Part shown: piece after piece, positions 1 to 64,000 of the stretch
Layout of the letters: each line of letters starts with the position of its first letter
Position numbering within the stretch: the first letter of the stretch is position 1
DNA from: Phormidium tenue FACHB-1052
Lineage (GTDB): Bacteria > Cyanobacteriota > Cyanobacteriia > Phormidesmidales > Phormidesmidaceae
Direction of reading: 5' to 3'
Length of the DNA stretch: 64,000 nt
Assembly (NCBI RefSeq): GCF_014696675.1
Contig: NZ_JACJQN010000002.1
Coordinates: 310,001 to 374,000 of the forward strand
The notes under the pieces: model-generated
What the model was told of the DNA's origin: nothing
Databases searched by the model: none
Seen by the model: only the letters and a program-made list of their open reading frames with translations
Made by a program: the position numbers and the translations under genes

Positions 1-1520
1 CCAACCAGGCCATGGTGGATTACTGGCGCGGCAACGGCTTCCAGGAGGTAGTCCTCGTCGATGCCAAAGACTTTGACGACGCCGACCAGCCCGGCGATTA
101 CGTAGATAGCACCGCATTCTCCTTTCCCCAGCGGTTTGCCTTTACCCAGGCCGTGCTCGAAGCCACTGACAAAGCGGCTAAGCTCGCCCTAGGTGGCACC
201 CTCAGTGTGCTGATCGTCAAGCAACTCAAGGGGGCCGGTGTCCACAAGCGCGGCGCTCAGTCTCACAATCTCTACCCCGGCGACTCCCTCCAGCGCGACT
301 ACATCGTCAGCGCCCTCACTACCCGCGCCCTCCACCCCGACGCCTGGGCGCTGGTGCGCACCAACTATGAGCGCTCCATGGGCGGCCCCGGGGCCAAAAC
401 AGCGGTCACAGAATCGGTGCTGCCCCTGGCCGACCTGGGCAACCTACCCTTGAACGAATTCCCCGTGGAGGGCGACAAGCAGGTGGCCACCACCGCCATG
501 GGAGCCCTGGTGGGCTACGTGGGCCAGCAAGACGCCCAGTTTGTAGTTACTAACGCCGACGGCAATGCCGCCTCTGGCCTCAACAACATCAACCAGGCGC
601 TCAAAATCATTCACCCCACCACCGACGCCACCTACTCCCAGCAACCCCAGGGCCAGGTGTACGAACCCCTCAGTGAAGACGCTTGCGCCGGGCTCGCCGC
701 CGCCCAGGCTCTCTTTGGCGCTCGCACCCTCTGGTGCTCCTACGAATCTTTTGCGATCAATGGCCTGCCCATCTGGCAGACTGTCACCCAAGCAATGGCT
801 GAACTGCGCCGCCCGACCCCGTCTACGATCGCCCTATTTACCGCCGGAGCATTAGAACAGGGCCGCAACGGCTGGACTCACCAGCGCCCTGAGGTGGAGA
901 ACTACTTCGCGGGCATGCTGCGCAACGGCAACGTGTACGCGCTCTTTCCCACCGACGCCAACGGCATTCAGGTGTGCTACGACTGGGCGCTGGCCACCCG
1001 CAACAAAGGCATCACGATCACGGCCAGCAAGTCGCCGCTGCCCGTTCGCACCACCTTTGAGCAGACCCGCCGCGCCCTAGCCGAGGGAGCGGTAGCCTTG
1101 GCCAGCATCGCTGGCGATAAAACCGTCGTGTTTGCCGTAATTGGCGATATGACCCTGATACCTGTCTTTGAAGCGGCTGAACAGTTAGCGGTTAAGGGCA
1201 TTGGCAGCCGCATTGTGTCAGTGGTCAACCCCCGTCAGCTCTATCGCCCTACCGACGTGGCTTGGGATATGTGCTCTGAACCGGACAGCAGTTTCTTGGA
1301 CGACGCTGGGTTCGAGCGGCTGTTTGGTGGCGACGTGCTGATTGGGGTAACGGGGGGTTCAAGCGCCATGCTCGAACCCATCATGTTGCGCAGTACCGCT
1401 CCCCGCGACACCTTCTGCTGGAGACGGGGCGAAACCACCGCCAGCGCTGGCCAGATTATGGCGCTAAACGGCCTTACCGCCGATGAGTTTGTGGCCAGGG
1501 CCACGGCGCTGCTGGGCTAA
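1..1520 (+). CDS. phosphoketolase-like thiamine-diphosphate enzyme, C-terminal part (partial)
   Basis: The reading frame is open to the first base of the window, so the N-terminal thiamine-diphosphate half lies outside. The visible ~505 residues resemble the C-terminal half of the phosphoketolase family: a CSYESF segment, an ELRRP stretch, then a region like the family's NGFSHQ/DANT segments (here NGWTHQRPEVENYF and FPTDANG). Phosphoketolases cleave xylulose-5-phosphate or fructose-6-phosphate to acetyl phosphate. This copy diverges at its C-terminus and lacks the usual HVRGYKEEG-like ending, so it looks like the second, divergent cyanobacterial paralogue (Synechocystis sll0529 type). Family membership is fairly clear; the substrate is not. 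A strong hairpin follows the stop codon. Confidence 0.6.
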   Translation, partial: NQAMVDYWRGNGFQEVVLVDAKDFDDADQPGDYVDSTAFSFPQRFAFTQAVLEATDKAAKLALGGTLSVLIVKQLKGAGVHKRGAQSHNLYPGDSLQRDYIVSALTTRALHPDAWALVRTNYERSMGGPGAKTAVTESVLPLADLGNLPLNEFPVEGDKQVATTAMGALVGYVGQQDAQFVVTNADGNAASGLNNINQALKIIHPTTDATYSQQPQGQVYEPLSEDACAGLAAAQALFGARTLWCSYESFAINGLPIWQTVTQAMAELRRPTPSTIALFTAGALEQGRNGWTHQRPEVENYFAGMLRNGNVYALFPTDANGIQVCYDWALATRNKGITITASKSPLPVRTTFEQTRRALAEGAVALASIAGDKTVVFAVIGDMTLIPVFEAAEQLAVKGIGSRIVSVVNPRQLYRPTDVAWDMCSEPDSSFLDDAGFERLFGGDVLIGVTGGSSAMLEPIMLRSTAPRDTFCWRRGETTASAGQIMALNGLTADEFVARATALLG

Positions 1521-1565
1521 GGTCAGCTCCCAATTGTCTCTACAGCCACAGCGGCCCTAAAGACA

Positions 1566-1609
1566 AAAATAGCCGATGGCTGAGCAGAGTCGAAGCCATC
1601 GGCTATTTT
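1566..1609. terminator. bidirectional hairpin terminator
   Basis: A perfect 16-bp inverted repeat (1566-1581 and 1594-1609) with a 12-nt loop. Its outer ends are AAAAT/ATTTT, so both strands carry a short U-tract. It sits between the convergent phosphoketolase-like and tic22-like genes and should terminate both. Confidence 0.8.
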
Positions 1610-1661
1610 GCAGCCTGCTAGTTCCTACTCTCAGTTGGACATTCCACGGTAGTTAAGAGTC

Positions 1662-2405
1662 TTACTCTCCAGCAGCAGGCTCTGAATCTTGGGCGCGAAT
1701 GTAGTTGAGCACTTCGGTAGAGGGAAAGAGCCGCACCTGTTGAAGTTGCGCGTCAAGTTCAGGGTCGCTGTTGCTGGTCATAGTAGCGAGCAACCACTCC
1801 AGCGAAAGCACTTGTACCACAATATCGTCGGCGGCTTCGGCATTGGACTCACTGTAGCGATCGAGCAGCGTTTGCAGGTCGTTGCGCGAGAAAAACATCG
1901 GCAGCGAGGCCTGACCATCCTGGTTGATGGTCAGATAAGGCCCGTCTGCACCCTGGCGGGCTATGAATAACGGCACCCCTTGAAAATTGGACTGGAGGGC
2001 GATCGCGGTATCCAGCTCATCGCCAATGGGAAGATACAGCAGCGGCACCTTCTCTTCATCGCCAAGGACTGTCTCCTGGTACAACGTCCCGAGATCCACC
2101 AGAGCCACCTCAGCGCTGGGATCTTCTTCTTGGGCACGGGTCAAAAATTCTTCAGCCGCCTCGCCATCAATAAAGACTACGGGCACCTTAACCTCCTGGT
2201 CGTCGACCTCGGCAGCAGCGGTGAGAGGCTGACCGTCAGAGTTTAAAATTACAAAGACCGGCACCTGCTCAAGTTTGTCCACAATGGCCTCTTCACCTAA
2301 AGCGGAGGCGGGCAGAGGCATCGCCAGACTCCCTCCCAGCAAGCTGCCGCTAACTAGAGTCATCAGAGGAAGAGGCCGTAAAAGGGAGGAAAAGAGGTGT
2401 TTCAT
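1662..2405 (-). CDS. Tic22-like periplasmic protein
   Basis: A 247-residue protein starting at MKHLFSSLL. It has a hydrophobic signal segment ending near ASA-LGEE and then a Tic22-family body (alternating VPVFVILNSDGQPL, VPVVFIDGEAAEEF, VPLFIAR and FFSRNDLQTLLDRY blocks). An upstream in-frame ATG would add 18 residues ahead of the signal peptide and is unlikely. The family includes the chloroplast import factor Tic22; cyanobacterial members are placed in the periplasm/thylakoid lumen and have been linked to outer-membrane biogenesis. It is a single-gene unit converging on the phosphoketolase-like gene. Confidence 0.8.
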   Translation of the reverse strand: MKHLFSSLLRPLPLMTLVSGSLLGGSLAMPLPASALGEEAIVDKLEQVPVFVILNSDGQPLTAAAEVDDQEVKVPVVFIDGEAAEEFLTRAQEEDPSAEVALVDLGTLYQETVLGDEEKVPLLYLPIGDELDTAIALQSNFQGVPLFIARQGADGPYLTINQDGQASLPMFFSRNDLQTLLDRYSESNAEAADDIVVQVLSLEWLLATMTSNSDPELDAQLQQVRLFPSTEVLNYIRAQDSEPAAGE

Positions 2406-2550
2406 AGGGTATTTCTTCGTAGCGTAACGGCAAAGAAGCGGGCGGATGATTGTCAACATCCTGACTATAAATACTACAAACCAACAATATGTTTTATGGC
2501 TCCCTGTGACAGTCCTACTATCTGCCTAAGGCAAGCCACTATACTCAAAA

Positions 2551-2624
2551 TCGGGATGACAGGATTTGAACCTGCGACATCCTGCTCCCAAAGCAGGCGC
2601 GCTACCAAGCTGCGCTACATCCCG
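2551..2624 (-). tRNA. tRNA-Pro (anticodon UGG)
   Basis: The minus strand folds into a complete cloverleaf. The acceptor stem pairs CGGGATG with CATCCCG and has an A discriminator. The anticodon stem pairs CCTGC with GCAGG around loop TTTGGGA, giving anticodon UGG. The T arm contains GGTTCAAAT. The CCA end is not encoded. It reads proline CCN codons. Confidence 0.95.
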
Positions 2625-2686
2625 TAGACCAACATGCTCACCAGTATAGCCTGCTTTTTTGCCGCTACAGCATGGCTCATGCTTAG

Positions 2687-3130
2687 ATGAACATTCCTCA
2701 TCAATACAGGTCTCCTATGGCTAGCCCAGCCTATCCCCTTGAGCAACTGCCTGGCTTGAGCGCCACCCATGCCCAGGGAATGGCTCGGCTGGGCTTAACC
2801 AGCACCGACCAACTCCGCCGCTATGGGGCCACCATAGACCATCGCCAAACCCTGGCCAAGAAGATACAGGTACCCCTGCGCTATGTCACTAAGTGGGTTA
2901 TTTTGGCAGAATTGGCTCGGGTGCCAGCTGTGGGTTGTGAGTTTAACGGGCTGCTGCTGCACGCTGGCATTATCTCGGTGGCGCAGCTCGCTGATGCTAC
3001 GGCCCAAGGGCTTTATACCCGGCTGCGTCGGCTGCACGTGGCCACCCTACAACGCAACGACCTGTGCCCTACCCCTGACCAAGTCAGTCTCTGGATTCAA
3101 CAGGCCAAAGTCCTTGCGCGCTCAGCCTAA
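2687..3130 (+). CDS. DUF4332 helix-hairpin-helix protein
   Basis: A 147-residue protein, or 137 if translation starts at the internal ATG at 2717, which directly precedes the conserved part. Its two halves each resemble a helix-hairpin-helix unit (LEQLPGLSATHAQGMARLGL and CEFNGLLLHAGIISVAQLAD), as in the DUF4332 family. That fold usually contacts nucleic acid, but no specific role is known. No signal peptide or membrane segment is seen. It converges on the downstream acetyltransferase with a gap of only 9 bases. Confidence 0.65.
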   Translation: MNIPHQYRSPMASPAYPLEQLPGLSATHAQGMARLGLTSTDQLRRYGATIDHRQTLAKKIQVPLRYVTKWVILAELARVPAVGCEFNGLLLHAGIISVAQLADATAQGLYTRLRRLHVATLQRNDLCPTPDQVSLWIQQAKVLARSA

Positions 3131-3139
3131 GTCTTGGCC

Positions 3140-3661
3140 CTAATCTGGGTACCAAAACATGCCCTTGATGCCTTCAGGGTCGGGCATAAAGCCTAGCCCT
3201 TTATAAAACTCAACCACTTGCGGGTCAGCAAATAACGTCACGTTGCTGATGTCTTCGCTGCGCAGTTTTTTGATTAGCTGGCGCATGAGCTCTTTGCCTA
3301 GACCACGCCCTTGAAAGTCGGGATGCACGACCACATCCCAAATTGTGGCGTTGAAGGCATGGTCGGAGGTAGCGCGAGAAAAGCCGACTAAGCGGCGGCG
3401 GGCACCGCGCTGCTCCCACATGGTGACAACCAGATAGCTGTGCTGAATGGCTTTTTTAACTTTGCGAATGGGACGGCGAGCCCAGCCCACGGCGTTGCAC
3501 AACTCTTCAAGTTCGTAGAGGTCAAGGTCGCGATCGGTGCTAAACACGATAGTTGACCCTTCACCCTGCTCGGGCAGAGCGTCTAAGACACTACCTGCCG
3601 ACTTTGTTTCCCCAGACGCAGCGCCATCAGATCCGACAAAAAGACTTTTCCAAAAACCCAT
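3140..3661 (-). CDS. GNAT family N-acetyltransferase (Ycf52/plant SNAT-like)
   Basis: A 173-residue protein beginning [10 protein letters not shown]; an upstream ATG 20 codons earlier lacks family similarity. The C-terminal half is a GNAT domain with the acetyl-CoA loop QGRGLGKEL after the VVHPDF strand, followed by [19 protein letters not shown], the usual end of the fold. The domain architecture matches the plastid ycf52 and cyanobacterial proteins related to plant serotonin N-acetyltransferase. Substrate cannot be read from sequence. A weak AGGG ribosome site precedes the chosen start. Confidence 0.75.
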
Positions 3662-4025
3662 GCAGGCCCTGTCTGATAATGAAGTGGCACAACGTTCAGC
3701 AGTATAAGTTAAGCACCTCAATAGCGCGGCACATTGGCTACGGCTAAGGGTTAGACTTAAATGCCTGACGACCGTTTCTCATAGTATATCCCCATAAAAT
3801 CCCTATGCTTCTGGCAACCCTGGAGATTTATGTGGGCTGCTGAAAAGGCTTTGTCTTGGGAAACGGGCGGGCGATCGCAGCCCCAGCTTTGAATGCACCC
3901 TCTAATTCCTTTGGGTTTTGGGTGTCTGATGCCTCTGCCCCAGCACTTAGGAGGTTCCCCCGACGACAACGGCGGCCAAAAGCGTTAGGACGGGGATAGA
4001 TTCTTGCTTTTGCTAGGGTTTCCTG
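3662..4025. other. intergenic region, no gene seen
   Basis: A divergent-promoter gap between the acetyltransferase and the ACT-domain gene. Short open frames on the minus strand lack codon structure or homology I recognise. One HIP1-like site and an AGGAGG at about 3949 are present, but the latter is not followed by a start codon at useful spacing. Confidence 0.5.
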
Positions 4026-4790
4026 ATGCGGCAAATGCTAACGTTACCTCCATGGAGTTCCATCCTTCCCACCATGGCCGCTGGCTTAAACCCCTCAACG
4101 GTTGAGCTGTTAAAGCGCTTCAACCGAGCTTTCCCCCAGTTTTATGAGCAGTTTGTCAGCAGCGAGATTCAGCTGCAAAACTTGCGCTTGGCCTATCAGC
4201 TCTACAAGCAGCGCAAGGCTGTGCTCGACATTAAGCCCGAGGGCAACAAAAGCGCGCTGCACTTTGTCTATCGCAACCAGTCATTTTTGCTGAGCGATAT
4301 TTTTGGGGTGCTGGCGGCCTACGGGCTGACCATTCACAATCTCAGTCTCTATGGGCAGATCTACCCACCTATGCTGGTGTTTATTAAGTTAGTCGTGTCG
4401 CGGGGGGGCAAAGCCCTCAGCCCTAAGACGACTGACAATGTCTGCCGCGCTATTCAAGAAACTCTGGCAGGGCATTTTGAAGTAGAAGAAATGCTGACAG
4501 TGGAGTTTAACCTCAACGCTGGGCTTGAACGGGTAGAGACAGAATTTTATGTGGATCCGGTTTTTCATCTGCCGGCGCTATTGATTGAAGCCGATAACCA
4601 GCCAGGACTTTTTTACAAGGTGATGTACGCCATCTGGCAAGAAGATTTGCTGGTGGTCAACGCTAACTTACTGGTGTGGCGGGGGCGTACCCGACTCATT
4701 CTTTACTTACTTGGGCCTAACGAGAGCCTGATTCCAGACTACTTGGGGCAAAAAATTGCTGAGGGCATGCGCTACCGCCTAATGAGCTAG
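4026..4790 (+). CDS. conserved cyanobacterial protein with tandem ACT-like domains
   Basis: A 254-residue protein; the ATG at 4074 (MAAGLNPSTVELL) is a likely alternative start. Two segments look like ACT domains of the GlnD type: SFLLSDIFGVLAAYGLTIHN in the middle and NQPGLFYKVMYAIWQEDL near the end, each with the strand-helix-strand pattern that binds small ligands, often amino acids. No catalytic domain is attached. It lies 40 bp upstream of the hydrolase gene on the same strand and may be co-transcribed. Specific ligand and role are unknown. Confidence 0.6.
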   Translation: MRQMLTLPPWSSILPTMAAGLNPSTVELLKRFNRAFPQFYEQFVSSEIQLQNLRLAYQLYKQRKAVLDIKPEGNKSALHFVYRNQSFLLSDIFGVLAAYGLTIHNLSLYGQIYPPMLVFIKLVVSRGGKALSPKTTDNVCRAIQETLAGHFEVEEMLTVEFNLNAGLERVETEFYVDPVFHLPALLIEADNQPGLFYKVMYAIWQEDLLVVNANLLVWRGRTRLILYLLGPNESLIPDYLGQKIAEGMRYRLMS

Positions 4791-4830
4791 GGTACGATGG
4801 TCGTAGCCCAGCCTCTGAGGCCATGACCCT

Positions 4831-5739
4831 ATGGCCATCACCACAGTCCTTGGTGTACCCCACTACTACCACCTCACCAACGAGGGTAAAGCCCCGCCTC
4901 TAGTTTTTATTCATGGCTGGTTGCTCAGCCATCGGTATTGGCAACCGCTAATTGATGGGCTGAGTATCGATTACTCCTGCCTGGCCTACGACCTGCGGGG
5001 ATTTGGCGAATCTCGCCACGACCTTGAGCATTACGATCCAGGCATTCCTGCCGCTGCCCAAAGTTGGGGAGCGTCGGCATCGCCCTACGGCTTGGGAGCC
5101 TATGCCCGTGACTTGGCGGCGCTGCTAGAGCAGCTCAACCTGGGTCCGGTGTGGCTAGTGGGCCATTCTCTTGGCGGTAGCGTGGCGCTGTGGATGGCCC
5201 ACTGCTACCCTCATCTGGTGCAGGGAGTGGTCTGTCTAAATGCGGGCGGTGGTCTTTATCTAGACCGAGAGTTCCAGCAGTTTCGCCAGGCGGGGCAGTA
5301 CATTGTGGGCTGGCGACGACCTTGGTTAGGTCGGTTGCCGCTGTTGCCTCTACTGCTCACTCGCATGATGGTGCACCAGCCGTTGGCCTACCACTGGGGC
5401 CGCGATCGCTGCCTCGACCTGCTCCAGGCAGACCCCGCCGCCGCCCTGGGCACCCTATTAGAATCAACCACCGAAGCCGAAGTGCACCTGCTGCCCCGGC
5501 TAGTGGCCACGCTTAAGCAGCCGGTGTACTTTATTGCGGGCCGTCAAGACCAGGTGATGAATCTGCGCTACGTGCATCACCTCGCGGGCTATCTCCAGGG
5601 CGCTCATCAGGGAAAACTCCCTGTCATTGAGATTGAAAACTGTGGCCATTTGGCTATGCTAGAGCAGCCTCAAATGGTCGCCCAAGCTCTGCAAAGTATT
5701 CTCAAAAATTCCTTGCTTCAGACTCAAACGAGCCGATAG
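4831..5739 (+). CDS. alpha/beta-hydrolase fold protein
   Basis: A 302-residue cytoplasmic protein with the full alpha/beta-hydrolase signature: oxyanion HGW after strand 3, the nucleophile elbow GHSLGG with Ser113, an acid residue in FIAGRQDQV and the catalytic His in ENCGHLAMLEQP. A lid region with several Leu-Pro repeats (RLPLLPLLLTRMM) separates core halves. The substrate is not predictable; the family includes esterases, lactonases and haloperoxidase-like enzymes. No signal peptide is seen. Confidence 0.8.
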   Translation: MAITTVLGVPHYYHLTNEGKAPPLVFIHGWLLSHRYWQPLIDGLSIDYSCLAYDLRGFGESRHDLEHYDPGIPAAAQSWGASASPYGLGAYARDLAALLEQLNLGPVWLVGHSLGGSVALWMAHCYPHLVQGVVCLNAGGGLYLDREFQQFRQAGQYIVGWRRPWLGRLPLLPLLLTRMMVHQPLAYHWGRDRCLDLLQADPAAALGTLLESTTEAEVHLLPRLVATLKQPVYFIAGRQDQVMNLRYVHHLAGYLQGAHQGKLPVIEIENCGHLAMLEQPQMVAQALQSILKNSLLQTQTSR

Positions 5740-5820
5740 CACTGGGAGAAGTGGTCGGTTTTGCCAGGATCAGCGTGAAACGATTTGCATGAGCCACGAC
5801 AGTTTTTAAAGCTTAGATAC

Positions 5821-5888
5821 AAAACAAAAGAGATGCCGACGACTGGCCGTGTTTCGTCTCGGCATCTCTTCTGGTTCGCTCCTCACAC
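5821..5888 (-). ncRNA. putative small RNA carrying an anti-Yfr1 sequence (possibly Yfr2-like)
   Basis: A ~68-nt minus-strand transcription unit can be read from the DNA. A consensus-like promoter predicts transcription starting near 5888. The RNA would begin GUGUGAGGAGCGAACC, then fold into a hairpin (12 perfect pairs, 5828-5839 with 5859-5870, extended by three pairs past a bulge) followed by UUUUGUUUUG, a typical Rho-independent end. The first 10 bases are the exact complement of CUCCUCACAC, the unpaired core of the conserved cyanobacterial sRNA Yfr1. From memory, the Yfr2 family carries such a complementary motif; membership here is inference. No open reading frame fits the unit. Confidence 0.6.
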
Positions 5889-5894
5889 ATTCAT

Positions 5895-5923
5895 ACTATA
5901 GGCTCATCTTAGGGAAATGTCAC
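5895..5923 (-). promoter_or_regulatory. sigma70-type promoter of the small RNA
   Basis: Read on the minus strand: -35 GTGACA (5918-5923), a spacer of exactly 17 bp, and -10 TATAGT (5895-5900). Five of six bases match the consensus in each hexamer. Start of transcription is expected about seven bases downstream, near 5888. Confidence 0.65.
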
Positions 5924-6440
5924 CCCCCAAAACCCAGATAAACGAACAGTTTTTCTTATAGGAATTTCCGAAGTAAAGCTACTTAGTGGGCGATCGCCTT
6001 ATCACGCGACCTATTAGCTGGCTACAGAGCTTTAGAGAGATAGCAAACTGAGCTCAACTGGCTAAGCTGTCTAATAATAAAGATTAAAGGAAAGGATCCA
6101 AAGAATGTCGCCGATTAGCTAAAGGCGCTACGGGAAATTACGGGATCTCTGTATTAGTATTGGATGGTTTACGTAACCTTCACGATGACAAATTTACAAG
6201 AGTCTGAAACAAGTCAGGTTTGCTGCTGCCGTAGGACTGTTTGAACTGGAGGAAGCGTTTAAATCCGAAAACCCATGCCCGTTGTGACGAGGTCAGTCGA
6301 AGCGGCTGACAACCCGCCTGTCCCCAATGGAGTGGTAGTCTACCCAGTGAGTGCTGCTGACATTACTCACTCGTCCTGAGCGATCGCACCTACCCCTTGC
6401 CCCATGGTCACGGTCTGTACCGTTTAGCCCAGCTATTGCT
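5924..6440. other. long intergenic region upstream of the Crp/Fnr gene
   Basis: No conventional gene is seen. The region is AT-richer than its surroundings, holds one HIP1-like site near 5991, and contains a 32-codon open stretch (6189-6287) with protein-like composition but no normal start codon (see findings). It presumably contains the promoter of the Crp/Fnr-type gene. Confidence 0.5.
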
Positions 6441-7175
6441 ATGCAATCATCTCCTCGCTCCGACAATGCCCGACCGTTCTTGACCTGGCAGCGCATTACC
6501 GACTGGGCCCATGCCCACTATAGGGCTAGAACTTTTAACAAAGACGAGCGCATTCCCGCTCGGTCTGGGCTGCTATATCTGGTTGAGCGGGGCTCCGTGC
6601 GCCTGGTAGGCAGCGCCCAGGGGGCAGAGGCGGCCCCCGAGTTGGCTGACCCAGAACTAGATGAATCCGGCGATGACGACACCTCTAACGGATTAGCGGT
6701 CGGGCTAAGTGAAGAGGCATTTTTAGGATTTGTCGGAGCCGGTCAGCCCTTTGAGATTGTGGCTCAGTCGCCCTTTCTACTACAGAGCTTTGCCCACGTC
6801 GATCAAACCACCGTAATCTGGCTATATTGGAGCGATCTCGAAAATTGGCCCCACTTTCGGCGTGAGGTCCTCGACGCCTTTCGCTACCAGCACCAGCGCA
6901 AGCTGCTGTGGTTGAGTACCCTAGGCCAGCGGCGCACGATTGATCGCCTGCTCGGCTTTCTCACCCTGCTAATCGAAGAATTTGGCGAGCCCTACGAGTC
7001 TGGCTACTACCTGCCCTGGTCCCTCACCCACGCCCAGATTGGCAGCGCCATTGGGTCCACTCGGGTAACAGTGACCCGTCTGATGGGCAAGCTGCGCCAG
7101 CGCAAGCTGATTCACATTCACAAAGATGGCTTGATTGCGATTCCGGGCGACCCAGCAGCAGTCCGGGAGGCATAG
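6441..7175 (+). CDS. Crp/Fnr family transcriptional regulator (NtcA-like HTH)
   Basis: A 244-residue regulator starting at MQSSPRSDNARPF; a GTG 30 codons upstream gives an unconvincing extension. The N-terminal part matches a cyclic-nucleotide-binding-type beta barrel (LLYLVERGSVRLVG), interrupted by an acidic insert (AELADPELDESGDDD) at about residues 60-85. The C-terminal winged helix LTHAQIGSAIGSTRVTVTRL is very close to the recognition helix of the nitrogen regulator NtcA. The acidic insert and different sensor core argue that it is a paralogue rather than NtcA. Ligand is unknown. It converges on rbcR. Confidence 0.75.
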   Translation: MQSSPRSDNARPFLTWQRITDWAHAHYRARTFNKDERIPARSGLLYLVERGSVRLVGSAQGAEAAPELADPELDESGDDDTSNGLAVGLSEEAFLGFVGAGQPFEIVAQSPFLLQSFAHVDQTTVIWLYWSDLENWPHFRREVLDAFRYQHQRKLLWLSTLGQRRTIDRLLGFLTLLIEEFGEPYESGYYLPWSLTHAQIGSAIGSTRVTVTRLMGKLRQRKLIHIHKDGLIAIPGDPAAVREA

Positions 7176-7201
7176 GCAGGTTAGACTCGTACAGAAAGCT
7201 T

Positions 7202-8224
7202 CTAAGGGCTGAGGTTAAGCGGTTCTGGCGGTGGAGCGGTGGGCTTGGCACCGTTCTTGTCGGCCCCAGATTTCTCCGCGCCTATGGGTTTAAAGTTTAG
7301 GGGTAGGTTGGTGAACTGGGGCAAAATCTCGGCGGTAAAAGCGGCGGCGGCCTTAGAACGATAGCGGTTGGGGTTGAAGATGACTGACAGGGTGCGGTTG
7401 ACCACCACTGAATCGATCTTAGCCCGGTGCAAAACCCCCATCTGCAACTCTTTCTCGATCGCCGAGTTAGACACAAAAGCCACTCCCAACCCTGACTGCA
7501 CAGCAGTTTTAATCGCCTCAATGGAGTTGAGCTCCATCTCGATTTTGAGACGGCGGGTTTCGATGCCGCAGCGGGTCAGCACCTGGTCGATCACCTTACG
7601 AATGGTCGACTGCGAATCAAGGGCGATGAAGTGTAGCTTGTAGAGGTCTTCCCGCTGAATTACCGCCTGACTGGCCAGCGGATGATACATCGGCATGATC
7701 AGTGCGAGTTCATCCTCGGCGTAGGGCACTCTTTCTAAAGAGTCCTGTAGTTCGGGAGGCAGTTCGCCACCGATGATTGCCAGGTCAACCTGACCGTTGG
7801 CCACACTCCAGGCGGTGCGGCGGGTGGAGTGCACATGCAGCTGCACCGCCACATCGGCGTACTTTTGGCGAAACAGGCCAATCATGCGGGGTAGCAAGTA
7901 AGTGCCGGTAGTTTGGCTGGCACCGATGATCAAGGTGCCCCCCTGCAGGTTTTGCAGATCCTCAATGGCGCGGCAGGTCTCTTGACACAAGCTCAGGATG
8001 CGATCGCCGTAGCTCAGCAGCAAATGCCCGGCCTCAGTGAGCTGCGCCCGTCGTCCACCCCGATCAAACAGCGGCACATCTAGCTGGCGCTCTAGGTTTT
8101 GCACCTGAAGGCTGACCGCTGGCTGAGACACGTATAAGCTGTCTGCCGCTCGTTTGAAGCTGCCCTCCGCTGCAATAGCTTTGAGAATACGCAGCTGATC
8201 GAGGGTAAAGGGAAGGTCAGACAT
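7202..8224 (-). CDS. rbcR: LysR-type regulator RbcR (Ycf30 family)
   Basis: A 340-residue LysR regulator starting [17 protein letters not shown], the start conserved in cyanobacterial RbcR and plastid Ycf30; 14 further upstream codons are not conserved. The N-terminal winged helix-turn-helix includes [20 protein letters not shown], followed by a linker helix and a periplasmic-binding-like effector domain. The family controls RuBisCO and carbon-metabolism genes in response to carbon metabolites. The Lys/Pro/Ala-rich C-terminal tail (last ~35 residues) is variable. No target operon lies in the window. Confidence 0.85.
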
Positions 8225-8437
8225 GGGCATTAACCCTAACGTACGATAATCCTGGGCTGCCAACAAACCATGATAGTAATACAGGCTACTCCCCGTGGTG
8301 CCACCGCACCACCCCTGGGTAAACTAATGACCCAAGCCCATGCCTTTTAAGGCCGGTGCTAAATTAAGTCTGCCATCCCTAGATTACTTGGTTCGGGACA
8401 CTCAACACCAAAATTTAGAGCGAGACCCTAAGGATTT

Positions 8438-9223
8438 ATGAAACGTCAGGTGATCCAGAATGTCCTGAATTTGCCCGGCATCTCTGGGATGGCGCTCATT
8501 GACGGACGCAACCGCCCATTCTTCTTTGGGCCAGACATCAGCCTCAACTCCCATCAGCAGGATGCCCTCGCCCAGGGTATTCAGCAGGTGGTCGAAACCA
8601 CTCCCACCCATTTCGACACGTTTACCTTTCGCTTTGCTAATCAGCTGGCCCATATCTACAAGCTCGATCAAGGCCTAATTTTGCTGGTGCTGATTACCGA
8701 CCAAATGCCCCTAGCCGACTATCGTACGGCCATTAGTCAGCTCAAGGCCACCCTGGTAGAAGCTCCCCACAATGCAGTGCCGACTTTTCGGCTGTTGGCT
8801 GGCTGCGTCACCCTCGGCGGGGCTAGCACGGTCTCCGGGGTTGCAGCCCCGCCGCTGGAGCCTGCAACCCCCAAACGGGGTACCCTAACTCCAAACTGCC
8901 AGGAGGTCATTGCGGCCCTCAACCACCTCAGCGATGGCGCTACCCAATATCTGGGAAAAACCATGGTGATCAATACTTGGAAGCAATCGCGCCCAGCTCA
9001 CTCCTGGCTAGAGCAGTTTGAAATTCAAAAGGATGGCCACTTTACTGTTGCTGCCGATGGTCAAGCGCCGCTGACAGCCGAACAACACCAGTGGATGAAA
9101 GACTGGGTGACAGCCTTTTTGGGTCGCGGCGGCAGAACTATCCGTAATTTTCAAACCCTGGCTACTGGTCAAACCCTTACCCCTCAGGAGCAGGGGATTT
9201 TGCTGGAGTCCCCCAGCGGCTAG
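8438..9223 (+). CDS. conserved cyanobacterial protein, roadblock-like N-terminus
   Basis: A 261-residue soluble protein. The first ~115 residues (VLNLPGISGMALIDGRNRPFF, later IYKLDQGLILLVLITDQMPL) have the helix and strand pattern of roadblock/LC7 or profilin-like modules. A Pro/Ala-rich linker at ~125-145 leads to a second domain with VINTWKQSRP and QFEIQKDGHFTV segments. I do not recognise the second domain. It may be a signalling or polarity accessory protein, but this is inference. The gene is divergent from rbcR and upstream of a ferredoxin gene. Confidence 0.5.
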   Translation: MKRQVIQNVLNLPGISGMALIDGRNRPFFFGPDISLNSHQQDALAQGIQQVVETTPTHFDTFTFRFANQLAHIYKLDQGLILLVLITDQMPLADYRTAISQLKATLVEAPHNAVPTFRLLAGCVTLGGASTVSGVAAPPLEPATPKRGTLTPNCQEVIAALNHLSDGATQYLGKTMVINTWKQSRPAHSWLEQFEIQKDGHFTVAADGQAPLTAEQHQWMKDWVTAFLGRGGRTIRNFQTLATGQTLTPQEQGILLESPSG

Positions 9224-9315
9224 CTGGGCGAGGCTGAATCGGTTCCCGTGGTTGCCGCTATGCTCTTGAGCTATGACCAGGCTCTTTCCTCTATTCTTTA
9301 ACCCCCGTTGTACCC

Positions 9316-9801
9316 ATGGCCAAAACTGTTCGCCTAGAGCCTATTGCCCAAGAAACCTCCGTTGAAACCAACGGCAACCTGCTTTCGGTGCTTCTAAACA
9401 AAGATTTAGATGTACTCAAGGAGTGCGGTGGCCGAGGGATGTGCGCTACCTGCCATATCTACGTGCAGTCGGGCATGGAGGCCTTGACCCCGATCAACCG
9501 CCGCGAGCAGCGTACCCTAGAGGTCATCACCTCCTGTAAGCCCAATTCGCGGTTGGCCTGCCAGGCCCGAGTGGTGAACAACGGTGTCATCGTCGAGCTG
9601 CCACCGGGGATGTACGTCAATTCGCTCCAAGACATTGAGGCGCTGATTGGCCGCCGGGCTGACCAAGATCTGCTGCACCCCATTACCGGTGAGGTGCTGG
9701 TGGAGCAGGGCAAGCTGATTACGCGATCGACAATGGCCCAGCTCGAGAGCAGCGCTAGCTTTAAGGTGGGCGAATTCTTTAGCCAGAGCAAAGATTTGTA
9801 G
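9316..9801 (+). CDS. 2Fe-2S ferredoxin-type protein with C-terminal extension
   Basis: A 161-residue protein. The N-terminal ~100 residues are a beta-grasp 2Fe-2S ferredoxin with ligands Cys37, Cys43, Cys46 (CGGRGMCATC) and Cys82 (RLACQ); Cys74 is an extra cysteine. The ligand spacing C-x5-C-x2-C is that of the adrenodoxin/bacterial Fdx branch, not the plant-type photosynthetic ferredoxin (C-x4-C-x2-C). The remaining ~60 residues (DLLHPITGEVLVEQGKLI onward) are an extra module of unknown role. It is likely a cytoplasmic electron carrier; the partner is unknown. Confidence 0.75.
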   Translation: MAKTVRLEPIAQETSVETNGNLLSVLLNKDLDVLKECGGRGMCATCHIYVQSGMEALTPINRREQRTLEVITSCKPNSRLACQARVVNNGVIVELPPGMYVNSLQDIEALIGRRADQDLLHPITGEVLVEQGKLITRSTMAQLESSASFKVGEFFSQSKDL

Positions 9802-9894
9802 GCTTGAGCCTGTGGGCTGAGGGGCAATGCCGAACCCCAGAAAACATCTGTTATGGTAGGGCAATGCCGTAGTTGAGTTTTATACCAACCCCCT

Positions 9895-10992
9895 ATGGAC
9901 CCTGCCCCTCCCCTGAGTGCTCGCCATGAGCAGGTGCTTCAGGCCACCATTCGTCACTACATTGCCACAGCAGAGCCGGTCGGGTCACGGGCCTTAGCCC
10001 AGGAATATAACTTGCGGGTGAGCCCAGCTACGGTGCGCAACACCATGGGCTTGCTCGAGAAATATGGACTGCTCTATCAGCCCCATACCTCGTCAGGGCG
10101 AGTGCCCTCTGATTTTGGCTATCGACTCTACGTCGACCGGCTGATGTCGCCGTCGGCTCGGGTGGGTCGCCGGGTTGATGCGGCATTGTCAGAAGAGTTG
10201 CGCTGGATGGGCCGTAGCCTGGAGTCGCTGCTGAAGGAGGCCACCCAGATTTTGGCTCAGATCAGTGGCTACCTGGCGCTGGTGACCGTACCCCAGGCTA
10301 ATACTGTACTCATTCGCCACATTCAGCTGGTGGCAGTAGACGGAGGGCAGGTGCTAATGGTGGTGCTGCTTGACTCGCTGGCCACCCAATCGGTGGTGGT
10401 GCAGCTGCCCGCTGTCCTGGGTGCGGCCACATCGGGGGCGGTCGGAGAGCCCGGTCGGCGGGATCTGGAAATTTTGTCTAACTTTTTGACCCATCACCTG
10501 CGGGGGCGGCCCCTGGCCGATGTGACTACGCTCAACTGGGGCGATCTCGATGCCGAATTTGAGCACTACGGCGTGCTGTTGTGTCAGGCGCTAGGGCATT
10601 TGGCGCAGCGATCGCAGGCAGCCGAAACCCCCCAGCTGGTGATCAGCGGCCTAGCGGAGGTGCTGCGCCAGCCCGAGTTCTCCGATGCCCAGCGCATTCA
10701 GTCGATCGTGCGTCTGCTAGAAGAAGACCAGTCGCAGCTATGGCCATTATTTTTTGCCACCCCGCCCGTGGCGACTCAGACGCTGAAGGGCGTAGACGTT
10801 AAAGTGTGGATTGGCGCTGAAAACCCCTTAGAGCCGATGCAGGGCTGCGCCCTGGTAGTGTCTAACTACACCCGCCACGATACTTCTGTCGGTAGTGTGG
10901 GGGTTTTGGGGCCAACCCGGATGGTTTACGAGAATGCGGTAGCGGTGGTCAAGGCGGCAGCCGATTACCTATCTACTGCTCTTAGCGAGTGA
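9895..10992 (+). CDS. hrcA: heat-inducible transcription repressor HrcA
   Basis: A 365-residue HrcA. The N-terminal winged helix (SARHEQVLQATIRHYIATAE, VGSRALAQEY, VSPATVRNTM) and the conserved TSSGRVPSDFGYRLYVD block identify the family. The central GAF-like domain and the final VSNYTRHDTSVGSVGVLGPTR segment are complete. HrcA represses chaperonin genes by binding CIRCE operators. No chaperonin gene or complete CIRCE element was seen in the window, so it acts in trans here. No clear Shine-Dalgarno precedes the ATG. Confidence 0.92.
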   Translation: MDPAPPLSARHEQVLQATIRHYIATAEPVGSRALAQEYNLRVSPATVRNTMGLLEKYGLLYQPHTSSGRVPSDFGYRLYVDRLMSPSARVGRRVDAALSEELRWMGRSLESLLKEATQILAQISGYLALVTVPQANTVLIRHIQLVAVDGGQVLMVVLLDSLATQSVVVQLPAVLGAATSGAVGEPGRRDLEILSNFLTHHLRGRPLADVTTLNWGDLDAEFEHYGVLLCQALGHLAQRSQAAETPQLVISGLAEVLRQPEFSDAQRIQSIVRLLEEDQSQLWPLFFATPPVATQTLKGVDVKVWIGAENPLEPMQGCALVVSNYTRHDTSVGSVGVLGPTRMVYENAVAVVKAAADYLSTALSE

Positions 10993-11031
10993 GGTATCCC
11001 TGGGAGCAGCCCGAGCCGAGAAGGGAAAAGC

Positions 11032-11589
11032 GTGATTATTACAGAGCTACTGGCTATCTTGTCGATCGCGGCGGCGACGGGGCTGCGGCTGGCGCTGCCG
11101 CTGCTGCTGATTGGCCTGCTGTCTGGCCCTCAGCTTTGGTCTAATGTGCCCCTGCTGTCCCAGTTGCCCCCGGCCCTGGTGCTGGGAGTGCTGGTGAGCT
11201 GGTCGATAGCTGAGCTGATGCTTTCGAAGAGCAGTGCCAGCCAGCGATTTTTTCAGGGTTTGGAGCTGATATTGAGCCCTGGTGTCGGGGCTTTGGCGGG
11301 GCTAGGGGTGGCTCGCACCTTCGGCCTAGAGGGCTGGATCTATCCCCTGATTGGCCTGATCAGCGCCCTGCTGGCCCTGGTAATTCAGCTATTGCAGATG
11401 GGGCTGTTTTTCCGGCCTCGTCGCCCACCCCTGTGGAGCTTTTTTGTAGTCGACGGGCTGTGCATAGTGCTCGCCATACTGGCCTTTGACGCCCCTAACC
11501 AGGGGGGCATCATTGCGCTGCTGCTGCTGTGGCTGGTGATTCGCACCTCTTACCTATGGCAGCACTGGCCCCGGCGATCGCGGTCCTAG
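11032..11589 (+). CDS. DUF4126 membrane protein
   Basis: A 185-residue hydrophobic protein with about five or six predicted membrane segments ([36 protein letters not shown], later [14 protein letters not shown] and [11 protein letters not shown]). It matches the DUF4126 family, whose function is unknown. Translation starts at GTG, preceded by AAGGGAAAA at good spacing. It lies 40 bp after hrcA on the same strand and overlaps the 3' end of the convergent hemH gene by four bases. Confidence 0.65.
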
Positions 11590-12749
11590 AGAATGCCCAC
11601 AAAATGCAGTGGGCCACGGCCGCTAACCAGCTCTAGCAGCAGGGCTAAAAAGCCTACCATAGCCAGTCGCCCATTCCATACCTCGGCGACAGGGGTGAGC
11701 CCCCAGGCCGATCGCTCTTGGGGGTAAATTTTGACTTTTTTGTCGGGCTGCACTACGTCGGAGAAGAGCTGGCATGGGGCTTCTAAAGCCTCAGTAACCA
11801 TGTCGGCCATGTCGGCGATAAAACGGGGATGGGTGTTGAGGGCGGGCACGCGGTGAAACCCATGAATACCTGCTTCTTCGGCAATTTCGCGGTACTCAAT
11901 GTCGATCTCTTGCAGGGTCTCAATGTGCTCGGAGACAAAGCTGATGGGCACCACCACCAGATCTTTGACCCCCTGCTGGGCGAGCTGCTCGATCGCATCT
12001 TCGGTGTAGGGCTGGAGCCACTCGACGGGCCCCACCCGGCTCTGGTAGGCCAGGGTGTGGGGATTGGGGCGGTTGAGAGACTGCATGATCAGCTCGGTGC
12101 AGTGCTCGATCTCGCGCTGGTAGGGGTCGCCGGCTTCTTCGACGTAGCTGACGGGCACCCCGTGGGCGCTAAAGAAAATGTGGGCCTGGTCGGGGTTTTC
12201 GAGTTTGTCAAGCTCCTGGGCAATCAGGTCAGCCATGGCCTCGCTATAGCCAGGGCGCTCGTACCAGGAGGGGATGGCGGTGTAGACAATGCGTTGGAGA
12301 GCCGGGTCTTCGAGCCACAGCCGCTCTAGCAGACGAAAGCTGGAGCCGCTGGTACTGATCGAAAACTGGGGATATAGGGGCAGCACCACCAGCTTTTCGA
12401 CCCCGTCGCGCTTGATTTGAGCCACGGCCTCTTCGGTGAAGGGGTACCAGTAGCGCATGCCGATGTAGATATTGGCCTCGGTGCCTTTGTCAGCTAGCAC
12501 CTGCTTGAGAGCGTCGGCTTGCTCTTCGGTGATGCGGCGCAGGGGCGAGCCACCGCCAATCTGCTGGTAGTTGGCCTGCGACTGTTTGGCGCGCGAGCTT
12601 GAGATTAACCAGGCCAGGGGCCGCTGGAGCCAGGGGAAGGGCAAACGAATAATTTCTGGATCGGCAAACAGGTTAAACAAAAAGGGGCGAACGTCGTCGG
12701 GCTGCTCTGGCCCCCCCAGATTTAGTAATAAGACCCCAACACGACCCAT
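11586..12749 (-). CDS. hemH: ferrochelatase with C-terminal chlorophyll-binding-like helix
   Basis: A 387-residue ferrochelatase, which inserts Fe2+ into protoporphyrin IX in the last step of haem synthesis. The N-terminus ([20 protein letters not shown]), the [10 protein letters not shown] block with the catalytic histidine and the [17 protein letters not shown] block are intact. The last ~35 residues form the CAB-like extension typical of cyanobacterial and plastid type-II enzymes, with the chlorophyll-binding motif [12 protein letters not shown] and a hydrophobic helix that anchors the enzyme in the thylakoid membrane. In known cases this helix links haem synthesis to chlorophyll status. 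Confidence 0.95.
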
Positions 12750-12824
12750 GGCACTGTAGTGGCTCTAAAGTAAGTACTCATACCCCAATTATTCTACAAG
12801 CTGAATGAACGGTTTCCGACGTTG

Positions 12825-13119
12825 ATGGCTTCCCCCGCGGCTTTAGATGACGCGATCGCAGCGCTCAACAACCGCCTCAAAGCCGCCCGCCTGGGGCTCC
12901 AGGTAGAGCGTCGGGGCGATCGCCTCAAACTGTGGGGCACCCTACCGCCGCGACAGCATCAAAACTCGGCCCCAACAGCAGCGCATTCCCCTCACGCTGC
13001 CCGCTACCCCAGCCGGACTCAAGCAGATTGAGCGCGAGGCCAATGGGATTGCTGCCTAGACAATCAAGCACCGCTTTAGCTGAGCCAACTATCTGACCCC
13101 AGCAGGAGACGGAGTTCCA
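12825..13119 (+). pseudogene. decayed cyanobacterial phage-type integrase, N-terminal remnant
   Basis: The first ~43 codons (ALDDAIAALNNRLKAARLG, then a VERRGDRLKLWGTLPP block) match the N-terminus of cyanobacterial tyrosine recombinases. The similarity then moves to another frame near 12945-12960 (TRPQQQRIPLTLPATPAGL), showing a frameshift. Further on that frame carries TAG at 13057 and TGA at 13081, where a Gln and the Trp of an FxWxxYL motif would be expected. Nothing of the catalytic domain (Arg...Tyr) is found. It is the relic of an integrated element; no att repeats were identified. Confidence 0.65.
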
Positions 13120-13512
13120 GGTTGATCGGTTGCCCAGACTGAGGCCCACCTGGGTAGCGCCACCCTGCACTGATGCCGTGCAGGCGGCTCTGCAACCAGG
13201 CACTTGGCAGACCCCTTTGTAGCTCAGGCAGTAGAGAAGACGAATACTTAACGATATGCTAAGAAACATTTAGCTTAGATGGATCGGCTCTTTCCTTTAA
13301 GCCGTTAGGCAAGTCGCCAAGAGCCTAAACAGGGTTGTAGTTGTTATCAGCAAAAGGGCAGTGCTTTTTGTGGCGAATGGCAAATCTACCTAATCTACTG
13401 GCTCATAGTAGCTCCATAGACAGATGCTAAGCGGCCTGGCCCTGTGGCGGGTCCAGTCTGGTTACTGTCTTTTGGCATCGGCAGCATCTACTGTTCTGGC
13501 TATGCCCAACCG
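13120..13512. other. intergenic region, possible further integrase debris
   Basis: No intact gene is seen. The first part may extend the decayed integrase in yet another frame (a 30-codon stretch near 13100-13215), but similarity is too weak to claim. The last ~150 bases must contain the promoter of the multidomain regulator gene. Confidence 0.4.
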
Positions 13513-15939
13513 ATGAAAATTTTACTTGTTGAGGATGACCCCTCTACCCGAGAACTTTTGGTCTTTCACTTGACTGCGGCCCGCTACACCGTGGAACAGG
13601 CGGCTGACGGCCTCATTGCTCAGGAGTTGGCGGCCCTGTGGAACTACGACCTAATTTTGCTAGATGTGAATATTCCTCGGCTGGATGGCCTTAGCCTGTG
13701 CCGTTACCTGCGGGGGCAGGGTGTCTCTACCGCGATCTTAATGCTCACTGCCCAGGCCAAAGACGAAGATGTGATCACCGGGCTAGACGCCGGGGCCGAC
13801 GACTACGTAACTAAGCCCTTTGAGGTATCTCAGGTGCTAGCTCGCATTCGCGCTCTGCTGCGGCGAGGGGCGCGAGCGGCCACCATTCCGCCGCTGGTGT
13901 GGGGGCAGCTATGCCTTGACCCAACCCTGGCCCAGGTCACCTTTAGCGGCCAAGTCGTGCCCCTCACACCGAAGGAATACAGTCTGCTGGAGCTGTTTTT
14001 GCGCCATCCCCAGCGAGTGCTGAGCCGCAGTGCCATTCTCGACCACCTGTGGACAATCGACGATTCGCCTACTGAAGGGGCGGTGACCAACCTGGTCAAG
14101 GATCTGCGCAATCGCCTCAAGCGCAGCGGCGTGGTCGAAAACTTAATTCAGACGGTATATGGGCTAGGCTATCGCCTTCGCGATTTGCCGCCAAGTTTGG
14201 TTCTAGGGACAGTCAATAACGGCTTCCACGGGCCTAGTGGTGGGGCTCAGGCAGAGACTAAGCCGCTGGTTACCACGCCCAAGAGCAAGGCTTTAGAGGC
14301 GATCGCCGCTCGGTTTCAGGCGTCGCTTCAGCAGCGGTTGGCGGTGGTCGAGGCGGCGGTGCGATCGCTCCAGGCGGGCAGCTTGCCGCCCCAGCAACGG
14401 GCCATTGCTCAAGATGAGGCCCATCGGCTAGCCGGTGGGTTGGGCACCTTTGGCTATGACGAAGGCTCGACCCATGCCCGTCAGATCGAGCAGTTACTGG
14501 GCGATCGCCCCCTACAAACGACAGAAGTTGACCAGCTCTCTCGCCACCTGCTCGACCTCAAGCAGACGCTAGCTTTAACCCCTAAACCAATCTCGACCGA
14601 GATCGACGGGGCGATCGCGCCGATCCAGCGCCATCTGGGGGTAGCCCTGGCGGTGGAGCCGAAATTGCTCACCCGCTTGCAGGTCGATGCCGCCAGCCAT
14701 GGCTGGCACCTCGCTCAAGCCACCGACCTGAGCGAGCTTTTGCAGACCTTGGCCCAGGGCCGAGCGGAGGCGGTGGTGCTCACCCTCGACCAGAGCGCCC
14801 CTTTGGCTGAGAAGCTGGCCCCCCTGCGGGAGGTCAAGCACCGCTTTCCCCGGATGCCGGTGCTGGTCTTGACCGGCCACGACAGCCTAGAAGAACGGGT
14901 GCAGGTGGCACGTCTCCAGGGCGATCGCTACCTGGTAGCACCAGCCACCCCAACCCAAATTTTCGATATCCTAAACCACCTCTTGCCGGAAACCCAAGCG
15001 CCCGAGGCCCAGGTGATGGTGGTTGACAACGACCCCATCACTCGGGGTGCCATTACAGAATTGCTCACCCCCTGGGGTCTTCAGGTCACAGAGCTGGGTG
15101 ACCCCAGCCAGTTTTGGGAGGTGCTGCGCCAGGTGCAGCCCGACTTACTGCTCTTGGCCTTAGAAATGCCCACCTTTAGCGGCATCGACCTGTGCCAGGT
15201 GGTGCGCCAAGACTCGCGATTTGGCAACCTGCCCATTCTGATGGTAGCGGCCCATCCTGACACCGTGACCGTGCGCCAGGTATTTGAGATGGGGGCCGAC
15301 GACCTGATCGGCAAGCCCATCGTGGGGCCAGAGCTGGTCACGCGGGTGCTAAGCCGAATTGAGCGATCGCGACTGCGCCAGCAAATTGAGCAAATGCGCC
15401 ACCATCAGGCTCTCTACTGGACTCAGCAAGAAACCACCGACCCCCTTACCCAGGTGGCCAACGGCCTGCACTTTGACGCCTTTTTACAGCAGCAGTGGGA
15501 GCGTCACTGCCGCGACCAGGCTCCGATCTCGCTGATTTTGTGCAGCCCCGATCGCCTCTATACCTACTATCAAGTGTACGGACAGCAGGCGGGCGATGCT
15601 GCCCTGCGCCGCATTGCTCGCACCCTGCACCGCACCATCAACCCCAACATTGACCTGGTGGCCCGCTGCGGCGACGATGAATTTGCCGTTGTGCTGCCCA
15701 ACACCAACCTAGATGGGGCGCTGCGGGTGGTCTCGCGCATGCAGCAGGCCGTTACCGATCTCAAAATTCCTCAGCCCAGCCCTGACGGGGGCAGCTACAT
15801 TACCCTAAGCTTAGGCATTGGCGGCACTACCCCCACCGGCAGTCTCTCCAGCGATCTGCTATTGAAAACCGCCGACCAGGCCCTTAAGGATGCCAAAGGG
15901 CGCGGCGGCAACACCTTTTGCCTGTACCCAATGTGCTGA
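13513..15939 (+). CDS. multidomain response regulator: REC, OmpR-type wHTH, HPt, two degenerate REC, GGDEF-like
   Basis: An 808-residue regulator starting MKILLVEDDP; an upstream GTG adds 23 unrelated residues. Domains in order: a receiver (1-115; phospho-acceptor Asp51 in LILLDVNIP), an OmpR/PhoB winged helix (~125-225, ending QTVYGLGYRLRD), an HPt-like helical domain with His304 in DEAHRLAGGLGTFG, a receiver-like domain (~370-495) with no obvious acceptor Asp, another receiver (~500-620) with Ala549 in the acceptor position (LLLLALEMP), and a GGDEF-type domain (~645-805) whose motif reads GDDEF. Only the first receiver and the HPt look phosphorylatable. It starts a three-gene signalling operon. 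Confidence 0.85.
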   Translation: MKILLVEDDPSTRELLVFHLTAARYTVEQAADGLIAQELAALWNYDLILLDVNIPRLDGLSLCRYLRGQGVSTAILMLTAQAKDEDVITGLDAGADDYVTKPFEVSQVLARIRALLRRGARAATIPPLVWGQLCLDPTLAQVTFSGQVVPLTPKEYSLLELFLRHPQRVLSRSAILDHLWTIDDSPTEGAVTNLVKDLRNRLKRSGVVENLIQTVYGLGYRLRDLPPSLVLGTVNNGFHGPSGGAQAETKPLVTTPKSKALEAIAARFQASLQQRLAVVEAAVRSLQAGSLPPQQRAIAQDEAHRLAGGLGTFGYDEGSTHARQIEQLLGDRPLQTTEVDQLSRHLLDLKQTLALTPKPISTEIDGAIAPIQRHLGVALAVEPKLLTRLQVDAASHGWHLAQATDLSELLQTLAQGRAEAVVLTLDQSAPLAEKLAPLREVKHRFPRMPVLVLTGHDSLEERVQVARLQGDRYLVAPATPTQIFDILNHLLPETQAPEAQVMVVDNDPITRGAITELLTPWGLQVTELGDPSQFWEVLRQVQPDLLLLALEMPTFSGIDLCQVVRQDSRFGNLPILMVAAHPDTVTVRQVFEMGADDLIGKPIVGPELVTRVLSRIERSRLRQQIEQMRHHQALYWTQQETTDPLTQVANGLHFDAFLQQQWERHCRDQAPISLILCSPDRLYTYYQVYGQQAGDAALRRIARTLHRTINPNIDLVARCGDDEFAVVLPNTNLDGALRVVSRMQQAVTDLKIPQPSPDGGSYITLSLGIGGTTPTGSLSSDLLLKTADQALKDAKGRGGNTFCLYPMC

Positions 15940-15956
15940 GTTGACTCGACTTTGCC

Positions 15957-18776
15957 ATGAAGTTTTCTCTGCGCAACTTGCTCATCGTGCCGTTTTTGCT
16001 CCAGGTGATTGGCATTACGGGGCTGGTGGGCTACCTGTCGTACCGCAGTGGAGAGCGGGCCGTGCAGGATATCGCCCGTCAAATGATGAGGATCACAGGT
16101 CAGCGGGCCAGGGAAAATCTCGACGCCTACCTGCAAACGTCTCGCTTTGTGGCTCAGACCAATGCCTATCTGCTCGAAACCGGGACGCTCAGCAGCACCG
16201 ACCTAGCTACCCTGGAAAGTCACCTGGTAGAACAGCTCCAGCTATTTCCGGAGCTGACGGGCATGGTCGTTGCCAACGAGGCCGGTGCGTTTCTCAACAT
16301 CGCTCGTCAAGCCCCACCAGGATTTTTCTCGGTGCGGCAGCGGAATGTGACCGTGGTCGACAACCGGCTCTACCGCTACCAGCTAGATGTCGCTGACCAA
16401 TCTAAGACTTTGCTGCCGCCGATTCGGCAGGGCTACGACCCCCACCGTGATCCCCCAGATAACCCGTGGTATGCAGCAGCTCAATCTAGCCCCCAGGGCC
16501 TATGGCGGCTAGTGGTGAGCCTAGAGCGAGGCGACGAACAGCCTCAACTGGTGATGGTGCGGTTTGTCCCCTTTCAAACCCCAGAGGGAGAGTTTGGCGG
16601 TGTCTTTAGCACCGGCATTTTGCTCACGCAGCTAGGGGAGTTTTTGCAGCAGCTAATTCCAAGCGGCGAGGGTCAGATTTTCTTGATTGAGCCCGACGGT
16701 CACCTGGTGGCGACCTCCACTGGAGAGCTGCCTTTTGATCAACAGCCGCGTTCTGATCCGGCGCAGAATGTAGCGTTGCAGTCTCGCCGACTGGCGGTGG
16801 GGCAAAGTCGTAATCCACTCACTCGGACGGTGGCGGCCCACTTGGTTGCCGACTATGGCAGCTTTGTGAACGTGCGATCGCCCCGCTTTTCCCACCTCCA
16901 GTTTGACCAAAAACAATATTTTGTCCAGACAACACCGCTCCAGGGCGACTTGAACTGGCTACTGGTCACCGTAGTACCGGCCTCTGAATTTATGGCCAAC
17001 ATCTATGCCAACACAGCCCGTACGGCCCTGCTGTGCGCCCTGGCCCTGATGGGATCGATCTGCCTAGGCATTTGGACGGCGGAATATATCGCCAAGCCGA
17101 TTTTGTCGCTACAGCGGGCAACCCAGGCCATGACTGCTGGGCTGGCTGTGGTGCCGCCCACCCAGCCCAGCACCATTCAGGAAGTCGAAGCCCTGCGCCA
17201 GGGGTTTGACCGCATGGTGGGTCAGCTGGTGTCGTCATTTTACGCTCTCAAGGATCGAGAGAACACGCTGGCTACTTTTTTGAACGGGGTGCCCGTGGCC
17301 CTGAGCGTACACGACCAGTCGGGGCAAATGCTGTTTCTCAATACCAAGGGCAAAGAGCTGTTGGTGAATGGCATTATGCCCGCCGACTCTGGACAACTCG
17401 CAGAAACCTATCGGCTCTACCGGGCCGGCAGCGACGAGCTATACCCCACCGACGAACTGCCGGTGGTGCGCGGGCTGCGGGGTGAAACCGCCTACACCGA
17501 TGACATTGAGGTCGAAGCTGGCGATCGCCGCATTCCCCTAGAGGTACACACGATCCCAGTGTTCAACAGCCTGGGGCAGGTGCTCTACAGCATCAATACG
17601 TTCCAAGACATTACTGAACGGCGACAGGTCGAGCGATTTCGGGTTGACTACCAGCGCGAGCTAGAGCATCAGGTAGCTCAGCAAATGGCTTCACTGGCGG
17701 CCAGTGAGGCCACCCAAAAGGCTCTGATCAACGCCATTCCTGACCTACTGATGCGCCTGGGGCGGCAGGGTTTCCCGCTGGCGATCTATAACCTAGAGTC
17801 GGTGAACTGGCTGGGCGATCGCAGCCAGCTCTACGAGAAGAGCATGTATGACAACCTGCCTAGCCCCATTGCCCAGGAGCGCCAGCGCTGCGTCAATCTG
17901 GCCCTAGAGACGGGTAGCATTCAGCGCCAGGAGTACGAGTTTGTCGCCGGGGGCCAGACGTTCTACGAAGAGGCACGGATTATTCCGGTGACCCAGGACG
18001 AGGTGCTGGTGGTGGTGCGCGACATCAGCGATCGCTACCGCATCGATCGCCTCAAGGATGAGTTTATCTCCATCATCAGCCACGAGTTGCGCACGCCCCT
18101 AACGGCTATTCGTGGGGCTCTAGGCATTTTAGAGTCGGGGGTGCTGCACAACCGGCCCCAGAAAGCCCAACAGATGCTGGGCATGGCCCTCAACAATACT
18201 GAGCGACTGATTCGGCTGGTCAACGACATCCTCGATCTGGAGCGCCTAACGTCGGGCCGCATTGAACTCAAGCTGGAACCCTGCCCCTTAGACGAGCTGA
18301 TGGTGCTAGCAGTCAACGGGGTAGAGGCGATCGCCGTGGAGGCCAACGTCACCATTCAGGTCACTCCCGCCGCCGCTACAGTGCTGGCCGCCCCCGATGC
18401 GGTGGTGCAGACCCTCACCAACCTGCTGGGCAACGCAATCAAATTTTCTGAGGCGGAGAGCAAAATTTGGCTGACGGCGACCCTGGTCTCCACTCCTAGA
18501 GTGATGGCTGCTTCTGACATAGCTGGGGAACAGCCAGGTTGGGCGCGGGTTGCAGTCAAAGACCAGGGACGAGGTATTCCAGCGGCGCGTTTGGAGACGA
18601 TTTTTGAGCGCTTTCAGCAGGTGGATGTGTCAGATTCACGGCAGCGCGGGGGTACCGGGCTGGGGCTGGCCATCTGCAAACAGATTGTGGAGCAGCACGG
18701 CGGGGAAATCTGGGCAGAGAGCCAGGTCGGCCATGGCAGTACATTTTTCTTTACGCTGCCGCTGAAGGGATCATGA
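15957..18776 (+). CDS. membrane sensor histidine kinase: dCache, HAMP, two PAS, HisKA, HATPase
   Basis: A 939-residue kinase. Transmembrane helix 1 (~8-28) and helix 2 (~353-373) enclose a ~320-residue periplasmic dCache-like sensor domain. HAMP follows (~374-425, AKPILSLQRATQAMTAG), then two PAS domains (~435-555 and ~580-695), the HisKA box with His709 in IISHELRTPLTAIRG, and a HATPase domain with NLLGNAIKFS, DQGRGIP and GGTGLGLAICK. It should autophosphorylate on an extracellular or envelope signal and pass phosphate to the adjacent regulators. It begins 17 bp after the multidomain regulator and overlaps the next gene by four bases. Confidence 0.9.
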   Translation: MKFSLRNLLIVPFLLQVIGITGLVGYLSYRSGERAVQDIARQMMRITGQRARENLDAYLQTSRFVAQTNAYLLETGTLSSTDLATLESHLVEQLQLFPELTGMVVANEAGAFLNIARQAPPGFFSVRQRNVTVVDNRLYRYQLDVADQSKTLLPPIRQGYDPHRDPPDNPWYAAAQSSPQGLWRLVVSLERGDEQPQLVMVRFVPFQTPEGEFGGVFSTGILLTQLGEFLQQLIPSGEGQIFLIEPDGHLVATSTGELPFDQQPRSDPAQNVALQSRRLAVGQSRNPLTRTVAAHLVADYGSFVNVRSPRFSHLQFDQKQYFVQTTPLQGDLNWLLVTVVPASEFMANIYANTARTALLCALALMGSICLGIWTAEYIAKPILSLQRATQAMTAGLAVVPPTQPSTIQEVEALRQGFDRMVGQLVSSFYALKDRENTLATFLNGVPVALSVHDQSGQMLFLNTKGKELLVNGIMPADSGQLAETYRLYRAGSDELYPTDELPVVRGLRGETAYTDDIEVEAGDRRIPLEVHTIPVFNSLGQVLYSINTFQDITERRQVERFRVDYQRELEHQVAQQMASLAASEATQKALINAIPDLLMRLGRQGFPLAIYNLESVNWLGDRSQLYEKSMYDNLPSPIAQERQRCVNLALETGSIQRQEYEFVAGGQTFYEEARIIPVTQDEVLVVVRDISDRYRIDRLKDEFISIISHELRTPLTAIRGALGILESGVLHNRPQKAQQMLGMALNNTERLIRLVNDILDLERLTSGRIELKLEPCPLDELMVLAVNGVEAIAVEANVTIQVTPAAATVLAAPDAVVQTLTNLLGNAIKFSEAESKIWLTATLVSTPRVMAASDIAGEQPGWARVAVKDQGRGIPAARLETIFERFQQVDVSDSRQRGGTGLGLAICKQIVEQHGGEIWAESQVGHGSTFFFTLPLKGS

Positions 18777-19150
18777 GCAAGCGAATTTTGGTCATTGACG
18801 ACGAACTGGACATTCGCGAAGTAGTCTGCCTCTCGCTGGAGGAGTTTGGCGGCTGGCAAACCGACAGTGCCGGGTCAGGACAGGAGGGCTTGGACAAAGC
18901 CCTAGCCGCCCCATGGGACGCTATCTTGCTCGATGTCTCAATGCCCGAGATGGATGGTTTTGCAGTCTATGAGCAGCTTCAGGCTAACCGCAAAACTCAG
19001 TCTATACCAGTGATTTTGCTCACCGCTAAGGTGTTGAGCAGCGATCGCGATCGCTTTTGTACCCTGGGTGTGGCTGGAGTAATTGCTAAGCCCTTTAACC
19101 CAGTGACGGTATGGCAACAGATGGCCCAGATCTTAGACTGGGCCATCTGA
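18773..19150 (+). CDS. single-domain CheY-like response regulator
   Basis: A 125-residue stand-alone receiver with acidic pocket D9-D10, phospho-acceptor Asp54 in AILLDVSMPEMDG, Thr in ILLTAK and Lys in AKPFNP. There is no output domain, so it probably shuttles phosphate or acts by protein contact. Its ATG overlaps the TGA of the sensor kinase gene (ATGA), which implies translational coupling. With the HPt module in the first gene of the operon, a kinase to receiver to HPt to receiver phosphorelay is plausible, though inferred. Confidence 0.9.
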   Translation: MSKRILVIDDELDIREVVCLSLEEFGGWQTDSAGSGQEGLDKALAAPWDAILLDVSMPEMDGFAVYEQLQANRKTQSIPVILLTAKVLSSDRDRFCTLGVAGVIAKPFNPVTVWQQMAQILDWAI

Positions 19151-19231
19151 CCAAAGAACTCAGGAGCAAAGCTAACGAGGATGACTAACCAGTCGCCAGC
19201 AATGCAGCCGAAAAAAACGAGCGGATTGCCC

Positions 19232-19717
19232 CTAGGCGGGGGTAATCATCAGCACCAAGGCCTTTTTATCGAGGGCCTGCACCTTGCCCGCGTCGCCAAT
19301 ATCCTTCACGATTCTGTCGAGCAGCTCTCCAGCGCGATCGCGGTGCTGGTGCTCACGCCCGCGCAGGCGCACCAAAAACTTGACCGAGTCTCCCTTCGAC
19401 AGCCACTCGACCGAGCGGCGAATCCGGAGCTGGTAGTCAGACTCACCCACGTTGGGGCGCAGCTTGACCTCTTTCAAAGACGGCTTAGAGCTTTGCTTCT
19501 GCCGCTTACTCTGCTGGTACTGAAGCTTGCCGTAGTCCAGAATTTTGGCCACAGGGGCATCTTTGCCGTTAGAGACCACCACCAGGTCAAGTCCTGCATC
19601 CTCGGCCAGCGTAAGCGCCTCGCGAGTTTCCATGAGACCCCGGTTTTGGTTCTCTTGGTCGATTAAGAACACCTGAGGTGAGCGAATTTGCCGGTTTACC
19701 AGTTGCGTCTTAGAAAT
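19232..19717 (-). CDS. infC: translation initiation factor IF-3 (AUU start)
   Basis: IF-3, which binds the 30S subunit and proofreads initiation, with both lobes: VNRQIRSPQVFLID plus the NRGLMETREALTLAED helix, then the C-domain from KEVKLRPNVGESDYQLRI to the end. The first standard start codon (GTG, 19670-19672) would delete the conserved NRQIRSPQ strand. In frame upstream there is no ATG, GTG or TTG before a TGA at 19730-19732. An ATT at 19715-19717 sits eight bases after AGAGG and gives ISKTQLVNRQ, 161 residues. AUU starts are known for infC (E. coli), where they allow autoregulation. CTG at 19700-19702 is the alternative. Confidence 0.85.
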   Translation of the reverse strand: MSKTQLVNRQIRSPQVFLIDQENQNRGLMETREALTLAEDAGLDLVVVSNGKDAPVAKILDYGKLQYQQSKRQKQSSKPSLKEVKLRPNVGESDYQLRIRRSVEWLSKGDSVKFLVRLRGREHQHRDRAGELLDRIVKDIGDAGKVQALDKKALVLMITPA

Positions 19718-19978
19718 AAGTCGTTCCTCTCAAAATTCGACAGTTGGCCGGGGGCGATGGCTAAGGACAGAAGTGACCCTAGGGCTGCTTGGCCTAGCAA
19801 CCATACACCTAATACACCTAGAAGGGTATTATCCATCATGTTATCCATAGAATAGCTTAGCTTTTAGGCTAGAGCTGTGTCGAAATATCCGGTCTTAACA
19901 AAACGGTAGATGCCTTATCAAGTCGGGCTTTGATCCCGCTATGCTGGGGCGTACAACAGAACTCGTAGGGGAAGCCCC

Positions 19979-21103
19979 ATGGCCGCATATTTCGCCACCG
20001 TTGCCCGTGGGCTAGAGGCCTTAGCCGCCGCCGAACTCAAAGATTTGGGTGCCCAGCAGATCGAGCCGGGCTTTTGCGGCGTTGCCTTTGAGGGCGACCT
20101 GGCCCTGCTGTATCGGGTCAACCTCTGGTCGCGGCTAGCCTTTCGGGTGCTGGTCAAGCTGGGTGACTTTTCCTGCTACGACGCCGAAGATCTCTACCGA
20201 GGCATCCAAAAAATCGACTGGCGGCCCTACCTGACCCCTGAGCTCACCTTTGCCGTCGATGCCACCGGCAAAAACCGCAGTCTCAACCACAGCCACTTCA
20301 CCGCCCTTCAGGTGAAAAATGCTGTGGTTGATCAGCAGCGGCAGCACTGGGGCGATCGCTCTACCATCGACACTCAGCACCCTGAGGTGCGGCTCAACGT
20401 CCACGTTCAAGACGACATGGCCACCGTCAGCCTCGACAGCTCAGGGTCAAGTTTGCACCGTCGAGGCTATCGCCCGGCGGTGGGGGCCGCCCCGCTCAAA
20501 GAATCCCTGGCAGCAGCGCTGGTGAAGCTGACGGACTGGCCCGGCAATGTGCCGCTGCTGGATCCCCTCTGCGGCTCGGGCACGCTGCCGCTAGAGGCCA
20601 GCATGGCGGCGCTCAATATCGCCCCAGGCATTTTTCGCGAAGAGTTTGGCTTTCAGACCTGGCCTGACTTTGATGGCGATCTTTGGGATGACCTGTGGCA
20701 GGAGGCCGAGGCAGCGCGTAAAGACGATTTAGGTGTTTGGGTGGGGGGGTGCGATCGCGATCCCGATATCATTCACCAGGCCCGTCTCAATGCCCAACGC
20801 TGCGATCTGGACGAACAGATCAACTTTTGGGCCGCTGACTTGGCTGACCTAGAGGCTCCTGCCGACAGCGGCTTTCTGCTGTGTAACCCGCCCTATGGCG
20901 AGCGTCTGGGTGCCGACGAAGATCTAGGAGCTTTCTACAAACTGCTGGGGAACGTGCTGAAGCAGCGCTTCAAAGGCTGGACGGCCTTCGTGCTCAGCGG
21001 CAACAAAGCCCTGTCGCAACACATTGGCCTCAAGTCGGCTCAGCGAGTGGCTGTCTATAACGGCACGCTCCCCTGCCAGTGGCTCAAGTATGAACTGTAT
21101 TAG
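19979..21103 (+). CDS. THUMP-domain SAM-dependent RNA methyltransferase (RlmL-like)
   Basis: A 374-residue protein with an N-terminal ferredoxin-like/THUMP RNA-binding region (to ~160) and a Rossmann methyltransferase with PLLDPLCGSGTLPLEA (SAM loop) and the N6/N2-type catalytic motif NPPYGERLG (Asn303). This arrangement matches the RlmL N-terminal half, a 23S rRNA guanine-N2 methyltransferase, and related enzymes. It lacks the fused RlmK domain of E. coli RlmKL, as is usual in cyanobacteria. The specific rRNA site is inferred only. Confidence 0.85.
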   Translation: MAAYFATVARGLEALAAAELKDLGAQQIEPGFCGVAFEGDLALLYRVNLWSRLAFRVLVKLGDFSCYDAEDLYRGIQKIDWRPYLTPELTFAVDATGKNRSLNHSHFTALQVKNAVVDQQRQHWGDRSTIDTQHPEVRLNVHVQDDMATVSLDSSGSSLHRRGYRPAVGAAPLKESLAAALVKLTDWPGNVPLLDPLCGSGTLPLEASMAALNIAPGIFREEFGFQTWPDFDGDLWDDLWQEAEAARKDDLGVWVGGCDRDPDIIHQARLNAQRCDLDEQINFWAADLADLEAPADSGFLLCNPPYGERLGADEDLGAFYKLLGNVLKQRFKGWTAFVLSGNKALSQHIGLKSAQRVAVYNGTLPCQWLKYELY

Positions 21104-21109
21104 GGAGAT

Positions 21110-21142
21110 CTTAAGGTAGAAAGTCCTTTAGGACTTCCTAAG
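21110..21142. terminator. hairpin between convergent genes
   Basis: Nested inverted repeats: an inner AAGTCC/GGACTT stem around TTTA (21121-21136) and outer CTTAAGG/CCTAAG arms. It lies between the convergent methyltransferase and CCB-like genes. There is no real U-tract, so termination activity is uncertain. Confidence 0.4.
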
Positions 21143-21152
21143 CAATTCAAAG

Positions 21153-21836
21153 CTAGCTCTCTACCACCGTTACCTCGGCAGCCTCTTCTTCCCAAGCCAA
21201 TTCACCTAGACTGTGGCCTAGCTTGTCGGCAATGCCCTCAATCCAGGCTTCGTCTTGGCGGGTATAGCTACGGGGGGCGTTGGCGGCCAAGATTAGCGCG
21301 CCGCCCTGGCCCATGGGCTGGCAGATCACGCCTTGGGTATTTTCGGGCAGATAATCAAACTCCACCCGGCCTGGGTAAATACTAAGTTTTACTAAATACA
21401 CGGCTTTGCCGGTTTCCAACACCCGTTTTAGAATCGGGCCGGGAGTAACGTCGGCCTTGGGGGATAAAATTCCTCGCCGCAGCAGGGTTTTGCCCTGACG
21501 ATAGACAACGACAGAGCGCGTAACAGTATTAGTAAGCAGTAAATGGGAGGCCCAGGCCAGTTCAGTTTGGACGGCATCGGACAGAGTGGCATCTAGCTCT
21601 AACCCTTCTTTTCCAATCAAGGCAACGGCTTCGGGCAGAGTCGGCTGCACGCGCTGCCACAGCAGGCCGGTCAAAATCAGGAGAGCGCTGAGAATCACAC
21701 CCATCACATCCGATCGCGCCTGAGATTCGGTCAGGGCAGGGGTTAGCACTCGATTGAGCAGCAGCAGAGTGCCGCCCAAGCCTCCCGTCACCAGCGGCAG
21801 CAGCCGTAGCACCCGGTTTGGGTCATTTTGCGCCAT
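21153..21836 (-). CDS. CCB2/CCB4-like cofactor assembly protein (DUF2930)
   Basis: A 227-residue protein with two N-terminal membrane segments (RLLPLVTGGLGGTLLLLNRV and DVMGVILSALLILTGLL) and a soluble C-terminal domain containing the family blocks TELAWASHLLLTNTVTRSVV, YPGRVEFDYLPENTQG and YTRQDEAWIEGIADKLG. These match the cofactor assembly of complex C subunit B family, which in chloroplasts attaches haem ci to cytochrome b6. In cyanobacteria the same role in cytochrome b6f assembly is inferred. It is a single-gene unit. Confidence 0.8.
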   Translation of the reverse strand: MAQNDPNRVLRLLPLVTGGLGGTLLLLNRVLTPALTESQARSDVMGVILSALLILTGLLWQRVQPTLPEAVALIGKEGLELDATLSDAVQTELAWASHLLLTNTVTRSVVVYRQGKTLLRRGILSPKADVTPGPILKRVLETGKAVYLVKLSIYPGRVEFDYLPENTQGVICQPMGQGGALILAANAPRSYTRQDEAWIEGIADKLGHSLGELAWEEEAAEVTVVES

Positions 21837-21954
21837 TTTTAGACCTGTCCCTCGATTTGCCTCTTTCCTGATTTTAATGGGGTTTAGGCTTCTCGCAGTG
21901 TAGAGGGCGGCGGGGCATCAGCATTCCCCGCCGATACCCCGCCGTCGCAGTGGG

Positions 21955-22125
21955 CTAACTGTTGCAGCCGCAGCCGGGATGGCCGCAGCCCGCAGACCCT
22001 TCGGGATGACCGTTGGCACAGGCTTCGCTGCAAAAATAGTGGCCATCTTTTTCTACGGCCTGGCTGGTGTCAACGACGCACAGGCACGAGTCACAGGCAC
22101 ATTTCATTTGGGTAACGGTGGTCAT
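21955..22125 (-). CDS. smtA: metallothionein SmtA
   Basis: A 56-residue cysteine-rich protein. Nine cysteines (9, 11, 14, 16, 32, 36, 47, 52, 54) and His40/His49 occupy the positions that bind four Zn2+ in Synechococcus SmtA, including the CACDSCLC and CSEAC clusters and the GCGHPGCGC tail. It sequesters zinc and probably cadmium in the cytoplasm. AGAGGAAA precedes the ATG at good spacing. It is divergent from the smtB-like repressor gene, with two inverted-repeat operators between them, so zinc-induced derepression is expected. Confidence 0.95.
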   Translation of the reverse strand: MTTVTQMKCACDSCLCVVDTSQAVEKDGHYFCSEACANGHPEGSAGCGHPGCGCNS

Positions 22126-22173
22126 GGCAAGTTTCCTCTTGGGCTAGGTGAACTAAACTGATGGTCAAATACT

Positions 22174-22187
22174 TGAACACCTGTTCA
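22174..22187. promoter_or_regulatory. SmtB/ArsR-type operator 1
   Basis: A perfect 6-2-6 inverted repeat, TGAACA-CC-TGTTCA, resembling the core of the smt operator. It lies about 50 bp upstream of the smtA start, a position suitable for blocking the smtA promoter. Confidence 0.75.
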
Positions 22188-22205
22188 TGGATAAACCATA
22201 ACATA

Positions 22206-22219
22206 TGAACAAGTGTTCA
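22206..22219. promoter_or_regulatory. SmtB/ArsR-type operator 2
   Basis: A second perfect 6-2-6 repeat, TGAACA-AG-TGTTCA, embedded in ATATGAAC...GTTCATGG. Its centre is 32 bp from the centre of operator 1, about three helical turns, so two dimers would bind the same DNA face. Confidence 0.75.
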
Positions 22220-22299
22220 TGGGTTAAATGGTCACGATAGTTCGTTGTGATGTTTGGAATATGCCCCTAGGCCCTGGCTATGCTTCAGAGATGACTGGT

Positions 22300-22665
22300 A
22301 TGGCTAGCGATCGCCCCCCGCTCGACGACCCTTCCTGCCACCACGCTGGCCCGTCACCTGTGGACGAGATTTTGAGCATAGAAAAGGCCCAGCGCATGGC
22401 CGAGTTTTTTGGCGTGCTGGGCGATCCCAATCGCTGGCGCATTCTCTCGGCCCTGGCGCTGAGGGAGATGCGGGTGGGCGAACTGGCTGCGGCTGTAGCC
22501 ATGAGCGAGTCGGCGGTGTCGCATCAGCTGCGGATTTTACGCGCCACTCGCCTGGTCAGCTACCGCAAGCAGGGGCGCAACGTGCTCTACTGCCTCAAGG
22601 ATGATCACGTCTTTAATCTGTATCGAGAAGCTTCGGATCACTTGGATGAACCGTCAGAGGATTAG
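22300..22665 (+). CDS. smtB: SmtB-like zinc-responsive ArsR repressor
   Basis: A 121-residue winged-helix repressor starting [10 protein letters not shown]. Upstream in-frame ATGs at 22228, 22261 and 22291 are possible, but the first would almost abut an operator. The HTH ([20 protein letters not shown]) and [13 protein letters not shown] wing are conserved. The alpha-5 metal site is intact: Asp101, His103, His114 and Glu117 correspond to SmtB D104/H106/H117/E120. A Cys-His-His cluster in the N-terminal arm (CHH) may add metal ligands. It should release smtA and itself when zinc is bound. Confidence 0.9.
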
Positions 22666-22793
22666 ATGGGTAGGGGGTAGGGGGTGGATGGGTTGGGTAG
22701 AAGTATTTTTGAACCTCAGACCGTAAGCCTCAGACCGTGAACCTGTTTCCAGTGAAACGGTAGACTGGAGTATTGCCGGGTTGTCGTATTGCT

Positions 22794-24116
22794 ATGACTG
22801 TTTCTCCCCTTGCTCAGGATGCTGCTACTCAGCCGCTGTTGGCGATCGCCCAGGCCACACGTCAGGCGGCGCAAACCTTAGCTAGCCTGTCGGCTGAGGC
22901 CAAGAATCAGGCGATCGAGGCGGTGGCTGCTGCTCTAGAGGCCAATACCGATCGCATCGTGGCGGCCAACCAGGCCGATTGCGAAGCTGCCCTGGCCGAC
23001 AACCTGGCCAAGCCGCTCTACGGGCGGCTCAAGCTAGACGGGGTGAAGCTGGCGGGGGCGATCGCCGGCGTGCGCGACGTAGCCCGCCTGAGCGACCCGG
23101 TGGGAACAGTGCAAATTCACCGCGAGCTAGACGAGGGACTCGTACTCAAGCGGCTGGCGGTGCCCCTGGGGGTGCTGGGGGTAATCTTTGAGTCGCGCCC
23201 CGACGCGGTGATGCAGATTTCGGCCCTGGCGATTAAGTCGGGCAACGGGGTGATTCTCAAAGGGGGCAAAGAGGCGGTCCGATCGTGCACGGCCCTGGTA
23301 GAAGCCATCAAGCAGGGGCTTGAGCATGCTGGGGTAGACCCAGCGGCGGTGCAGTTGCTCACCACCCGTGAAGAAACCCGCGCTCTGCTAGATCTAGAGG
23401 GCTACGTGGATTTAATTATCCCGCGTGGTTCCAACGCGTTTGTGCGGTTTGTGCAAGAGAATACGCGCATTCCGGTGCTGGGCCATGCCGACGGCATTTG
23501 CCATCTCTACATCGACAGCGAGGCGAATTTGGAGCAGGCGATCGCCATTGCCGTCGATGCCAAAACTGCCTATCCCTCGGCCTGCAATGCGATCGAAACC
23601 CTACTAATTCACCAAGACATGGCCGCTCAAGGATTGCCAATGCTAGCGGCGGCGCTGCGGGCAGCCCAAGTGGAACTGCGGGGCGACGGGCAGGCGCGGC
23701 AGATTTTGCCTGATTTAATTCCTGCCGCTGAGGAAGACTGGGCCACAGAGTACAGCGATCTGATTTTGTCGATCAAGGTCGTGGCGTCGGTGGAGGAGGC
23801 GATCGCCCACATCAACACCTACGGGTCGCGTCATACCGAAGCGATTGCGACCCAGAACCCCGTCACCGCCGCCCACTTTATGGATCGCGTCGATGCTGCT
23901 GGGGTCTATCACAACTGTTCGACCCGCTTTGCCGACGGCTTTCGCTACGGCTTTGGGGCCGAAGTTGGCATCAGCACCCAAAAGATGCCCCCTCGCGGGC
24001 CAGTGGGGCTAGAGGGATTGGTCACCTACAAGTATCAGATGGTTGGCGACGGTCACGTTTCCACAACCTATAGCGGCAGCAACGCCAAACCCTTCACCCA
24101 TCGAGATCTGGCTTAG
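22794..24116 (+). CDS. proA: gamma-glutamyl phosphate reductase
   Basis: A 440-residue ProA, which reduces gamma-glutamyl phosphate to glutamate semialdehyde with NADPH, the second step of proline synthesis. The catalytic Cys264 lies in [29 protein letters not shown] and [24 protein letters not shown] are hallmark blocks. A TTG seven codons upstream is less likely than the ATG chosen. The glutamate kinase gene proB is not adjacent. The upstream gap holds a G-rich stretch (22669-22700) and two 11-bp CCTCAGACCGT direct repeats (22714 and 22728), possible regulator sites. Confidence 0.95.
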
Positions 24117-24175
24117 AGCAACTCCAGCAGAATTGTGGGATAGCTGCTGTCGGCGACGGCGAGAGAGCATGAGAA

Positions 24176-24652
24176 CTAATTTTCCAATGCCTCATCTAGC
24201 ACCTGGCGGGCTGATTCTGCTTGAGTTCTGGCTTCTTTGAAGCGCAGGTTGCTCTGGGCAAACGACTTCAAAACCTTGAAACCGTCCTTCAATTCAGTCA
24301 CCTGGTCGTCGGTCATGGGGTCATCGGTAAACAGCAGATCTACTAGGTCACGCACCTGGAGTGCTTCATCGCGAGATGACTGCACTTTTACCTTGAGCGT
24401 GGCCAACTGGTTTAAAACCTGAATGGCTTCTACGACGGCGTCTTCTTGCTGCTGCACGGCTGCGGAGGAGATAGGGGGCTGTACTTCTACGAGTTGCTCG
24501 ACGCTAAAACCATCGGCCAAAGCAGTAGGCAGTTCGCCGTCGTCAAGCATGGCCATGAGCTGATCCATCGCTTTGTCGCGGGCTTTGCGAGAATCTTTGC
24601 CCGATACCGTTAAAACGACATCTGGGCTTTGGGCCAGGGTGTATTGAACCAT
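24176..24652 (-). CDS. conserved cyanobacterial hypothetical protein
   Basis: A 158-residue acidic soluble protein. The N-terminal third has a beta-hairpin and helix (SPDVVLTVSGKDSRKARDKAMDQLMAML), and the rest is predicted to be mostly helical with heptad-like spacing (AVVEAIQVLNQLATLKVKVQ and TELKDGFKVLKSFA). No catalytic motif, signal or membrane segment is visible. The downstream gene in the same direction lies 56 bp upstream of its start, so the two may share a transcript. Function unknown. Confidence 0.6.
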   Translation of the reverse strand: MVQYTLAQSPDVVLTVSGKDSRKARDKAMDQLMAMLDDGELPTALADGFSVEQLVEVQPPISSAAVQQQEDAVVEAIQVLNQLATLKVKVQSSRDEALQVRDLVDLLFTDDPMTDDQVTELKDGFKVLKSFAQSNLRFKEARTQAESARQVLDEALEN

Positions 24653-24708
24653 TAATATAGATCGTGCGTACTAGATCAGTATACGCCACCGGGTTCCCAG
24701 GCAAGCAA

Positions 24709-25416
24709 CTATTCTCGCATACCCCCCTGCACCACCGATCGCAACCGCTCGTGCAGCTCTGACCCATCGCGCCGGGGTACAAAGGGCTGAATAATGTCGG
24801 CTTGATGCCAGGGGGATGCAGCCTCCGCAGGCAGCGGGCGAAAATCGGGGATGTTGGGGGTGTTTGGTGCAGAGGCGATCGCCGGTTCGCCTGCAACCTC
24901 AGTATCCAGTTCACCGCCGTCCAGTGAGTCAGTAGATACCTCTACTTCTAGACTGGTTGCAAGCGAGTCAGAGGCCAAGCCGGTAGGCGCTGGGATATGA
25001 GATGCATCGTCAAAGGGCGGTGCGTCAGGCTCTAGCGATGCATCAGCCTCTAGGTCTAGGCTAGGCGGTGCGATCGACGGCAGAGGCCGACGAAAGGATG
25101 AGGACTCTGTGCCATCGCCATAGCCGGTCGGGCAGAGCAGCGACTGGCCCAAAATAATCGACTCAAACTCGCGATTGAAGTGGCGAATGGGCTGGCCCCG
25201 TCGCTGCCACAGCTTAAGAATTTGGTCGATAGAAATAACCTTGTAGCGCCCCTGATATAGCGCTTCGGTAATAGCATGGCTCACCCAAACCGGGCCAAAC
25301 TCTGCCAACCAATCGGTAATAACAGCTTTGGTAGGGTAGTCCTCAGCATCAAAGCTGTAGCTGGTGAGCAACTGGTAGATGGGCTCAACATCTGGAGTGT
25401 TGCCGAGGTGAGTCAT
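24709..25416 (-). CDS. conserved cyanobacterial hypothetical protein with low-complexity linker
   Basis: A 235-residue protein in three parts: a compact N-terminal helical domain (~1-95, PIYQLLTSYSFDAEDYPTK and ALYQGRYKVISIDQILKLW) that recalls DnaD-like helical modules, an acidic Pro/Ser/Ala-rich linker (~110-200), and a short conserved C-terminal tail (IIQPFVPRRDGSELHERLRS). The N-domain could bind nucleic acid or protein, but this is not shown by sequence. It precedes the 158-residue gene on the same strand. Confidence 0.55.
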   Translation of the reverse strand: MTHLGNTPDVEPIYQLLTSYSFDAEDYPTKAVITDWLAEFGPVWVSHAITEALYQGRYKVISIDQILKLWQRRGQPIRHFNREFESIILGQSLLCPTGYGDGTESSSFRRPLPSIAPPSLDLEADASLEPDAPPFDDASHIPAPTGLASDSLATSLEVEVSTDSLDGGELDTEVAGEPAIASAPNTPNIPDFRPLPAEAASPWHQADIIQPFVPRRDGSELHERLRSVVQGGMRE

Positions 25417-25459
25417 AATGGTTTGCCTACGCGCTAATCCCCACTAAGCGGGGTATTTA

Positions 25460-25507
25460 GGTAGTCATCGCCTTTTAGCTTAATCTTAAGCCTACGTAAA
25501 GACTACC
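25460..25507. repeat. nested inverted repeats in an intergenic leader
   Basis: GGTAGTC (25460-25466) pairs with GACTACC (25501-25507), and between them GCTTAA-TC-TTAAGC (25478-25491) is itself palindromic. The structure lies just upstream of the 235-residue hypothetical gene and downstream of the DUF3769 gene. It could be an operator, a weak terminator or a leader structure. Confidence 0.4.
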
Positions 25508-25542
25508 ATCGTAAGGTTTATTACCTTTCCTGGCAGGCAGGG

Positions 25543-27822
25543 CTACTGCACTACCACATCGCTGGGGGTATCTGGAGGCGCATCAAAGGGAGCGGTGCGC
25601 CCCACCCAATCAAAACCGCTAATTCGAAATCCTAAAAACCCGGTTTCTTGGGTGGGGCTGTAGGTTAGCAGCAGCCCGTAGGCGCGGCGGCGGTATTCGA
25701 AAATGAGGTTGCTATCAATGGTGCGCCCGCTATCAACATTAATCGAAGTTTGAAACCCAGCTAAAAAAGGCCCGTAGATCTGCTGAATGATGCCCCCCGA
25801 CAGCACGTTTTGGTCAACCGTTCGATCGAACAGAAAGGGGGATGTATCGCCACCGATAATGGTGCGGTTAAAGCCAATATTGAACTGGGTGTAGTCGAAG
25901 GTGTTGCGCTGCAGGTGGCCCAACTGACCCGACAAAACAACTCTGGTTTCTAGCGACTCCTGTAAGTCGCTGCTGGTGTAGTAGGTGGCTCCACTCCGCA
26001 GCCCGACCCCTAGCACCAGGTTAGGCACCAGCGGTCGGGGAGAATAGCGCAACCCTTCGGTGGGGGTAGCGGGTAGTGGTTGCCCCTGCCACAGCAAGAA
26101 GTTGCGAGTGAGGTCAGCGCTACCCTGAAACCGAAATAGGCTAGTTAAGCCTATGCCTTCCCCAGGGTTGAGGAGATCAGGCCGATCGGTGTTGGCGGTA
26201 ATGTATTGCCCAGAGACCTGATAGGTGAGGTTAATACCGCTGTTGCCCAGGGCCACCACAGGAGACTCAAGCAGGGCACCAATGGTATTTTGCACATCCT
26301 GAAACCCGAGGGAGCCGTTGAAGAGGCGATCGCGGTAGCTGTACTCCAGGGTGAGGCGATGGGTGCCAAGCAGTTGTCTGGCCCGAAAGCTGGCCCGAAA
26401 CCGCTCGCTGAAGTTGGCCAAGTCAAACCCTGCTAAACTCAGCGAGCCCAGGAGCTGGGTGCGCGGCCCCAGGGGGCCCTCAACCTGGGCTGCCAAACCA
26501 AAGTTAGCCGGGTCAGCAAGGTTGTAGTTTGAGGCACCCAGCCAGCGGGAGACAAAAAACTGCGGCGCGATCGTAATGCTCAAAGGCCCCGCTATGTTGA
26601 TCGGCACTGGGGCTTCGACGAACAGGCCGCCGCGATCGCGGCCATCAATGCCAATGCCCGTGGGCAGCGGATTTAGGGCTTCTGGCGGCAGCTGCCCTCG
26701 GGTGAGCACAAAGCGGTTCCTAAACAGCGGAATGGAGAGGCCTTGGTTAAATACCAGCCGGGGGCGCTCAAACACCAGCTCGTCCTCTAACTCGTTGAGA
26801 GGTGTGAGCCGCACACTATCGGCCCTAAACTCCAAGTCTGGAGGCGAGAAGGGATCGTTGGTTAGCCGCACCTGCTCGCCATACCAGCCGTCGGCATCAA
26901 AGGAAATTTGCTCGGCCTCAAACCGTACCCGCTCAATGGGGCGCTGCTCACCCCCCAGCAGCACCTGGGGATCGCCCGTCGCCAGGGCAATTCCGCCTGG
27001 GCTGGTGACCTGAGAAATGGAGCGCTGATTTTGCAGCCGATAGTCGAGGGGAACGTTAGTCCCCTGCCCTAGACCAGCCGAATCGGTAGAAAAATCGTCT
27101 TCTAGGGCGGGCAGCTCTAGCTCGCCCCGGCTTTCGGTAATCGTGCCTGCCCCCTGCAACAGGTTGTAGGTGGCGGTTGCGCCTTCGATAATTTGATTAT
27201 TGCGGTTAAAGAAAACGTTGCCTTCGGCCCGCAGATGGCGATTGACTAAGTTCGCCCAGAGGCGATCGGCGGCTAGCTGCCCTGTGCCAAACTGCACCAG
27301 CACGTCGCCGGTCGCGGTCACAATCTGGCGAACGGGCTCAAACTCCTGGCGATCGGCCCGCAGCAATATAGAGCCTACCCCCTCAGTCGGCAGTTCGGTC
27401 TCGACAGGGGTATCTTCGACGGGGGCAGCGGGTGATTCAGGCTCAGGCGGTTCAGGCTCAGAATTTTCGGGTTGAGGACTTTCAGGCTCAGGTTCAGGCT
27501 GAGGCGGTTCTGAATCAACTTCAACAGGGTCTTCGGTGTCCTCGATCGCGGGGTCAGCAGGCACCAGCGGCGCGCTCTCGGTGGGCTCAGGCACCAAAGG
27601 CTCAGAGTCGTCATCAATCGCCAACAGCGGTGAGAGCAGGCTAACTCCGCTTAAAGTCAGGGGTGCGACGACACTATCGGCTGGGGCGATTGACCAAAGG
27701 CCAGGCTCCACCAACGCAACCGCCTCCAGCCCTGGATGGGAGGCCGCTACCGCTGAGACCAGCACGACTTCGGCTGATTCTGGGGGCGGGGGCACAGCGG
27801 GCAACATAGGCGGCAAAGGCAT
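25543..27822 (-). CDS. DUF3769 outer-membrane protein (LptD/OstA-like)
   Basis: A 759-residue protein. The N-terminal ~150 residues are low-complexity (Pro/Glu/Ser repeats such as SEPPQPEPEPESPQPENSEP). An OstA/LptA-like beta-jellyroll follows (~155-330: ATGDVLVQFGTGQLAADRLW, RAEGNVFFNRNNQIIEG), then a long beta-barrel-like region to the end. This layout fits the cyanobacterial DUF3769 family, thought to act like LptD in lipopolysaccharide assembly. No signal peptide is visible after the start, and an in-frame TGA lies just upstream. A 36-bp dispersed repeat encodes part of the N-terminus. Confidence 0.7.
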   Translation of the reverse strand: MPLPPMLPAVPPPPESAEVVLVSAVAASHPGLEAVALVEPGLWSIAPADSVVAPLTLSGVSLLSPLLAIDDDSEPLVPEPTESAPLVPADPAIEDTEDPVEVDSEPPQPEPEPESPQPENSEPEPPEPESPAAPVEDTPVETELPTEGVGSILLRADRQEFEPVRQIVTATGDVLVQFGTGQLAADRLWANLVNRHLRAEGNVFFNRNNQIIEGATATYNLLQGAGTITESRGELELPALEDDFSTDSAGLGQGTNVPLDYRLQNQRSISQVTSPGGIALATGDPQVLLGGEQRPIERVRFEAEQISFDADGWYGEQVRLTNDPFSPPDLEFRADSVRLTPLNELEDELVFERPRLVFNQGLSIPLFRNRFVLTRGQLPPEALNPLPTGIGIDGRDRGGLFVEAPVPINIAGPLSITIAPQFFVSRWLGASNYNLADPANFGLAAQVEGPLGPRTQLLGSLSLAGFDLANFSERFRASFRARQLLGTHRLTLEYSYRDRLFNGSLGFQDVQNTIGALLESPVVALGNSGINLTYQVSGQYITANTDRPDLLNPGEGIGLTSLFRFQGSADLTRNFLLWQGQPLPATPTEGLRYSPRPLVPNLVLGVGLRSGATYYTSSDLQESLETRVVLSGQLGHLQRNTFDYTQFNIGFNRTIIGGDTSPFLFDRTVDQNVLSGGIIQQIYGPFLAGFQTSINVDSGRTIDSNLIFEYRRRAYGLLLTYSPTQETGFLGFRISGFDWVGRTAPFDAPPDTPSDVVVQ
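27682..27717 (+). repeat. dispersed 36-bp repeat, copy 1
   Basis: This segment inside the DUF3769 gene recurs in inverted orientation at 28571-28606 with 34 of 36 bases identical (differences near the two bases after GGCTCC). It is translated here as part of VEPGLWSIAP. Confidence 0.75.
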
Positions 27823-27841
27823 GGGCTGGCATCACCAAAGC

Positions 27842-27866
27842 AAAAACAAAGCCCGGCAAGCGGGCT
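27842..27866 (-). terminator. Rho-independent terminator just ahead of the DUF3769 start
   Basis: On the minus strand AGCCCG-CTTGC-CGGGCT is followed by TTTGTTTTTG, a stem with six perfect pairs and a U-rich tail. It ends only ~20 nt before the DUF3769 start codon and could end the psbI transcript or act as a leader attenuator. Confidence 0.6.
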
Positions 27867-28001
27867 CAAGCAGGCCGCTGTCACCAGGCTATTAACCTTG
27901 ATGTAGCAGCCCTAGGGCACAGACGGGCAACCCAGGGCAGGGCCGCCAATTCCCAGACTACTTTTGGCGGTACAGGTTCCGCAGGGCACGCTAAGTGGCA
28001 A

Positions 28002-28023
28002 GCCCCGGAGCAACTCCTGGGGC
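28002..28023 (-). terminator. hairpin downstream of psbI
   Basis: GCCCC(A)GGAG pairs with CTCCGGGGC around a TTG loop on the minus strand, about 40 nt after the psbI stop. There is no U-tract, so it may stabilise the 3' end rather than terminate. Confidence 0.4.
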
Positions 28024-28064
28024 ATTTGCCATCTGGTAAACATCAACCTGTCACCCAGGTAGAC

Positions 28065-28181
28065 CTAGTCCATGTCTTGGCGGCCGGGGTTGCGGGAGGG
28101 GTCGCCGCTCAAAAAGCCAAACACAAACAGGGACACAAAGAAGGCGACTACGAGGTAAACCACAATCTTGAGGGTGAGCAT
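28065..28181 (-). CDS. psbI: photosystem II reaction centre protein I
   Basis: A 38-residue single-span protein, [19 protein letters not shown] followed by [19 protein letters not shown], nearly identical in pattern to PsbI from other cyanobacteria and plastids. One transmembrane helix (~5-23) is followed by the conserved SGDPSRNP stromal tail. PsbI sits next to D1 and CP43 and helps assemble and stabilise photosystem II. GGAG lies nine bases ahead of the ATG. It is probably monocistronic, flanked by a terminator-like hairpin downstream. Confidence 0.97.
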
Positions 28182-28329
28182 GAGTTAGGTCTCCAAACCG
28201 GTAGCAGAGTAGGCCCAAGACCTGCCCCAAACAGTAGCCACATTCCGCTGACGGAAACGGCCCCGGTGCAGGACTAAGCTGGGTCTATCATATCGCCAAA
28301 CGTTCGCCTATCTGCTGGCCCTGATCAAT

Positions 28330-29640
28330 CTACCAAAGCGATCGCAGCCAGGCCCACGCCATTCGTAGCCAAGTTTCGAGCACGTAGAGCACCCAGTCTA
28401 AACCCCGCAGCACGGTGACCAAAGGCGGGTCAACGTAGTTGATCTGGGTGACTTTGACGTCTAGAGCGCCTGGGGAATCGAGTTGATACTGGTTCGTTCC
28501 CGTGAGTGTAGTTGAGTCGGACAAACGGTCAGCAGTGACAGTTTCGATGGGTAAACGCTGGCGGCTCGGGGCGTTGACGGAGCCTGGCCTTTGGTCAATC
28601 GCCCCATCCTGTCCCTGCTGGGTTCCCAGGGCAGAGAAATTAGATTCTCTAGAAGCTAAGGATACCGTCCCAGCCACCGCTACCGCCAACTCAGCGGCTT
28701 GCTCAACCGAGGTCGTCGCTGGCAGGGTTCTAAATGCAAACTGACCGCTCAACTGCGGCGGGTGTTGACCCGCGATCGCTTCCAGCTCCGTTGGTTCGGC
28801 GTGGGGGCGTTGGGACACAATGGCGCGTCCGAGGATGCGTCTGCCCAGGGCGATCGGCCCAAGGCCAGACTTCGGCAACGCCGGGGTCATTGCCGACTGG
28901 CTGGCTTCGCCAAACAGATTGGTGGCCGCCGCCAGGGGGCTGGTTTGCAGCCAGCGCAGCGCAGCGGGTAGCCAGCGCAGGGGGGGCAGCACCGCTGGGT
29001 TGGTTTGGGGTAGAGGCAGCCCAGGCTGCTGGAACTGAGAGTGAAGACTACGGCGGCGCTGCACCCGAGCATATTCTGCCAGCATGAGCACCAAAGCCCG
29101 CTGAAGTCGCTGCTGCTGGTCATCGGTCAGGTCAGCAAAAATCCCGTTGTCAACGGTCACGAGTACTAGCTGCCGACTAGCTAAGTCTGAGGCGATACCG
29201 CGAATGGGTTCATTGAGCGGCACTAGGTGCCACTGGCCGGGGGTTAGCACTGCCCCCGCCTTCGACTGTTTGAGCCATGGCCCATGGACGTTGACCAACT
29301 GTAGTCCGCCAGGCCGAACCATCTGACCGTGGACTACCGGCGGTTGAATGACCGACAGCAAAGCGCGAATAGGTGTGTCTGCTGCTACCAGTTCTGGCGG
29401 GAGTGCTCCGGTGAGTCTGGCCCAAACCGGTTGCCACGGACGAGTAGCTTGCAGCCGCCGAGCGCTCATTCTCAACCCCTGCACCGCTGCATAGAGGGGG
29501 TAAACGGCCACTTGCAGACCCCACACCGCTGCGGTACGCCCCTGCCGCAGCCAATGCCCGGTGCTGTGGGCCACCTGCCGATACCCCGCCACCAAGCGGG
29601 CTACGGTCTGGCTGCGAAACGAGCGCGACGAAGTCGCCAT
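28330..29640 (-). CDS. conserved hypothetical protein, hydrophobic ends
   Basis: A 436-residue protein not recognised. The N-terminal ~60 residues are basic with an amphipathic or membrane-associating stretch (AAVWGLQVAVYPLYAAVQGL). A central globular part (~95-195) contains PGQWHLVPLNEPIRGIASDL and LVLVTVDNGIFADLTDDQQQRL. A long variable region follows, and the C-terminus is Trp/Leu-rich (LRGLDWVLYVLETWLRMAWAWLRSLW), a likely membrane anchor. The dispersed 36-bp repeat falls in the variable region. It is divergent from the mannosidase gene. Confidence 0.5.
   Translation of the reverse strand: MATSSRSFRSQTVARLVAGYRQVAHSTGHWLRQGRTAAVWGLQVAVYPLYAAVQGLRMSARRLQATRPWQPVWARLTGALPPELVAADTPIRALLSVIQPPVVHGQMVRPGGLQLVNVHGPWLKQSKAGAVLTPGQWHLVPLNEPIRGIASDLASRQLVLVTVDNGIFADLTDDQQQRLQRALVLMLAEYARVQRRRSLHSQFQQPGLPLPQTNPAVLPPLRWLPAALRWLQTSPLAAATNLFGEASQSAMTPALPKSGLGPIALGRRILGRAIVSQRPHAEPTELEAIAGQHPPQLSGQFAFRTLPATTSVEQAAELAVAVAGTVSLASRESNFSALGTQQGQDGAIDQRPGSVNAPSRQRLPIETVTADRLSDSTTLTGTNQYQLDSPGALDVKVTQINYVDPPLVTVLRGLDWVLYVLETWLRMAWAWLRSLW
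28571..28606 (-). repeat. dispersed 36-bp repeat, copy 2 (inverted)
   Basis: This is the inverted counterpart of 27682-27717, with 34 of 36 bases identical. Within it GGCG(A)TTGAC and GTCAACGCC can pair, so the unit can form a hairpin. It is translated here as part of AIDQRPGSVNA. Confidence 0.75.
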
Positions 29641-29684
29641 AACTCTGCCTACACTGGGAAGACTGCCTTGATCATACCGGAGCC

Positions 29685-32600
29685 ATGCCCCCTGCCACCG
29701 TTCTCCCCGTACTACCGCCGCAGATTTTAGCCACCCTCGATCGCCTCCGTCACCTCAGTCAACTGGATGTGCGGGGTACCTGGCACCGCTGTCCCGAAGT
29801 TGTGGAGAATCTGGATCTTTCCCTTGGCAATGCCTGGCAAACCTGGCCGCTAGCACCGCTAAACGATCGCCATCACATCGCTTGGCCCAAGGGCAAAGTG
29901 CCCCTATGGCTGCACCAGCGCTTTACCTGGCCCAGCGATCGCAACGGTTATCCCCTTCAAGGACTAACAGCACGGCTGGCCCTGCGCTGGTGGGCCGACC
30001 AGGCCGATATGTTCATCAATGGCGAACTGGTGCAAACGGGGGATATTTTCGACTGCTGGACGCGGATTGTGCTGACGGACTGCGTTTTGCCGGGAGAATC
30101 GGTGGATGTCTCCCTGAAGCTGCTGAGCCCTGGCCACGACGAAGGGGCGCTGGTGCAGGCCGAACTGGTGTTTGAGGCTATGGCAGGCGACTGCCCCGAA
30201 CCCGGCTTTGTGGCTGACGAACTGGCGGTGTTGGCCACTTATCTAGCTCAGTTTGATGGAGCAAAGCTCGACATTCTCACTCAGGCTCTTGAAGAAATTG
30301 ATTGGGATGGGGTGGGCGATCGCTTTCACACCTCCCTGCTGCGCGTGCGAGATGCCCTAAAGCAGTTTTCTCCCTGGCTCAAGCAGCGCACCCTCCACTG
30401 CCTGGGCCACGCCCATTTAGATCTAGCCTGGCTCTGGCCCGTACCTGAAACCTGGGTAGCGGCTGAAAATACCTTTCGCTCGGTGCTGGCGTTGCAGCAA
30501 GACTTTCCTGAGCTGACCTTTACCCACTCTTCCCCAGCGCTGTTTGCCTGGCTAGAGCAGCACCGCCCGGAGCTATTTGCCACCATTCAGCAACAGGTAA
30601 AAGCGGGACGGTGGGCGATCGATGCGGGGCTGTGGGTTGAGCCTGATCTGAATTTGCCGGGGGGAGAGGCGATCGCCCGACAGATTCTCTACGGCCAGCG
30701 CTACTGTGCTGAGAAATTTGGGGAGGTGAGTGCGATCGCCTGGCTGCCCGACACCTTCGGCTTCTGCTGGCAACTGCCCCAGCTGCTCACCCAGGGCGGC
30801 ATTCGCTATTTCGCCACTCAAAAACTGCGCTGGAACGACACCAACCCCTTCCCCCACGACCTGTTTAGCTGGCAGGGGCTAGATGGCACCGAGATTACGG
30901 GCGTCACCCTGCCTCCCATCGGCACCGACATCACCCCAGTCGAGATGGCTCAATATGCCTGTCAATGGGAAACCAATACAGGGTTCGTGGATGCCCTCTG
31001 GCTCCCCGGCGTCGGTGACCACGGCGGCGGCCCCACCCGCGACATGCTGCTCAAAGCCCAGCGCTGGGCCAGTTCTCCCTTCTTTCCCACCCTCACCTGG
31101 GGCCATGCCGTTCCCCTCTTCGACCGGCTCACCACCCCGGTGTCTTCAATTCAAAATTCAAAATTCAAAATTCAAAACTCTCTTACCCCCTCACTCCCCC
31201 ACTCCCCCACCCCTTCACTTCCCACCTGGCATAACGAACTCTACCTCGAACTCCACCGGGGCTGCTACACCACCCACGGCGATCAAAAGCAGTACAACCG
31301 CCGCTGCGAAGACCTGCTGTTTCAGGCCGAGCTGTTCGCCTCTATCGCCGCGATCTATGAGCTTCAGCCCTATCCCGCTGTCGAGCTAGAAGCTGCTTGG
31401 AAGCACGTTCTCTTTAACCAGTTCCACGATATTTTGCCGGGGTCGTCGATCCCCGAGGTGTTTGAGCAGGCGAACGAGGAATGGCAGGCGGCGTTGGAGA
31501 TGGGCGATCGCATTCTGCAAACCTCTCTCCAGGCTCTCGCCGAGCGCTGTCCCCTACCCTCGCCTCCCCATCCCAAGGCTGTGCCCGTGATGCTGTTTAA
31601 CCCGCTGAATTGGGAGCGCAGCGAAGTGGTGGCGATCGCGCTGTCCCCTACCCTGGCTCAAACTTCCTGGCAAGCGCAGAATGTTGAGGGCCAAACGCTA
31701 CTTACCCAGCCTGAACAAACTGGCTCTCCCGCGCTCTTGGTCTACGTTCCCGCTATTCCCTCTGTGGGCTATCGCCTGATCTGGCTGATTCCTGCTGAGA
31801 CGGCCCCACCCAGTGCAGCCCCCGCTGAGTGGATTTTAGAGAATGCCCATCTGCAAGCCACCATCGACCCAGCCACGGGCGGCATCGCTAGCCTGATCCA
31901 CAAAGCCACCGGCACCGAAACCTTCCAAGGCCGTGGAAACCAGCTCCAGGCCTTCAAAGACGAGGGCCAGTATTGGGACGCGTGGAACATTGCCCCCGAC
32001 TACCAAGACCATCCCCTAGATGCGTTTGTGCTCAAGAGTATTAGCTGGATTGAGTATGGCCCCGTGCGGCAGACTCTCCGGGTAGTTCATAGCTTCAATC
32101 AGTCCACCATCGTCCAAGACTACCGCTTAGAGGTAAATTCACCCGTGCTCGCGGTTCACACCGAGGTCGATTGGCAGGAAACTCAGGTGGTGCTGAAGGC
32201 GGCGTTTCCGCTGACGGTGTCGGCAGCTGAGGCGACCTATGAAATTCCCTTTGGGGCGATCGCCCGCTCCACCACACCCACTACTCCCCAAGAGCAAGCC
32301 AAGTGGGAAGTGGCCGCCCTGCGCTGGGCCGACATCAGCGATGGGGAACGCGGTGTGAGCATTCTGACCGACTACAAGCACGGGTTCGATGCCACGCCCA
32401 ATCAGCTGCGGCTGACGCTGCTCAAGGCTCCTATTTGGCCAGATCCGGGGTGCGATCGTGGCATTCAGACCTTCAGCTACGCTATTTATCCCCACGCTCA
32501 TAGCTGGCAGCAGGCCAAGACCGTGCAGGCCGCTCGCAACTTCAACCTGCCCATTCAGCCCTGGGTGGTGTCATGCCCTGCCATATCTGAAGAGGCTCAG

Positions 32601-32864
32601 TCCTGCAACAGCTTCCTCGATTTAGGAGACACTGGGTTTGTGCTTTCAGCCTTCAAGCAGGCAGAAGGATCGGCAGATCACTACATTCTGCGCGGCTACG
32701 AAAGTAATGGTCTAGAAACATCCCTGAAGCTTCAAGGATCTATCCCCATGGAGGTGACGGGGCGAGTAAATTTGCTAGAAGAACCCTGTGAAGCGAAGGG
32801 ATGGCACAAGGTAGATCCCTGGCAGATTGTCAGTCTGGCGGTGTCGATTAGCTCAGCTCTATAA
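29685..32864 (+). CDS. GH38 family alpha-mannosidase
   Basis: A 1059-residue glycoside hydrolase family 38 enzyme. The zinc-binding HAHLDLAWLWP block (~240), the nucleophile region AGLWVEPDLNLPGGEA with Asp321, WLPDTFGFCWQLPQ, the helical domain and the C-terminal beta-sandwich (VNSPVLAVHTEVDWQE) are all present. It should cleave alpha-mannosides, possibly from storage or envelope glycans, in the cytoplasm (no signal peptide). A cyanobacterial repeat has inserted in frame at about residues 488-513, on the surface side before the HNELYLELHRGCYTTH block. The downstream gene converges on it. Confidence 0.9.
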   Translation: MPPATVLPVLPPQILATLDRLRHLSQLDVRGTWHRCPEVVENLDLSLGNAWQTWPLAPLNDRHHIAWPKGKVPLWLHQRFTWPSDRNGYPLQGLTARLALRWWADQADMFINGELVQTGDIFDCWTRIVLTDCVLPGESVDVSLKLLSPGHDEGALVQAELVFEAMAGDCPEPGFVADELAVLATYLAQFDGAKLDILTQALEEIDWDGVGDRFHTSLLRVRDALKQFSPWLKQRTLHCLGHAHLDLAWLWPVPETWVAAENTFRSVLALQQDFPELTFTHSSPALFAWLEQHRPELFATIQQQVKAGRWAIDAGLWVEPDLNLPGGEAIARQILYGQRYCAEKFGEVSAIAWLPDTFGFCWQLPQLLTQGGIRYFATQKLRWNDTNPFPHDLFSWQGLDGTEITGVTLPPIGTDITPVEMAQYACQWETNTGFVDALWLPGVGDHGGGPTRDMLLKAQRWASSPFFPTLTWGHAVPLFDRLTTPVSSIQNSKFKIQNSLTPSLPHSPTPSLPTWHNELYLELHRGCYTTHGDQKQYNRRCEDLLFQAELFASIAAIYELQPYPAVELEAAWKHVLFNQFHDILPGSSIPEVFEQANEEWQAALEMGDRILQTSLQALAERCPLPSPPHPKAVPVMLFNPLNWERSEVVAIALSPTLAQTSWQAQNVEGQTLLTQPEQTGSPALLVYVPAIPSVGYRLIWLIPAETAPPSAAPAEWILENAHLQATIDPATGGIASLIHKATGTETFQGRGNQLQAFKDEGQYWDAWNIAPDYQDHPLDAFVLKSISWIEYGPVRQTLRVVHSFNQSTIVQDYRLEVNSPVLAVHTEVDWQETQVVLKAAFPLTVSAAEATYEIPFGAIARSTTPTTPQEQAKWEVAALRWADISDGERGVSILTDYKHGFDATPNQLRLTLLKAPIWPDPGCDRGIQTFSYAIYPHAHSWQQAKTVQAARNFNLPIQPWVVSCPAISEEAQSCNSFLDLGDTGFVLSAFKQAEGSADHYILRGYESNGLETSLKLQGSIPMEVTGRVNLLEEPCEAKGWHKVDPWQIVSLAVSISSAL
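31147..31223 (+). repeat. minisatellite inside the mannosidase gene
   Basis: Four AATTCAAA-type units (31147-31178) followed by a pyrimidine-rich CTCCCCCA-type tract (31181-31223). The reading frame stays open and codes for about 25 low-complexity residues (SIQNSKFKIQNSLTPSL and onward). Related sequence occurs between other genes of the window. Confidence 0.8.
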
Positions 32865-32892
32865 ACAACCCAAAAGTTTTGCAGGTTGCTCC

Positions 32893-33204
32893 TTAGCCAT
32901 TGCCAGGAGCTATCCCAGTCACCAGAGCACTGATCGCGGGGGTAATAGCCTGCAAAACCGGCGACAAAATTACCACCGAGGCGGCTGCAATCACAATGGT
33001 TGTTGCCAGCCGCGTGACCTGGTCAGAGGCGTTTTGGTAAGTGTCAAATTTGAAGTTGAGCTTCTCAACATCGGTTTCTACTCTGCCGATATCAGTCTTC
33101 ACGTTGCTGATGTCGGTCTCTACCCGGTCGAGTCGCTGGTTGATTTGCCGCAGCTCTGACAAGATCTGCTGCTGAAATCCTTCGGGTGTTTCGCTGGCCT
33201 GCAT
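32893..33204 (-). CDS. small coiled-coil membrane protein
   Basis: A 103-residue protein. Residues ~10-55 form a heptad-repeat coiled coil (ILSELRQINQRLDRVETDIS, then NVKTDIGRVETDVEKL); residues ~65-95 are hydrophobic (ATTIVIAAASVVILSPVLQAI), a likely single membrane anchor. No enzymatic motif. A GTG one codon upstream is an alternative start; GGA lies at better spacing for the ATG. It follows the glycosyltransferase and lepA genes in direction, but no joint function can be inferred. Confidence 0.55.
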   Translation of the reverse strand: MQASETPEGFQQQILSELRQINQRLDRVETDISNVKTDIGRVETDVEKLNFKFDTYQNASDQVTRLATTIVIAAASVVILSPVLQAITPAISALVTGIAPGNG

Positions 33205-33246
33205 CACCTAATCCAGTGAGTCGGTGTTTCTATCATACCTAACGCC

Positions 33247-34188
33247 TTAGGGAACCAGAACGGTGCGGGGGACTAGGCTACTCGCTGCTGGCTGCGATCG
33301 CAGTTTGCGGGCTTGGGCCAGCAGTTGCCACGCCTCAGGCGACAGAGCACCGGGGGCCAACAGGGAGAGTCCAGTCGCGACCTGGCGCTGGCGTAGGGCA
33401 ACTAAGCCCCAGTGCAGATGCAGGTATTGGCCAATGGCGGCCAGAGTGGGGATGCGATCGCGGTATCCCTCACTCACCCGCCCATAGATGCGTTCTTTAA
33501 TGGTCAAATTCAGCGCCATGCGGCGGCTGAGCGACATTTTTTGCTCATAGCCTCCGGCCCAGATTGTGCGGTAGGCCAGGCACTCGTTGATAAACAGTGC
33601 GTCGCCAAAGTCAGCCAGCTTCACCCAGGCATCGATGTCGTCGTAGTTGGTGGTCATGGTGGTATCCCAGCCGCCCGCTTGTAAAAAGGCGTCGCGGCGG
33701 GCCGCTACCTGGGCCGGAGTGCCAAAGGGCACCTGATCCATCAACATGCCGTAGTGAATGGCGCTTTGGGGAATGTAGAAGACTTGGCCAGGGCCGGTGG
33801 CGAGGGTGCGGCGAATTTCAGCACCGTGCTCGTCAACCTGGATGGCCTGGCAGGAGCACAGGACGGCTTCGGGATGCTGGCCGATCGCCGCCGTCATTTT
33901 CTCAATGCAGTCAGGTGCTAGATAGTCGTCATCATCGAGAAACTTGACCCACTCCCCGCTGGCGGCGGCGACGCCGTGGTTGACGGTGGCGGCGTGGTTG
34001 AGGTTTTGAGTATTGCGGTGGTAGACAACGCGATCGCCCAGACTGCGCACATACTCCTCCGTGCCGTCAGTGGAGGCATCGTCAGCAACAACCACTTCGC
34101 AGGGTACAGTTTGGTTGAGGCCGCAGGCGATCGCCCGCTTCAGCAACTCCAGCCGGTTGTAGGTGGTGATCACCAAGCTAAATTTCAT
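33247..34188 (-). CDS. family 2 glycosyltransferase
   Basis: A 313-residue GT-A fold enzyme. FSLVITTYNRLELLKRAI starts the nucleotide-sugar domain, ADDASTDGT is the first acidic motif, and KFLDDDDYLAPDC carries the metal-binding DxD. NYDDIDAWVKLADFG is the typical acceptor-side motif. No membrane segments; it is likely cytoplasmic. Donor and acceptor sugars cannot be told. It lies 65 bp downstream of lepA on the same strand. Confidence 0.85.
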   Translation of the reverse strand: MKFSLVITTYNRLELLKRAIACGLNQTVPCEVVVADDASTDGTEEYVRSLGDRVVYHRNTQNLNHAATVNHGVAAASGEWVKFLDDDDYLAPDCIEKMTAAIGQHPEAVLCSCQAIQVDEHGAEIRRTLATGPGQVFYIPQSAIHYGMLMDQVPFGTPAQVAARRDAFLQAGGWDTTMTTNYDDIDAWVKLADFGDALFINECLAYRTIWAGGYEQKMSLSRRMALNLTIKERIYGRVSEGYRDRIPTLAAIGQYLHLHWGLVALRQRQVATGLSLLAPGALSPEAWQLLAQARKLRSQPAASSLVPRTVLVP

Positions 34189-34253
34189 CGCGGCCCGCTC
34201 CAGGTTAACCTACAGGGCTAGCGTTCCCTTAGCAGACCGCGACTGACCAGCAA

Positions 34254-36059
34254 TTAGGACAGCTTGAGCACGGCCATAAAGGCTTCCTGGGGCACATCAA
34301 CCGTACCGACAGCCTTCATGCGCTTCTTACCCTTGGCCTGCTTTTGCAGCAGTTTTTTCTTACGCGAGATGTCGCCGCCGTAGCACTTGGCCAGCACATC
34401 CTTACGCAGGGCGGGGATGCTCTCGCTGGCCACCACTCGGCTGCCGATCGCCGCCTGAATGGGAATTTTGAACTGGTGACGCGGAATTAGTTCTTTGAGC
34501 TTTTCGACCAGGGCTTTACCCACGTAGTAGGCCTTGTCGCGGTGAACGATGGATGCCAATGAATCGACCGGGTCGCCATTGATCAGAATGTCGAGCCGTG
34601 ACAGGTGGTTTTCGCGGTAGCCAATCAGGTGGTACTCCATGCTGGCATAGCCCTTGCTGCGCGACTTCATCTGGTCAAAAAAGTCGGTGACCACTTCGGC
34701 CAGAGGCAATTCATAGATTAAGGTGGTGCGGCCCTGGGCCAGGTATCGCATGTCTTTAAATTCGCCTCGGCGACCCTGGCACAGCTCCATCAAGGCCCCC
34801 ACGTATTCTTCGGGGGTGATCATGTCGAGCTGCACGTAGGGCTCTTCAATTTTTTCGCGGGCTTGAGGGTCGGGCAGGGTGCTGGGGTTGTCGATCTCAA
34901 GCACTTCGCCCTGAATGGTGGTGACTCGGTAGATTACCGAGGGCGCGGTGGTGATCAGATCGAGGTTGTACTCGCGCTCCAGCCGCTCCTGCACAATTTC
35001 CATGTGCAGCAGGCCCAAGAAGCCACAGCGGAAGCCAAACCCCATAGCGCTGGAGGTTTCGGGCTCGTATTGCAGAGCGGCGTCGCTGAGGCGAAGTTTT
35101 TCGAGGGCTTCGCGCAGTTCCTCAAACTGGTCAGAGACGGTGGGGAACAGACCGCAGAAGACCATGGGCTTGGCTTCGGCATAGCCGGGCAAAGCTTCTT
35201 TTGCGGGATTCTGCACCAGGGTGATGGTATCGCCCACCCGGGCATCTTCCACGGCTTTGATGGAGGCGGCGAAGTATCCCACTTCCCCGGCGTGAAGTTC
35301 ATCCACCTCGATTTGAGTGGGGGCCAGCACGCCCAGTTCGTCAACTTCATACTCTTTTCCTGAGGCCATCAGCCGCACCTTATCTTTGCGGCGCAGGGTG
35401 CCATCCATGACGCGGAAGTAGACGATCACGCCCCGGTAGCTGTCGTAGTAGCTGTCGAAAATCAGCGCTCGCAAAGGTTGATCGACCGTGTCCGCGGGGG
35501 GCGGTACCAGGTAAACGATCGATTCTAAAATTTCGTCAATGCCGATTCCTTGTTTGGCGGAGGCGAGAATGGCACCGCTGCAATCGAGGCCAATGATGTC
35601 TTCAATTTCTTGCCGGATGCGCTCGGGTTCGGCACCGGGTAGGTCAATTTTGTTGAGAACAGGGATGATTTCGAGGTTGTTCTCTAGGGCTAGATAAACG
35701 TTGGCCAGGGTTTGGGCCTCGACCCCCTGGGAGGCATCGACCACCAGCAGCGCCCCTTCGCAGGCGATTAAAGAACGCGACACCTCGTAGGAAAAATCCA
35801 CGTGTCCGGGCGTGTCGATCAGGTTGAGAACGTAGTCTTTGCCGTCCTTGGCCTTGTAGTTCATGCGGGCGGCCTGGAGCTTGATGGTGATGCCCCGCTC
35901 GCGCTCCAGATCCATATTGTCGAGGAACTGAGCCTTCATTTCGCGATCGCTGACGGTGCCGGTGCGCTGGAGCAGCCGGTCGGCCAGGGTCGATTTGCCG
36001 TGATCGATGTGGGCAATAATCGAGAAATTGCGAATCTGAGAGACGGGAACCTCTGTCAT
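34254..36059 (-). CDS. lepA: elongation factor 4 (LepA) GTPase
   Basis: A 601-residue translation GTPase. G1 AHIDHGKST, switch [10 protein letters not shown] and NKIDLPGA mark the GTP-binding domain; the C-terminal LepA-specific domain ends with [20 protein letters not shown]. LepA back-translocates or remodels stalled ribosomes and is near-universal in bacteria. The length is typical. Upstream, a G-rich minisatellite separates it from the RHH gene. Confidence 0.97.
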
Positions 36060-36120
36060 ACAAGGCTTACCAGCGGCAGTAGTTTACAGACTTTAATATT
36101 GTAATCCCTCGTTTGGCGAA

Positions 36121-36175
36121 TGCTTGGGGAGTGAGGGGTTAGGGAAGGTGAGGAGAGGGGGTTAGGTGAGGAAGG
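36121..36175. repeat. G-rich minisatellite
   Basis: A degenerate purine-rich tract of GGGGAGTGA/GGGTTAG-type units in the lepA upstream region. It resembles tracts near 22669, 53637 and 58473 and the complementary tract inside the mannosidase gene. A 6-2-6 palindrome AGGTCT-TT-AGACCT follows at 36193-36206. Confidence 0.6.
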
Positions 36176-36312
36176 GTAGGCTTGTTATGTCAAGGTCTTT
36201 AGACCTAATCTGGCAGGGGTTGTGGGCGTTGGTGTTAAACCCACCCATGCCAGGGCTTAGACTGAATGGTAGATTCTAATCCACCCCATACCCGGCAGTT
36301 AGGCCACTCACT

Positions 36313-36546
36313 ATGCAACACTCTGCCTCTCCTTCCGGCGAACGGTCGGCGGAAAAAGTCGACCTCTCGGTACAAATTGACAAAGACCTGCTTGATCAGG
36401 TTACCCACCTTTCCCCCGACCCCAGCAAGGTGATCGATGTTGCCCTGCGCCAGTGGCTTAGGGGCGATCGCCGCTATGAAGACGACCTGGTGCGCCACCT
36501 GCCCCGCAACCCAACGGTGCCCCCCAAAGGTGAGTGGAACGACTAA
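36313..36546 (+). CDS. ribbon-helix-helix type antitoxin-like protein
   Basis: A 77-residue protein with an RHH core: strand VDLSVQIDK followed by two helices (DLLDQVTHL and SKVIDVALRQWLRGD), as in CcdA/CopG-type DNA-binding antitoxins. The C-terminal tail RHLPRNPTVPPKGEWND would be the toxin-binding part in such systems. No toxin gene follows; the next gene is a sensor kinase 158 bp downstream. It could be an orphan antitoxin or a stand-alone regulator. Confidence 0.55.
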   Translation: MQHSASPSGERSAEKVDLSVQIDKDLLDQVTHLSPDPSKVIDVALRQWLRGDRRYEDDLVRHLPRNPTVPPKGEWND

Positions 36547-36704
36547 ATATAGGCAGAACGAGGATTCAAGGCATAGGGGTACAGGGGCTAAGGCTACCCT
36601 TCGAACCCTGTACCTATCGACCTAAACCGTTCTAATTCCCTCTCAACTAGAGCCATCGGTGTGGGTGGTTGGTTAACATAGGAGCGTTCTGGCCTCTTAC
36701 CCCT

Positions 36705-38516
36705 ATGCGATCGCGACCTTCTTTCCCGACCTTGGCGGCGGCCAGCCCAGCGGAGGCTATCTCCGCCTGGATCATGGTGCTCAGCCCTACGGCGGTGGTG
36801 GAGTCAATTCAAACCGTAGGGATAAAATCTCTGCCAGAGGCGCTAACGGCGAACTGGGTGGGGCGATCGCTGGCCGAAATTGTTTCTTTTGCCACCCCCC
36901 AGGCTCTGGGGCAGGCGCTCGAAAGCTTAGCCACCCGCCACGAACCGGTGCATCTGCCGGGGCGCTGCCCGTTGGGTTCCCACAGCATCAATGTGCAGTG
37001 GGTGCTGCAACCCCTCATCGGCCTAGACGGTCAGCTCTTTCGCATTGCCGCCACAGGCTACCTGACTGACCTAAACGGGTTGACCGGTGGGCTATGGCAG
37101 CGGGCCTTAGACGTGCCCACTGGGGTTCAGGACAACTTGCCCGGGGCCTGCGCCCAGCTGCAAACCTACTCGCCCCGGCTCACCCAAATTACTCGCAACG
37201 TTCGCTGGACGCTGGATTTGGCCATCATTCGCCAGCAGACGGTGGAGGGGTTGGGCGACCTGTTTGGAGTGAGCCGCTGCCTAGTGTGCAGCTGTGCCGC
37301 CGCCCCCAATCTGGCCCCCGAAACCGCTACGGTGACCGCCGAGTATGTGCGATCGGGCGATTTGCCCAGTTGGCAGGGGCAGGTGTGGTCACTGGCCGAA
37401 ACGCCTTGCCTCAGTGCTGCCGCCCAGTCGTCGGTGGCAGTGGTGCCGCCGCGACAGCCCGCCGATCCATCCATTGTGGCGGTGGCCACTCGCTACCAAA
37501 GCACCATCAACGGCTTTATCGTGCTCCACGATCGCCCCGATCGCCCCTGGTCAGACATTGAGCTAAATTTGCTCACTGACCTGGCCGATCAGGTGGGGAC
37601 AGCGATCGCCCACGCCACCCTGTTTGGCGAAAGCCACGCCCTCGCCATCAAACTCCAGCAGGCCAACGCCAGCCTGCTCGAAAAGCAGCTTGAGTTTCAA
37701 GAGGCCCGCCGTCAGGCCGAAGAAGCGCGCCAGCAGGCCGAAGAAGCCTCGCGCTTGAAGAGCGAGTTTCTAGCCAACACCTCCCACGAGCTACGCACCC
37801 CGCTCAACGGCATGATCGGCTTTCTCAGACTTGTGCTCGACGGCATGGCCGACGACCCCGCCGAGCAAGAAGAATTCATTGAAGAGGCCCACAAGTCAGC
37901 CATCCATCTGCTACAGCTAATCAACGATGTGCTCGACATCGCCAAGATCGAAGCGGGCAAAATGCAGATTGACATGGGGCCAATTAGCCTCAAGGAGCTG
38001 CTGGCCGATCTAGAAAACTTCATGCGCCACCAGGCTGACGAGAAGCACTTGGCTTTCGACATTTTGCTGCCCGCCACCCGCGACGATATTACTGTCAACG
38101 GCAACTACCAGCGCCTACTCCAGGTGCTAATCAATCTAGTGGGCAATGCTATTAAGTTCACCCACGAGGGCGGGGTCACCATCAGCGCCGAGGTAAAGCC
38201 CCAAAAGGTGGAATACCAGGGCAAAACCTGGCCCGGCCTGGTCAAAATTAGCGTGGCCGACACGGGCATCGGCGTGTCGCTAGAAAAGCAGGATCGATTG
38301 TTTCAAAGTTTTAGTCAGGTGGATGGCGATCGCACCCGCCAGTATGGTGGCACTGGCCTAGGGCTAGCGATTTCCCAGCGCCTAGTCGAGGCCATGGGCG
38401 GCGTGGTGCAGTTCATCAGCATGGGCGAAGGGCTAGGCTCGACGGTGACCTTTACGGCACTGCTCTACCAGAAGCCGGTGGTGATCGACAAAGAGCCGGT
38501 GTATCCGGCGAAGTAA
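36705..38516 (+). CDS. cytoplasmic GAF-domain sensor histidine kinase
   Basis: A 603-residue kinase starting MRSRPSFPTL; a TTG 12 codons upstream is less likely. A PAS-like N-terminal region (~20-125) is followed by a GAF domain (~165-300), a coiled-coil linker (EARRQAEEARQQAEEASRL), HisKA with His361 in NTSHELRTPLNG, and a HATPase domain (NLVGNAIKFT, ADTGIGVS, GGTGLGLAIS). There is no membrane segment, so it senses an intracellular signal. The GAF domain does not show an obvious bilin-binding cysteine context. No partner regulator is adjacent. Confidence 0.88.
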   Translation: MRSRPSFPTLAAASPAEAISAWIMVLSPTAVVESIQTVGIKSLPEALTANWVGRSLAEIVSFATPQALGQALESLATRHEPVHLPGRCPLGSHSINVQWVLQPLIGLDGQLFRIAATGYLTDLNGLTGGLWQRALDVPTGVQDNLPGACAQLQTYSPRLTQITRNVRWTLDLAIIRQQTVEGLGDLFGVSRCLVCSCAAAPNLAPETATVTAEYVRSGDLPSWQGQVWSLAETPCLSAAAQSSVAVVPPRQPADPSIVAVATRYQSTINGFIVLHDRPDRPWSDIELNLLTDLADQVGTAIAHATLFGESHALAIKLQQANASLLEKQLEFQEARRQAEEARQQAEEASRLKSEFLANTSHELRTPLNGMIGFLRLVLDGMADDPAEQEEFIEEAHKSAIHLLQLINDVLDIAKIEAGKMQIDMGPISLKELLADLENFMRHQADEKHLAFDILLPATRDDITVNGNYQRLLQVLINLVGNAIKFTHEGGVTISAEVKPQKVEYQGKTWPGLVKISVADTGIGVSLEKQDRLFQSFSQVDGDRTRQYGGTGLGLAISQRLVEAMGGVVQFISMGEGLGSTVTFTALLYQKPVVIDKEPVYPAK

Positions 38517-38566
38517 GTGGCATCCTTGAATTTACGAAAGAATCACCAACGGGTGACTCGCAGATT

Positions 38567-38812
38567 TCACAGGGATTTCACAGGTACCTGGAGATATTGA
38601 TCAGGCATTTCAGTATGGTTGCGAATAGCAAAAAACTGACGCTCGATGTTCTTCAGAGCTGCAGCGCTGTAATAGACTGTGCCACAGTCACTGCAAATCT
38701 CTACTGGGGTGTTGGGGACAATTAAATATTGCCCTTGATGACTGCATAGATAAGTAATTTGGCGTTCTTCGAAGTCCGCCCTACCGCAGGTGTTGCATTT
38801 GATATCTCGCAT
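38567..38812 (-). CDS. YgiT-type zinc-finger antitoxin-like protein
   Basis: An 81-residue protein with two CxxC pairs (CNTCG and CSDCG) that form the N-terminal zinc finger of the YgiT/MqsA family. The C-terminal DNA-binding helix-turn-helix of full MqsA is not present, which is common for the short YgiT-type partners of DUF4258 proteins. It directly follows the broken DUF4258 frame (stop at 38816-38818, ATG at 38810-38812), the usual order of this toxin-antitoxin family. Confidence 0.75.
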   Translation of the reverse strand: MRDIKCNTCGRADFEERQITYLCSHQGQYLIVPNTPVEICSDCGTVYYSAAALKNIERQFFAIRNHTEMPDQYLQVPVKSL

Positions 38813-38815
38813 CCG

Positions 38816-39124
38816 TTAAGCCCTTGTTTTTGGGTCAATAAATTTGGGCGGCCCTGGTATGTAGACTATGATGACGGCAACTTGCTCCTCTCGCCAACCG
38901 CAGACAACGTGAATGGGAAAGTTACTGGAATAACCGAGAATTAAGCAGCTTTCGCCACGGCCTGTATCTAGATATTGCTCTAGAACTTCTCAATTTAATA
39001 AAGCTTCTTCTATCTGCATCAAGGTCAAATCATTGGCTTTGCGCTCAATGTCTGCATGGGAGGTATAGACATATTCCTCAGAGCGAATTTTCTCCTGAAT
39101 GCTCTCAATATCTAATTCTGCCAT
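38816..39124 (-). pseudogene. DUF4258 toxin-like gene interrupted by an in-frame TGA
   Basis: The frame from ATG at 39122-39124 encodes MAELDIESIQEKIRSEEYVY, the histidine-containing SHADIERKANDLTLMQIEEALLN block, then TGA at 38990-38992, then EVLEQYLDTGRGESCLILGY and the family's PIHVVCGW and VIIVYIPGPPKF blocks in the same frame. Relatives usually have Gly at the stop position (LLNGE), so a single GGA-to-TGA change explains it. The truncated 44-residue product should be inactive. Part of a toxin-antitoxin pair with the YgiT-type gene. Confidence 0.8.
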
Positions 39125-39231
39125 CACCCCTCTACCCATCCGCTACTCTGCTAGCTTTCAGGCTTCAAACGTACTCTTCGCAGACCTTGCCAGGCGGGCG
39201 TAAACAGCTCGCGATCGGCAACCCGGTCTAC

Positions 39232-40074
39232 CTAGCTTAAGTAGGCAGGTCGTGCAGCTTGCGACTGGGTTAACTGGCTGTGCAGAGCATCCCAGTTCTC
39301 TGTTTTAATCAGGGCTTTCATCTGCTCTAGCTGCTGCTGGTACCTAGTCAAGGCATCCAGCAGTGCCGCGCGGTTGTGGCGGGCCATCAGTGTGCCCAGC
39401 TCAGGCACGCCGCCACCGACGCGGCTGGTGTCTTGAAAGCCAGAGCTGGCTAAGGTTTGAGCAAGCGCAAGAATAGCGGGATCAGCTTCCCCCTGGCAGG
39501 CAAGGATGAGGCTGCTGCTGACCATTACCGGCAGGTGCGAGATCCAGGCGACGGCGCGATCGTGCTGGTCGGGGTGGCACTGGCAGAGGTTCGCGCCGAG
39601 GGAGGTGGCGATCGCCCTCACCCGTTCCAAAGCCTCTGGATTCGTTGTCGCAGTTGGAGTGAGCACGTAGGGGCGATCGCGGAACAACCCCACCTCTGCG
39701 ACCGCCAGCCCAGCTTCAGCCTTACCCGCCATCGGGTGCCCACCCACAAAGCCCGGCCACAGCGCCTCTAGACTGGGCACCAGTTCCCCTTTCACCGAGG
39801 CCACATCGGTGACCACCGCGCCCTCAGATAGATAGGGGGCGATCGCCGTCGCCGTCGCCACCACAGCATCAATCGGGGTGCAGATAAACACCACATCGGC
39901 CCCCGCCACCAGCGCCAAGTCTGTGCCAGCCTCGGTGACAGCTCCCATGGCCAAGGCCTGCTCAGCCGTTTCTGCGCGCCGGGCAATGCCCACGACGGGA
40001 TGACCGTACCGAGTCAAGTCGAGCCCCAGCGATCCGCCGATTAGGCCCAGGCCAATGATGGCAATGCGTTCCAT
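39232..40074 (-). CDS. tyrA: prephenate/arogenate dehydrogenase
   Basis: A 280-residue TyrA. The Rossmann motif GLGLIGGSLG lies at the N-terminus; FVGGHPMAGKAEAG and the WISHLPVMVSS block are TyrA hallmarks. It oxidises arogenate or prephenate in tyrosine synthesis; cyanobacterial enzymes are generally NADP-dependent arogenate dehydrogenases, so that specificity is likely. No regulatory ACT domain is attached. It is divergent from the helicase-like gene. Confidence 0.9.
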   Translation of the reverse strand: MERIAIIGLGLIGGSLGLDLTRYGHPVVGIARRAETAEQALAMGAVTEAGTDLALVAGADVVFICTPIDAVVATATAIAPYLSEGAVVTDVASVKGELVPSLEALWPGFVGGHPMAGKAEAGLAVAEVGLFRDRPYVLTPTATTNPEALERVRAIATSLGANLCQCHPDQHDRAVAWISHLPVMVSSSLILACQGEADPAILALAQTLASSGFQDTSRVGGGVPELGTLMARHNRAALLDALTRYQQQLEQMKALIKTENWDALHSQLTQSQAARPAYLS

Positions 40075-40253
40075 AGCTGTAACCCCGTATCCACAGCAAA
40101 CCCTATCAGCATATCGGTGGGGGGATACCTAAAGACCTCAACCAGTCATCTATGCGACAATGAACCCCTGTGGCTTGAGCGGGCAACCCTCCACTTACTT
40201 CAGTCGTCAACCGTTCCAATTAATTCTTTCGTGGCGCTGCGGCGTTTCCCCCC

Positions 40254-41786
40254 GTGATAGAAGCCCAAGTACACCAACAACTGCGCGCGCTGCTGCGGGA
40301 ATGGGGAGAGCCAAGCTGGCCCCACCACCTGACGCTGGCAAGGCTGGTGGCGCGGGCGCTGCGGCTGGGGCGCAGCGCGTTGATGCAGGTAGGTGGCCTG
40401 TCGGCCTACCAGGGCGAGTATCGCCTCAGCTATCTGATCGCGCTGATGATGTGGCCCGGCCCGGCGGTGGTGGTGGCCCCCGACCCCACGGCCCAGCGGG
40501 TGCTGATGGTTGATATTCCTCGGCTGCAAGAAAAGCTGCGACTGCGAAAGCCGGTGCAGATAGGCGATCGCTGGCCGGGCGACGGGTTCGACGGGCTGCT
40601 GATTACCACGCCCGAGGCCTGGCTGGGCGATCGCCTGGGGTCAGGCACCCAGTTCCCCGACGGCACCCCCACGCTGATTGACGATGCCGACAACCTCGAA
40701 CTGTGGCTGCACCAGCAGTTCACCGCCAACCTCATTACCCTCGACTGGACTCATTTGGCCCTGGCTTACCCCGACCACCAGAGCCTCATTCAAGATACCC
40801 ACGTGGCGCTGACCCATGCCGCCTTTCAACGCCCGGCCAACCCCTACCACCGCTACCTGCTCGAAGAAGGCGATAGCCAGCAGCTCCAGCGGCTACACCA
40901 GGTGTTGACCGCCAACCGCGCCAGCTCCCCCCAGACCGAGGGGCCGATGCCGCCCCAATGGGCAACGTTCTGGCAGCGGTTTAACCCGCCCGATCACCTG
41001 CTGTGGTTTTCGGTCGATCGCGATCGCGGCCAGATGGCGCTGCACTGCGCCCCGGTCGAACTCGCCACCGCGATGACTTCCGTGTGGCCCCGCCAGCCGG
41101 TGGTGCTAATTGGTGCCGCCCTTGACCCTGACGAAGCAGCCGAAAACTTTCGCCAGCGGTTGGGCCTGGGCGATCTCACCTGTCTCCAGTTCACCCCCAA
41201 TCGGCAAAACGACGCTATTCAGCTCTACTTGCCCACCCACCTGCCTCTGCCTAACACCCCCCAGTTTCAGGGGGTGCTGCACCAAGAAATTCGCCGCCTG
41301 CTGAATGTCGCCCGGCCTCAGATCTCTGGCCCCACGGTCATCTTGCTGGATGATTTGCCCCTGAAGGGACAGCTAGGAGCAATGCTAGCTGGAGAATTTG
41401 GCTCACGGGTGCAGGTGGAGAATGCCGCCATTGACGCCAACGGCATTCTGGTCAGCGGCTGGGCGTTTTGGCGGCAGCACCAGGCGCGGTTGCCGCCTCC
41501 GGCGCTGCTGATTATTGCGACCCTGCCCCTGCCTTCTTTAGAGAACCCAATGGTGGCGGGGCGGGTAGCCTATCACAAGCGGCGGCGGCAGGACTGGTTT
41601 CGGCTGTACCTCTTTCCCACGGCGGTGACGGAGTTGCAGCGGGCTGTGGCCCCCTCGCGGCTGCACGGGGGCACCGTAGCTCTGCTTGACACTCGCGTTC
41701 ACTACCGCAGCTATGGGGCGCAAATCTTAGAGGCGCTGAGCCCGGCGGCCTGCACGCGATCGCTGCCCACCCAGTGGGGGCTTTAG
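40254..41786 (+). CDS. helicase-like protein (Rad3/DinG-related), probable loss of P-loop
   Basis: A 510-residue cyanobacterial protein with helicase superfamily 2 layout but weak motifs. The expected Walker A region reads QVGGLSAYQGEYRLSYLIAL with no GKT/GKS. A DEAH-like LIDDADNLELWL (Walker B position) is altered as well. The C-terminal part (GRVAYHKRRRQDWFRLYLFP, VAPSRLHGGTVALLDTRVHY) resembles motif VI and the end of Rad3/XPD/DinG helicases. If the assignment is right the protein is probably not an active ATPase. The helicase relation is moderately sure. Confidence 0.5.
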   Translation: MIEAQVHQQLRALLREWGEPSWPHHLTLARLVARALRLGRSALMQVGGLSAYQGEYRLSYLIALMMWPGPAVVVAPDPTAQRVLMVDIPRLQEKLRLRKPVQIGDRWPGDGFDGLLITTPEAWLGDRLGSGTQFPDGTPTLIDDADNLELWLHQQFTANLITLDWTHLALAYPDHQSLIQDTHVALTHAAFQRPANPYHRYLLEEGDSQQLQRLHQVLTANRASSPQTEGPMPPQWATFWQRFNPPDHLLWFSVDRDRGQMALHCAPVELATAMTSVWPRQPVVLIGAALDPDEAAENFRQRLGLGDLTCLQFTPNRQNDAIQLYLPTHLPLPNTPQFQGVLHQEIRRLLNVARPQISGPTVILLDDLPLKGQLGAMLAGEFGSRVQVENAAIDANGILVSGWAFWRQHQARLPPPALLIIATLPLPSLENPMVAGRVAYHKRRRQDWFRLYLFPTAVTELQRAVAPSRLHGGTVALLDTRVHYRSYGAQILEALSPAACTRSLPTQWGL

Positions 41787-41813
41787 GACTTCTATGGCGT
41801 CCCCAGTTCGCTA

Positions 41814-41827
41814 TTCTTTATAAAGAA
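41814..41827. promoter_or_regulatory. palindrome upstream of the DUF2839 gene
   Basis: A perfect 14-bp palindrome TTCTTTA-TAAAGAA, flanked by GTTCG/CGAAC and CGCTAT/ATAGCG arms, 45 bp before the DUF2839 start. It looks like an operator or a hairpin. Confidence 0.4.
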
Positions 41828-41872
41828 CGAACATAGCGATCGCAACTGTTTAGGACGTGACAGGGTAGACCC

Positions 41873-42088
41873 ATGGGCGAATCAAAACGACGCAAAGAAC
41901 AGCTAGGTGAGAAGTACGGTCAGTCAGAGCCAATTTTACCCTGGCTGCCAATTACCAAAGATCAGTCGCAGCAGTTCATGAAGTGGACTGGCCGGGGCAC
42001 TTGGGGTGCCATTGTGCTGATCATCGCCTTTTGGATTACGCTTCGGTTTGTTGGCCCCAGCTTGGGCTGGTGGACGTTGGCAGACTAG
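41873..42088 (+). CDS. DUF2839 small membrane protein
   Basis: A 71-residue protein of the cyanobacterial/plastid-lineage DUF2839 family: a basic N-terminus (MGESKRRKEQLGEKYG), the conserved LPWLPITKDQSQQFMKWTGRG block and one membrane helix (AIVLIIAFWITLRFV). Function is unknown; restriction to oxygenic phototrophs suggests a thylakoid or membrane role. It is monocistronic with its own upstream palindrome. Confidence 0.8.
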   Translation: MGESKRRKEQLGEKYGQSEPILPWLPITKDQSQQFMKWTGRGTWGAIVLIIAFWITLRFVGPSLGWWTLAD

Positions 42089-42287
42089 GGCGAGCCAGGT
42101 AGCGCCTCAGTTAGCTTTGTCAGCTGCCTGTGTCCTAACGTTACTTAGTCCAACGCTGATTTCAAGGTTTGAAGACAAAACCGAGGCAAATCACCCGCCA
42201 GCGCTAAGAAATCGTAACTGACGCTTCCCGTCTTCCTTTGAATCTGGGTAGAGTGGAGGAGGTGGTTGCGCGGGAGCTTACGGGTAT

Positions 42288-44510
42288 ATGCTGAGTCAAC
42301 AGCAGTCTGGCCCCCAGCGGGGAGAACCCCTGGCCGAAGGGGGCGCTAAAGATTTTAGTCTGATCATCGATGAGGCCGACTCGGCCTTGGGACTGTCTGA
42401 GGTGATGGTGCCGGTACCCCAGAGTGGTAACCAGTCTTGGCGGCTGCTGCTGATTACTTTGTTGGGCTGCTTTGCCGCCAGTGGCGCAGCATTAGGGGCA
42501 TTTTTCTGGCTGATTAATCTGCCTCCCACGGCCAACTGTGACAACCCAGCCTCGGTAACGACCGATCGCGCCCAGCTATTTTGTGCCCAAGTGGCGGCTG
42601 AGTCGGGTGAACTGCCCGACGTGCTGACTGCCCTCGACCTGGCGGGCAGCTGGACGACCGGACACCCGCTCTACTATGAAGTGCAGCCTTTAATTGAGCA
42701 GTGGTCTTGGGTAGTGCTCAAGGCCGCTGAGCAGGAGCTGCGCAGCAACGGCAGCATGGAGCAGGCCCAGGCGCTGGTCAGCCACATTCCAGTCGAGAGT
42801 CCGGTGTTTGCCACCGCCCAAGAGACCATGCAGACCTGGCAGGGCGAGTGGGAACAGGGCGAAGCGATTATGGCTACGGCCCAAACCGCGCTGAAGCAAA
42901 AAGATTGGGCCACAGCGTCTCAGCAAGTGCTGGCCCTGGGCGAGCTGAATAATTCTCACTGGCGGGTGGCCCAGGTACAGGCTCTGTCGCGCCAAATTCG
43001 CCTGGAGCGTCGGGCTCAAGAATTGCTGGGTGAGGCAGTGGCCACTGCTGTCCCCGGTGGCAGCGATCGCCTCGCCGCCGCTCTGCGCACCGCCAGCCAG
43101 ATCGATGAGAGCACCTACGCCCGCCAGCAGGTGCAGCCCTACCTCGATCGCTGGAGCGATCTGCTGCTCAAGCTGGGTCAGGACAAGTGGTATGCCTCGG
43201 AACTCGACGCGGCGATCGCCCTAGGCCGTAGCGCCGCCCTCAACCCCAGCCGTGCCAAAGCCGCCCAAGAGCTGATTTGGATTAGCCAGGCCCGCCAGAT
43301 GGCTCAAAAAAGCCTGACCACCTGGCGCACCTCCCCCGACCAGCTGGTGACGCTCTACCAGGCTATGCTGCTGGCTAACCGCCTACCCGCCGACAGCCCC
43401 TACTATCCCCAGGCCCAGTCGAGCGTGGTGAGCTGGCGCAGCCACATGGGCGAGCTGGCCCGCCTGCAAACCGCCCAGGCTATGGGCCAGGTGCGCACTA
43501 AAGACACGCTGAAATCGGCCATTGGCCAGGCCGCCCAGGTGCCCCTGGGGCATCCCCGCCGGGTGCAGGCCCAGACGATGGTGGCCCACTGGCGACAGGA
43601 GATCGAGCGGTTAGAAGATCGCCCCCAGCTAGTCAAAGCCCACGAGCTGGCCAGCGCCAAAACCTTTGAAAGCTTGCAGGAGGCGATTCAGACCGCCAGC
43701 GGCATTGCCCTCCACCGAGCCCTGCGCAGCGAGGCCCAGAGCTGGATCTATATCTGGACGAGCGAAATCCAGGTGATGGAAGACCGGCCTTTGCTCAACC
43801 GGGCGCGATCGCTTGCCCAGCGGGGCCAGCTGTCCCAGGCCATTGTCGAAGCCAGCAGCGTCAAGCCCGGACGCGCCCTCTACGATGAAGCCAGAGCCGC
43901 GATCGCCGGTTGGCAGGGAGAGATCGCCGCCGCTGAGCGGGCTCGTCTGCGCGCCGTTGAGCGGGCCGCCGCCCGTCAGGCCGAGGCGCTAGCGGCCAAA
44001 GAGGATGCGGCCACGGAGGCGACTGCCGCTGAAGCCTCCCTTGAGGAGGCGACGACCTCGCCCCTCGAAGAGGGCCTACCGATCGCCCCCGCACCAGCCA
44101 CCTCCGACTCGCGCTGGCCGCAGTCCCCCCTGCCCGATCGCATTGACACCGTCCCTGGCGCAGCGGCTCCCGCTGAGGCAGGAGCCCCAGAGCTGCCGCG
44201 ATCGCCCCAGCCTCTCACTGCTCCTGCGGCAGAACCCAACCCGGTGGATCTCGCTCCGGCTCCTTTACCATCAGCGATGCCGCCCCCACCGCTGGTGGCA
44301 CCCTCAGCCCCAGCCCCCCCACCCCTCGAACTCATGCCCGATCCGGCGGCGGCTCCCGCTGGGGAACCCCAGGCGACGCAGCCCATAGCCCCAGTCATAT
44401 CGGCCCAGCCCCAGCCCGAATTCCTGACCCGTGCGCCGATGGGATTCCCCCCTGCCGCCAGTCACAATACCGACGTATTGGTTTCGGGAGCGCTTTACGC
44501 CGGATATTGA
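42288..44510 (+). CDS. large cyanobacterial single-pass membrane protein with helical repeats
   Basis: A 740-residue protein. A cytoplasmic N-tail is followed by one membrane helix (~50-72, LLLITLLGCFAASGAALGAF). A mostly alpha-helical region (~90-550) contains repeated W-x-x-x-I/L segments, each about 55-60 residues (DVLTALDLAGSWTTGHPLYY, HIPVESPVFATAQETMQTWQ, AQVPLGHPRRVQAQTMVAHW, VKPGRALYDEARAAIAGWQ), which looks like a TPR-like solenoid. The last ~140 residues are Pro/Ala-rich. Possibly an envelope scaffold; no defined function. Confidence 0.55.
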   Translation: MLSQQQSGPQRGEPLAEGGAKDFSLIIDEADSALGLSEVMVPVPQSGNQSWRLLLITLLGCFAASGAALGAFFWLINLPPTANCDNPASVTTDRAQLFCAQVAAESGELPDVLTALDLAGSWTTGHPLYYEVQPLIEQWSWVVLKAAEQELRSNGSMEQAQALVSHIPVESPVFATAQETMQTWQGEWEQGEAIMATAQTALKQKDWATASQQVLALGELNNSHWRVAQVQALSRQIRLERRAQELLGEAVATAVPGGSDRLAAALRTASQIDESTYARQQVQPYLDRWSDLLLKLGQDKWYASELDAAIALGRSAALNPSRAKAAQELIWISQARQMAQKSLTTWRTSPDQLVTLYQAMLLANRLPADSPYYPQAQSSVVSWRSHMGELARLQTAQAMGQVRTKDTLKSAIGQAAQVPLGHPRRVQAQTMVAHWRQEIERLEDRPQLVKAHELASAKTFESLQEAIQTASGIALHRALRSEAQSWIYIWTSEIQVMEDRPLLNRARSLAQRGQLSQAIVEASSVKPGRALYDEARAAIAGWQGEIAAAERARLRAVERAAARQAEALAAKEDAATEATAAEASLEEATTSPLEEGLPIAPAPATSDSRWPQSPLPDRIDTVPGAAAPAEAGAPELPRSPQPLTAPAAEPNPVDLAPAPLPSAMPPPPLVAPSAPAPPPLELMPDPAAAPAGEPQATQPIAPVISAQPQPEFLTRAPMGFPPAASHNTDVLVSGALYAGY

Positions 44511-44539
44511 TCCCGAATATTGATCAACGGGTATTGATG
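44500..44539 (+). repeat. three tandem ATTGAT-containing 13-mers at a stop codon
   Basis: CCGGATATTGATC, CCGAATATTGATC and a degenerate third copy follow one another; the TGA of the 740-residue gene lies in the first copy. They occupy the short gap between convergent genes. Confidence 0.5.
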
Positions 44540-44565
44540 ACCGGGTTCAGCGCTGACCCATGGCT

Positions 44566-45858
44566 CTACCGTCGATCGGCCTCGCCAGCATTGCTGCGCA
44601 GCACCATCTCCTGGTGGCGAAGCGTGTTGTTAGCGATCTCCCACGGAAAGGTGAACGACTCAAAGGACTCGCTGGTGATGCGATCGACATCTAGATCGCT
44701 CACCACCCGTTTGAGAATGTCAAACAGCTTTTCTCTCAGGGCATTCAGTTCTTCCAGCGATTGAGCTTTGTCAACCTCATCGATCAGCGCCAGAATTTCT
44801 AGGTTGTAGGTGTCGGCCCGATTCTTTTGCTTGCCCAACAGCCACGATCGCAGCTGCCACAGGCTCGACATGGCCAGCACCCCCACCGACAGCAGCAGCC
44901 CAATCGGCTCGGCATACTCCACCAAAAACTCCGGCTCTCCCTGGCTGTAGAAAGCTTCAGCCCCTGAGTGCAGCGGCAGGCCCAAGTCTCCCGAAGTATC
45001 CAGACGAATTCTGGCGGCGCGTGGGTATAGAGCCACCAGCTCGTTGCGATTTTGGTGCAGGGTGCGGGTGAGGGCATTCACCACCTTGGGGGGCAGAGCC
45101 TCGTGGGCCACCAGCAGGGCATTCACCGCCACCACCGGCAGGTCGGCGGCGGGCACAGGCCGACCGCCGTTGTAGGTGCCCTTAGGAATTATCTGAGCCT
45201 CAAGGTAGGGCAGCGATAGCTGGAGGGCGTCGGCCTGATCAATAGGAATCAGGCGAGTGGTGCTGGTTTGCAGTAGTTCCCCCACGGCGGGGTTGCCCAG
45301 GGTAATCACCCGAAACAGGGCATCCACCTCCCCAGCGGCCAGAGCGGCGTGGGCCTGGTCAGCGGGCATAGGCAAAACCGTCATGGTGTCTGCACCCAGC
45401 CCGTAGTGCTGCACCAGCGGCCAGAACAGGGCATAGGAGCCGCTGCCCTCGGGCATCAGGGCCACCCGCTTGCCCCGCAGATCGGCTACGCCGTTGATAT
45501 CGGCATCGGTGTGCGCCAGCAGATGAAACAGTTCAGGGAAGAGCAAGGCCACCGCCCGCACCGGTGGTTGCACCGGCGTATCGCTCTGCACCAGGGCTAG
45601 CTGGGCCGCATTGGTCTTAAGCAAATCCATATTTTGCAGAGAGCCATTGGTTTCGAGCACCTCAATGGCAATAGTGGGGTGGTTGCGGGCCACCACCTCG
45701 GCAAAGGCCTGGCTAAAGGCGTAATATTCGCCCGTGCTGCCGCCTGAGGCCAGCACCAGACGGTAGGTGCGGGTGTGCTCGCGCACCAAAAAAAAGGCCG
45801 AGGCCACCACCCCCACTAGACTCAGCACCACCACCGGCAAGACAAGCTTTCCCTGCAT
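44566..45858 (-). CDS. TAXI-type TRAP substrate-binding protein with membrane anchors
   Basis: A 430-residue protein. An N-terminal helix (~6-24) anchors or secretes it; the periplasmic domain (~30-315) carries the TAXI family blocks LASGGSTGEYYAFSQAFAEV, LALVQSDTP, GVADLRGKRVALMPEGSGSY and GEVDALFRV. A second hydrophobic helix (~322-342, PIGLLLSVGVLAMSSLWQL) and a charged helical tail follow, which is unusual for a soluble binding protein. No TRAP membrane subunits lie nearby. It may act as a sensor or use distant permeases. Confidence 0.85.
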   Translation of the reverse strand: MQGKLVLPVVVLSLVGVVASAFFLVREHTRTYRLVLASGGSTGEYYAFSQAFAEVVARNHPTIAIEVLETNGSLQNMDLLKTNAAQLALVQSDTPVQPPVRAVALLFPELFHLLAHTDADINGVADLRGKRVALMPEGSGSYALFWPLVQHYGLGADTMTVLPMPADQAHAALAAGEVDALFRVITLGNPAVGELLQTSTTRLIPIDQADALQLSLPYLEAQIIPKGTYNGGRPVPAADLPVVAVNALLVAHEALPPKVVNALTRTLHQNRNELVALYPRAARIRLDTSGDLGLPLHSGAEAFYSQGEPEFLVEYAEPIGLLLSVGVLAMSSLWQLRSWLLGKQKNRADTYNLEILALIDEVDKAQSLEELNALREKLFDILKRVVSDLDVDRITSESFESFTFPWEIANNTLRHQEMVLRSNAGEADRR

Positions 45859-45994
45859 AGATCTCCTGGGCCGATATAAAATGGGGATTGGCCAATTTTG
45901 CCGTGGGAGCTAACCCAAATCCAGCTCAGGATTGATAGCTTTTCCACCGGCGGAACTCTACCTCTGGAATTGGATTGGGTTTAAATACATACCT

Positions 45995-47788
45995 ATGGCT
46001 CTACTCCAAAATTTACCTCAGGTATCCGATACTCTGCGCGGACGCACCGTTGGGCGCAGCTTCCAGGCGGTGTTTCTACTGGCGATGGTATCGGTGCTGC
46101 TGCTAGGGGCCTTTGGGCTACGGCTATTTCAGCTTCAGGTGGTGGAGGGCGATCGCAATCGTCAGCTAGCCGACACCAACCGCATTCGCCTGGTGCCCAA
46201 GCGCCCGGCCCGAGGCACTATTTTTGACCGCAATGGCAAGATTTTAGCCGGTAGCCGCCTGTCGCACACCGTGTCAATCTGGCCCATTGCCCTGCCCCGC
46301 GACAAATGGCCAATGGTGATCAATCGCCTGTCCAAGGTGCTCAGCATGCCCCCCGACGAAATTCAAAGGCGTCTAGAGCAGGCGGGCTATGAATCGATTG
46401 AGTCGATTACCATCGCTCGCGGCATTAGCCCTGCCCAGGCCACGGCCCTGGCCGAATACACCAACGAGCTGCCAGGGGTGCGTCTGGAGGCTGAGGCGGT
46501 GCGCAACTACCCCAACGGCGACCTAGCTGCCCATGTGATTGGCTATACGGGCGAACTCACTGACGAGCAGCTCAAGGCCCGCCGCGAGAAGGGCTACCGC
46601 CTGGGGGATGTGGTGGGGCAGATGGGAGCCGAGGCCGCCTTTGAGAGCACGCTCCACGGGGCTTGGGGCGGCCAGCAGGTGGAGGTCGATAGCGCCGGAC
46701 GCATCATCAGCATTTTGGGCGATAAACCTGCCGTTGCGGGGAAAGACATTCAGCTCACCATCGACATTGAGCTCCAGCGGGCGGCAGAGGCGGCCCTGGG
46801 CAACCGCGAGGGGGCGATCGTCGCCATCGACCCGCGCAACGGCGCGGTGCTGGCCATGGCTAGCTGGCCCACCTACGACCCCAATATTTTTACCACCCGC
46901 ATTACCGAGGCCCAGTGGCAGCAGCTCCAGGGAGCCGATCACCCTTTCCTCAACCGATCGCTGCAAGCGTTTCCACCGGCCAGTACGTTCAAGATCGTCA
47001 CCACGGCAGCGGCCCTGGAGTCGGGCAAATACGATCCGGGCACGGTTCTGCCGACCTACCCCTACATTCAGGTGGGGGGCATTCAGTTCGGCGATTGGAA
47101 CCGGGCGGGCTTCGGCCCCCTGAGTTTTCCTGGCGCGATGGCCTGGAGTAGCGACACCTTTTTCTACCAGGTCGCCATGCGCCTGGGTGGCCCCACCCTG
47201 ATTGAAATGACCCGCCGCTTTGGCTTTGGCCGCAAAACTGGCATTGAGCTAGGGGCCGAAGAGAGCGCTGGCTTGGTGCCCGACGACGCCTGGAAGCGCG
47301 AAGCCCTTGATACCCCTTGGGTGATTGGCGATGCCATCAACATGTCGATTGGCCAAGGGTTCATGCAGGCTACCCCGTTACAGGTGGCCAACATGTTTGC
47401 GGTGGCTGCCAATAACGGCTACAACATCAAGCCCCACCTGCTCAAAGACAATGAAGAGCACCGCAACTGGAAAGAGTCTTTGGAGCTGAGCGATGCAACC
47501 ATCGATATTTTGCACCGGGGGCTGCGGCAGGTGATTACAGGCGGCACAGGCCAGAGCCTCAACGTACCCCACCTGCCTCCCCTGGCAGGTAAAAGTGGCA
47601 CCGCCGAAGCCCCTCCCGGCCTTTCTCACGCTTGGTTTGGGGCCTACGCCCCAATGGAAAACCCCGAGGTGGTGGTGGTGGCCTTTGCCGAACACTCGGG
47701 CGGCGGCGGCGGTAAGGTGGCAGCCCCCATGGTGTTGAAGGTGTTAGAAGCCTACTTCAAAGCCAACCAGACTGCGGCAGCGCCCTAG
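45995..47788 (+). CDS. mrdA: penicillin-binding protein 2 (peptidoglycan transpeptidase)
   Basis: A 597-residue PBP2 starting MALLQNLPQ; 21 extra upstream codons are unlikely. One N-terminal membrane helix (~27-48) is followed by the dimerisation domain (PARGTIFDRNGKILA) and the transpeptidase domain with Ser330 in PASTFK, the SSD motif (WSSDTFFYQ) and KSGT near the C-terminus. PBP2 cross-links peptidoglycan during cell elongation. Its stop overlaps the end of the convergent ArsR-type gene by four bases; the rodA partner is not in the window. Confidence 0.92.
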   Translation: MALLQNLPQVSDTLRGRTVGRSFQAVFLLAMVSVLLLGAFGLRLFQLQVVEGDRNRQLADTNRIRLVPKRPARGTIFDRNGKILAGSRLSHTVSIWPIALPRDKWPMVINRLSKVLSMPPDEIQRRLEQAGYESIESITIARGISPAQATALAEYTNELPGVRLEAEAVRNYPNGDLAAHVIGYTGELTDEQLKARREKGYRLGDVVGQMGAEAAFESTLHGAWGGQQVEVDSAGRIISILGDKPAVAGKDIQLTIDIELQRAAEAALGNREGAIVAIDPRNGAVLAMASWPTYDPNIFTTRITEAQWQQLQGADHPFLNRSLQAFPPASTFKIVTTAAALESGKYDPGTVLPTYPYIQVGGIQFGDWNRAGFGPLSFPGAMAWSSDTFFYQVAMRLGGPTLIEMTRRFGFGRKTGIELGAEESAGLVPDDAWKREALDTPWVIGDAINMSIGQGFMQATPLQVANMFAVAANNGYNIKPHLLKDNEEHRNWKESLELSDATIDILHRGLRQVITGGTGQSLNVPHLPPLAGKSGTAEAPPGLSHAWFGAYAPMENPEVVVVAFAEHSGGGGGKVAAPMVLKVLEAYFKANQTAAAP

Positions 47789-48138
47789 CTGCGGCTGGCC
47801 AGGCTGAAGTTGCGAAAGTGCTGGGCCTGGGCCTCAATGCGGCAGGCGAGGCGATCGCACACCAGGCCACACAGGTCAAAAATCAGCTCGTCGGCAACGC
47901 TGTAGTAGGCGGAGGTGCCCTCGGTGCGGCGGCTGAGAATGCCCGCCTGGAGCATCACCTTGAGGTGCTTAGAGACATTGGCCTGGCTGGTTTGAGTGGC
48001 TTCAACTAGCTCCTGCACGCATTTTTCACCCTCCCGCAGCAGGTTGAGAATTCGTAGCCGCATCGGCTCACTGAGGACGCTGAAATACTCCGCTACCTGC
48101 TGCACAACTTCAACTGAAACCGGTTCTACAGAGTCCAT
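47785..48138 (-). CDS. ArsR-family transcriptional regulator
   Basis: A 117-residue winged-helix protein (FSVLSEPMRLRILNLLREGE, QANVSKHLKVMLQAGILSRR, SAYYSVADELIFDLC). Cysteines lie in KCVQELV and in the C-terminal helix (DLCGLVCDRLAC), so thiol-based metal or redox sensing is plausible; the SmtB alpha-5 site is absent. No metal-efflux gene is adjacent, so the target is unknown. It overlaps the mrdA 3' end. Confidence 0.85.
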   Translation of the reverse strand: MDSVEPVSVEVVQQVAEYFSVLSEPMRLRILNLLREGEKCVQELVEATQTSQANVSKHLKVMLQAGILSRRTEGTSAYYSVADELIFDLCGLVCDRLACRIEAQAQHFRNFSLASRS

Positions 48139-48371
48139 CGGGGTTTAGGGGGTAGGCTCGGGTGTGTGCGAACGATTCTCAGTAATCTTAACAACTATTG
48201 TATTTTTGCAGTTATGCATAGCGATACAGTCATCAAATCTTGTCAATTGCTTAGCCCTGATCCCCGTGGGGTTTAATCGAACTTCAGGCAACGAGATTTT
48301 GCCAAGACCTTGGGCCATGGCCCCCGCCGTGAGATTCTTAAAGATAGCGTTCACCCACCCTGAGGATTGCT

Positions 48372-49565
48372 GTGAAAGCCATCACCCTGCTTGGATCAAC
48401 TGGGTCTATCGGTACCCAGACCCTCGACATTTTGGAGCACCACCCCGACCAGTTTCGCCTGGTGGGCATTGCCGCAGGGAACAACGTAGATCTGCTGGCC
48501 CAGCAGGTGCGCCAGTTTAAGCCCGAGATCGTCGCCATCTGCAACCCTGAGAAGCTGGGTGAACTGCGCGATGCCCTGGCAGGGATGGATCCGATGCCTC
48601 AGATTCTGGCGGGCGACGACGGCATTGTGGAAGTGGCTCGCTACGGCGACGCTGAGGCCGTAGTGACGGGTATTGTGGGCTGCGCCGGGCTGCTGCCCAC
48701 CCTGGCGGCGATCGAGGCCGGTAAAGACATCGCTCTAGCCAACAAAGAAACCCTGATTGCCGGTGGCCCCGCCGTGCTGCCCCTGGTCGAAAAGCACGGC
48801 GTGAAACTGCTGCCCGCTGACTCTGAGCACTCCGCCATTTTCCAGTGCCTCCAGGGAGTGCCCAGGGATGGCCTGCGGCGAATTTTGCTGACCGCTTCGG
48901 GCGGTGCCTTCCGCGACTGGCCGGTGGAAAAGCTGGCTCAGGTGACGGTGGCCGACGCCCTTAAGCACCCCAACTGGTCGATGGGCCGCAAGATCACGGT
49001 CGATTCGGCCACGCTGATGAACAAGGGCTTAGAGGTAATCGAGGCCCACTACCTGTTTGGCATGGACTACGACCAGATCGATATCGTCATCCATCCCCAA
49101 AGCATTATTCACTCGCTGATTGAGCTGCAAGATACGTCGGTGCTGGCTCAGCTGGGTTGGCCCGATATGCGCCTGCCGCTGCTCTATGCCCTCTCCTGGC
49201 CCGATCGCATCTACACCGACTGGGAACCCCTCGACCTGGTCAAAGCGGGCGACCTCACCTTCCGCGAGCCCGACCACGCCAAGTATCCCTGCATGGATCT
49301 GGCCTACGCCGCTGGTCGAGCGGGCGGCACGATGACCGCCGTGCTCAACGCCGCCAACGAGCAGGCGGTGGCGCTATTCTTAGACGAGAAGATCCATTTC
49401 TTGGAGATTCCGAAAGTGATTGAAGGGGTGTGCGATCGCCACCGCTCCCACAATGTCACCCAGCCAGTGCTGGCCGACATTCTCGCTGCCGACCAGTGGG
49501 CCAGGGCCGAAGCCACCAGCGTCAGCGAGTCGTTGACCCCAGCCACTGTCGTTTCAATGGGATAG
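48372..49565 (+). CDS. dxr: 1-deoxy-D-xylulose 5-phosphate reductoisomerase
   Basis: A 397-residue DXR, which converts deoxyxylulose phosphate to methylerythritol phosphate with NADPH, the committed step of isoprenoid (carotenoid, phytol) synthesis. The N-terminal [14 protein letters not shown] nucleotide loop, [27 protein letters not shown] and [19 protein letters not shown] blocks are all present. Translation starts at GTG with GAGGATT upstream. It is followed after ten bases by a small membrane-protein gene, probably co-transcribed. Confidence 0.97.
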
Positions 49566-49575
49566 GAGGATACCC

Positions 49576-49776
49576 GTGGAACTGCTGATTGTACTGGGGG
49601 CGATCGTGATTGCGATCGTGGTGTTTGGCTGGGTGTTTAAGCTGATTAAAAACACCATTCAAACGGTGCTGGTGGTGGCCTTTTTGCTGCTGGCGCTCTA
49701 CTTTCTCTTTGGCATCGGCCCCGACGCCATATGGAATCAAATTCAAACCTGGCTCAGTGGCGGGCAAAATCGGTAG
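49576..49776 (+). CDS. small two-helix membrane protein
   Basis: A 66-residue protein with two hydrophobic helices (LLIVLGAIVIAIVVFGWVF and TVLVVAFLLLALYFLFGI) and a short polar tail. Its GTG start has a strong AGGAGG ribosome site and it follows dxr by ten bases, so it is a real gene translated from the dxr transcript. I do not recognise the family; function is unknown. Confidence 0.65.
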   Translation: MELLIVLGAIVIAIVVFGWVFKLIKNTIQTVLVVAFLLLALYFLFGIGPDAIWNQIQTWLSGGQNR

Positions 49777-49797
49777 GGCAGGCCAGCCAGGCACAAT

Positions 49798-50094
49798 TTA
49801 AGCTTGGCGAGCTGCTAACCACCGGGCTAGCGATCGCTGGCTTTCGCTACTGCGCCTGCCAGCCAGTAAGCCTTCGGTACCAATATGTTCATCTAGCTGC
49901 GGCCATTCTATGGCATAGCCGTCGCCCAGCAGTTGCCAGTCGCTTCTTTCTTTGGGAGACCCATGCAGCAACCGAGGGTACCAAGCTAGGGGAATTGCTA
50001 GGCTGCGACCGTCGGCCAACTCAACCACCAGTTTTTCCTGGTCTATGACTACGGAGGTAGCTAGTGGTTCAGTTTCAAGGATTAAAGTAGTCAT
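49798..50094 (-). CDS. DUF2442 domain protein
   Basis: A 98-residue protein with the DUF2442 pattern (VVIDQEKLVVELADGRSLAIPLAWYPRL, then YAIEWPQLDEHIGTEGLL). DUF2442 proteins commonly sit directly after DUF4160 genes and have been proposed as toxin-antitoxin-like partners. Here it overlaps the upstream DUF4160 gene by 20 bases on the same strand, so translation is coupled. DNA-binding function is inferred from the family only. Confidence 0.85.
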   Translation of the reverse strand: MTTLILETEPLATSVVIDQEKLVVELADGRSLAIPLAWYPRLLHGSPKERSDWQLLGDGYAIEWPQLDEHIGTEGLLAGRRSSESQRSLARWLAARQA

Positions 50095-50317
50095 GCCAAG
50101 CCTCTAGAAGAATGTCTTGGTTTTCCTCGACAATTTCGGCAATTTTGTTGAGTTGGTGGTCTTTGAAACCACGATTTTTCTCTAATGTAACTGGGCTGAG
50201 CCAAAATTTGGCGATCTGGCGATCGCGCTTAACGTGGATATGAGCGGGTTCACCTCGATCAGAACTGAAGAAGATAAAGCTGTAAGGCCCGACCTGAAGT
50301 ACGGTAGGCATTGACAA
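50075..50317 (-). CDS. DUF4160 domain protein
   Basis: An 80-residue protein of the DUF4160 family: YSFIFFSSDRGEPAHIHVKR, then AKFWLSPVTLEKNRGF and EIVEENQDILLEAW. Together with the overlapping DUF2442 gene it forms a frequent two-gene cassette of unknown but toxin-antitoxin-like character. Both frames look intact. Confidence 0.85.
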   Translation of the reverse strand: MSMPTVLQVGPYSFIFFSSDRGEPAHIHVKRDRQIAKFWLSPVTLEKNRGFKDHQLNKIAEIVEENQDILLEAWHDYFNP

Positions 50318-50397
50318 TACTTGGGTGAGATGGCTTTCTAAATCTAGACAAAACCATAGTTTGGGAAGATTGAGTAGTCAACAGCACGCTGTGGCGA

Positions 50398-51252
50398 TTA
50401 CGCAAACACCACGGTGCGGTTGCCGTAGACTAGGGTTCGGTTTTGCAGGTGCAGCCGCACGGCGCGGGCCAGCACAATGCGCTCCACATCTTTGCCTTTG
50501 CGGATTAGTTCCTTCACGTCGTCGCGGTGGCTGATGCGCACCACATCTTGCTCGATGATTGGGCCTTCATCGAGGTCGGAGGTGACGTAGTGGGCAGTGG
50601 CCCCGATAATTTTTACCCCCCGTTGAAAGGCCCGCTGATAGGGGTTGGCCCCCATAAAGGCGGGCAAAAACGAGTGGTGAATGTTGATGACGCGATCGTA
50701 CTTATGCAGAAAGCCGGAGCTGAGCACCTGCATGTATTTGGCCAGCACTACCAGGTCAATGTTGTATTTCTTGAGGAGTTCTAGCTGCCGCTGTTCTTGC
50801 TCAGCCTTTGTGTCTTTGGTCATGGGCAGGTGCTCGAAGGCAATGCCAAACTGGTCGGCGACGGGTTTGAGGTGGGGATGGTTGCTGATGATCAGCGGAA
50901 TTTCGGCCTTGAACTCGCCCGCTTTGTGCCGCCAGAGCAGGTCGAGCAGGCAGTGGTCTTGGTGGCTAACCCAGATTGACAGCTTGGGCACGGCGTCAGA
51001 AAAGTGAAGTTGCCAGGTAGCGCCGAGAGGTTGGGCGATCGCCCCAAACGCCGCTCCAATAATCTCCCTCGGCAGGTTGAACCCCTCTAGCTCCCACTCT
51101 AAGCGCGATAAAAACAACCCCGCCTCAGGGTCGCGGTGCTGGTCAGCGTGGAGAATGTTGCCGCCGTTGGCGTAGATAAAGTTGGCAATCTTGGCCACCA
51201 GACCCTTTTGGTCGGGGCAAGAGAACAGCAAAATAGCGGTGGGAGAGCCCAT
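50398..51252 (-). CDS. purU: formyltetrahydrofolate deformylase
   Basis: A 284-residue PurU that releases formate from 10-formyl-tetrahydrofolate, balancing one-carbon pools. The start at MGSPTAILLFSCPD gives the usual length; 35 upstream codons are not conserved. An ACT domain (~5-85, CPDQKGLVAKIANFIYANGG) is followed by the formyltransferase fold with NIHHSFLPAFMGANPY and GATAHYVTSDLDEGPIIEQD (catalytic Asn/His/Asp). It is in line with the DUF4340 gene 46 bp upstream. Confidence 0.93.
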   Translation of the reverse strand: MGSPTAILLFSCPDQKGLVAKIANFIYANGGNILHADQHRDPEAGLFLSRLEWELEGFNLPREIIGAAFGAIAQPLGATWQLHFSDAVPKLSIWVSHQDHCLLDLLWRHKAGEFKAEIPLIISNHPHLKPVADQFGIAFEHLPMTKDTKAEQEQRQLELLKKYNIDLVVLAKYMQVLSSGFLHKYDRVINIHHSFLPAFMGANPYQRAFQRGVKIIGATAHYVTSDLDEGPIIEQDVVRISHRDDVKELIRKGKDVERIVLARAVRLHLQNRTLVYGNRTVVFA

Positions 51253-51298
51253 GGGGAGAAAAAAGAATTGCTGGCTTAGCCTAGCACCCGCGACACAC

Positions 51299-52051
51299 TC
51301 AGTTTGCAGCTTCAGGAGCAGGGCTGGCAGTAGGCGCAGGCGTAGGCTGAGCTTCACCCGCCGGGAGCTCTACAGTAGGTGCTGGAGCGGGTGTCGGAGT
51401 GGGGGCTGGGGCGGGCGGCGCTGCCGCTGGTGTGCTGCTCTCTGGGGTTGAACTGGCTCCCGGATTGGCTGGGGCTGGGGTTTCTACCGGCATCTTCCAC
51501 TCGGCAAGGGGGCGATTGATGCCGTTGGCCACATCGCGGGTGACGACGAGCACGGAGTATTCTGACTCTCCGGCAGGGGGCCAGGGATCAGGATCAACCA
51601 CCGCGTAGTTGGCGCTGCCGCTAAAGTCGGGGCCACCCAAAATCAGCTCGTGCTCGGTACCGTCTTTGAGGGTGACGGTGACGATGCCGAGGGGAGCGTT
51701 GAAGCCAAAGTCGGTAGCCTGATCGGCCCCCATGGTGACAGTTTGTAGGGGCGAGTCGGTGTTGAGGCGGCTGAGAAGGAAGGCGATCGCCCCCGGTTCA
51801 GCCAAGGCTTTGTCCGGCGCTGTCATTTGCCAGGTTTCGTCGTCGCCCTGTGTAAAGACCAGAGTTTCGTTGCCGCGATCGACGGTGAGGGTGGCGACAT
51901 CGGCTTCTTCAAAGGTGAAGATAGGCGCGGTGGACTCGGTTTCGGTAGCTGATTCGGGGGATTGCGATCGCTGCGACTCAGCAATCAGCACCCCGGCCCC
52001 CAGCAAAAAAGCCACCCCGACCAGCATTACCGTACTGCGCTTAAGCTTCAT
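51299..52051 (-). CDS. DUF4340 exported or anchored protein
   Basis: A 250-residue protein with an N-terminal hydrophobic segment (~7-24, TVMLVGVAFLLGAGVLIAES). The DUF4340 domain (~45-185) is made of short beta repeats (VATLTVDRGNETLVF, GFNAPLGIVTVTLKDGTEHEL, and a YSVLVVTRDVANGI segment). The last ~60 residues are Pro/Ala/Thr-rich (APPAPAPTPTPAPAP), a typical wall- or lumen-spanning linker. Function unknown; the family is sometimes linked to ABC-type gliding or secretion loci, none of which are present here. Confidence 0.75.
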   Translation of the reverse strand: MKLKRSTVMLVGVAFLLGAGVLIAESQRSQSPESATETESTAPIFTFEEADVATLTVDRGNETLVFTQGDDETWQMTAPDKALAEPGAIAFLLSRLNTDSPLQTVTMGADQATDFGFNAPLGIVTVTLKDGTEHELILGGPDFSGSANYAVVDPDPWPPAGESEYSVLVVTRDVANGINRPLAEWKMPVETPAPANPGASSTPESSTPAAAPPAPAPTPTPAPAPTVELPAGEAQPTPAPTASPAPEAAN

Positions 52052-52066
52052 ACCCGCTCACCAAAA

Positions 52067-52120
52067 CTCCCAGGTCGTAGGATAAATCCTGCTGTGCTGA
52101 TCCATCCTACGACTTGGGAG
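52067..52120. repeat. 17-bp inverted repeat upstream of the DUF4340 gene
   Basis: Arms 52067-52083 and 52104-52120 match at 16 of 17 positions around a 20-nt spacer. The stem contains GTCGTAGGAT/ATCCTACGAC. It could be a leader hairpin of the DUF4340 mRNA. Confidence 0.6.
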
Positions 52121-52159
52121 GCTGATTGTATCGAGGTTTATCTGTCACTAGCCGATGTT

Positions 52160-52203
52160 GTTCATCTCGGATGCACTTGGCTCAGAGCATATCCGAGATG
52201 AAC
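52160..52203 (-). terminator. 13-bp hairpin at the pntB stop
   Basis: GTTCATCTCGGAT (52160-52172) pairs perfectly with 52191-52203 around an 18-nt loop, starting right at the pntB stop codon. There is no U-tract, so it may protect the mRNA end more than terminate. Confidence 0.5.
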
Positions 52204-53621
52204 TAAGCTGCGGCGAGAGCGGGGGCGGGAGCCGTTGAGGTAGAGAGCTGGGCCAGAATGCCGTTGACATTGGTTTTGGCGTCGCCAAACAGCATCAGCG
52301 TGTTGTCGTTGAAGAACAGCGGATTTTCTACCCCAGCATAGCCCGACGCCATGCCGCGCTTGAGCACCACTACGGTATCGGCTTCCCAGACTTCCATCAC
52401 GGGCATGCCGGCGATCGGGCTATTGGGGTCATTTTTGGCACTGGGGTTGACGGTGTCGTTGGCACCGACCACTAGCACCACATCGGTGTGGGACAGGTCA
52501 TCGTTGATTTCATCCATCTCCAGCACGATGTCGTAGGGCACGTTGGCCTCGGCCAGCAGCACGTTCATGTGGCCAGGCATGCGGCCCGCCACGGGGTGGA
52601 TGCCAAACCGCACCTGTTTGCCCTGGGCGCGGAGCAGGCGGGTAATCTCCGCCACGGGGTGCTGGGCTTGGGCCACGGCCATGCCGTAGCCGGGGACGAT
52701 GACCACGCTCTGGGCGTTGGCCAGCAGTTCGACAACTTCGCCTGTGGTGGTGCTAGTGGCACTGCCCTCCAGGGCAGCCGCCTTGCCGGAGCTAGCGGTT
52801 TCTCCAAAGCCCCCCAGCAGCACGTTGACGAAGGAGCGGTTCATGCCTTTGCACATGATGTAGCTGAGAATGGCTCCACTGCTGCCCACCAGTGCCCCGG
52901 TAATAATCAGCAGGTCGTTGTTGAGCATAAAACCCGCTGCTGCCGAAGCCAGCCCCGAGTAGCTGTTGAGCAGCGAAATCACCACCGCCATGTCGGCCCC
53001 GCCGATCGCCATCACGATCACAATGCCAAAGACGCCTGCGATCGCCGTCATCGCTGCCAAAATCCACATCCCTGGGTTGCCAGTAGCGGTGAGAAAGGGT
53101 ACTAGAAGGTAGGCGATCGCCCCCAGCATTCCCAGCGTGAATACGTGGCGTGCGGGCAGCAGCACCGCCCGGCTGGGCACCCAGCCTCGCAGCTTGGCCA
53201 CCGCAATCATCGACCCGGTAAAGGTGACGATGCCAATGAACACGCCAATATAGATTTCCACCCGGTGAACGGTAATATCTGTGCCCGTGAGCGCCGCACT
53301 GGGCTGGAGGTATTCGGCAAAGCCGACTAGAACAGCGGCCAAGCCCACAAAGCTGTTGAGCAGCGCCACCATTTCGGGCATATCGGTCATTGCCACGCGG
53401 GCAGCGGCCAGCACACCCACCAGCACACCGAGGCCGATGGAGCCAATCTGGACGGGGTAGCCCTGGCAGATCAGCGCCGTGGCCCCAAAGGCGATCGCCA
53501 TGCCGAGAATGCCCAGCAGGTTGCCCCGCTTAGCGGTTTCTGGCTGCGACAGCCCCGCCAGACTGAGGATGAAGAGAGCGCTGGCGGCGATGTAGGCGGT
53601 GGTTACGAGGTTGTTTTCCAT
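52203..53621 (-). CDS. pntB: NAD(P) transhydrogenase subunit beta
   Basis: A 472-residue PntB starting [13 protein letters not shown]; 36 further upstream codons come from the minisatellite. About nine membrane helices ([55 protein letters not shown]) precede the NADP-binding domain with [36 protein letters not shown] and [18 protein letters not shown]. With PntA it uses the proton gradient to drive NADH-to-NADPH transfer in the membrane. It lies downstream of pntA on the same strand, separated by ~140 bp of G-rich repeat. Confidence 0.95.
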
Positions 53622-53636
53622 TGCTGGGGAGATGAA

Positions 53637-53760
53637 GGGACGAGGGGGAATGGGGTGGAAGGGTAAGGGGTGGATGGGTGGGGAGTGAGGAGTAGGGAAT
53701 TCTGCTGGACGCTTGGGTTTGGGACTCAAGACCCCTTACCCCTTACCCCCTACCCTTCAC
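53637..53760. repeat. G-rich minisatellite between pntA and pntB
   Basis: A purine-rich array of degenerate GGGGTGGAA, GGGGAGTGA and GGATGGGT units (53637-53695), then a GAATTC-containing spacer, then the complementary pyrimidine tract CCTTACCCC (53731-53760). The two ends can pair, so the transcript between the cistrons may fold. Confidence 0.7.
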
Positions 53761-53763
53761 GGC

Positions 53764-55377
53764 TTACTTGTGGAACATGTTCAACATGCGCTGCGACACC
53801 ATGAAGCCCCCGGCGATGTTGACGGTGCCGAGGAAGAGGGCGATCGCTCCCAAAATCGTCATTGGTGAAGCGATGTTGTTAGAAATTTGCAGCATGCCGC
53901 CGATGATGATGATGCCGCTGATGGCGTTGGTGACGCTCATTAGGGGAGTGTGTAAGCTGGGCGACACGTCCCAAATCACCTTCCAACCGAGGAAGCTGGC
54001 GAGGACAAAGACCGTCAGGTGGGTCATAAACGAGGCGGGAGCCCAGAGGCCGATAGCCACACAGGCCAGGCCAATTAGCACGGGCCAGAGCAGCTGACTA
54101 AACCAGGACTTAGCAGCGGGAATTTCCTCAGCGGTTGGGGAGGTAGGGGAGGTGGGGGAGACGCTGGGAGCGGGGGCTTCTACCTTGGGAGGGGGCCAGG
54201 TGACTTGGCCGTTGTGAATCACGGTGGTGGCGCGAATCACCTGGTCTTCCATGTTGACGATGAAATTTTCGGCTCCGCCCAGGTCGCTGAGCAGGTGCAC
54301 CAGGTTGTTGCCGTAGAGCTGGCTGGCCTGGGAGGCCATGCGGCTGGGTAGATCAGTCAGGCCGATGATGGTGACGCCGTTGTGCGAAATCACCTGGCCG
54401 GGCTCGGTGACTTCGCAGTTGCCCCCCTGTTCAGCGGCCAGATCGACCACTACCGAGCCTGGCTTCATGCTCTCGACCATCTCTTGGGTAATCAGCAGCG
54501 GCGCTGGTTTGCCGGGGATCAGTGCTGTGGTAATGATGATGTCAACATCCTTGGCCTGCTGGGCAAAGAGAGCCATTTCGGCGGCAATAAAGGCCGGGCT
54601 CATCACCTTGGCGTAGCCGCCTTCGCCGCTGCCGTCTTCTTCAAAGTGCAGCTCTAGAAATTCTGCGCCCAGGCTCTGCACCTGTTCTTTGACCACTAGG
54701 CGGGTGTCAAAGGCTTTAACGATCGCCCCCAAACTCTTGGCTGCCCCGATCGCCGCCAGCCCGGCCACGCCAACCCCAATCACCATCACTTTGGCGGGGG
54801 GCATTTTGCCAGCGGCGGTAATCTGCCCGGTGAAGCAGCGGCCAAAGTGGCTGGCGGCCTCGATCACGGCTCGGTAGCCGCCGATGTTGGCCATCGAGCT
54901 GAGGGCATCCAGCTTTTGGGCGCGGGAAATACGGGGGACAGAATCCATTGCTAGGACAGTGCCGCCCTGGTGGGCTAGCTGCTCTAGCAGCTCGGGGTTT
55001 TGGGCGGGCCAGATAAAGCTGACCAGGGTTTGCTCGGGCTTGAGTAGGGTGGCCTCGTGGCGATCGAGGGTGGGATGGTGCTGGGGCGATCGCACCTTGA
55101 GCACCACGTCAGCAGCCTCCCACAGGCTAGCGGCATCGACCATCACCGTGCAGCCAGAGGCTTGGTAAGCGCTGTCAGTAAAGCTGGCTCCGGCTCCGGC
55201 CTGGGTTTCGACCAAGACCTCAAAGCCTAGTTTTTGCAGTTTTTTGGCAGTCTCGGGGGTAGCGGCGACCCGCTGTTCGCCCGCAAACACCTCCTTTGGA
55301 ATGCCCACCTTAAGCCCAGTGGGGGCGGTATCTAGGGGAGCGGCTACAGAATTGTCTTTGGGTGCTGCAATGGTCAT
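53764..55377 (-). CDS. pntA: NAD(P) transhydrogenase subunit alpha (fused)
   Basis: A 537-residue PntA. The NAD-binding domain (VGIPKEVFAGEQRVAATPET, VMVIGVGVAGLAAIGAAKSLGA, EQGGNCEVTEPGQ) is followed by a Pro/Ser/Thr-rich linker (~405-425) and four membrane helices (LLWPVLIGLACVAIGLW to ILGAIALFLGTVNIAGGF). The soluble and membrane parts are one polypeptide, the E. coli-like form; many cyanobacteria have them split. It is the first gene of the pntAB unit. Confidence 0.95.
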   Translation of the reverse strand: MTIAAPKDNSVAAPLDTAPTGLKVGIPKEVFAGEQRVAATPETAKKLQKLGFEVLVETQAGAGASFTDSAYQASGCTVMVDAASLWEAADVVLKVRSPQHHPTLDRHEATLLKPEQTLVSFIWPAQNPELLEQLAHQGGTVLAMDSVPRISRAQKLDALSSMANIGGYRAVIEAASHFGRCFTGQITAAGKMPPAKVMVIGVGVAGLAAIGAAKSLGAIVKAFDTRLVVKEQVQSLGAEFLELHFEEDGSGEGGYAKVMSPAFIAAEMALFAQQAKDVDIIITTALIPGKPAPLLITQEMVESMKPGSVVVDLAAEQGGNCEVTEPGQVISHNGVTIIGLTDLPSRMASQASQLYGNNLVHLLSDLGGAENFIVNMEDQVIRATTVIHNGQVTWPPPKVEAPAPSVSPTSPTSPTAEEIPAAKSWFSQLLWPVLIGLACVAIGLWAPASFMTHLTVFVLASFLGWKVIWDVSPSLHTPLMSVTNAISGIIIIGGMLQISNNIASPMTILGAIALFLGTVNIAGGFMVSQRMLNMFHK

Positions 55378-55989
55378 AGGGAGTTTCGAGGGAAAGGGCC
55401 TTAAACAAAAACGCAGGCGGTAGACGGGAGAATAACGATAAAAAAGATCCCAACCTTAGCGCTAGGGAAACGGGATCGAGAGAGAGTCAAATTTTGCGTC
55501 AGGCTCAGCGAGCGCGAGGCAGTGAAGTTGTTTGTGGGAGGGGCGATCGGCTTTGCCGTCTCAAAGGGAATTGCACGGTCGAGGCCTAAAGGTTTCAGGC
55601 AGTGGCAAAGGGGCTGTGCTGCCACACAACCCCGGCTTCTAAGGAATGCCCAGAATTGTTAATCAGTCTAAATGGCCTGGTTTTACATGGATTTTCTACA
55701 AAATTGCCCCATTCTGCTGACTACTACGATCTCCCCTATTGACCTAGATGGTCTAGATATTCAGATTGTTTTTTGATTTCAACAAAATGAAACACTTCAG
55801 GGTGCGATCCCCTGGCAAAGCATTGGCAGAAAATCTCCGTCCATTATTTGGCATGGTAAAAGTATCGCCCACCCCCAAGGGTCAAAACTTCCAAAATATT
55901 TTATGTCTGACAACGTTACGGGGGGCGGTTGTCAGCGATAGGAAATAACATCTTTTTTTGTTACAAAACGAGTCTTTCCTCGGCCAATT
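55378..55989. other. intergenic region between pntA and a HAD phosphatase
   Basis: Divergent or tandem-minus region without a convincing gene. Two short open frames (55401-55625 minus and 55766-55948 plus) lack any family signal. The part near 55400-55620 probably holds the pntA promoter; 55660-55980 is AT-rich. Confidence 0.5.
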
Positions 55990-56757
55990 CTAAAAAAACT
56001 GCACTAGGGCTTCTATCAGTTCTAAAAATCCTGCCACTTCAGCGGCTTGGGTGACGTAGGTGGGGTGATAGGTGAGCCGAGGCCAATAGTCGGTCACGTT
56101 GGCCACCCCCACCGACTGCGGAAACAGGGCTGGGTTAAACATGCTCTCGTCGTTGGGGCTGTCGCCCACGGTTAAAACTTCAGTGGCGGCGATCGGCGCA
56201 AAGTAGCGCTCGACCACCCGCTGCAAGCCCGCCGCCTTAGACTGGCCCAGCGTAAACAGGTGACACTGCACGGTGCTGTAGGTAAACCCCCAGGCTAGCG
56301 ATTGGCAGAGCTGCGCCATTTCATCTAGATCGGCCTGGGTCAGGCCTTCAATGTCAAACGTCCAGTCGGTGAGGCGAAAGCGATTGTCGTCTGATTCGCG
56401 CAGCTGGGGCCACCGCCACTGGAGTTGGGCAAAGGCCTGTTGCAGCAGCTGGCGGTGGGCGACCAGGTTGGGAATGTCAACGAGCGGCTCTGGCGGGCCG
56501 TTGTGGGGAAAGTAGATGCCGCCGTTTTCGGCCATGGCTCCGACTACGGGCAGATAGTGGGCCAGGCCATTCACCCAGCCCGCCGATCGCCCCGTGACAA
56601 TCATCACCGGCAGGCCCAACCCCTGGAGCTGCTCTAGCCCCTGCAGCAGGGCAGGGGTAAACTTGCCCTGGCGGGTGAGGGTGCCATCCATGTCGGTGGC
56701 TAGTAGCTGGGGCCGGGGTGAAAACCCGTGGCTGGGTAATGGTTGAACTTCGCCCAT
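55990..56757 (-). CDS. HAD-superfamily phosphatase (Cof/sucrose-phosphatase-like)
   Basis: A 255-residue HAD hydrolase with motif I ATDMDGTLT (nucleophile Asp and acid Asp), motif II MIVTGRS, a type IIB cap (~85-160) and motif III/IV LTVGDSPNDESMF. The layout fits Cof-type or sucrose-6-phosphate phosphatase-like enzymes. No sucrose-phosphate synthase gene lies nearby, so the natural substrate is unclear. Cytoplasmic. Confidence 0.85.
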   Translation of the reverse strand: MGEVQPLPSHGFSPRPQLLATDMDGTLTRQGKFTPALLQGLEQLQGLGLPVMIVTGRSAGWVNGLAHYLPVVGAMAENGGIYFPHNGPPEPLVDIPNLVAHRQLLQQAFAQLQWRWPQLRESDDNRFRLTDWTFDIEGLTQADLDEMAQLCQSLAWGFTYSTVQCHLFTLGQSKAAGLQRVVERYFAPIAATEVLTVGDSPNDESMFNPALFPQSVGVANVTDYWPRLTYHPTYVTQAAEVAGFLELIEALVQFF

Positions 56758-56802
56758 CGAGTTTACACTTTGTGGTTACTGTGGACAGGTCACTGTGGCT
56801 GA

Positions 56803-58473
56803 ATGCACGCTATGAGCACGTTAGCACCCGATCAACGCAACTATTACTACTTACTGGAAGGGGGCCGAGCGGGGGTGCACAAGCCTATTTTGGCAGCCCT
56901 CTATGCCGTGCATAACCAGCCCCAGCTCACCGAGGGCGAAACGGGCCTGGGCATTGCCCCGGTGAACCAGGTGGATATGGCCGAGGTCGAGACGTTTGCG
57001 GCCCAGGTGCAGTACGCGGCCAATACCCTGCGCAGCCTCACCAATGGCCTCGTTGAGCAGGGCTGGAGCGGGGCCGACATCTGGGATGCCAGCGTGGGAC
57101 GCTACAGCGATCGCTTTCTGCAGGCGGTAGCCAATGGCTTTACACCGACGGAGGGCGATCGCGATGCCGCCCAGCTCGAACCCAGCGATGCTGCCGCCCT
57201 TTTGCAGGCTTACCTCGAAGACCTCAGTACCGACTACAGCGGGGCGCAGCTGCCCCAAACGGTGGGCCAGCTCGATCCGGCCCTGCTGGCCTTTGCCGAA
57301 CGGGTGCCACCCAACTACGGACGGCTCGATTTTCAGCGCCAGGCCATGGTCGAGGCGGTGCGGCTATGGCGACAGCTTGACACGGCAGCGGCGGTATACG
57401 ACGTGTTGAGCGTGCCGGTGGTTGACCAAGTGCCCGACGAAGCGGCTCTGGACAATGCGCTGGTGGGCTTTATGCAGTCGGTGGCTCGCTACTACACGGG
57501 CTACCCCAACCAGCGGGAGGCGCTGATTCGCCTGGTGCAGCTGTGGCGGGCGATGGATGCGCGGGAAGATGCGATCGCCTGGCTGCTCACCAACGACCCC
57601 TTTGCCCATGAAACGAACCTGGAAACTCTCGACCCAGCGTTGCTTGCCTTTGTGCAAAAAATACCCAATCTCTACAACGGCCAGGGCGATCTGCGCTTTG
57701 CGCTGACCGAGGGCTACCGCCGCTGGTTTGGCCTCGACTCGCGCACCACCGCCATTCAGCAGCTGGGGCTCAACCCCGATGATTTGGCGCAAACTGCCGA
57801 CAAACCAGATGCCCTGGTGATGACCGCTCGCACTCTCGATCGCGCCCTGCTCGACTTTGCTGCCCATATTCCCACCACCTACACTCCCAGCGAAGACCAG
57901 CGGGAGGCGTTGATTCGCTTGGTGCAGCTGTGGCGGCGGCTGGAGGGGCGGATTCCCGCGATTCAGTCGCTGTTTGAAGATCTGCGGCGGCTGGAGCGAT
58001 CGGCCCTCCCGTCACCTGAAGCCATGCCCGCTCCGGTGCCTGCCCCGCCGCCGCCGCGCCCCGCCCAGTGGACGCCTAACAATATTCAGCTCGACGCCAG
58101 CATTGTGTCCAACGGCAACTTTACCTGGGCAGAGGCAACTCGTGGCGGTGCCCGCATGCCCTCTAACCAGGCCACGGTGGATGCCATTGTGCGCATTGCC
58201 GCCCTGGCCCAGCAGGCCCGCGATCGCATTGGCCGCCCGTTCATGATCACCAACTGGTATCGCCCCGCTGCGATCGACAGTCGAGTCGGTGATGCCTCCG
58301 AGAGCCGTCACATCGTAGGTGACGCTATCGACTTTTACTGCACAGGGCTAACTGGGAACCAGGTCTATTGGGCACTGGATCCCTGGTGGCCGGGAGGGTT
58401 GGGGCGCTACAGTCAGTTTCCGGCACTGGTGCATTTGGACGCGCGGGGGGCTAAGGCGCGGTGGACGCGTTAG
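56803..58473 (+). CDS. repeat-containing protein with M15-like peptidase domain
   Basis: A 556-residue protein (start possibly at the ATG three codons later). An N-terminal ~150-residue domain (NYYYLLEGGRAGVHKPILAA, AANTLRSLTNGLVEQGW) is followed by four ~37-residue repeats starting near residues 157, 216, 276 and 345 (pattern LDxALLxF...Y....QREALIRLVQLWR), a Pro-rich linker (~400-425) and a C-terminal M15/YcbK-like domain with SRHIVGDAIDF (His ~503, Asp) and VHLD, which would bind zinc. It may cut peptidoglycan; no signal peptide is seen, which is unusual. Confidence 0.65.
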   Translation: MHAMSTLAPDQRNYYYLLEGGRAGVHKPILAALYAVHNQPQLTEGETGLGIAPVNQVDMAEVETFAAQVQYAANTLRSLTNGLVEQGWSGADIWDASVGRYSDRFLQAVANGFTPTEGDRDAAQLEPSDAAALLQAYLEDLSTDYSGAQLPQTVGQLDPALLAFAERVPPNYGRLDFQRQAMVEAVRLWRQLDTAAAVYDVLSVPVVDQVPDEAALDNALVGFMQSVARYYTGYPNQREALIRLVQLWRAMDAREDAIAWLLTNDPFAHETNLETLDPALLAFVQKIPNLYNGQGDLRFALTEGYRRWFGLDSRTTAIQQLGLNPDDLAQTADKPDALVMTARTLDRALLDFAAHIPTTYTPSEDQREALIRLVQLWRRLEGRIPAIQSLFEDLRRLERSALPSPEAMPAPVPAPPPPRPAQWTPNNIQLDASIVSNGNFTWAEATRGGARMPSNQATVDAIVRIAALAQQARDRIGRPFMITNWYRPAAIDSRVGDASESRHIVGDAIDFYCTGLTGNQVYWALDPWWPGGLGRYSQFPALVHLDARGAKARWTR

Positions 58474-58516
58474 GGGAGTGGGGGTAAGGGGTAGGGAGTG
58501 AGGGGGTAGGGAGTAC
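58474..58516. repeat. G-rich minisatellite
   Basis: Degenerate GGGGAGTG/GGGGTAAGG/GGGTAGGGAGT units right after the stop codon of the M15-like gene. Same family as the tract between pntA and pntB. Confidence 0.65.
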
Positions 58517-58565
58517 CGGCAACCTGGCGTTGTCTTTGGCACATCAATTGAGACTTGCGAAGTCA

Positions 58566-59483
58566 ATGGCAGAAAGCGATTCCATTGCAGGAACTGAGCT
58601 GTGGGCTTGGCGCGATAAGGCATTAGTAGATGCCCAGGCAGCGGGGGTTGACGCTGGCGAAGTCGATTGGCTGCTGATGGCGGTGGCGAATGTGGATCGG
58701 CTGTCGCTGCGGTTGGGTACGTTGCGACAGCGATCGCACATCACCCTTCGCTATTCTCTAGCCGAATTGGAGCGTCGCTGGCAGCAGCGGCTCACGGAGC
58801 GCACTCCCGTACAATACCTGGTGGGCGAAACTCCTTGGCGTGACCTGATGCTGACCGTATCTCCGGCGGTGCTGATCCCCCGTCCTGAAACCGAGCTAAT
58901 CATTGATCTGGCTGAGGCGGCGATCGCCCGCAGTCCCATTGGAGATCAGCTAGCCCAGGGCGTTTGGGTGGATATGGGAACGGGAAGTGGCGCGATCGCA
59001 CTAGGTCTCGCCCAAGCCTTGCCGTTCGCTCGAATTTTGGCGGTGGATTTTAGCGCTGAGGCACTGGCGATCGCTCAGGAGAATGCTGCCAGGGCGGGGT
59101 TGAGCCACCGCATCACCTTCTACCAAGGCTCTTGGTTTGAACCGCTAACGTCCTACCGTGGACAGATCAGCGCGGTGGTGTCGAACCCGCCCTACATTCC
59201 CTCGGCGCTGCTGCCGACGCTGCAACCTGAGGTGATCAACCACGAACCTGCCAGTGCTTTGGATGGGGGTAACGATGGCCTGGATGATCTCCGCCTGCTC
59301 GCCGCCCTGGCTCCCGAATTTCTAGTGCCGGGCGGGCTCTGGCTGGTGGAAATGATGGTGGGCCAGGGAGATGCAGTCCGAGAACTGCTGGAGGCGCAGG
59401 GGTGCTATCGCGATATTCAAACTTGTTTGGATTTGGCGGGGCGCGATCGCTTTGTGCAGGCGATCTACGCCCCGCAGTCCTAG
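58566..59483 (+). CDS. prmC: peptide chain release factor glutamine methyltransferase
   Basis: A 305-residue PrmC starting MAESDSIAGTEL; a TTG 12 codons upstream is less likely. The N-terminal helical domain binds the release factor; the Rossmann part has VWVDMGTGSGAIALGLA (SAM loop) and SNPPYIPS (Asn207), the signature of N5-glutamine methylation of the GGQ motif in release factors. It overlaps the convergent exported-protein gene by four bases; prfA is not adjacent. Confidence 0.93.
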   Translation: MAESDSIAGTELWAWRDKALVDAQAAGVDAGEVDWLLMAVANVDRLSLRLGTLRQRSHITLRYSLAELERRWQQRLTERTPVQYLVGETPWRDLMLTVSPAVLIPRPETELIIDLAEAAIARSPIGDQLAQGVWVDMGTGSGAIALGLAQALPFARILAVDFSAEALAIAQENAARAGLSHRITFYQGSWFEPLTSYRGQISAVVSNPPYIPSALLPTLQPEVINHEPASALDGGNDGLDDLRLLAALAPEFLVPGGLWLVEMMVGQGDAVRELLEAQGCYRDIQTCLDLAGRDRFVQAIYAPQS

Positions 59484-60880
59484 CGATCGCGCAGGTTGCG
59501 CTGGAATTCCCAGAAGCGCTGCCACCAGTCGGCGGGCTCATCTTTGGGGCCGTCGTGCTCGGTGGGGCGTTGGCCTCTGGCCGGTCCTTGACCATCGCTG
59601 GGGCCGTCTACCACCAGACTGCCCACGTAATCGGCCTCGGCATAGACGCGATCGATCTGCTCGCGAATTTCGGCCATGTCGGCTTCCGACACTACGCCGT
59701 TGCTGGTGGCTTTGTAGAACTGCACCGTGACCCGAATCGGATAGTCTGGGTCGCGCTCAATGGCCAAGTTGTCGATTTCGGTGAATGGGCCCTCTACCGC
59801 GCCGTGGCCGATGACGGCGGCCTCCACATCGCTAGCCCCACGGGATTCCATCAGGGGGGCGGCGGCCATGGGGGCTGCCGGAGCCATGGTGTCAAACGAT
59901 GACTGCTGCCGCATGGGCGCCCGCTGTTTGAGAGGCACCTGAATCAGCAGCACCATGTTCAGCCCCTCGGTGTCGTCCTCAGCGGTTTCTCCAGGTCGCC
60001 GAGGATTCTCCACCGCCTGAAAATCGCTGAGCCGCTGGCCGGTGAAGCTGGCTCGTTCGCCATTTTTGTTGAAGAACAGGCGCTGGCCCCAGGTTTGCCC
60101 GGCCTCAAAACCGTCGCGCTGGTTGTCGATCACCGTGACGCTGGTGCCTTCGCGGGTGGCGAGAATGGTCAGCACCGCTGGGTCACCGGGTCGAGACTGA
60201 TAGTTAAACAGCACCGGGTTAAACGTGGCCGAACCCTCCTGGGGAATTGGCAAAAAGCAGGCCTGAGCACTGACCAGCACATGGCTATCGCGCTGGGGGG
60301 CAAGGAGCGATAGCCCCCGTCCGCTCCAAGAGTCTGGGGTGCTGAGGTAGCTGCGAAGATCGCCCAGGACCTCGCTCAGAGCCACCCGGCGCAGGTCTTC
60401 GCCGTTCTCGTTGCCCACCTGAAGAAAAAAGCTCTCCAGGGGAATGTCGGCGCTGATGTCTTCAAAGTTGGGATGGCGAATCACCGGCATCAGATGCAGT
60501 TGGTACTGCCGGGTCACAGGATCCTGCTGCTGCACCTGAATGGTCATATCGCTGATGTTGGGGCCAACGGAGGAGCCGTAGAAGCGCCCGGTGTCTTCCC
60601 AGGTGACGTTGAGCACGTTTAAATCGAAAGATTCTGCCAGTTGACGAGCAATGGGGTCTTGCACCATGGCCTGGGTGCGCTCGATCACCTGTCGGTAGCG
60701 GTCAAAAGCCTGGCGCTGCACGATTGGTGGCGTAGGAGAGCTTTCTGTCGGGTTGGCATTGGCATTGGCGTTAGGGTTGGGCGCGATCGGGTCCCAGGCC
60801 TGAGTTGGGGCCGCGAGGGCTAGGGGCAGGGCTCCTGCCGCGATCGCGCCCAGTAACCAAACATTCCAGCGGTGTTCCAT
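59480..60880 (-). CDS. exported hypothetical protein
   Basis: A 466-residue protein with a clear Sec signal peptide (WNVWLLGAIAAGALPLALAAPTQA), an Asn/Pro-rich spacer (NPNANANANPTESSPTPP), a conserved central region (~60-300: NVTWEDTGRFYGSSVGPNIS, VSAQACFLPIPQEG, VLTILATREGTSVTVI) and a variable Met/Ala-rich part. The C-terminal ~90 residues (ITVQFYKATS-like VTVQFYKATSNGVV and IREQIDRVYAEADYVGSLVV) look like a second small domain. No known family is recognised; probably periplasmic. Confidence 0.6.
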   Translation of the reverse strand: MEHRWNVWLLGAIAAGALPLALAAPTQAWDPIAPNPNANANANPTESSPTPPIVQRQAFDRYRQVIERTQAMVQDPIARQLAESFDLNVLNVTWEDTGRFYGSSVGPNISDMTIQVQQQDPVTRQYQLHLMPVIRHPNFEDISADIPLESFFLQVGNENGEDLRRVALSEVLGDLRSYLSTPDSWSGRGLSLLAPQRDSHVLVSAQACFLPIPQEGSATFNPVLFNYQSRPGDPAVLTILATREGTSVTVIDNQRDGFEAGQTWGQRLFFNKNGERASFTGQRLSDFQAVENPRRPGETAEDDTEGLNMVLLIQVPLKQRAPMRQQSSFDTMAPAAPMAAAPLMESRGASDVEAAVIGHGAVEGPFTEIDNLAIERDPDYPIRVTVQFYKATSNGVVSEADMAEIREQIDRVYAEADYVGSLVVDGPSDGQGPARGQRPTEHDGPKDEPADWWQRFWEFQRNLRDR

Positions 60881-60976
60881 CCTCAGGCCCTCGCAAAGCT
60901 ATGCCCCTAACCTACGCGATGGGGGTGCCCAACTCAGGATGGTTACAAAAACTGAAACTGCTTTTGCGGTCAAGTT

Positions 60977-61630
60977 TTATACTGCACCGTTCACATGAAC
61001 CCGTAGTCCCTGTGGGCCAACAGTAATTTGAAGGGCGTCTAGGGCGGGGGCGATCGCATCGGCCAACCCCAAATCTTCGGCCCTATTTGTTGTCGTCACC
61101 GCAATTATCTTTGCCCCCGCAGCTTTGGCTGCCTCCACCCCAGCGGGAGCATCTTCAATCACCAAGCAGTCAGCCGGAGCTAATCCCATACGTTCAGCCG
61201 CCAGTAAATAGGGATCGGGCGCTGGCTTCCCCCGCTGCACATCGTCGGCGGTCACCATCACCGAGGGCTCTGGCAACTCTAGATGGGGGAAGCGCAGGGA
61301 AACGGTGCGGCGGGTGCCGCTGGTAGCCACTCCCCAGCGATCGCGCGGCAGCCCAGCCAACAGCTCTTTCACACCCGGATACAGTCTCAACCCCTCAGTA
61401 TCGTCGGCCTCAGCGGTTTCTTTGAGATGAGCCTCCTGAGCAGCATCCACGTGGGGTGCAACCTGGCGAATGGTTTCGACCGTAGGGCGACCGTGGTGAA
61501 TGCGGGCGATCGCCTCGAAATCAACCCCGTGGCGATCGGCCCAAGCTCGCCAATGGCGCTCTGCAACTGGGTCTGAGTCAATCAGCACCCCATCGACATC
61601 AAAGATGATCGCCTGGCAGAGAAAATCCAT
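60977..61630 (-). CDS. HAD-IA phosphatase (beta-phosphoglucomutase/GPP-like)
   Basis: A 217-residue HAD subfamily IA enzyme: motif I IIFDVDGVLIDSD, motif II VATSGTRR, motif III KPAPDPYLLAAERMG and motif IV VIEDAPAGVEAAKAAGA. The cap is the small helical type (~18-85). The set resembles sugar-phosphate or glycerol-phosphate phosphatases such as DOG1/GPP. The substrate cannot be assigned from context. Monocistronic. Confidence 0.85.
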   Translation of the reverse strand: MDFLCQAIIFDVDGVLIDSDPVAERHWRAWADRHGVDFEAIARIHHGRPTVETIRQVAPHVDAAQEAHLKETAEADDTEGLRLYPGVKELLAGLPRDRWGVATSGTRRTVSLRFPHLELPEPSVMVTADDVQRGKPAPDPYLLAAERMGLAPADCLVIEDAPAGVEAAKAAGAKIIAVTTTNRAEDLGLADAIAPALDALQITVGPQGLRVHVNGAV

Positions 61631-61946
61631 AGTTGGGCTGCATAAACGCTACAGGTATTGTAGGTTCCGCAGGTTAAGCCCTGAGTGATCGGGAGAGTAC
61701 GATCGCACCCCAGCGCTTTATTAAATAAATAGTTAGCTCTCGCCGGACTCTTAGAGTATGCGATCGCACAACGTTTGACCGAGCCACCGCTGAAGCTTTG
61801 TTACAAATCCTTGGGTGGCCGGCTGGGAAAGAGTAGGGCTAACTGCAATGCTGAGTTCTAGTACACTATCAATGGCTACAAACTTGTCATAATAAGTTGA
61901 CTTTACTAAGACCATTCCGCTGCGCTGCAAACTAGGAGGTCTCACG
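61631..61946. other. intergenic region upstream of the glutamine synthetase remnant
   Basis: No gene is supported; a 64-codon minus-strand frame (61751-61945) lacks family signal. The end of the region holds a strong AGGAGGT ribosome-binding site (61934-61940), evidently that of the once-functional downstream gene. Confidence 0.5.
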
Positions 61947-62653
61947 GTGACTGAGTGTTAACACGGGTCGATACCTCGACAGATTTAGAGCGCTACGTCG
62001 CCGCCGAGGGGCGCGATGAGCTAGTCAAGCAGGTGCGAGCCAAAATCGACGAGCTGGGCATTCAATACATCTATTACCAGTTCATTTCCGTGACGGGGCG
62101 CATTGTGGGTAAGGGCATCCCCGCCGACTATTGGGAGGTCACTGCCGAGAAAGGCTTTCAGCTGGTCTATGGGGCCACCGCTAACCTGGCAATGAATCGC
62201 CACAGCCAGTACCTCGGCTACGGCCCCGAAGCGGCAGAGCTAGTCGTCATCCCCGACCCCGAAACTTTCTGCCAACTGCGGTGGGATCAGCGGGTGGCGC
62301 GGGTCTACTGCGTCTGCTTCCGCAACCGCGAAGAGGAGGAAGACGCAGCGGCATTTTTGACGGGCGACTGTCGGGGCAACCTCAAGCGCATTCATGCCGA
62401 GTTTCAGGCCAAACATGGGCTACAGCTACGCCACGGCTGCGAACCGGAGATGATGTGGCTCAAAAAGGGGCCAGACGGCAAGCCCGACGTGGGTGAAGCC
62501 CTCGACTGTCTCGCCACCGACGAGGTGATTCAGTCAGCGCTGCCGGGAGAAATGTACCGCATCTTTGACCAGTACAAGCGCGACGAGTGGGAGCGGTTTT
62601 TGGCCACCACCACTAACTGGGATATGGAGAACTATTTAGACTGCCTACCCTAG
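61947..62653 (+). pseudogene. glutamine synthetase-like gene lacking its catalytic core
   Basis: Encoded residues ~1-175 match the N-terminal part of GS-family enzymes (FISVTGRIVGKGIPADYWEV, EKGFQLVYGATANLAMNRHS, HGCEPEMMWLKKG). They pass near 62489-62500 directly into the extreme C-terminus (DEVIQSALPGEMY, FLATTTNWDMENYLDCLP). From memory of full-length relatives (~480-500 residues) about 250 residues with all metal, ATP and glutamate sites are missing. The well-placed GTG at 61947 reads only VTEC then TAA; the main frame begins at a poorly spaced GTG (61955), implying a one-base indel. The 232-residue product would be non-catalytic. Confidence 0.75.
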
Positions 62654-62986
62654 TACCGCTACACGGAGTGCAAAATGCAAAATTCAAAGGGAAAAATTCT
62701 TAGGGTAGAGGTGTTTCAAGCATGTTGAACAGTCAGGTCATTTTTGCTGCTGCGTACTAGTCGTTTCTGGCTTTCTAGGTTATGTGCAAAAGTGCCAATT
62801 CCCCCATACTTTTCTCCACTGAAGAAAGCATGAGGGAACTGGTTAATCAGGGCTATGGACTTGCTTGGATTTGATTTTTGCCAGGGCTAATGTGAACGGG
62901 CCTGGGCTGTAAGAGTGATCTAGGAGAGCGATCGCATCACCCTACCGCAAAGCACTCCTCTGGGTTCAAATTGCTGCCAAAAACGC
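62654..62986. other. intergenic region with a repeat fragment
   Basis: Lies between the convergent glutamine synthetase remnant and the rhodanese-like gene. A short AAATGCAAAATTCAAA fragment (62674-62690) belongs to the AATTCAAA repeat class. No gene or clear terminator seen. Confidence 0.5.
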
Positions 62987-63544
62987 TTAATCCTTGAGCG
63001 GCGACGAAAAAGCGTAGACGCCTTCGGTGGGGCCACCAACGGCCTTCCATGCCGAAAGCCCACCCTGCAATACAGCTACACTGCCATAGCCCGCTTGACG
63101 GAGCTGGCTAGCGGCGTTGTCAGCGCTGTCGCCATAGATGTAGATATCACGCTTGTGCTCTAGGGCATTTTCAGCATTGCCTAGAAGCTGTTCAACGGGC
63201 ATGGGCACAGCGCCAGTAATCCGCTCGTTGTTAAAGTCTTCTCGGCTGCGCACGTCGATAATCGTCAGGGCTGGCTCGCCCCATTGCAGGCGCTTAAGCA
63301 GTTCTTCGGCAGGGGCTTGGTTAGCCGACATCGCGGGAGGCTTGGGCAAGGGCTTAGTTACTGTAGCCTTAGCCGATTCAACCTGATCAGAAACTTCATG
63401 GGACGCATCATCGGCTTTGCGCGCAAATTCTTCGGTTTTCTCAGGAACTTGGCCGACAGCGTTTCCTGCTTGCTCAGTCAGGCTTTGAGCTTGGTCGGCA
63501 GTCTGATTAGCAAAATTATCGGCTTGCTCAGAAAAATTAGTCAT
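62987..63544 (-). CDS. rhodanese-like protein lacking the catalytic cysteine
   Basis: A 185-residue protein. Residues ~1-65 are Ala/Gln/Glu-rich and LEA-like or coiled (FANQTADQAQSLTEQAGNAV). Residues ~75-175 form a rhodanese fold (LTIIDVRSREDFNNERITGA, QAGYGSVAVLQGGLSAW). The active-site loop reads IYIYGDSADNAAS, with Gly where the sulfurtransferase Cys belongs, so it is likely a non-catalytic sulfide- or protein-binding version. No signal peptide is seen. The LEA-like head suggests a stress role, which is inference. Confidence 0.75.
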   Translation of the reverse strand: MTNFSEQADNFANQTADQAQSLTEQAGNAVGQVPEKTEEFARKADDASHEVSDQVESAKATVTKPLPKPPAMSANQAPAEELLKRLQWGEPALTIIDVRSREDFNNERITGAVPMPVEQLLGNAENALEHKRDIYIYGDSADNAASQLRQAGYGSVAVLQGGLSAWKAVGGPTEGVYAFSSPLKD

Positions 63545-64000
63545 AGATTACCTCTATCAGCATCAATGACTTCAAGCTACTGGGTGGGAATCAAAATCTC
63601 ATCCACCAGCGGGCATAATCCCCAAAAAAGCCGCTAACCGCCAACCGGCATATATTCTTTCTTGAACAAAAAAGTTATCAAGGTGGAGTTTCAGACAAGT
63701 CATCTCTTTCCAATTCGTTGCCAGGCAAGGCATTGTCGATATTCTTGCTGTCAACATAAATTCAAAAATATTTGTGCAGTTGTTTTAACTTTGATGGTTT
63801 TCTGAGTCAAATGGAGTAGAAAGCTTGCTGCAATATCTCGCTTGAGAAAGAGTTTTTAAGCATCAATGGTTAGTGATTTTAACTATGGTGAGGCTATTTT
63901 CTAAAGATGAGCAAATGGTATTGGGCGCTACCCGACTAACCTGCTGTTCGATTGGGTTAGCAGCTAAGAATCTATTTTCTCAGTGGGTTTGACACGAGCC
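63545..64000. other. AT-rich intergenic end of the window
   Basis: No gene is seen on either strand to the window edge. The region is AT-richer than the rest, with several TTTTAA-like stretches, and presumably holds the promoter of the rhodanese-like gene and regulatory sequence of a gene beyond the edge. Confidence 0.5.

Follow-up and report, generated by a model that had tools for sequence, protein, structure and literature searches.

Does the minus-strand unit between positions 5923 and 5821 of the window (by which we mean the whole 64-kb stretch of DNA analysed) belong to the Yfr2 group of small cyanobacterial RNAs, or is it a distinct sponge for Yfr1? The first-pass annotation left both options open, on the grounds of a promoter-like site, a hairpin with a U-rich tail and a 5′ end complementary to the Yfr1 core.

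The RNA unit and its promoter-like site

The promoter-like site (5895..5923, minus strand) consists of a −35 box, GTGACA (5923-5918), a 17-bp spacer and a −10 box, TATAGT (5900-5895), as originally annotated. By itself it is weak evidence, since shuffles of the promoter region contain on average 0.7 such sites; GTGACA or ATGACA with a TATA-type −10 box is found in 19 aligned upstream regions of the genus. Upstream of the promoter, a conserved box, ATAAGAAA..CTGTT (5944..5959, minus strand), occurs in 19 out of 19 aligned genus sequences and is possibly a regulator or UP site.

The putative Yfr2 (Cyano-1) sRNA covers 5821..5888 on the minus strand, about 68 nt, with its start placed from the promoter and its end from the U run. 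The predicted fold of 5888-5821 (68 nt; −28.1 kcal/mol) comprises a 15-nt unpaired head, an 18-pair stem (5825..5873; 5873-5856 with 5843-5825, with a bulged G at 5840), a 12-nt loop, GAAACACGGCCA (5844..5855), and the UUUU run (5821..5824) that ends a terminator-like hairpin. This agrees with the length, hairpin and U tail proposed initially; the hairpin itself stands, with a stem of 18 pairs in place of the 12 bp first given. An RNA extended to 5815 would, in its best fold, have some of its head paired. The hairpin does not appear in the list of a terminator scan that accepts loops of 3-8 only.

The head starts with the unpaired motif GUGUGAGGAG (5879..5888), the complement of the Yfr1 core CUCCUCACAC; GAAC (5874..5877) provides four extra predicted pairs with GUUC of Yfr1, past one C/A mismatch. 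At the DNA level, GTGTGAGGAG at 5888-5879 is the sole exact copy of this 10-mer within the window, but at least one copy is present in 14 of 100 window shuffles, so that the 10-mer alone is weak evidence, within chance. The minus-strand unit as a whole does exceed chance, on the basis of its match with the Cyano-1 family of Rfam.

Membership of the Yfr2 family

Rfam model RF01701 (Cyano-1) matches 5892-5823 at 45.9 bits, above its gathering score of 41 (E 9.4e-5 for the 64-kb window). In the covariance-model check that the first-pass annotation had proposed, it is the sole family matched at the locus: within 5700-6100, no other Rfam match appeared at E up to 1. A search of the whole genome with RF01701 returned this one match. 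The Cyano-1 motif is described as marking Yfr2 RNAs (PMC8400943), for which a characteristic anatomy is reported: the first 8-13 nt stay single-stranded, and a long stem, bulged at −4, is capped by a 12-nt loop (PMC2662882).

The window RNA shares this anatomy. It has the short, unpaired and conserved 5′ end GUGUGAGGAG (from the fold; the head is exact in 25 out of 25 genus copies), the long, terminator-like stem with the conserved 12-nt loop, and a bulge four bases from that loop (G 5840); a promoter-like site precedes it, and it is predicted to pair with the Yfr1 of its own genome over 10 contiguous pairs plus four. The multi-copy state, usual but not defining for Yfr2, is lacking: one match exists here, and likewise one in 32 out of 34 family genomes. 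While Yfr2 genes are described as multi-copy and at unconserved loci (PMC6778093), in this genus there is a single copy per genome at a locus kept within the genus; a single Yfr2 is also reported for Thermosynechococcus (PMC2662882). In comparison with the Rfam consensus line of Cyano-1, the loop of the window RNA ends in GGCCA where the consensus has GGAAA.

The partner RNA, Yfr1 (RF01116), is encoded in this genome too, with its core intact. Its hallmark is a ACUCCUCACAC core flanked by two hairpins (PMC2190773), an arrangement absent from the window RNA, which bears the opposite strand of the motif; RF01116 matches elsewhere in the genome. An identity of the window RNA with Yfr1 or Yfr10 was ruled out, as it carries the complement of their motif.

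The minus-strand feature is, therefore, a genuine and ordinary Yfr2-family (Cyano-1) orthologue: it scores above the gathering cut-off, has the Yfr2 anatomy and has homologues across the class. The first of the two options is supported, and a separate class of sponge is not needed, since a sponge mechanism has already been published for relatives. A literature search on Yfr2 and Nodosilinea returned no report.

Pairing with Yfr1

The genome's own Yfr1 is located at G000:C1:358429-358496 (44.7 bits against a cut-off of 38), upstream of an ORF which we take to be thioredoxin-like. In its predicted fold, UCACUCCUCACACCACACU is single-stranded between two hairpins. A Yfr1 lacking the core in this genome would have contradicted the first-pass annotation; the core CUCCUCACAC is intact. 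The ten-base complementarity noticed at the outset recurs in the predicted duplex of the Yfr2 head with this Yfr1 (−24.7 kcal/mol), made up of ten contiguous pairs, the C/A mismatch and four further pairs. Shuffled heads reached a mean of −9.7 kcal/mol with Yfr1, and none out of 2000 was as low as −24.7.

These energies also bear on the idea that the GAGGAG head is a decoy for the ribosome (an anti-Shine-Dalgarno decoy) rather than for Yfr1. GAGGAG does resemble a ribosome-binding site, and the same sequence is found ahead of start codons, but the predicted duplex of the head with the 16S tail amounts to −11.0 kcal/mol, near the shuffled-head mean and far from the Yfr1 duplex. We consider a ribosome decoy very improbable, and Yfr1 the probable partner of the head.

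The Yfr1 core is exact in all 70 genomes fetched, and the Yfr2 head (one copy each) in 53 out of 67, with GUG(A/G)GGA retained in 66; in one copy (L013, in G034) the head is interrupted. We sought compensatory changes between Yfr1 and Yfr2 and found none, the Yfr1 core being invariant in 70 out of 70 genomes. Because the search models score these same bases, the conserved motifs show compatibility of the two RNAs, not independent coevolution.

For the Prochlorococcus RNAs, assayed in E. coli, Yfr2 is reported to bind Yfr1 and to lift repression of a porin-leader reporter; RNase E cleavage of Yfr2 was abolished once Yfr1 was bound (PMC6778093). In Nostoc, gel shifts with Yfr1 and Yfr2 and a higher Yfr2 level under nitrogen deprivation are reported, and sequestration is proposed (PMC6974561).

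Conservation and genomic neighbourhood

For the genus counts, the genus was taken as Nodosilinea, although some matching records bear other names; its genomes share identical 260-base stretches with records including N. nodulosa PCC 7104 and Nodosilinea sp. FACHB-131. Exactly one Cyano-1 match was found in 25 of 26 genus genomes and in seven of eight other genomes of the family. The family genomes lacking a match are two assemblies, G021 (660 contigs) and G031 (1840 contigs). Among 57 genomes (the own genome and its relatives), 53 have a Cyano-1 match at E up to 1, which exceeds the cut-off in 38; Yfr1 exceeds its cut-off in 54 of the 57. Five of the seven Cyano-1 matches from the same family outside the genus score below the Rfam cut-off.

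The loop is identical in the 25 genus copies read, and the head is exact in these 25 (copies located via the loop). We scored the constancy of ten-base blocks over 45 loci that share their first 20 bases (29 distinct 260-base rows), a selection by which the head is constant: it amounts to 97-98% in the loop, 89-90% in the stem and 38-70% outside the transcript, where the peak is the promoter region. For covariation, near-duplicates were removed and 19 of 35 distinct sequences, of equal length, were retained. In the stem, 96.5% of cells are paired, a figure that benefits from the structure having been derived from the first of these sequences, and 10 of the 18 pairs have changed on both sides. 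These pairing measures were equalled in none of 500 shuffles, and slid versions reached at most 62%. Further pair types in the stem (17, against a shuffle mean of 17.9) do not rise above shuffles, and one stem pair fails in 7 of the 19 sequences.

So strongly conserved a loop would suit an RNA that acts mainly by direct regulation of messengers through the loop (and the head), with Yfr1 binding as a secondary matter; indeed, it is suggested for Yfr2 that the loop may reach further targets (PMC6778093). We deem this primary role rather unlikely, however: the head fits Yfr1 exactly, and Yfr2 undoes the repression exerted by Yfr1 (PMC6778093). Sequestration of Yfr1 is the reading that we retain.

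The RNA gene is preceded on the plus strand by a convergent hydrolase gene (4831-5739), whose stop codon lies about 80 bases before the RNA unit. On its other side are a Crp/Fnr-type regulator gene (6351-7175, plus strand; the nearest NCBIfam model, PtrA, scores 86 bits, its cut-off being 300) and, adjacent to it, a LysR-type regulator gene (7202-8266, minus strand), presumably RbcR-like. The order hydrolase (+), Yfr2 RNA (−), Crp-type regulator (+), LysR-type regulator (−) is kept, whole or in part, in 20 of the 21 same-genus loci compared, the exception (L040) being a stretch of only 1807 bases. The same order occurs, again whole or in part, in 16 of 22 named loci; the six other named loci and nine loci of other families are without these neighbours. 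Also in this region, the plus strand (4026-4790) encodes a 254-amino-acid protein without a Pfam match, in which a weak 20-bit stretch resembles PII uridylyltransferase and which is 89-100% identical across the genus loci holding it; a tRNA gene (Rfam, 69.5 bits) is located at 2551-2624 on the minus strand.

Lying about 80 bases beyond the stop codon of the hydrolase gene, the unit might be mistaken for a mere terminator of that convergent gene, or for an untranscribed relic. The U run, however, comes after the stem only when the minus strand is read; the promoter-like site, the constant head and loop and the stem covariation all belong to the minus strand, and loci outside the genus have the same RNA without such neighbours. 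We regard this explanation as scarcely credible, and the unit as an sRNA gene in its own right.

Co-occurrence of Yfr1 and Yfr2

We searched 386 genomes of the phylum with a completeness of at least 95%, 190 of them in the class of the window (by kinship labels; both searches agree). Of the 190 class genomes, 186 have a Cyano-1 match and 185 a Yfr1 match at E up to 0.1; 181 have both, and no genome lacks both. Outside the class, weak matches occur in two (Cyano-1) and three (Yfr1) of 196 genomes, never in the same genome. In all 386 phylum genomes, 163 (Cyano-1) and 180 (Yfr1) pass the cut-offs. This near-constant co-occurrence in the class fits the view that the two RNAs act jointly.

The four class genomes without Cyano-1, the only class negatives among those listed, all belong to one family (f23). 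A true absence from that family was considered and rejected as a filter effect: in a laxer search, three of the four do match, at E 0.001-0.004 (32-33 bits, short of the cut-off), and in the fourth, G428, one copy (L292) shows the Yfr2 fold. At two places, G428 also harbours a palindromic element with GTGTGAGGAGGCGC and its complement (L283, L285, L289 and L290), which looks like a small mobile element bearing the motif together with its complement.

Four of the five class genomes without Yfr1, of 1.7-1.8 Mb, have, apparently between genes, a CUCCUCACAC flanked by one arm of the GGACA type and one of the UGUCC or UAUCC type. These units resemble Yfr10, which is reported for a Prochlorococcus without Yfr1 (PMC6778093). 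The arms are visible by eye, yet among the best folds of 38 nt, only one of the four has its core in the loop of a hairpin. In the fifth genome, G135, which has Yfr2, no Yfr1 match better than E 1.03 was found, and the four exact cores outside its Yfr2 genes are not sRNA-like by eye. Conversely, the complete genome G045, which comes from the other genome sample, has Yfr1 and yields no Cyano-1 match at E up to 10, nor a Yfr2-like copy among its four exact 10-mers.

Porin genes with the same ten bases

The exact 10-mer occurs eight times in the genome: in the Yfr2 gene, in the complement of Yfr1 and at six other sites, three of which precede an ATG by 8-10 bases. Two of these three belong to tandem genes (L008 and L009; G000:C9:66022 and 67895) whose ribosome-binding regions are exact Yfr1 complements and whose products match the model of the SomB iron-uptake porin (318.4 and 332.5 bits; cut-off 100) as well as Pfam OprB. 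The third precedes the gene for a small protein of the Phage_holin_4_2 family. The predicted duplexes with Yfr1 amount to −23.0 and −24.0 kcal/mol for the porin sites and to −18.7 for the third site. In Prochlorococcus, two porins are reported as Yfr1 targets (PMC6778093, PMC6974561).

In the 26 genus genomes, GTGTGAGGAG followed by 4-12 bases and ATG has 83 matches, against five for the reversed pattern; over 57 genomes, the 10-mer before ATG has 152 matches, against 12. This enrichment is not proof of targeting by Yfr1, because GAGGAG is itself like a ribosome-binding site, which the reversed pattern is not, and because the matches include Yfr2 itself and the antisense strand of Yfr1 genes. 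We checked 40 of the 83 matches, picked for resemblance to the porin sites (the other 43 were not all read). All 40 match the porin of the own genome, one being that porin itself, and two, at the ends of contigs, aligning across just 14 and 23 residues. A porin match with the exact 10-mer at its start site exists in 26 out of 26 genus genomes, in 25 of them at E below 1e-5 (BLAST). Since in all 26 a SomB-type porin gene has these ten bases as its ribosome-binding region, the Yfr2 head resembles a copied Yfr1 target site.

At four loci (L315, L316, L323 and L310), the 10-mer stands before the start of another gene that recurs, with the product MPSIKSALDLLRETSRTFF or similar, presumably squalene/phytoene-synthase-like; it is a possible Yfr1 target.

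A putative second RNA of the Yfr1 type

At G000:C9:94187, RF01116 matches weakly (20 bits), and this led to a second unit, a putative Yfr1-like RNA gene at G000:C9:94184-94238 (L329; L003:1498-1552) with the core CUCCUCAACAC. It consists of AUCGUUCACUCCUCAACAC followed by a terminator-like hairpin, with conserved boxes upstream (TGTCAC, TTG(A/T)CAT and mostly GTGACA). At this locus, Rfam yields no family at gathering score. We built a search model from eight sequences and searched 388 class genomes: matches of 54-86 bits were obtained in 20 of 21 genus genomes, and the matches that come next do not exceed 37 bits. All 20 share one and the same head, while the hairpins vary in sequence yet still fold. 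Three of the weaker matches were read; two of them (L345 and L353) are Yfr1 itself. The third, L344 (G029:C852:2820-2873, minus strand), from the same family, is a further Yfr1-like unit in which CACUUCUCACACC precedes a terminator-like hairpin; the proper Yfr1 of G029 is on a different contig.

RNAs that repeat the Yfr1 motif, including Yfr10, are described as an informal kind (PMC6778093). The Yfr1-like RNA of the genus belongs to the same informal kind by likeness, but its core has one extra A (CUCCUCAACAC) and is located in the free 5′ end rather than in a loop. For a duplex of this RNA with the window RNA, −20.8 kcal/mol is predicted; with its changed core, it could also pair with Yfr2.

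A single Yfr2 in a simple system

We observed at this locus family membership, structure and conservation, together with a Yfr1 with an intact core in the same genome. The single Yfr2-family sRNA gene found in the genome probably serves to sequester Yfr1 from its messenger targets, with the SomB porin pair among the genes released. A sigma-70-type promoter would give a short RNA with an unpaired 5′ end; that end would pair with the single-stranded Yfr1 core, and Yfr1 would be drawn off its messenger targets. The two porin genes, whose ribosome-binding regions contain the same ten bases as the Yfr2 head, would be among the genes so released; for this genome, we infer both sequestration and release from sequence. 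As the predicted affinity of Yfr1 is about equal for Yfr2 and for the porin sites, sequestration would depend on the relative amounts of these RNAs.

Sequestration of Yfr1 by Yfr2 is already published for Prochlorococcus and proposed for Nostoc. What appears to be new here is the match between the ribosome-binding regions of SomB-type porin genes and the Yfr2 head, as well as the putative second, Yfr1-like RNA gene. More tentatively, and with somewhat less than even confidence, we suggest that the one single-copy Yfr2 of Nodosilinea may antagonise both Yfr1 and the genus-specific Yfr1-like RNA, these two differing in their affinity for Yfr2 and in their targets, with the Yfr2 head maintained as an exact copy of the SomB porin pair's ribosome-binding region.

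The published Yfr1–Yfr2 pair is now placed in Nodosilinea, in a simple system, where a single Yfr2 and a single Yfr1 are joined by one putative Yfr1-like RNA and by porin genes that have exact target sites.
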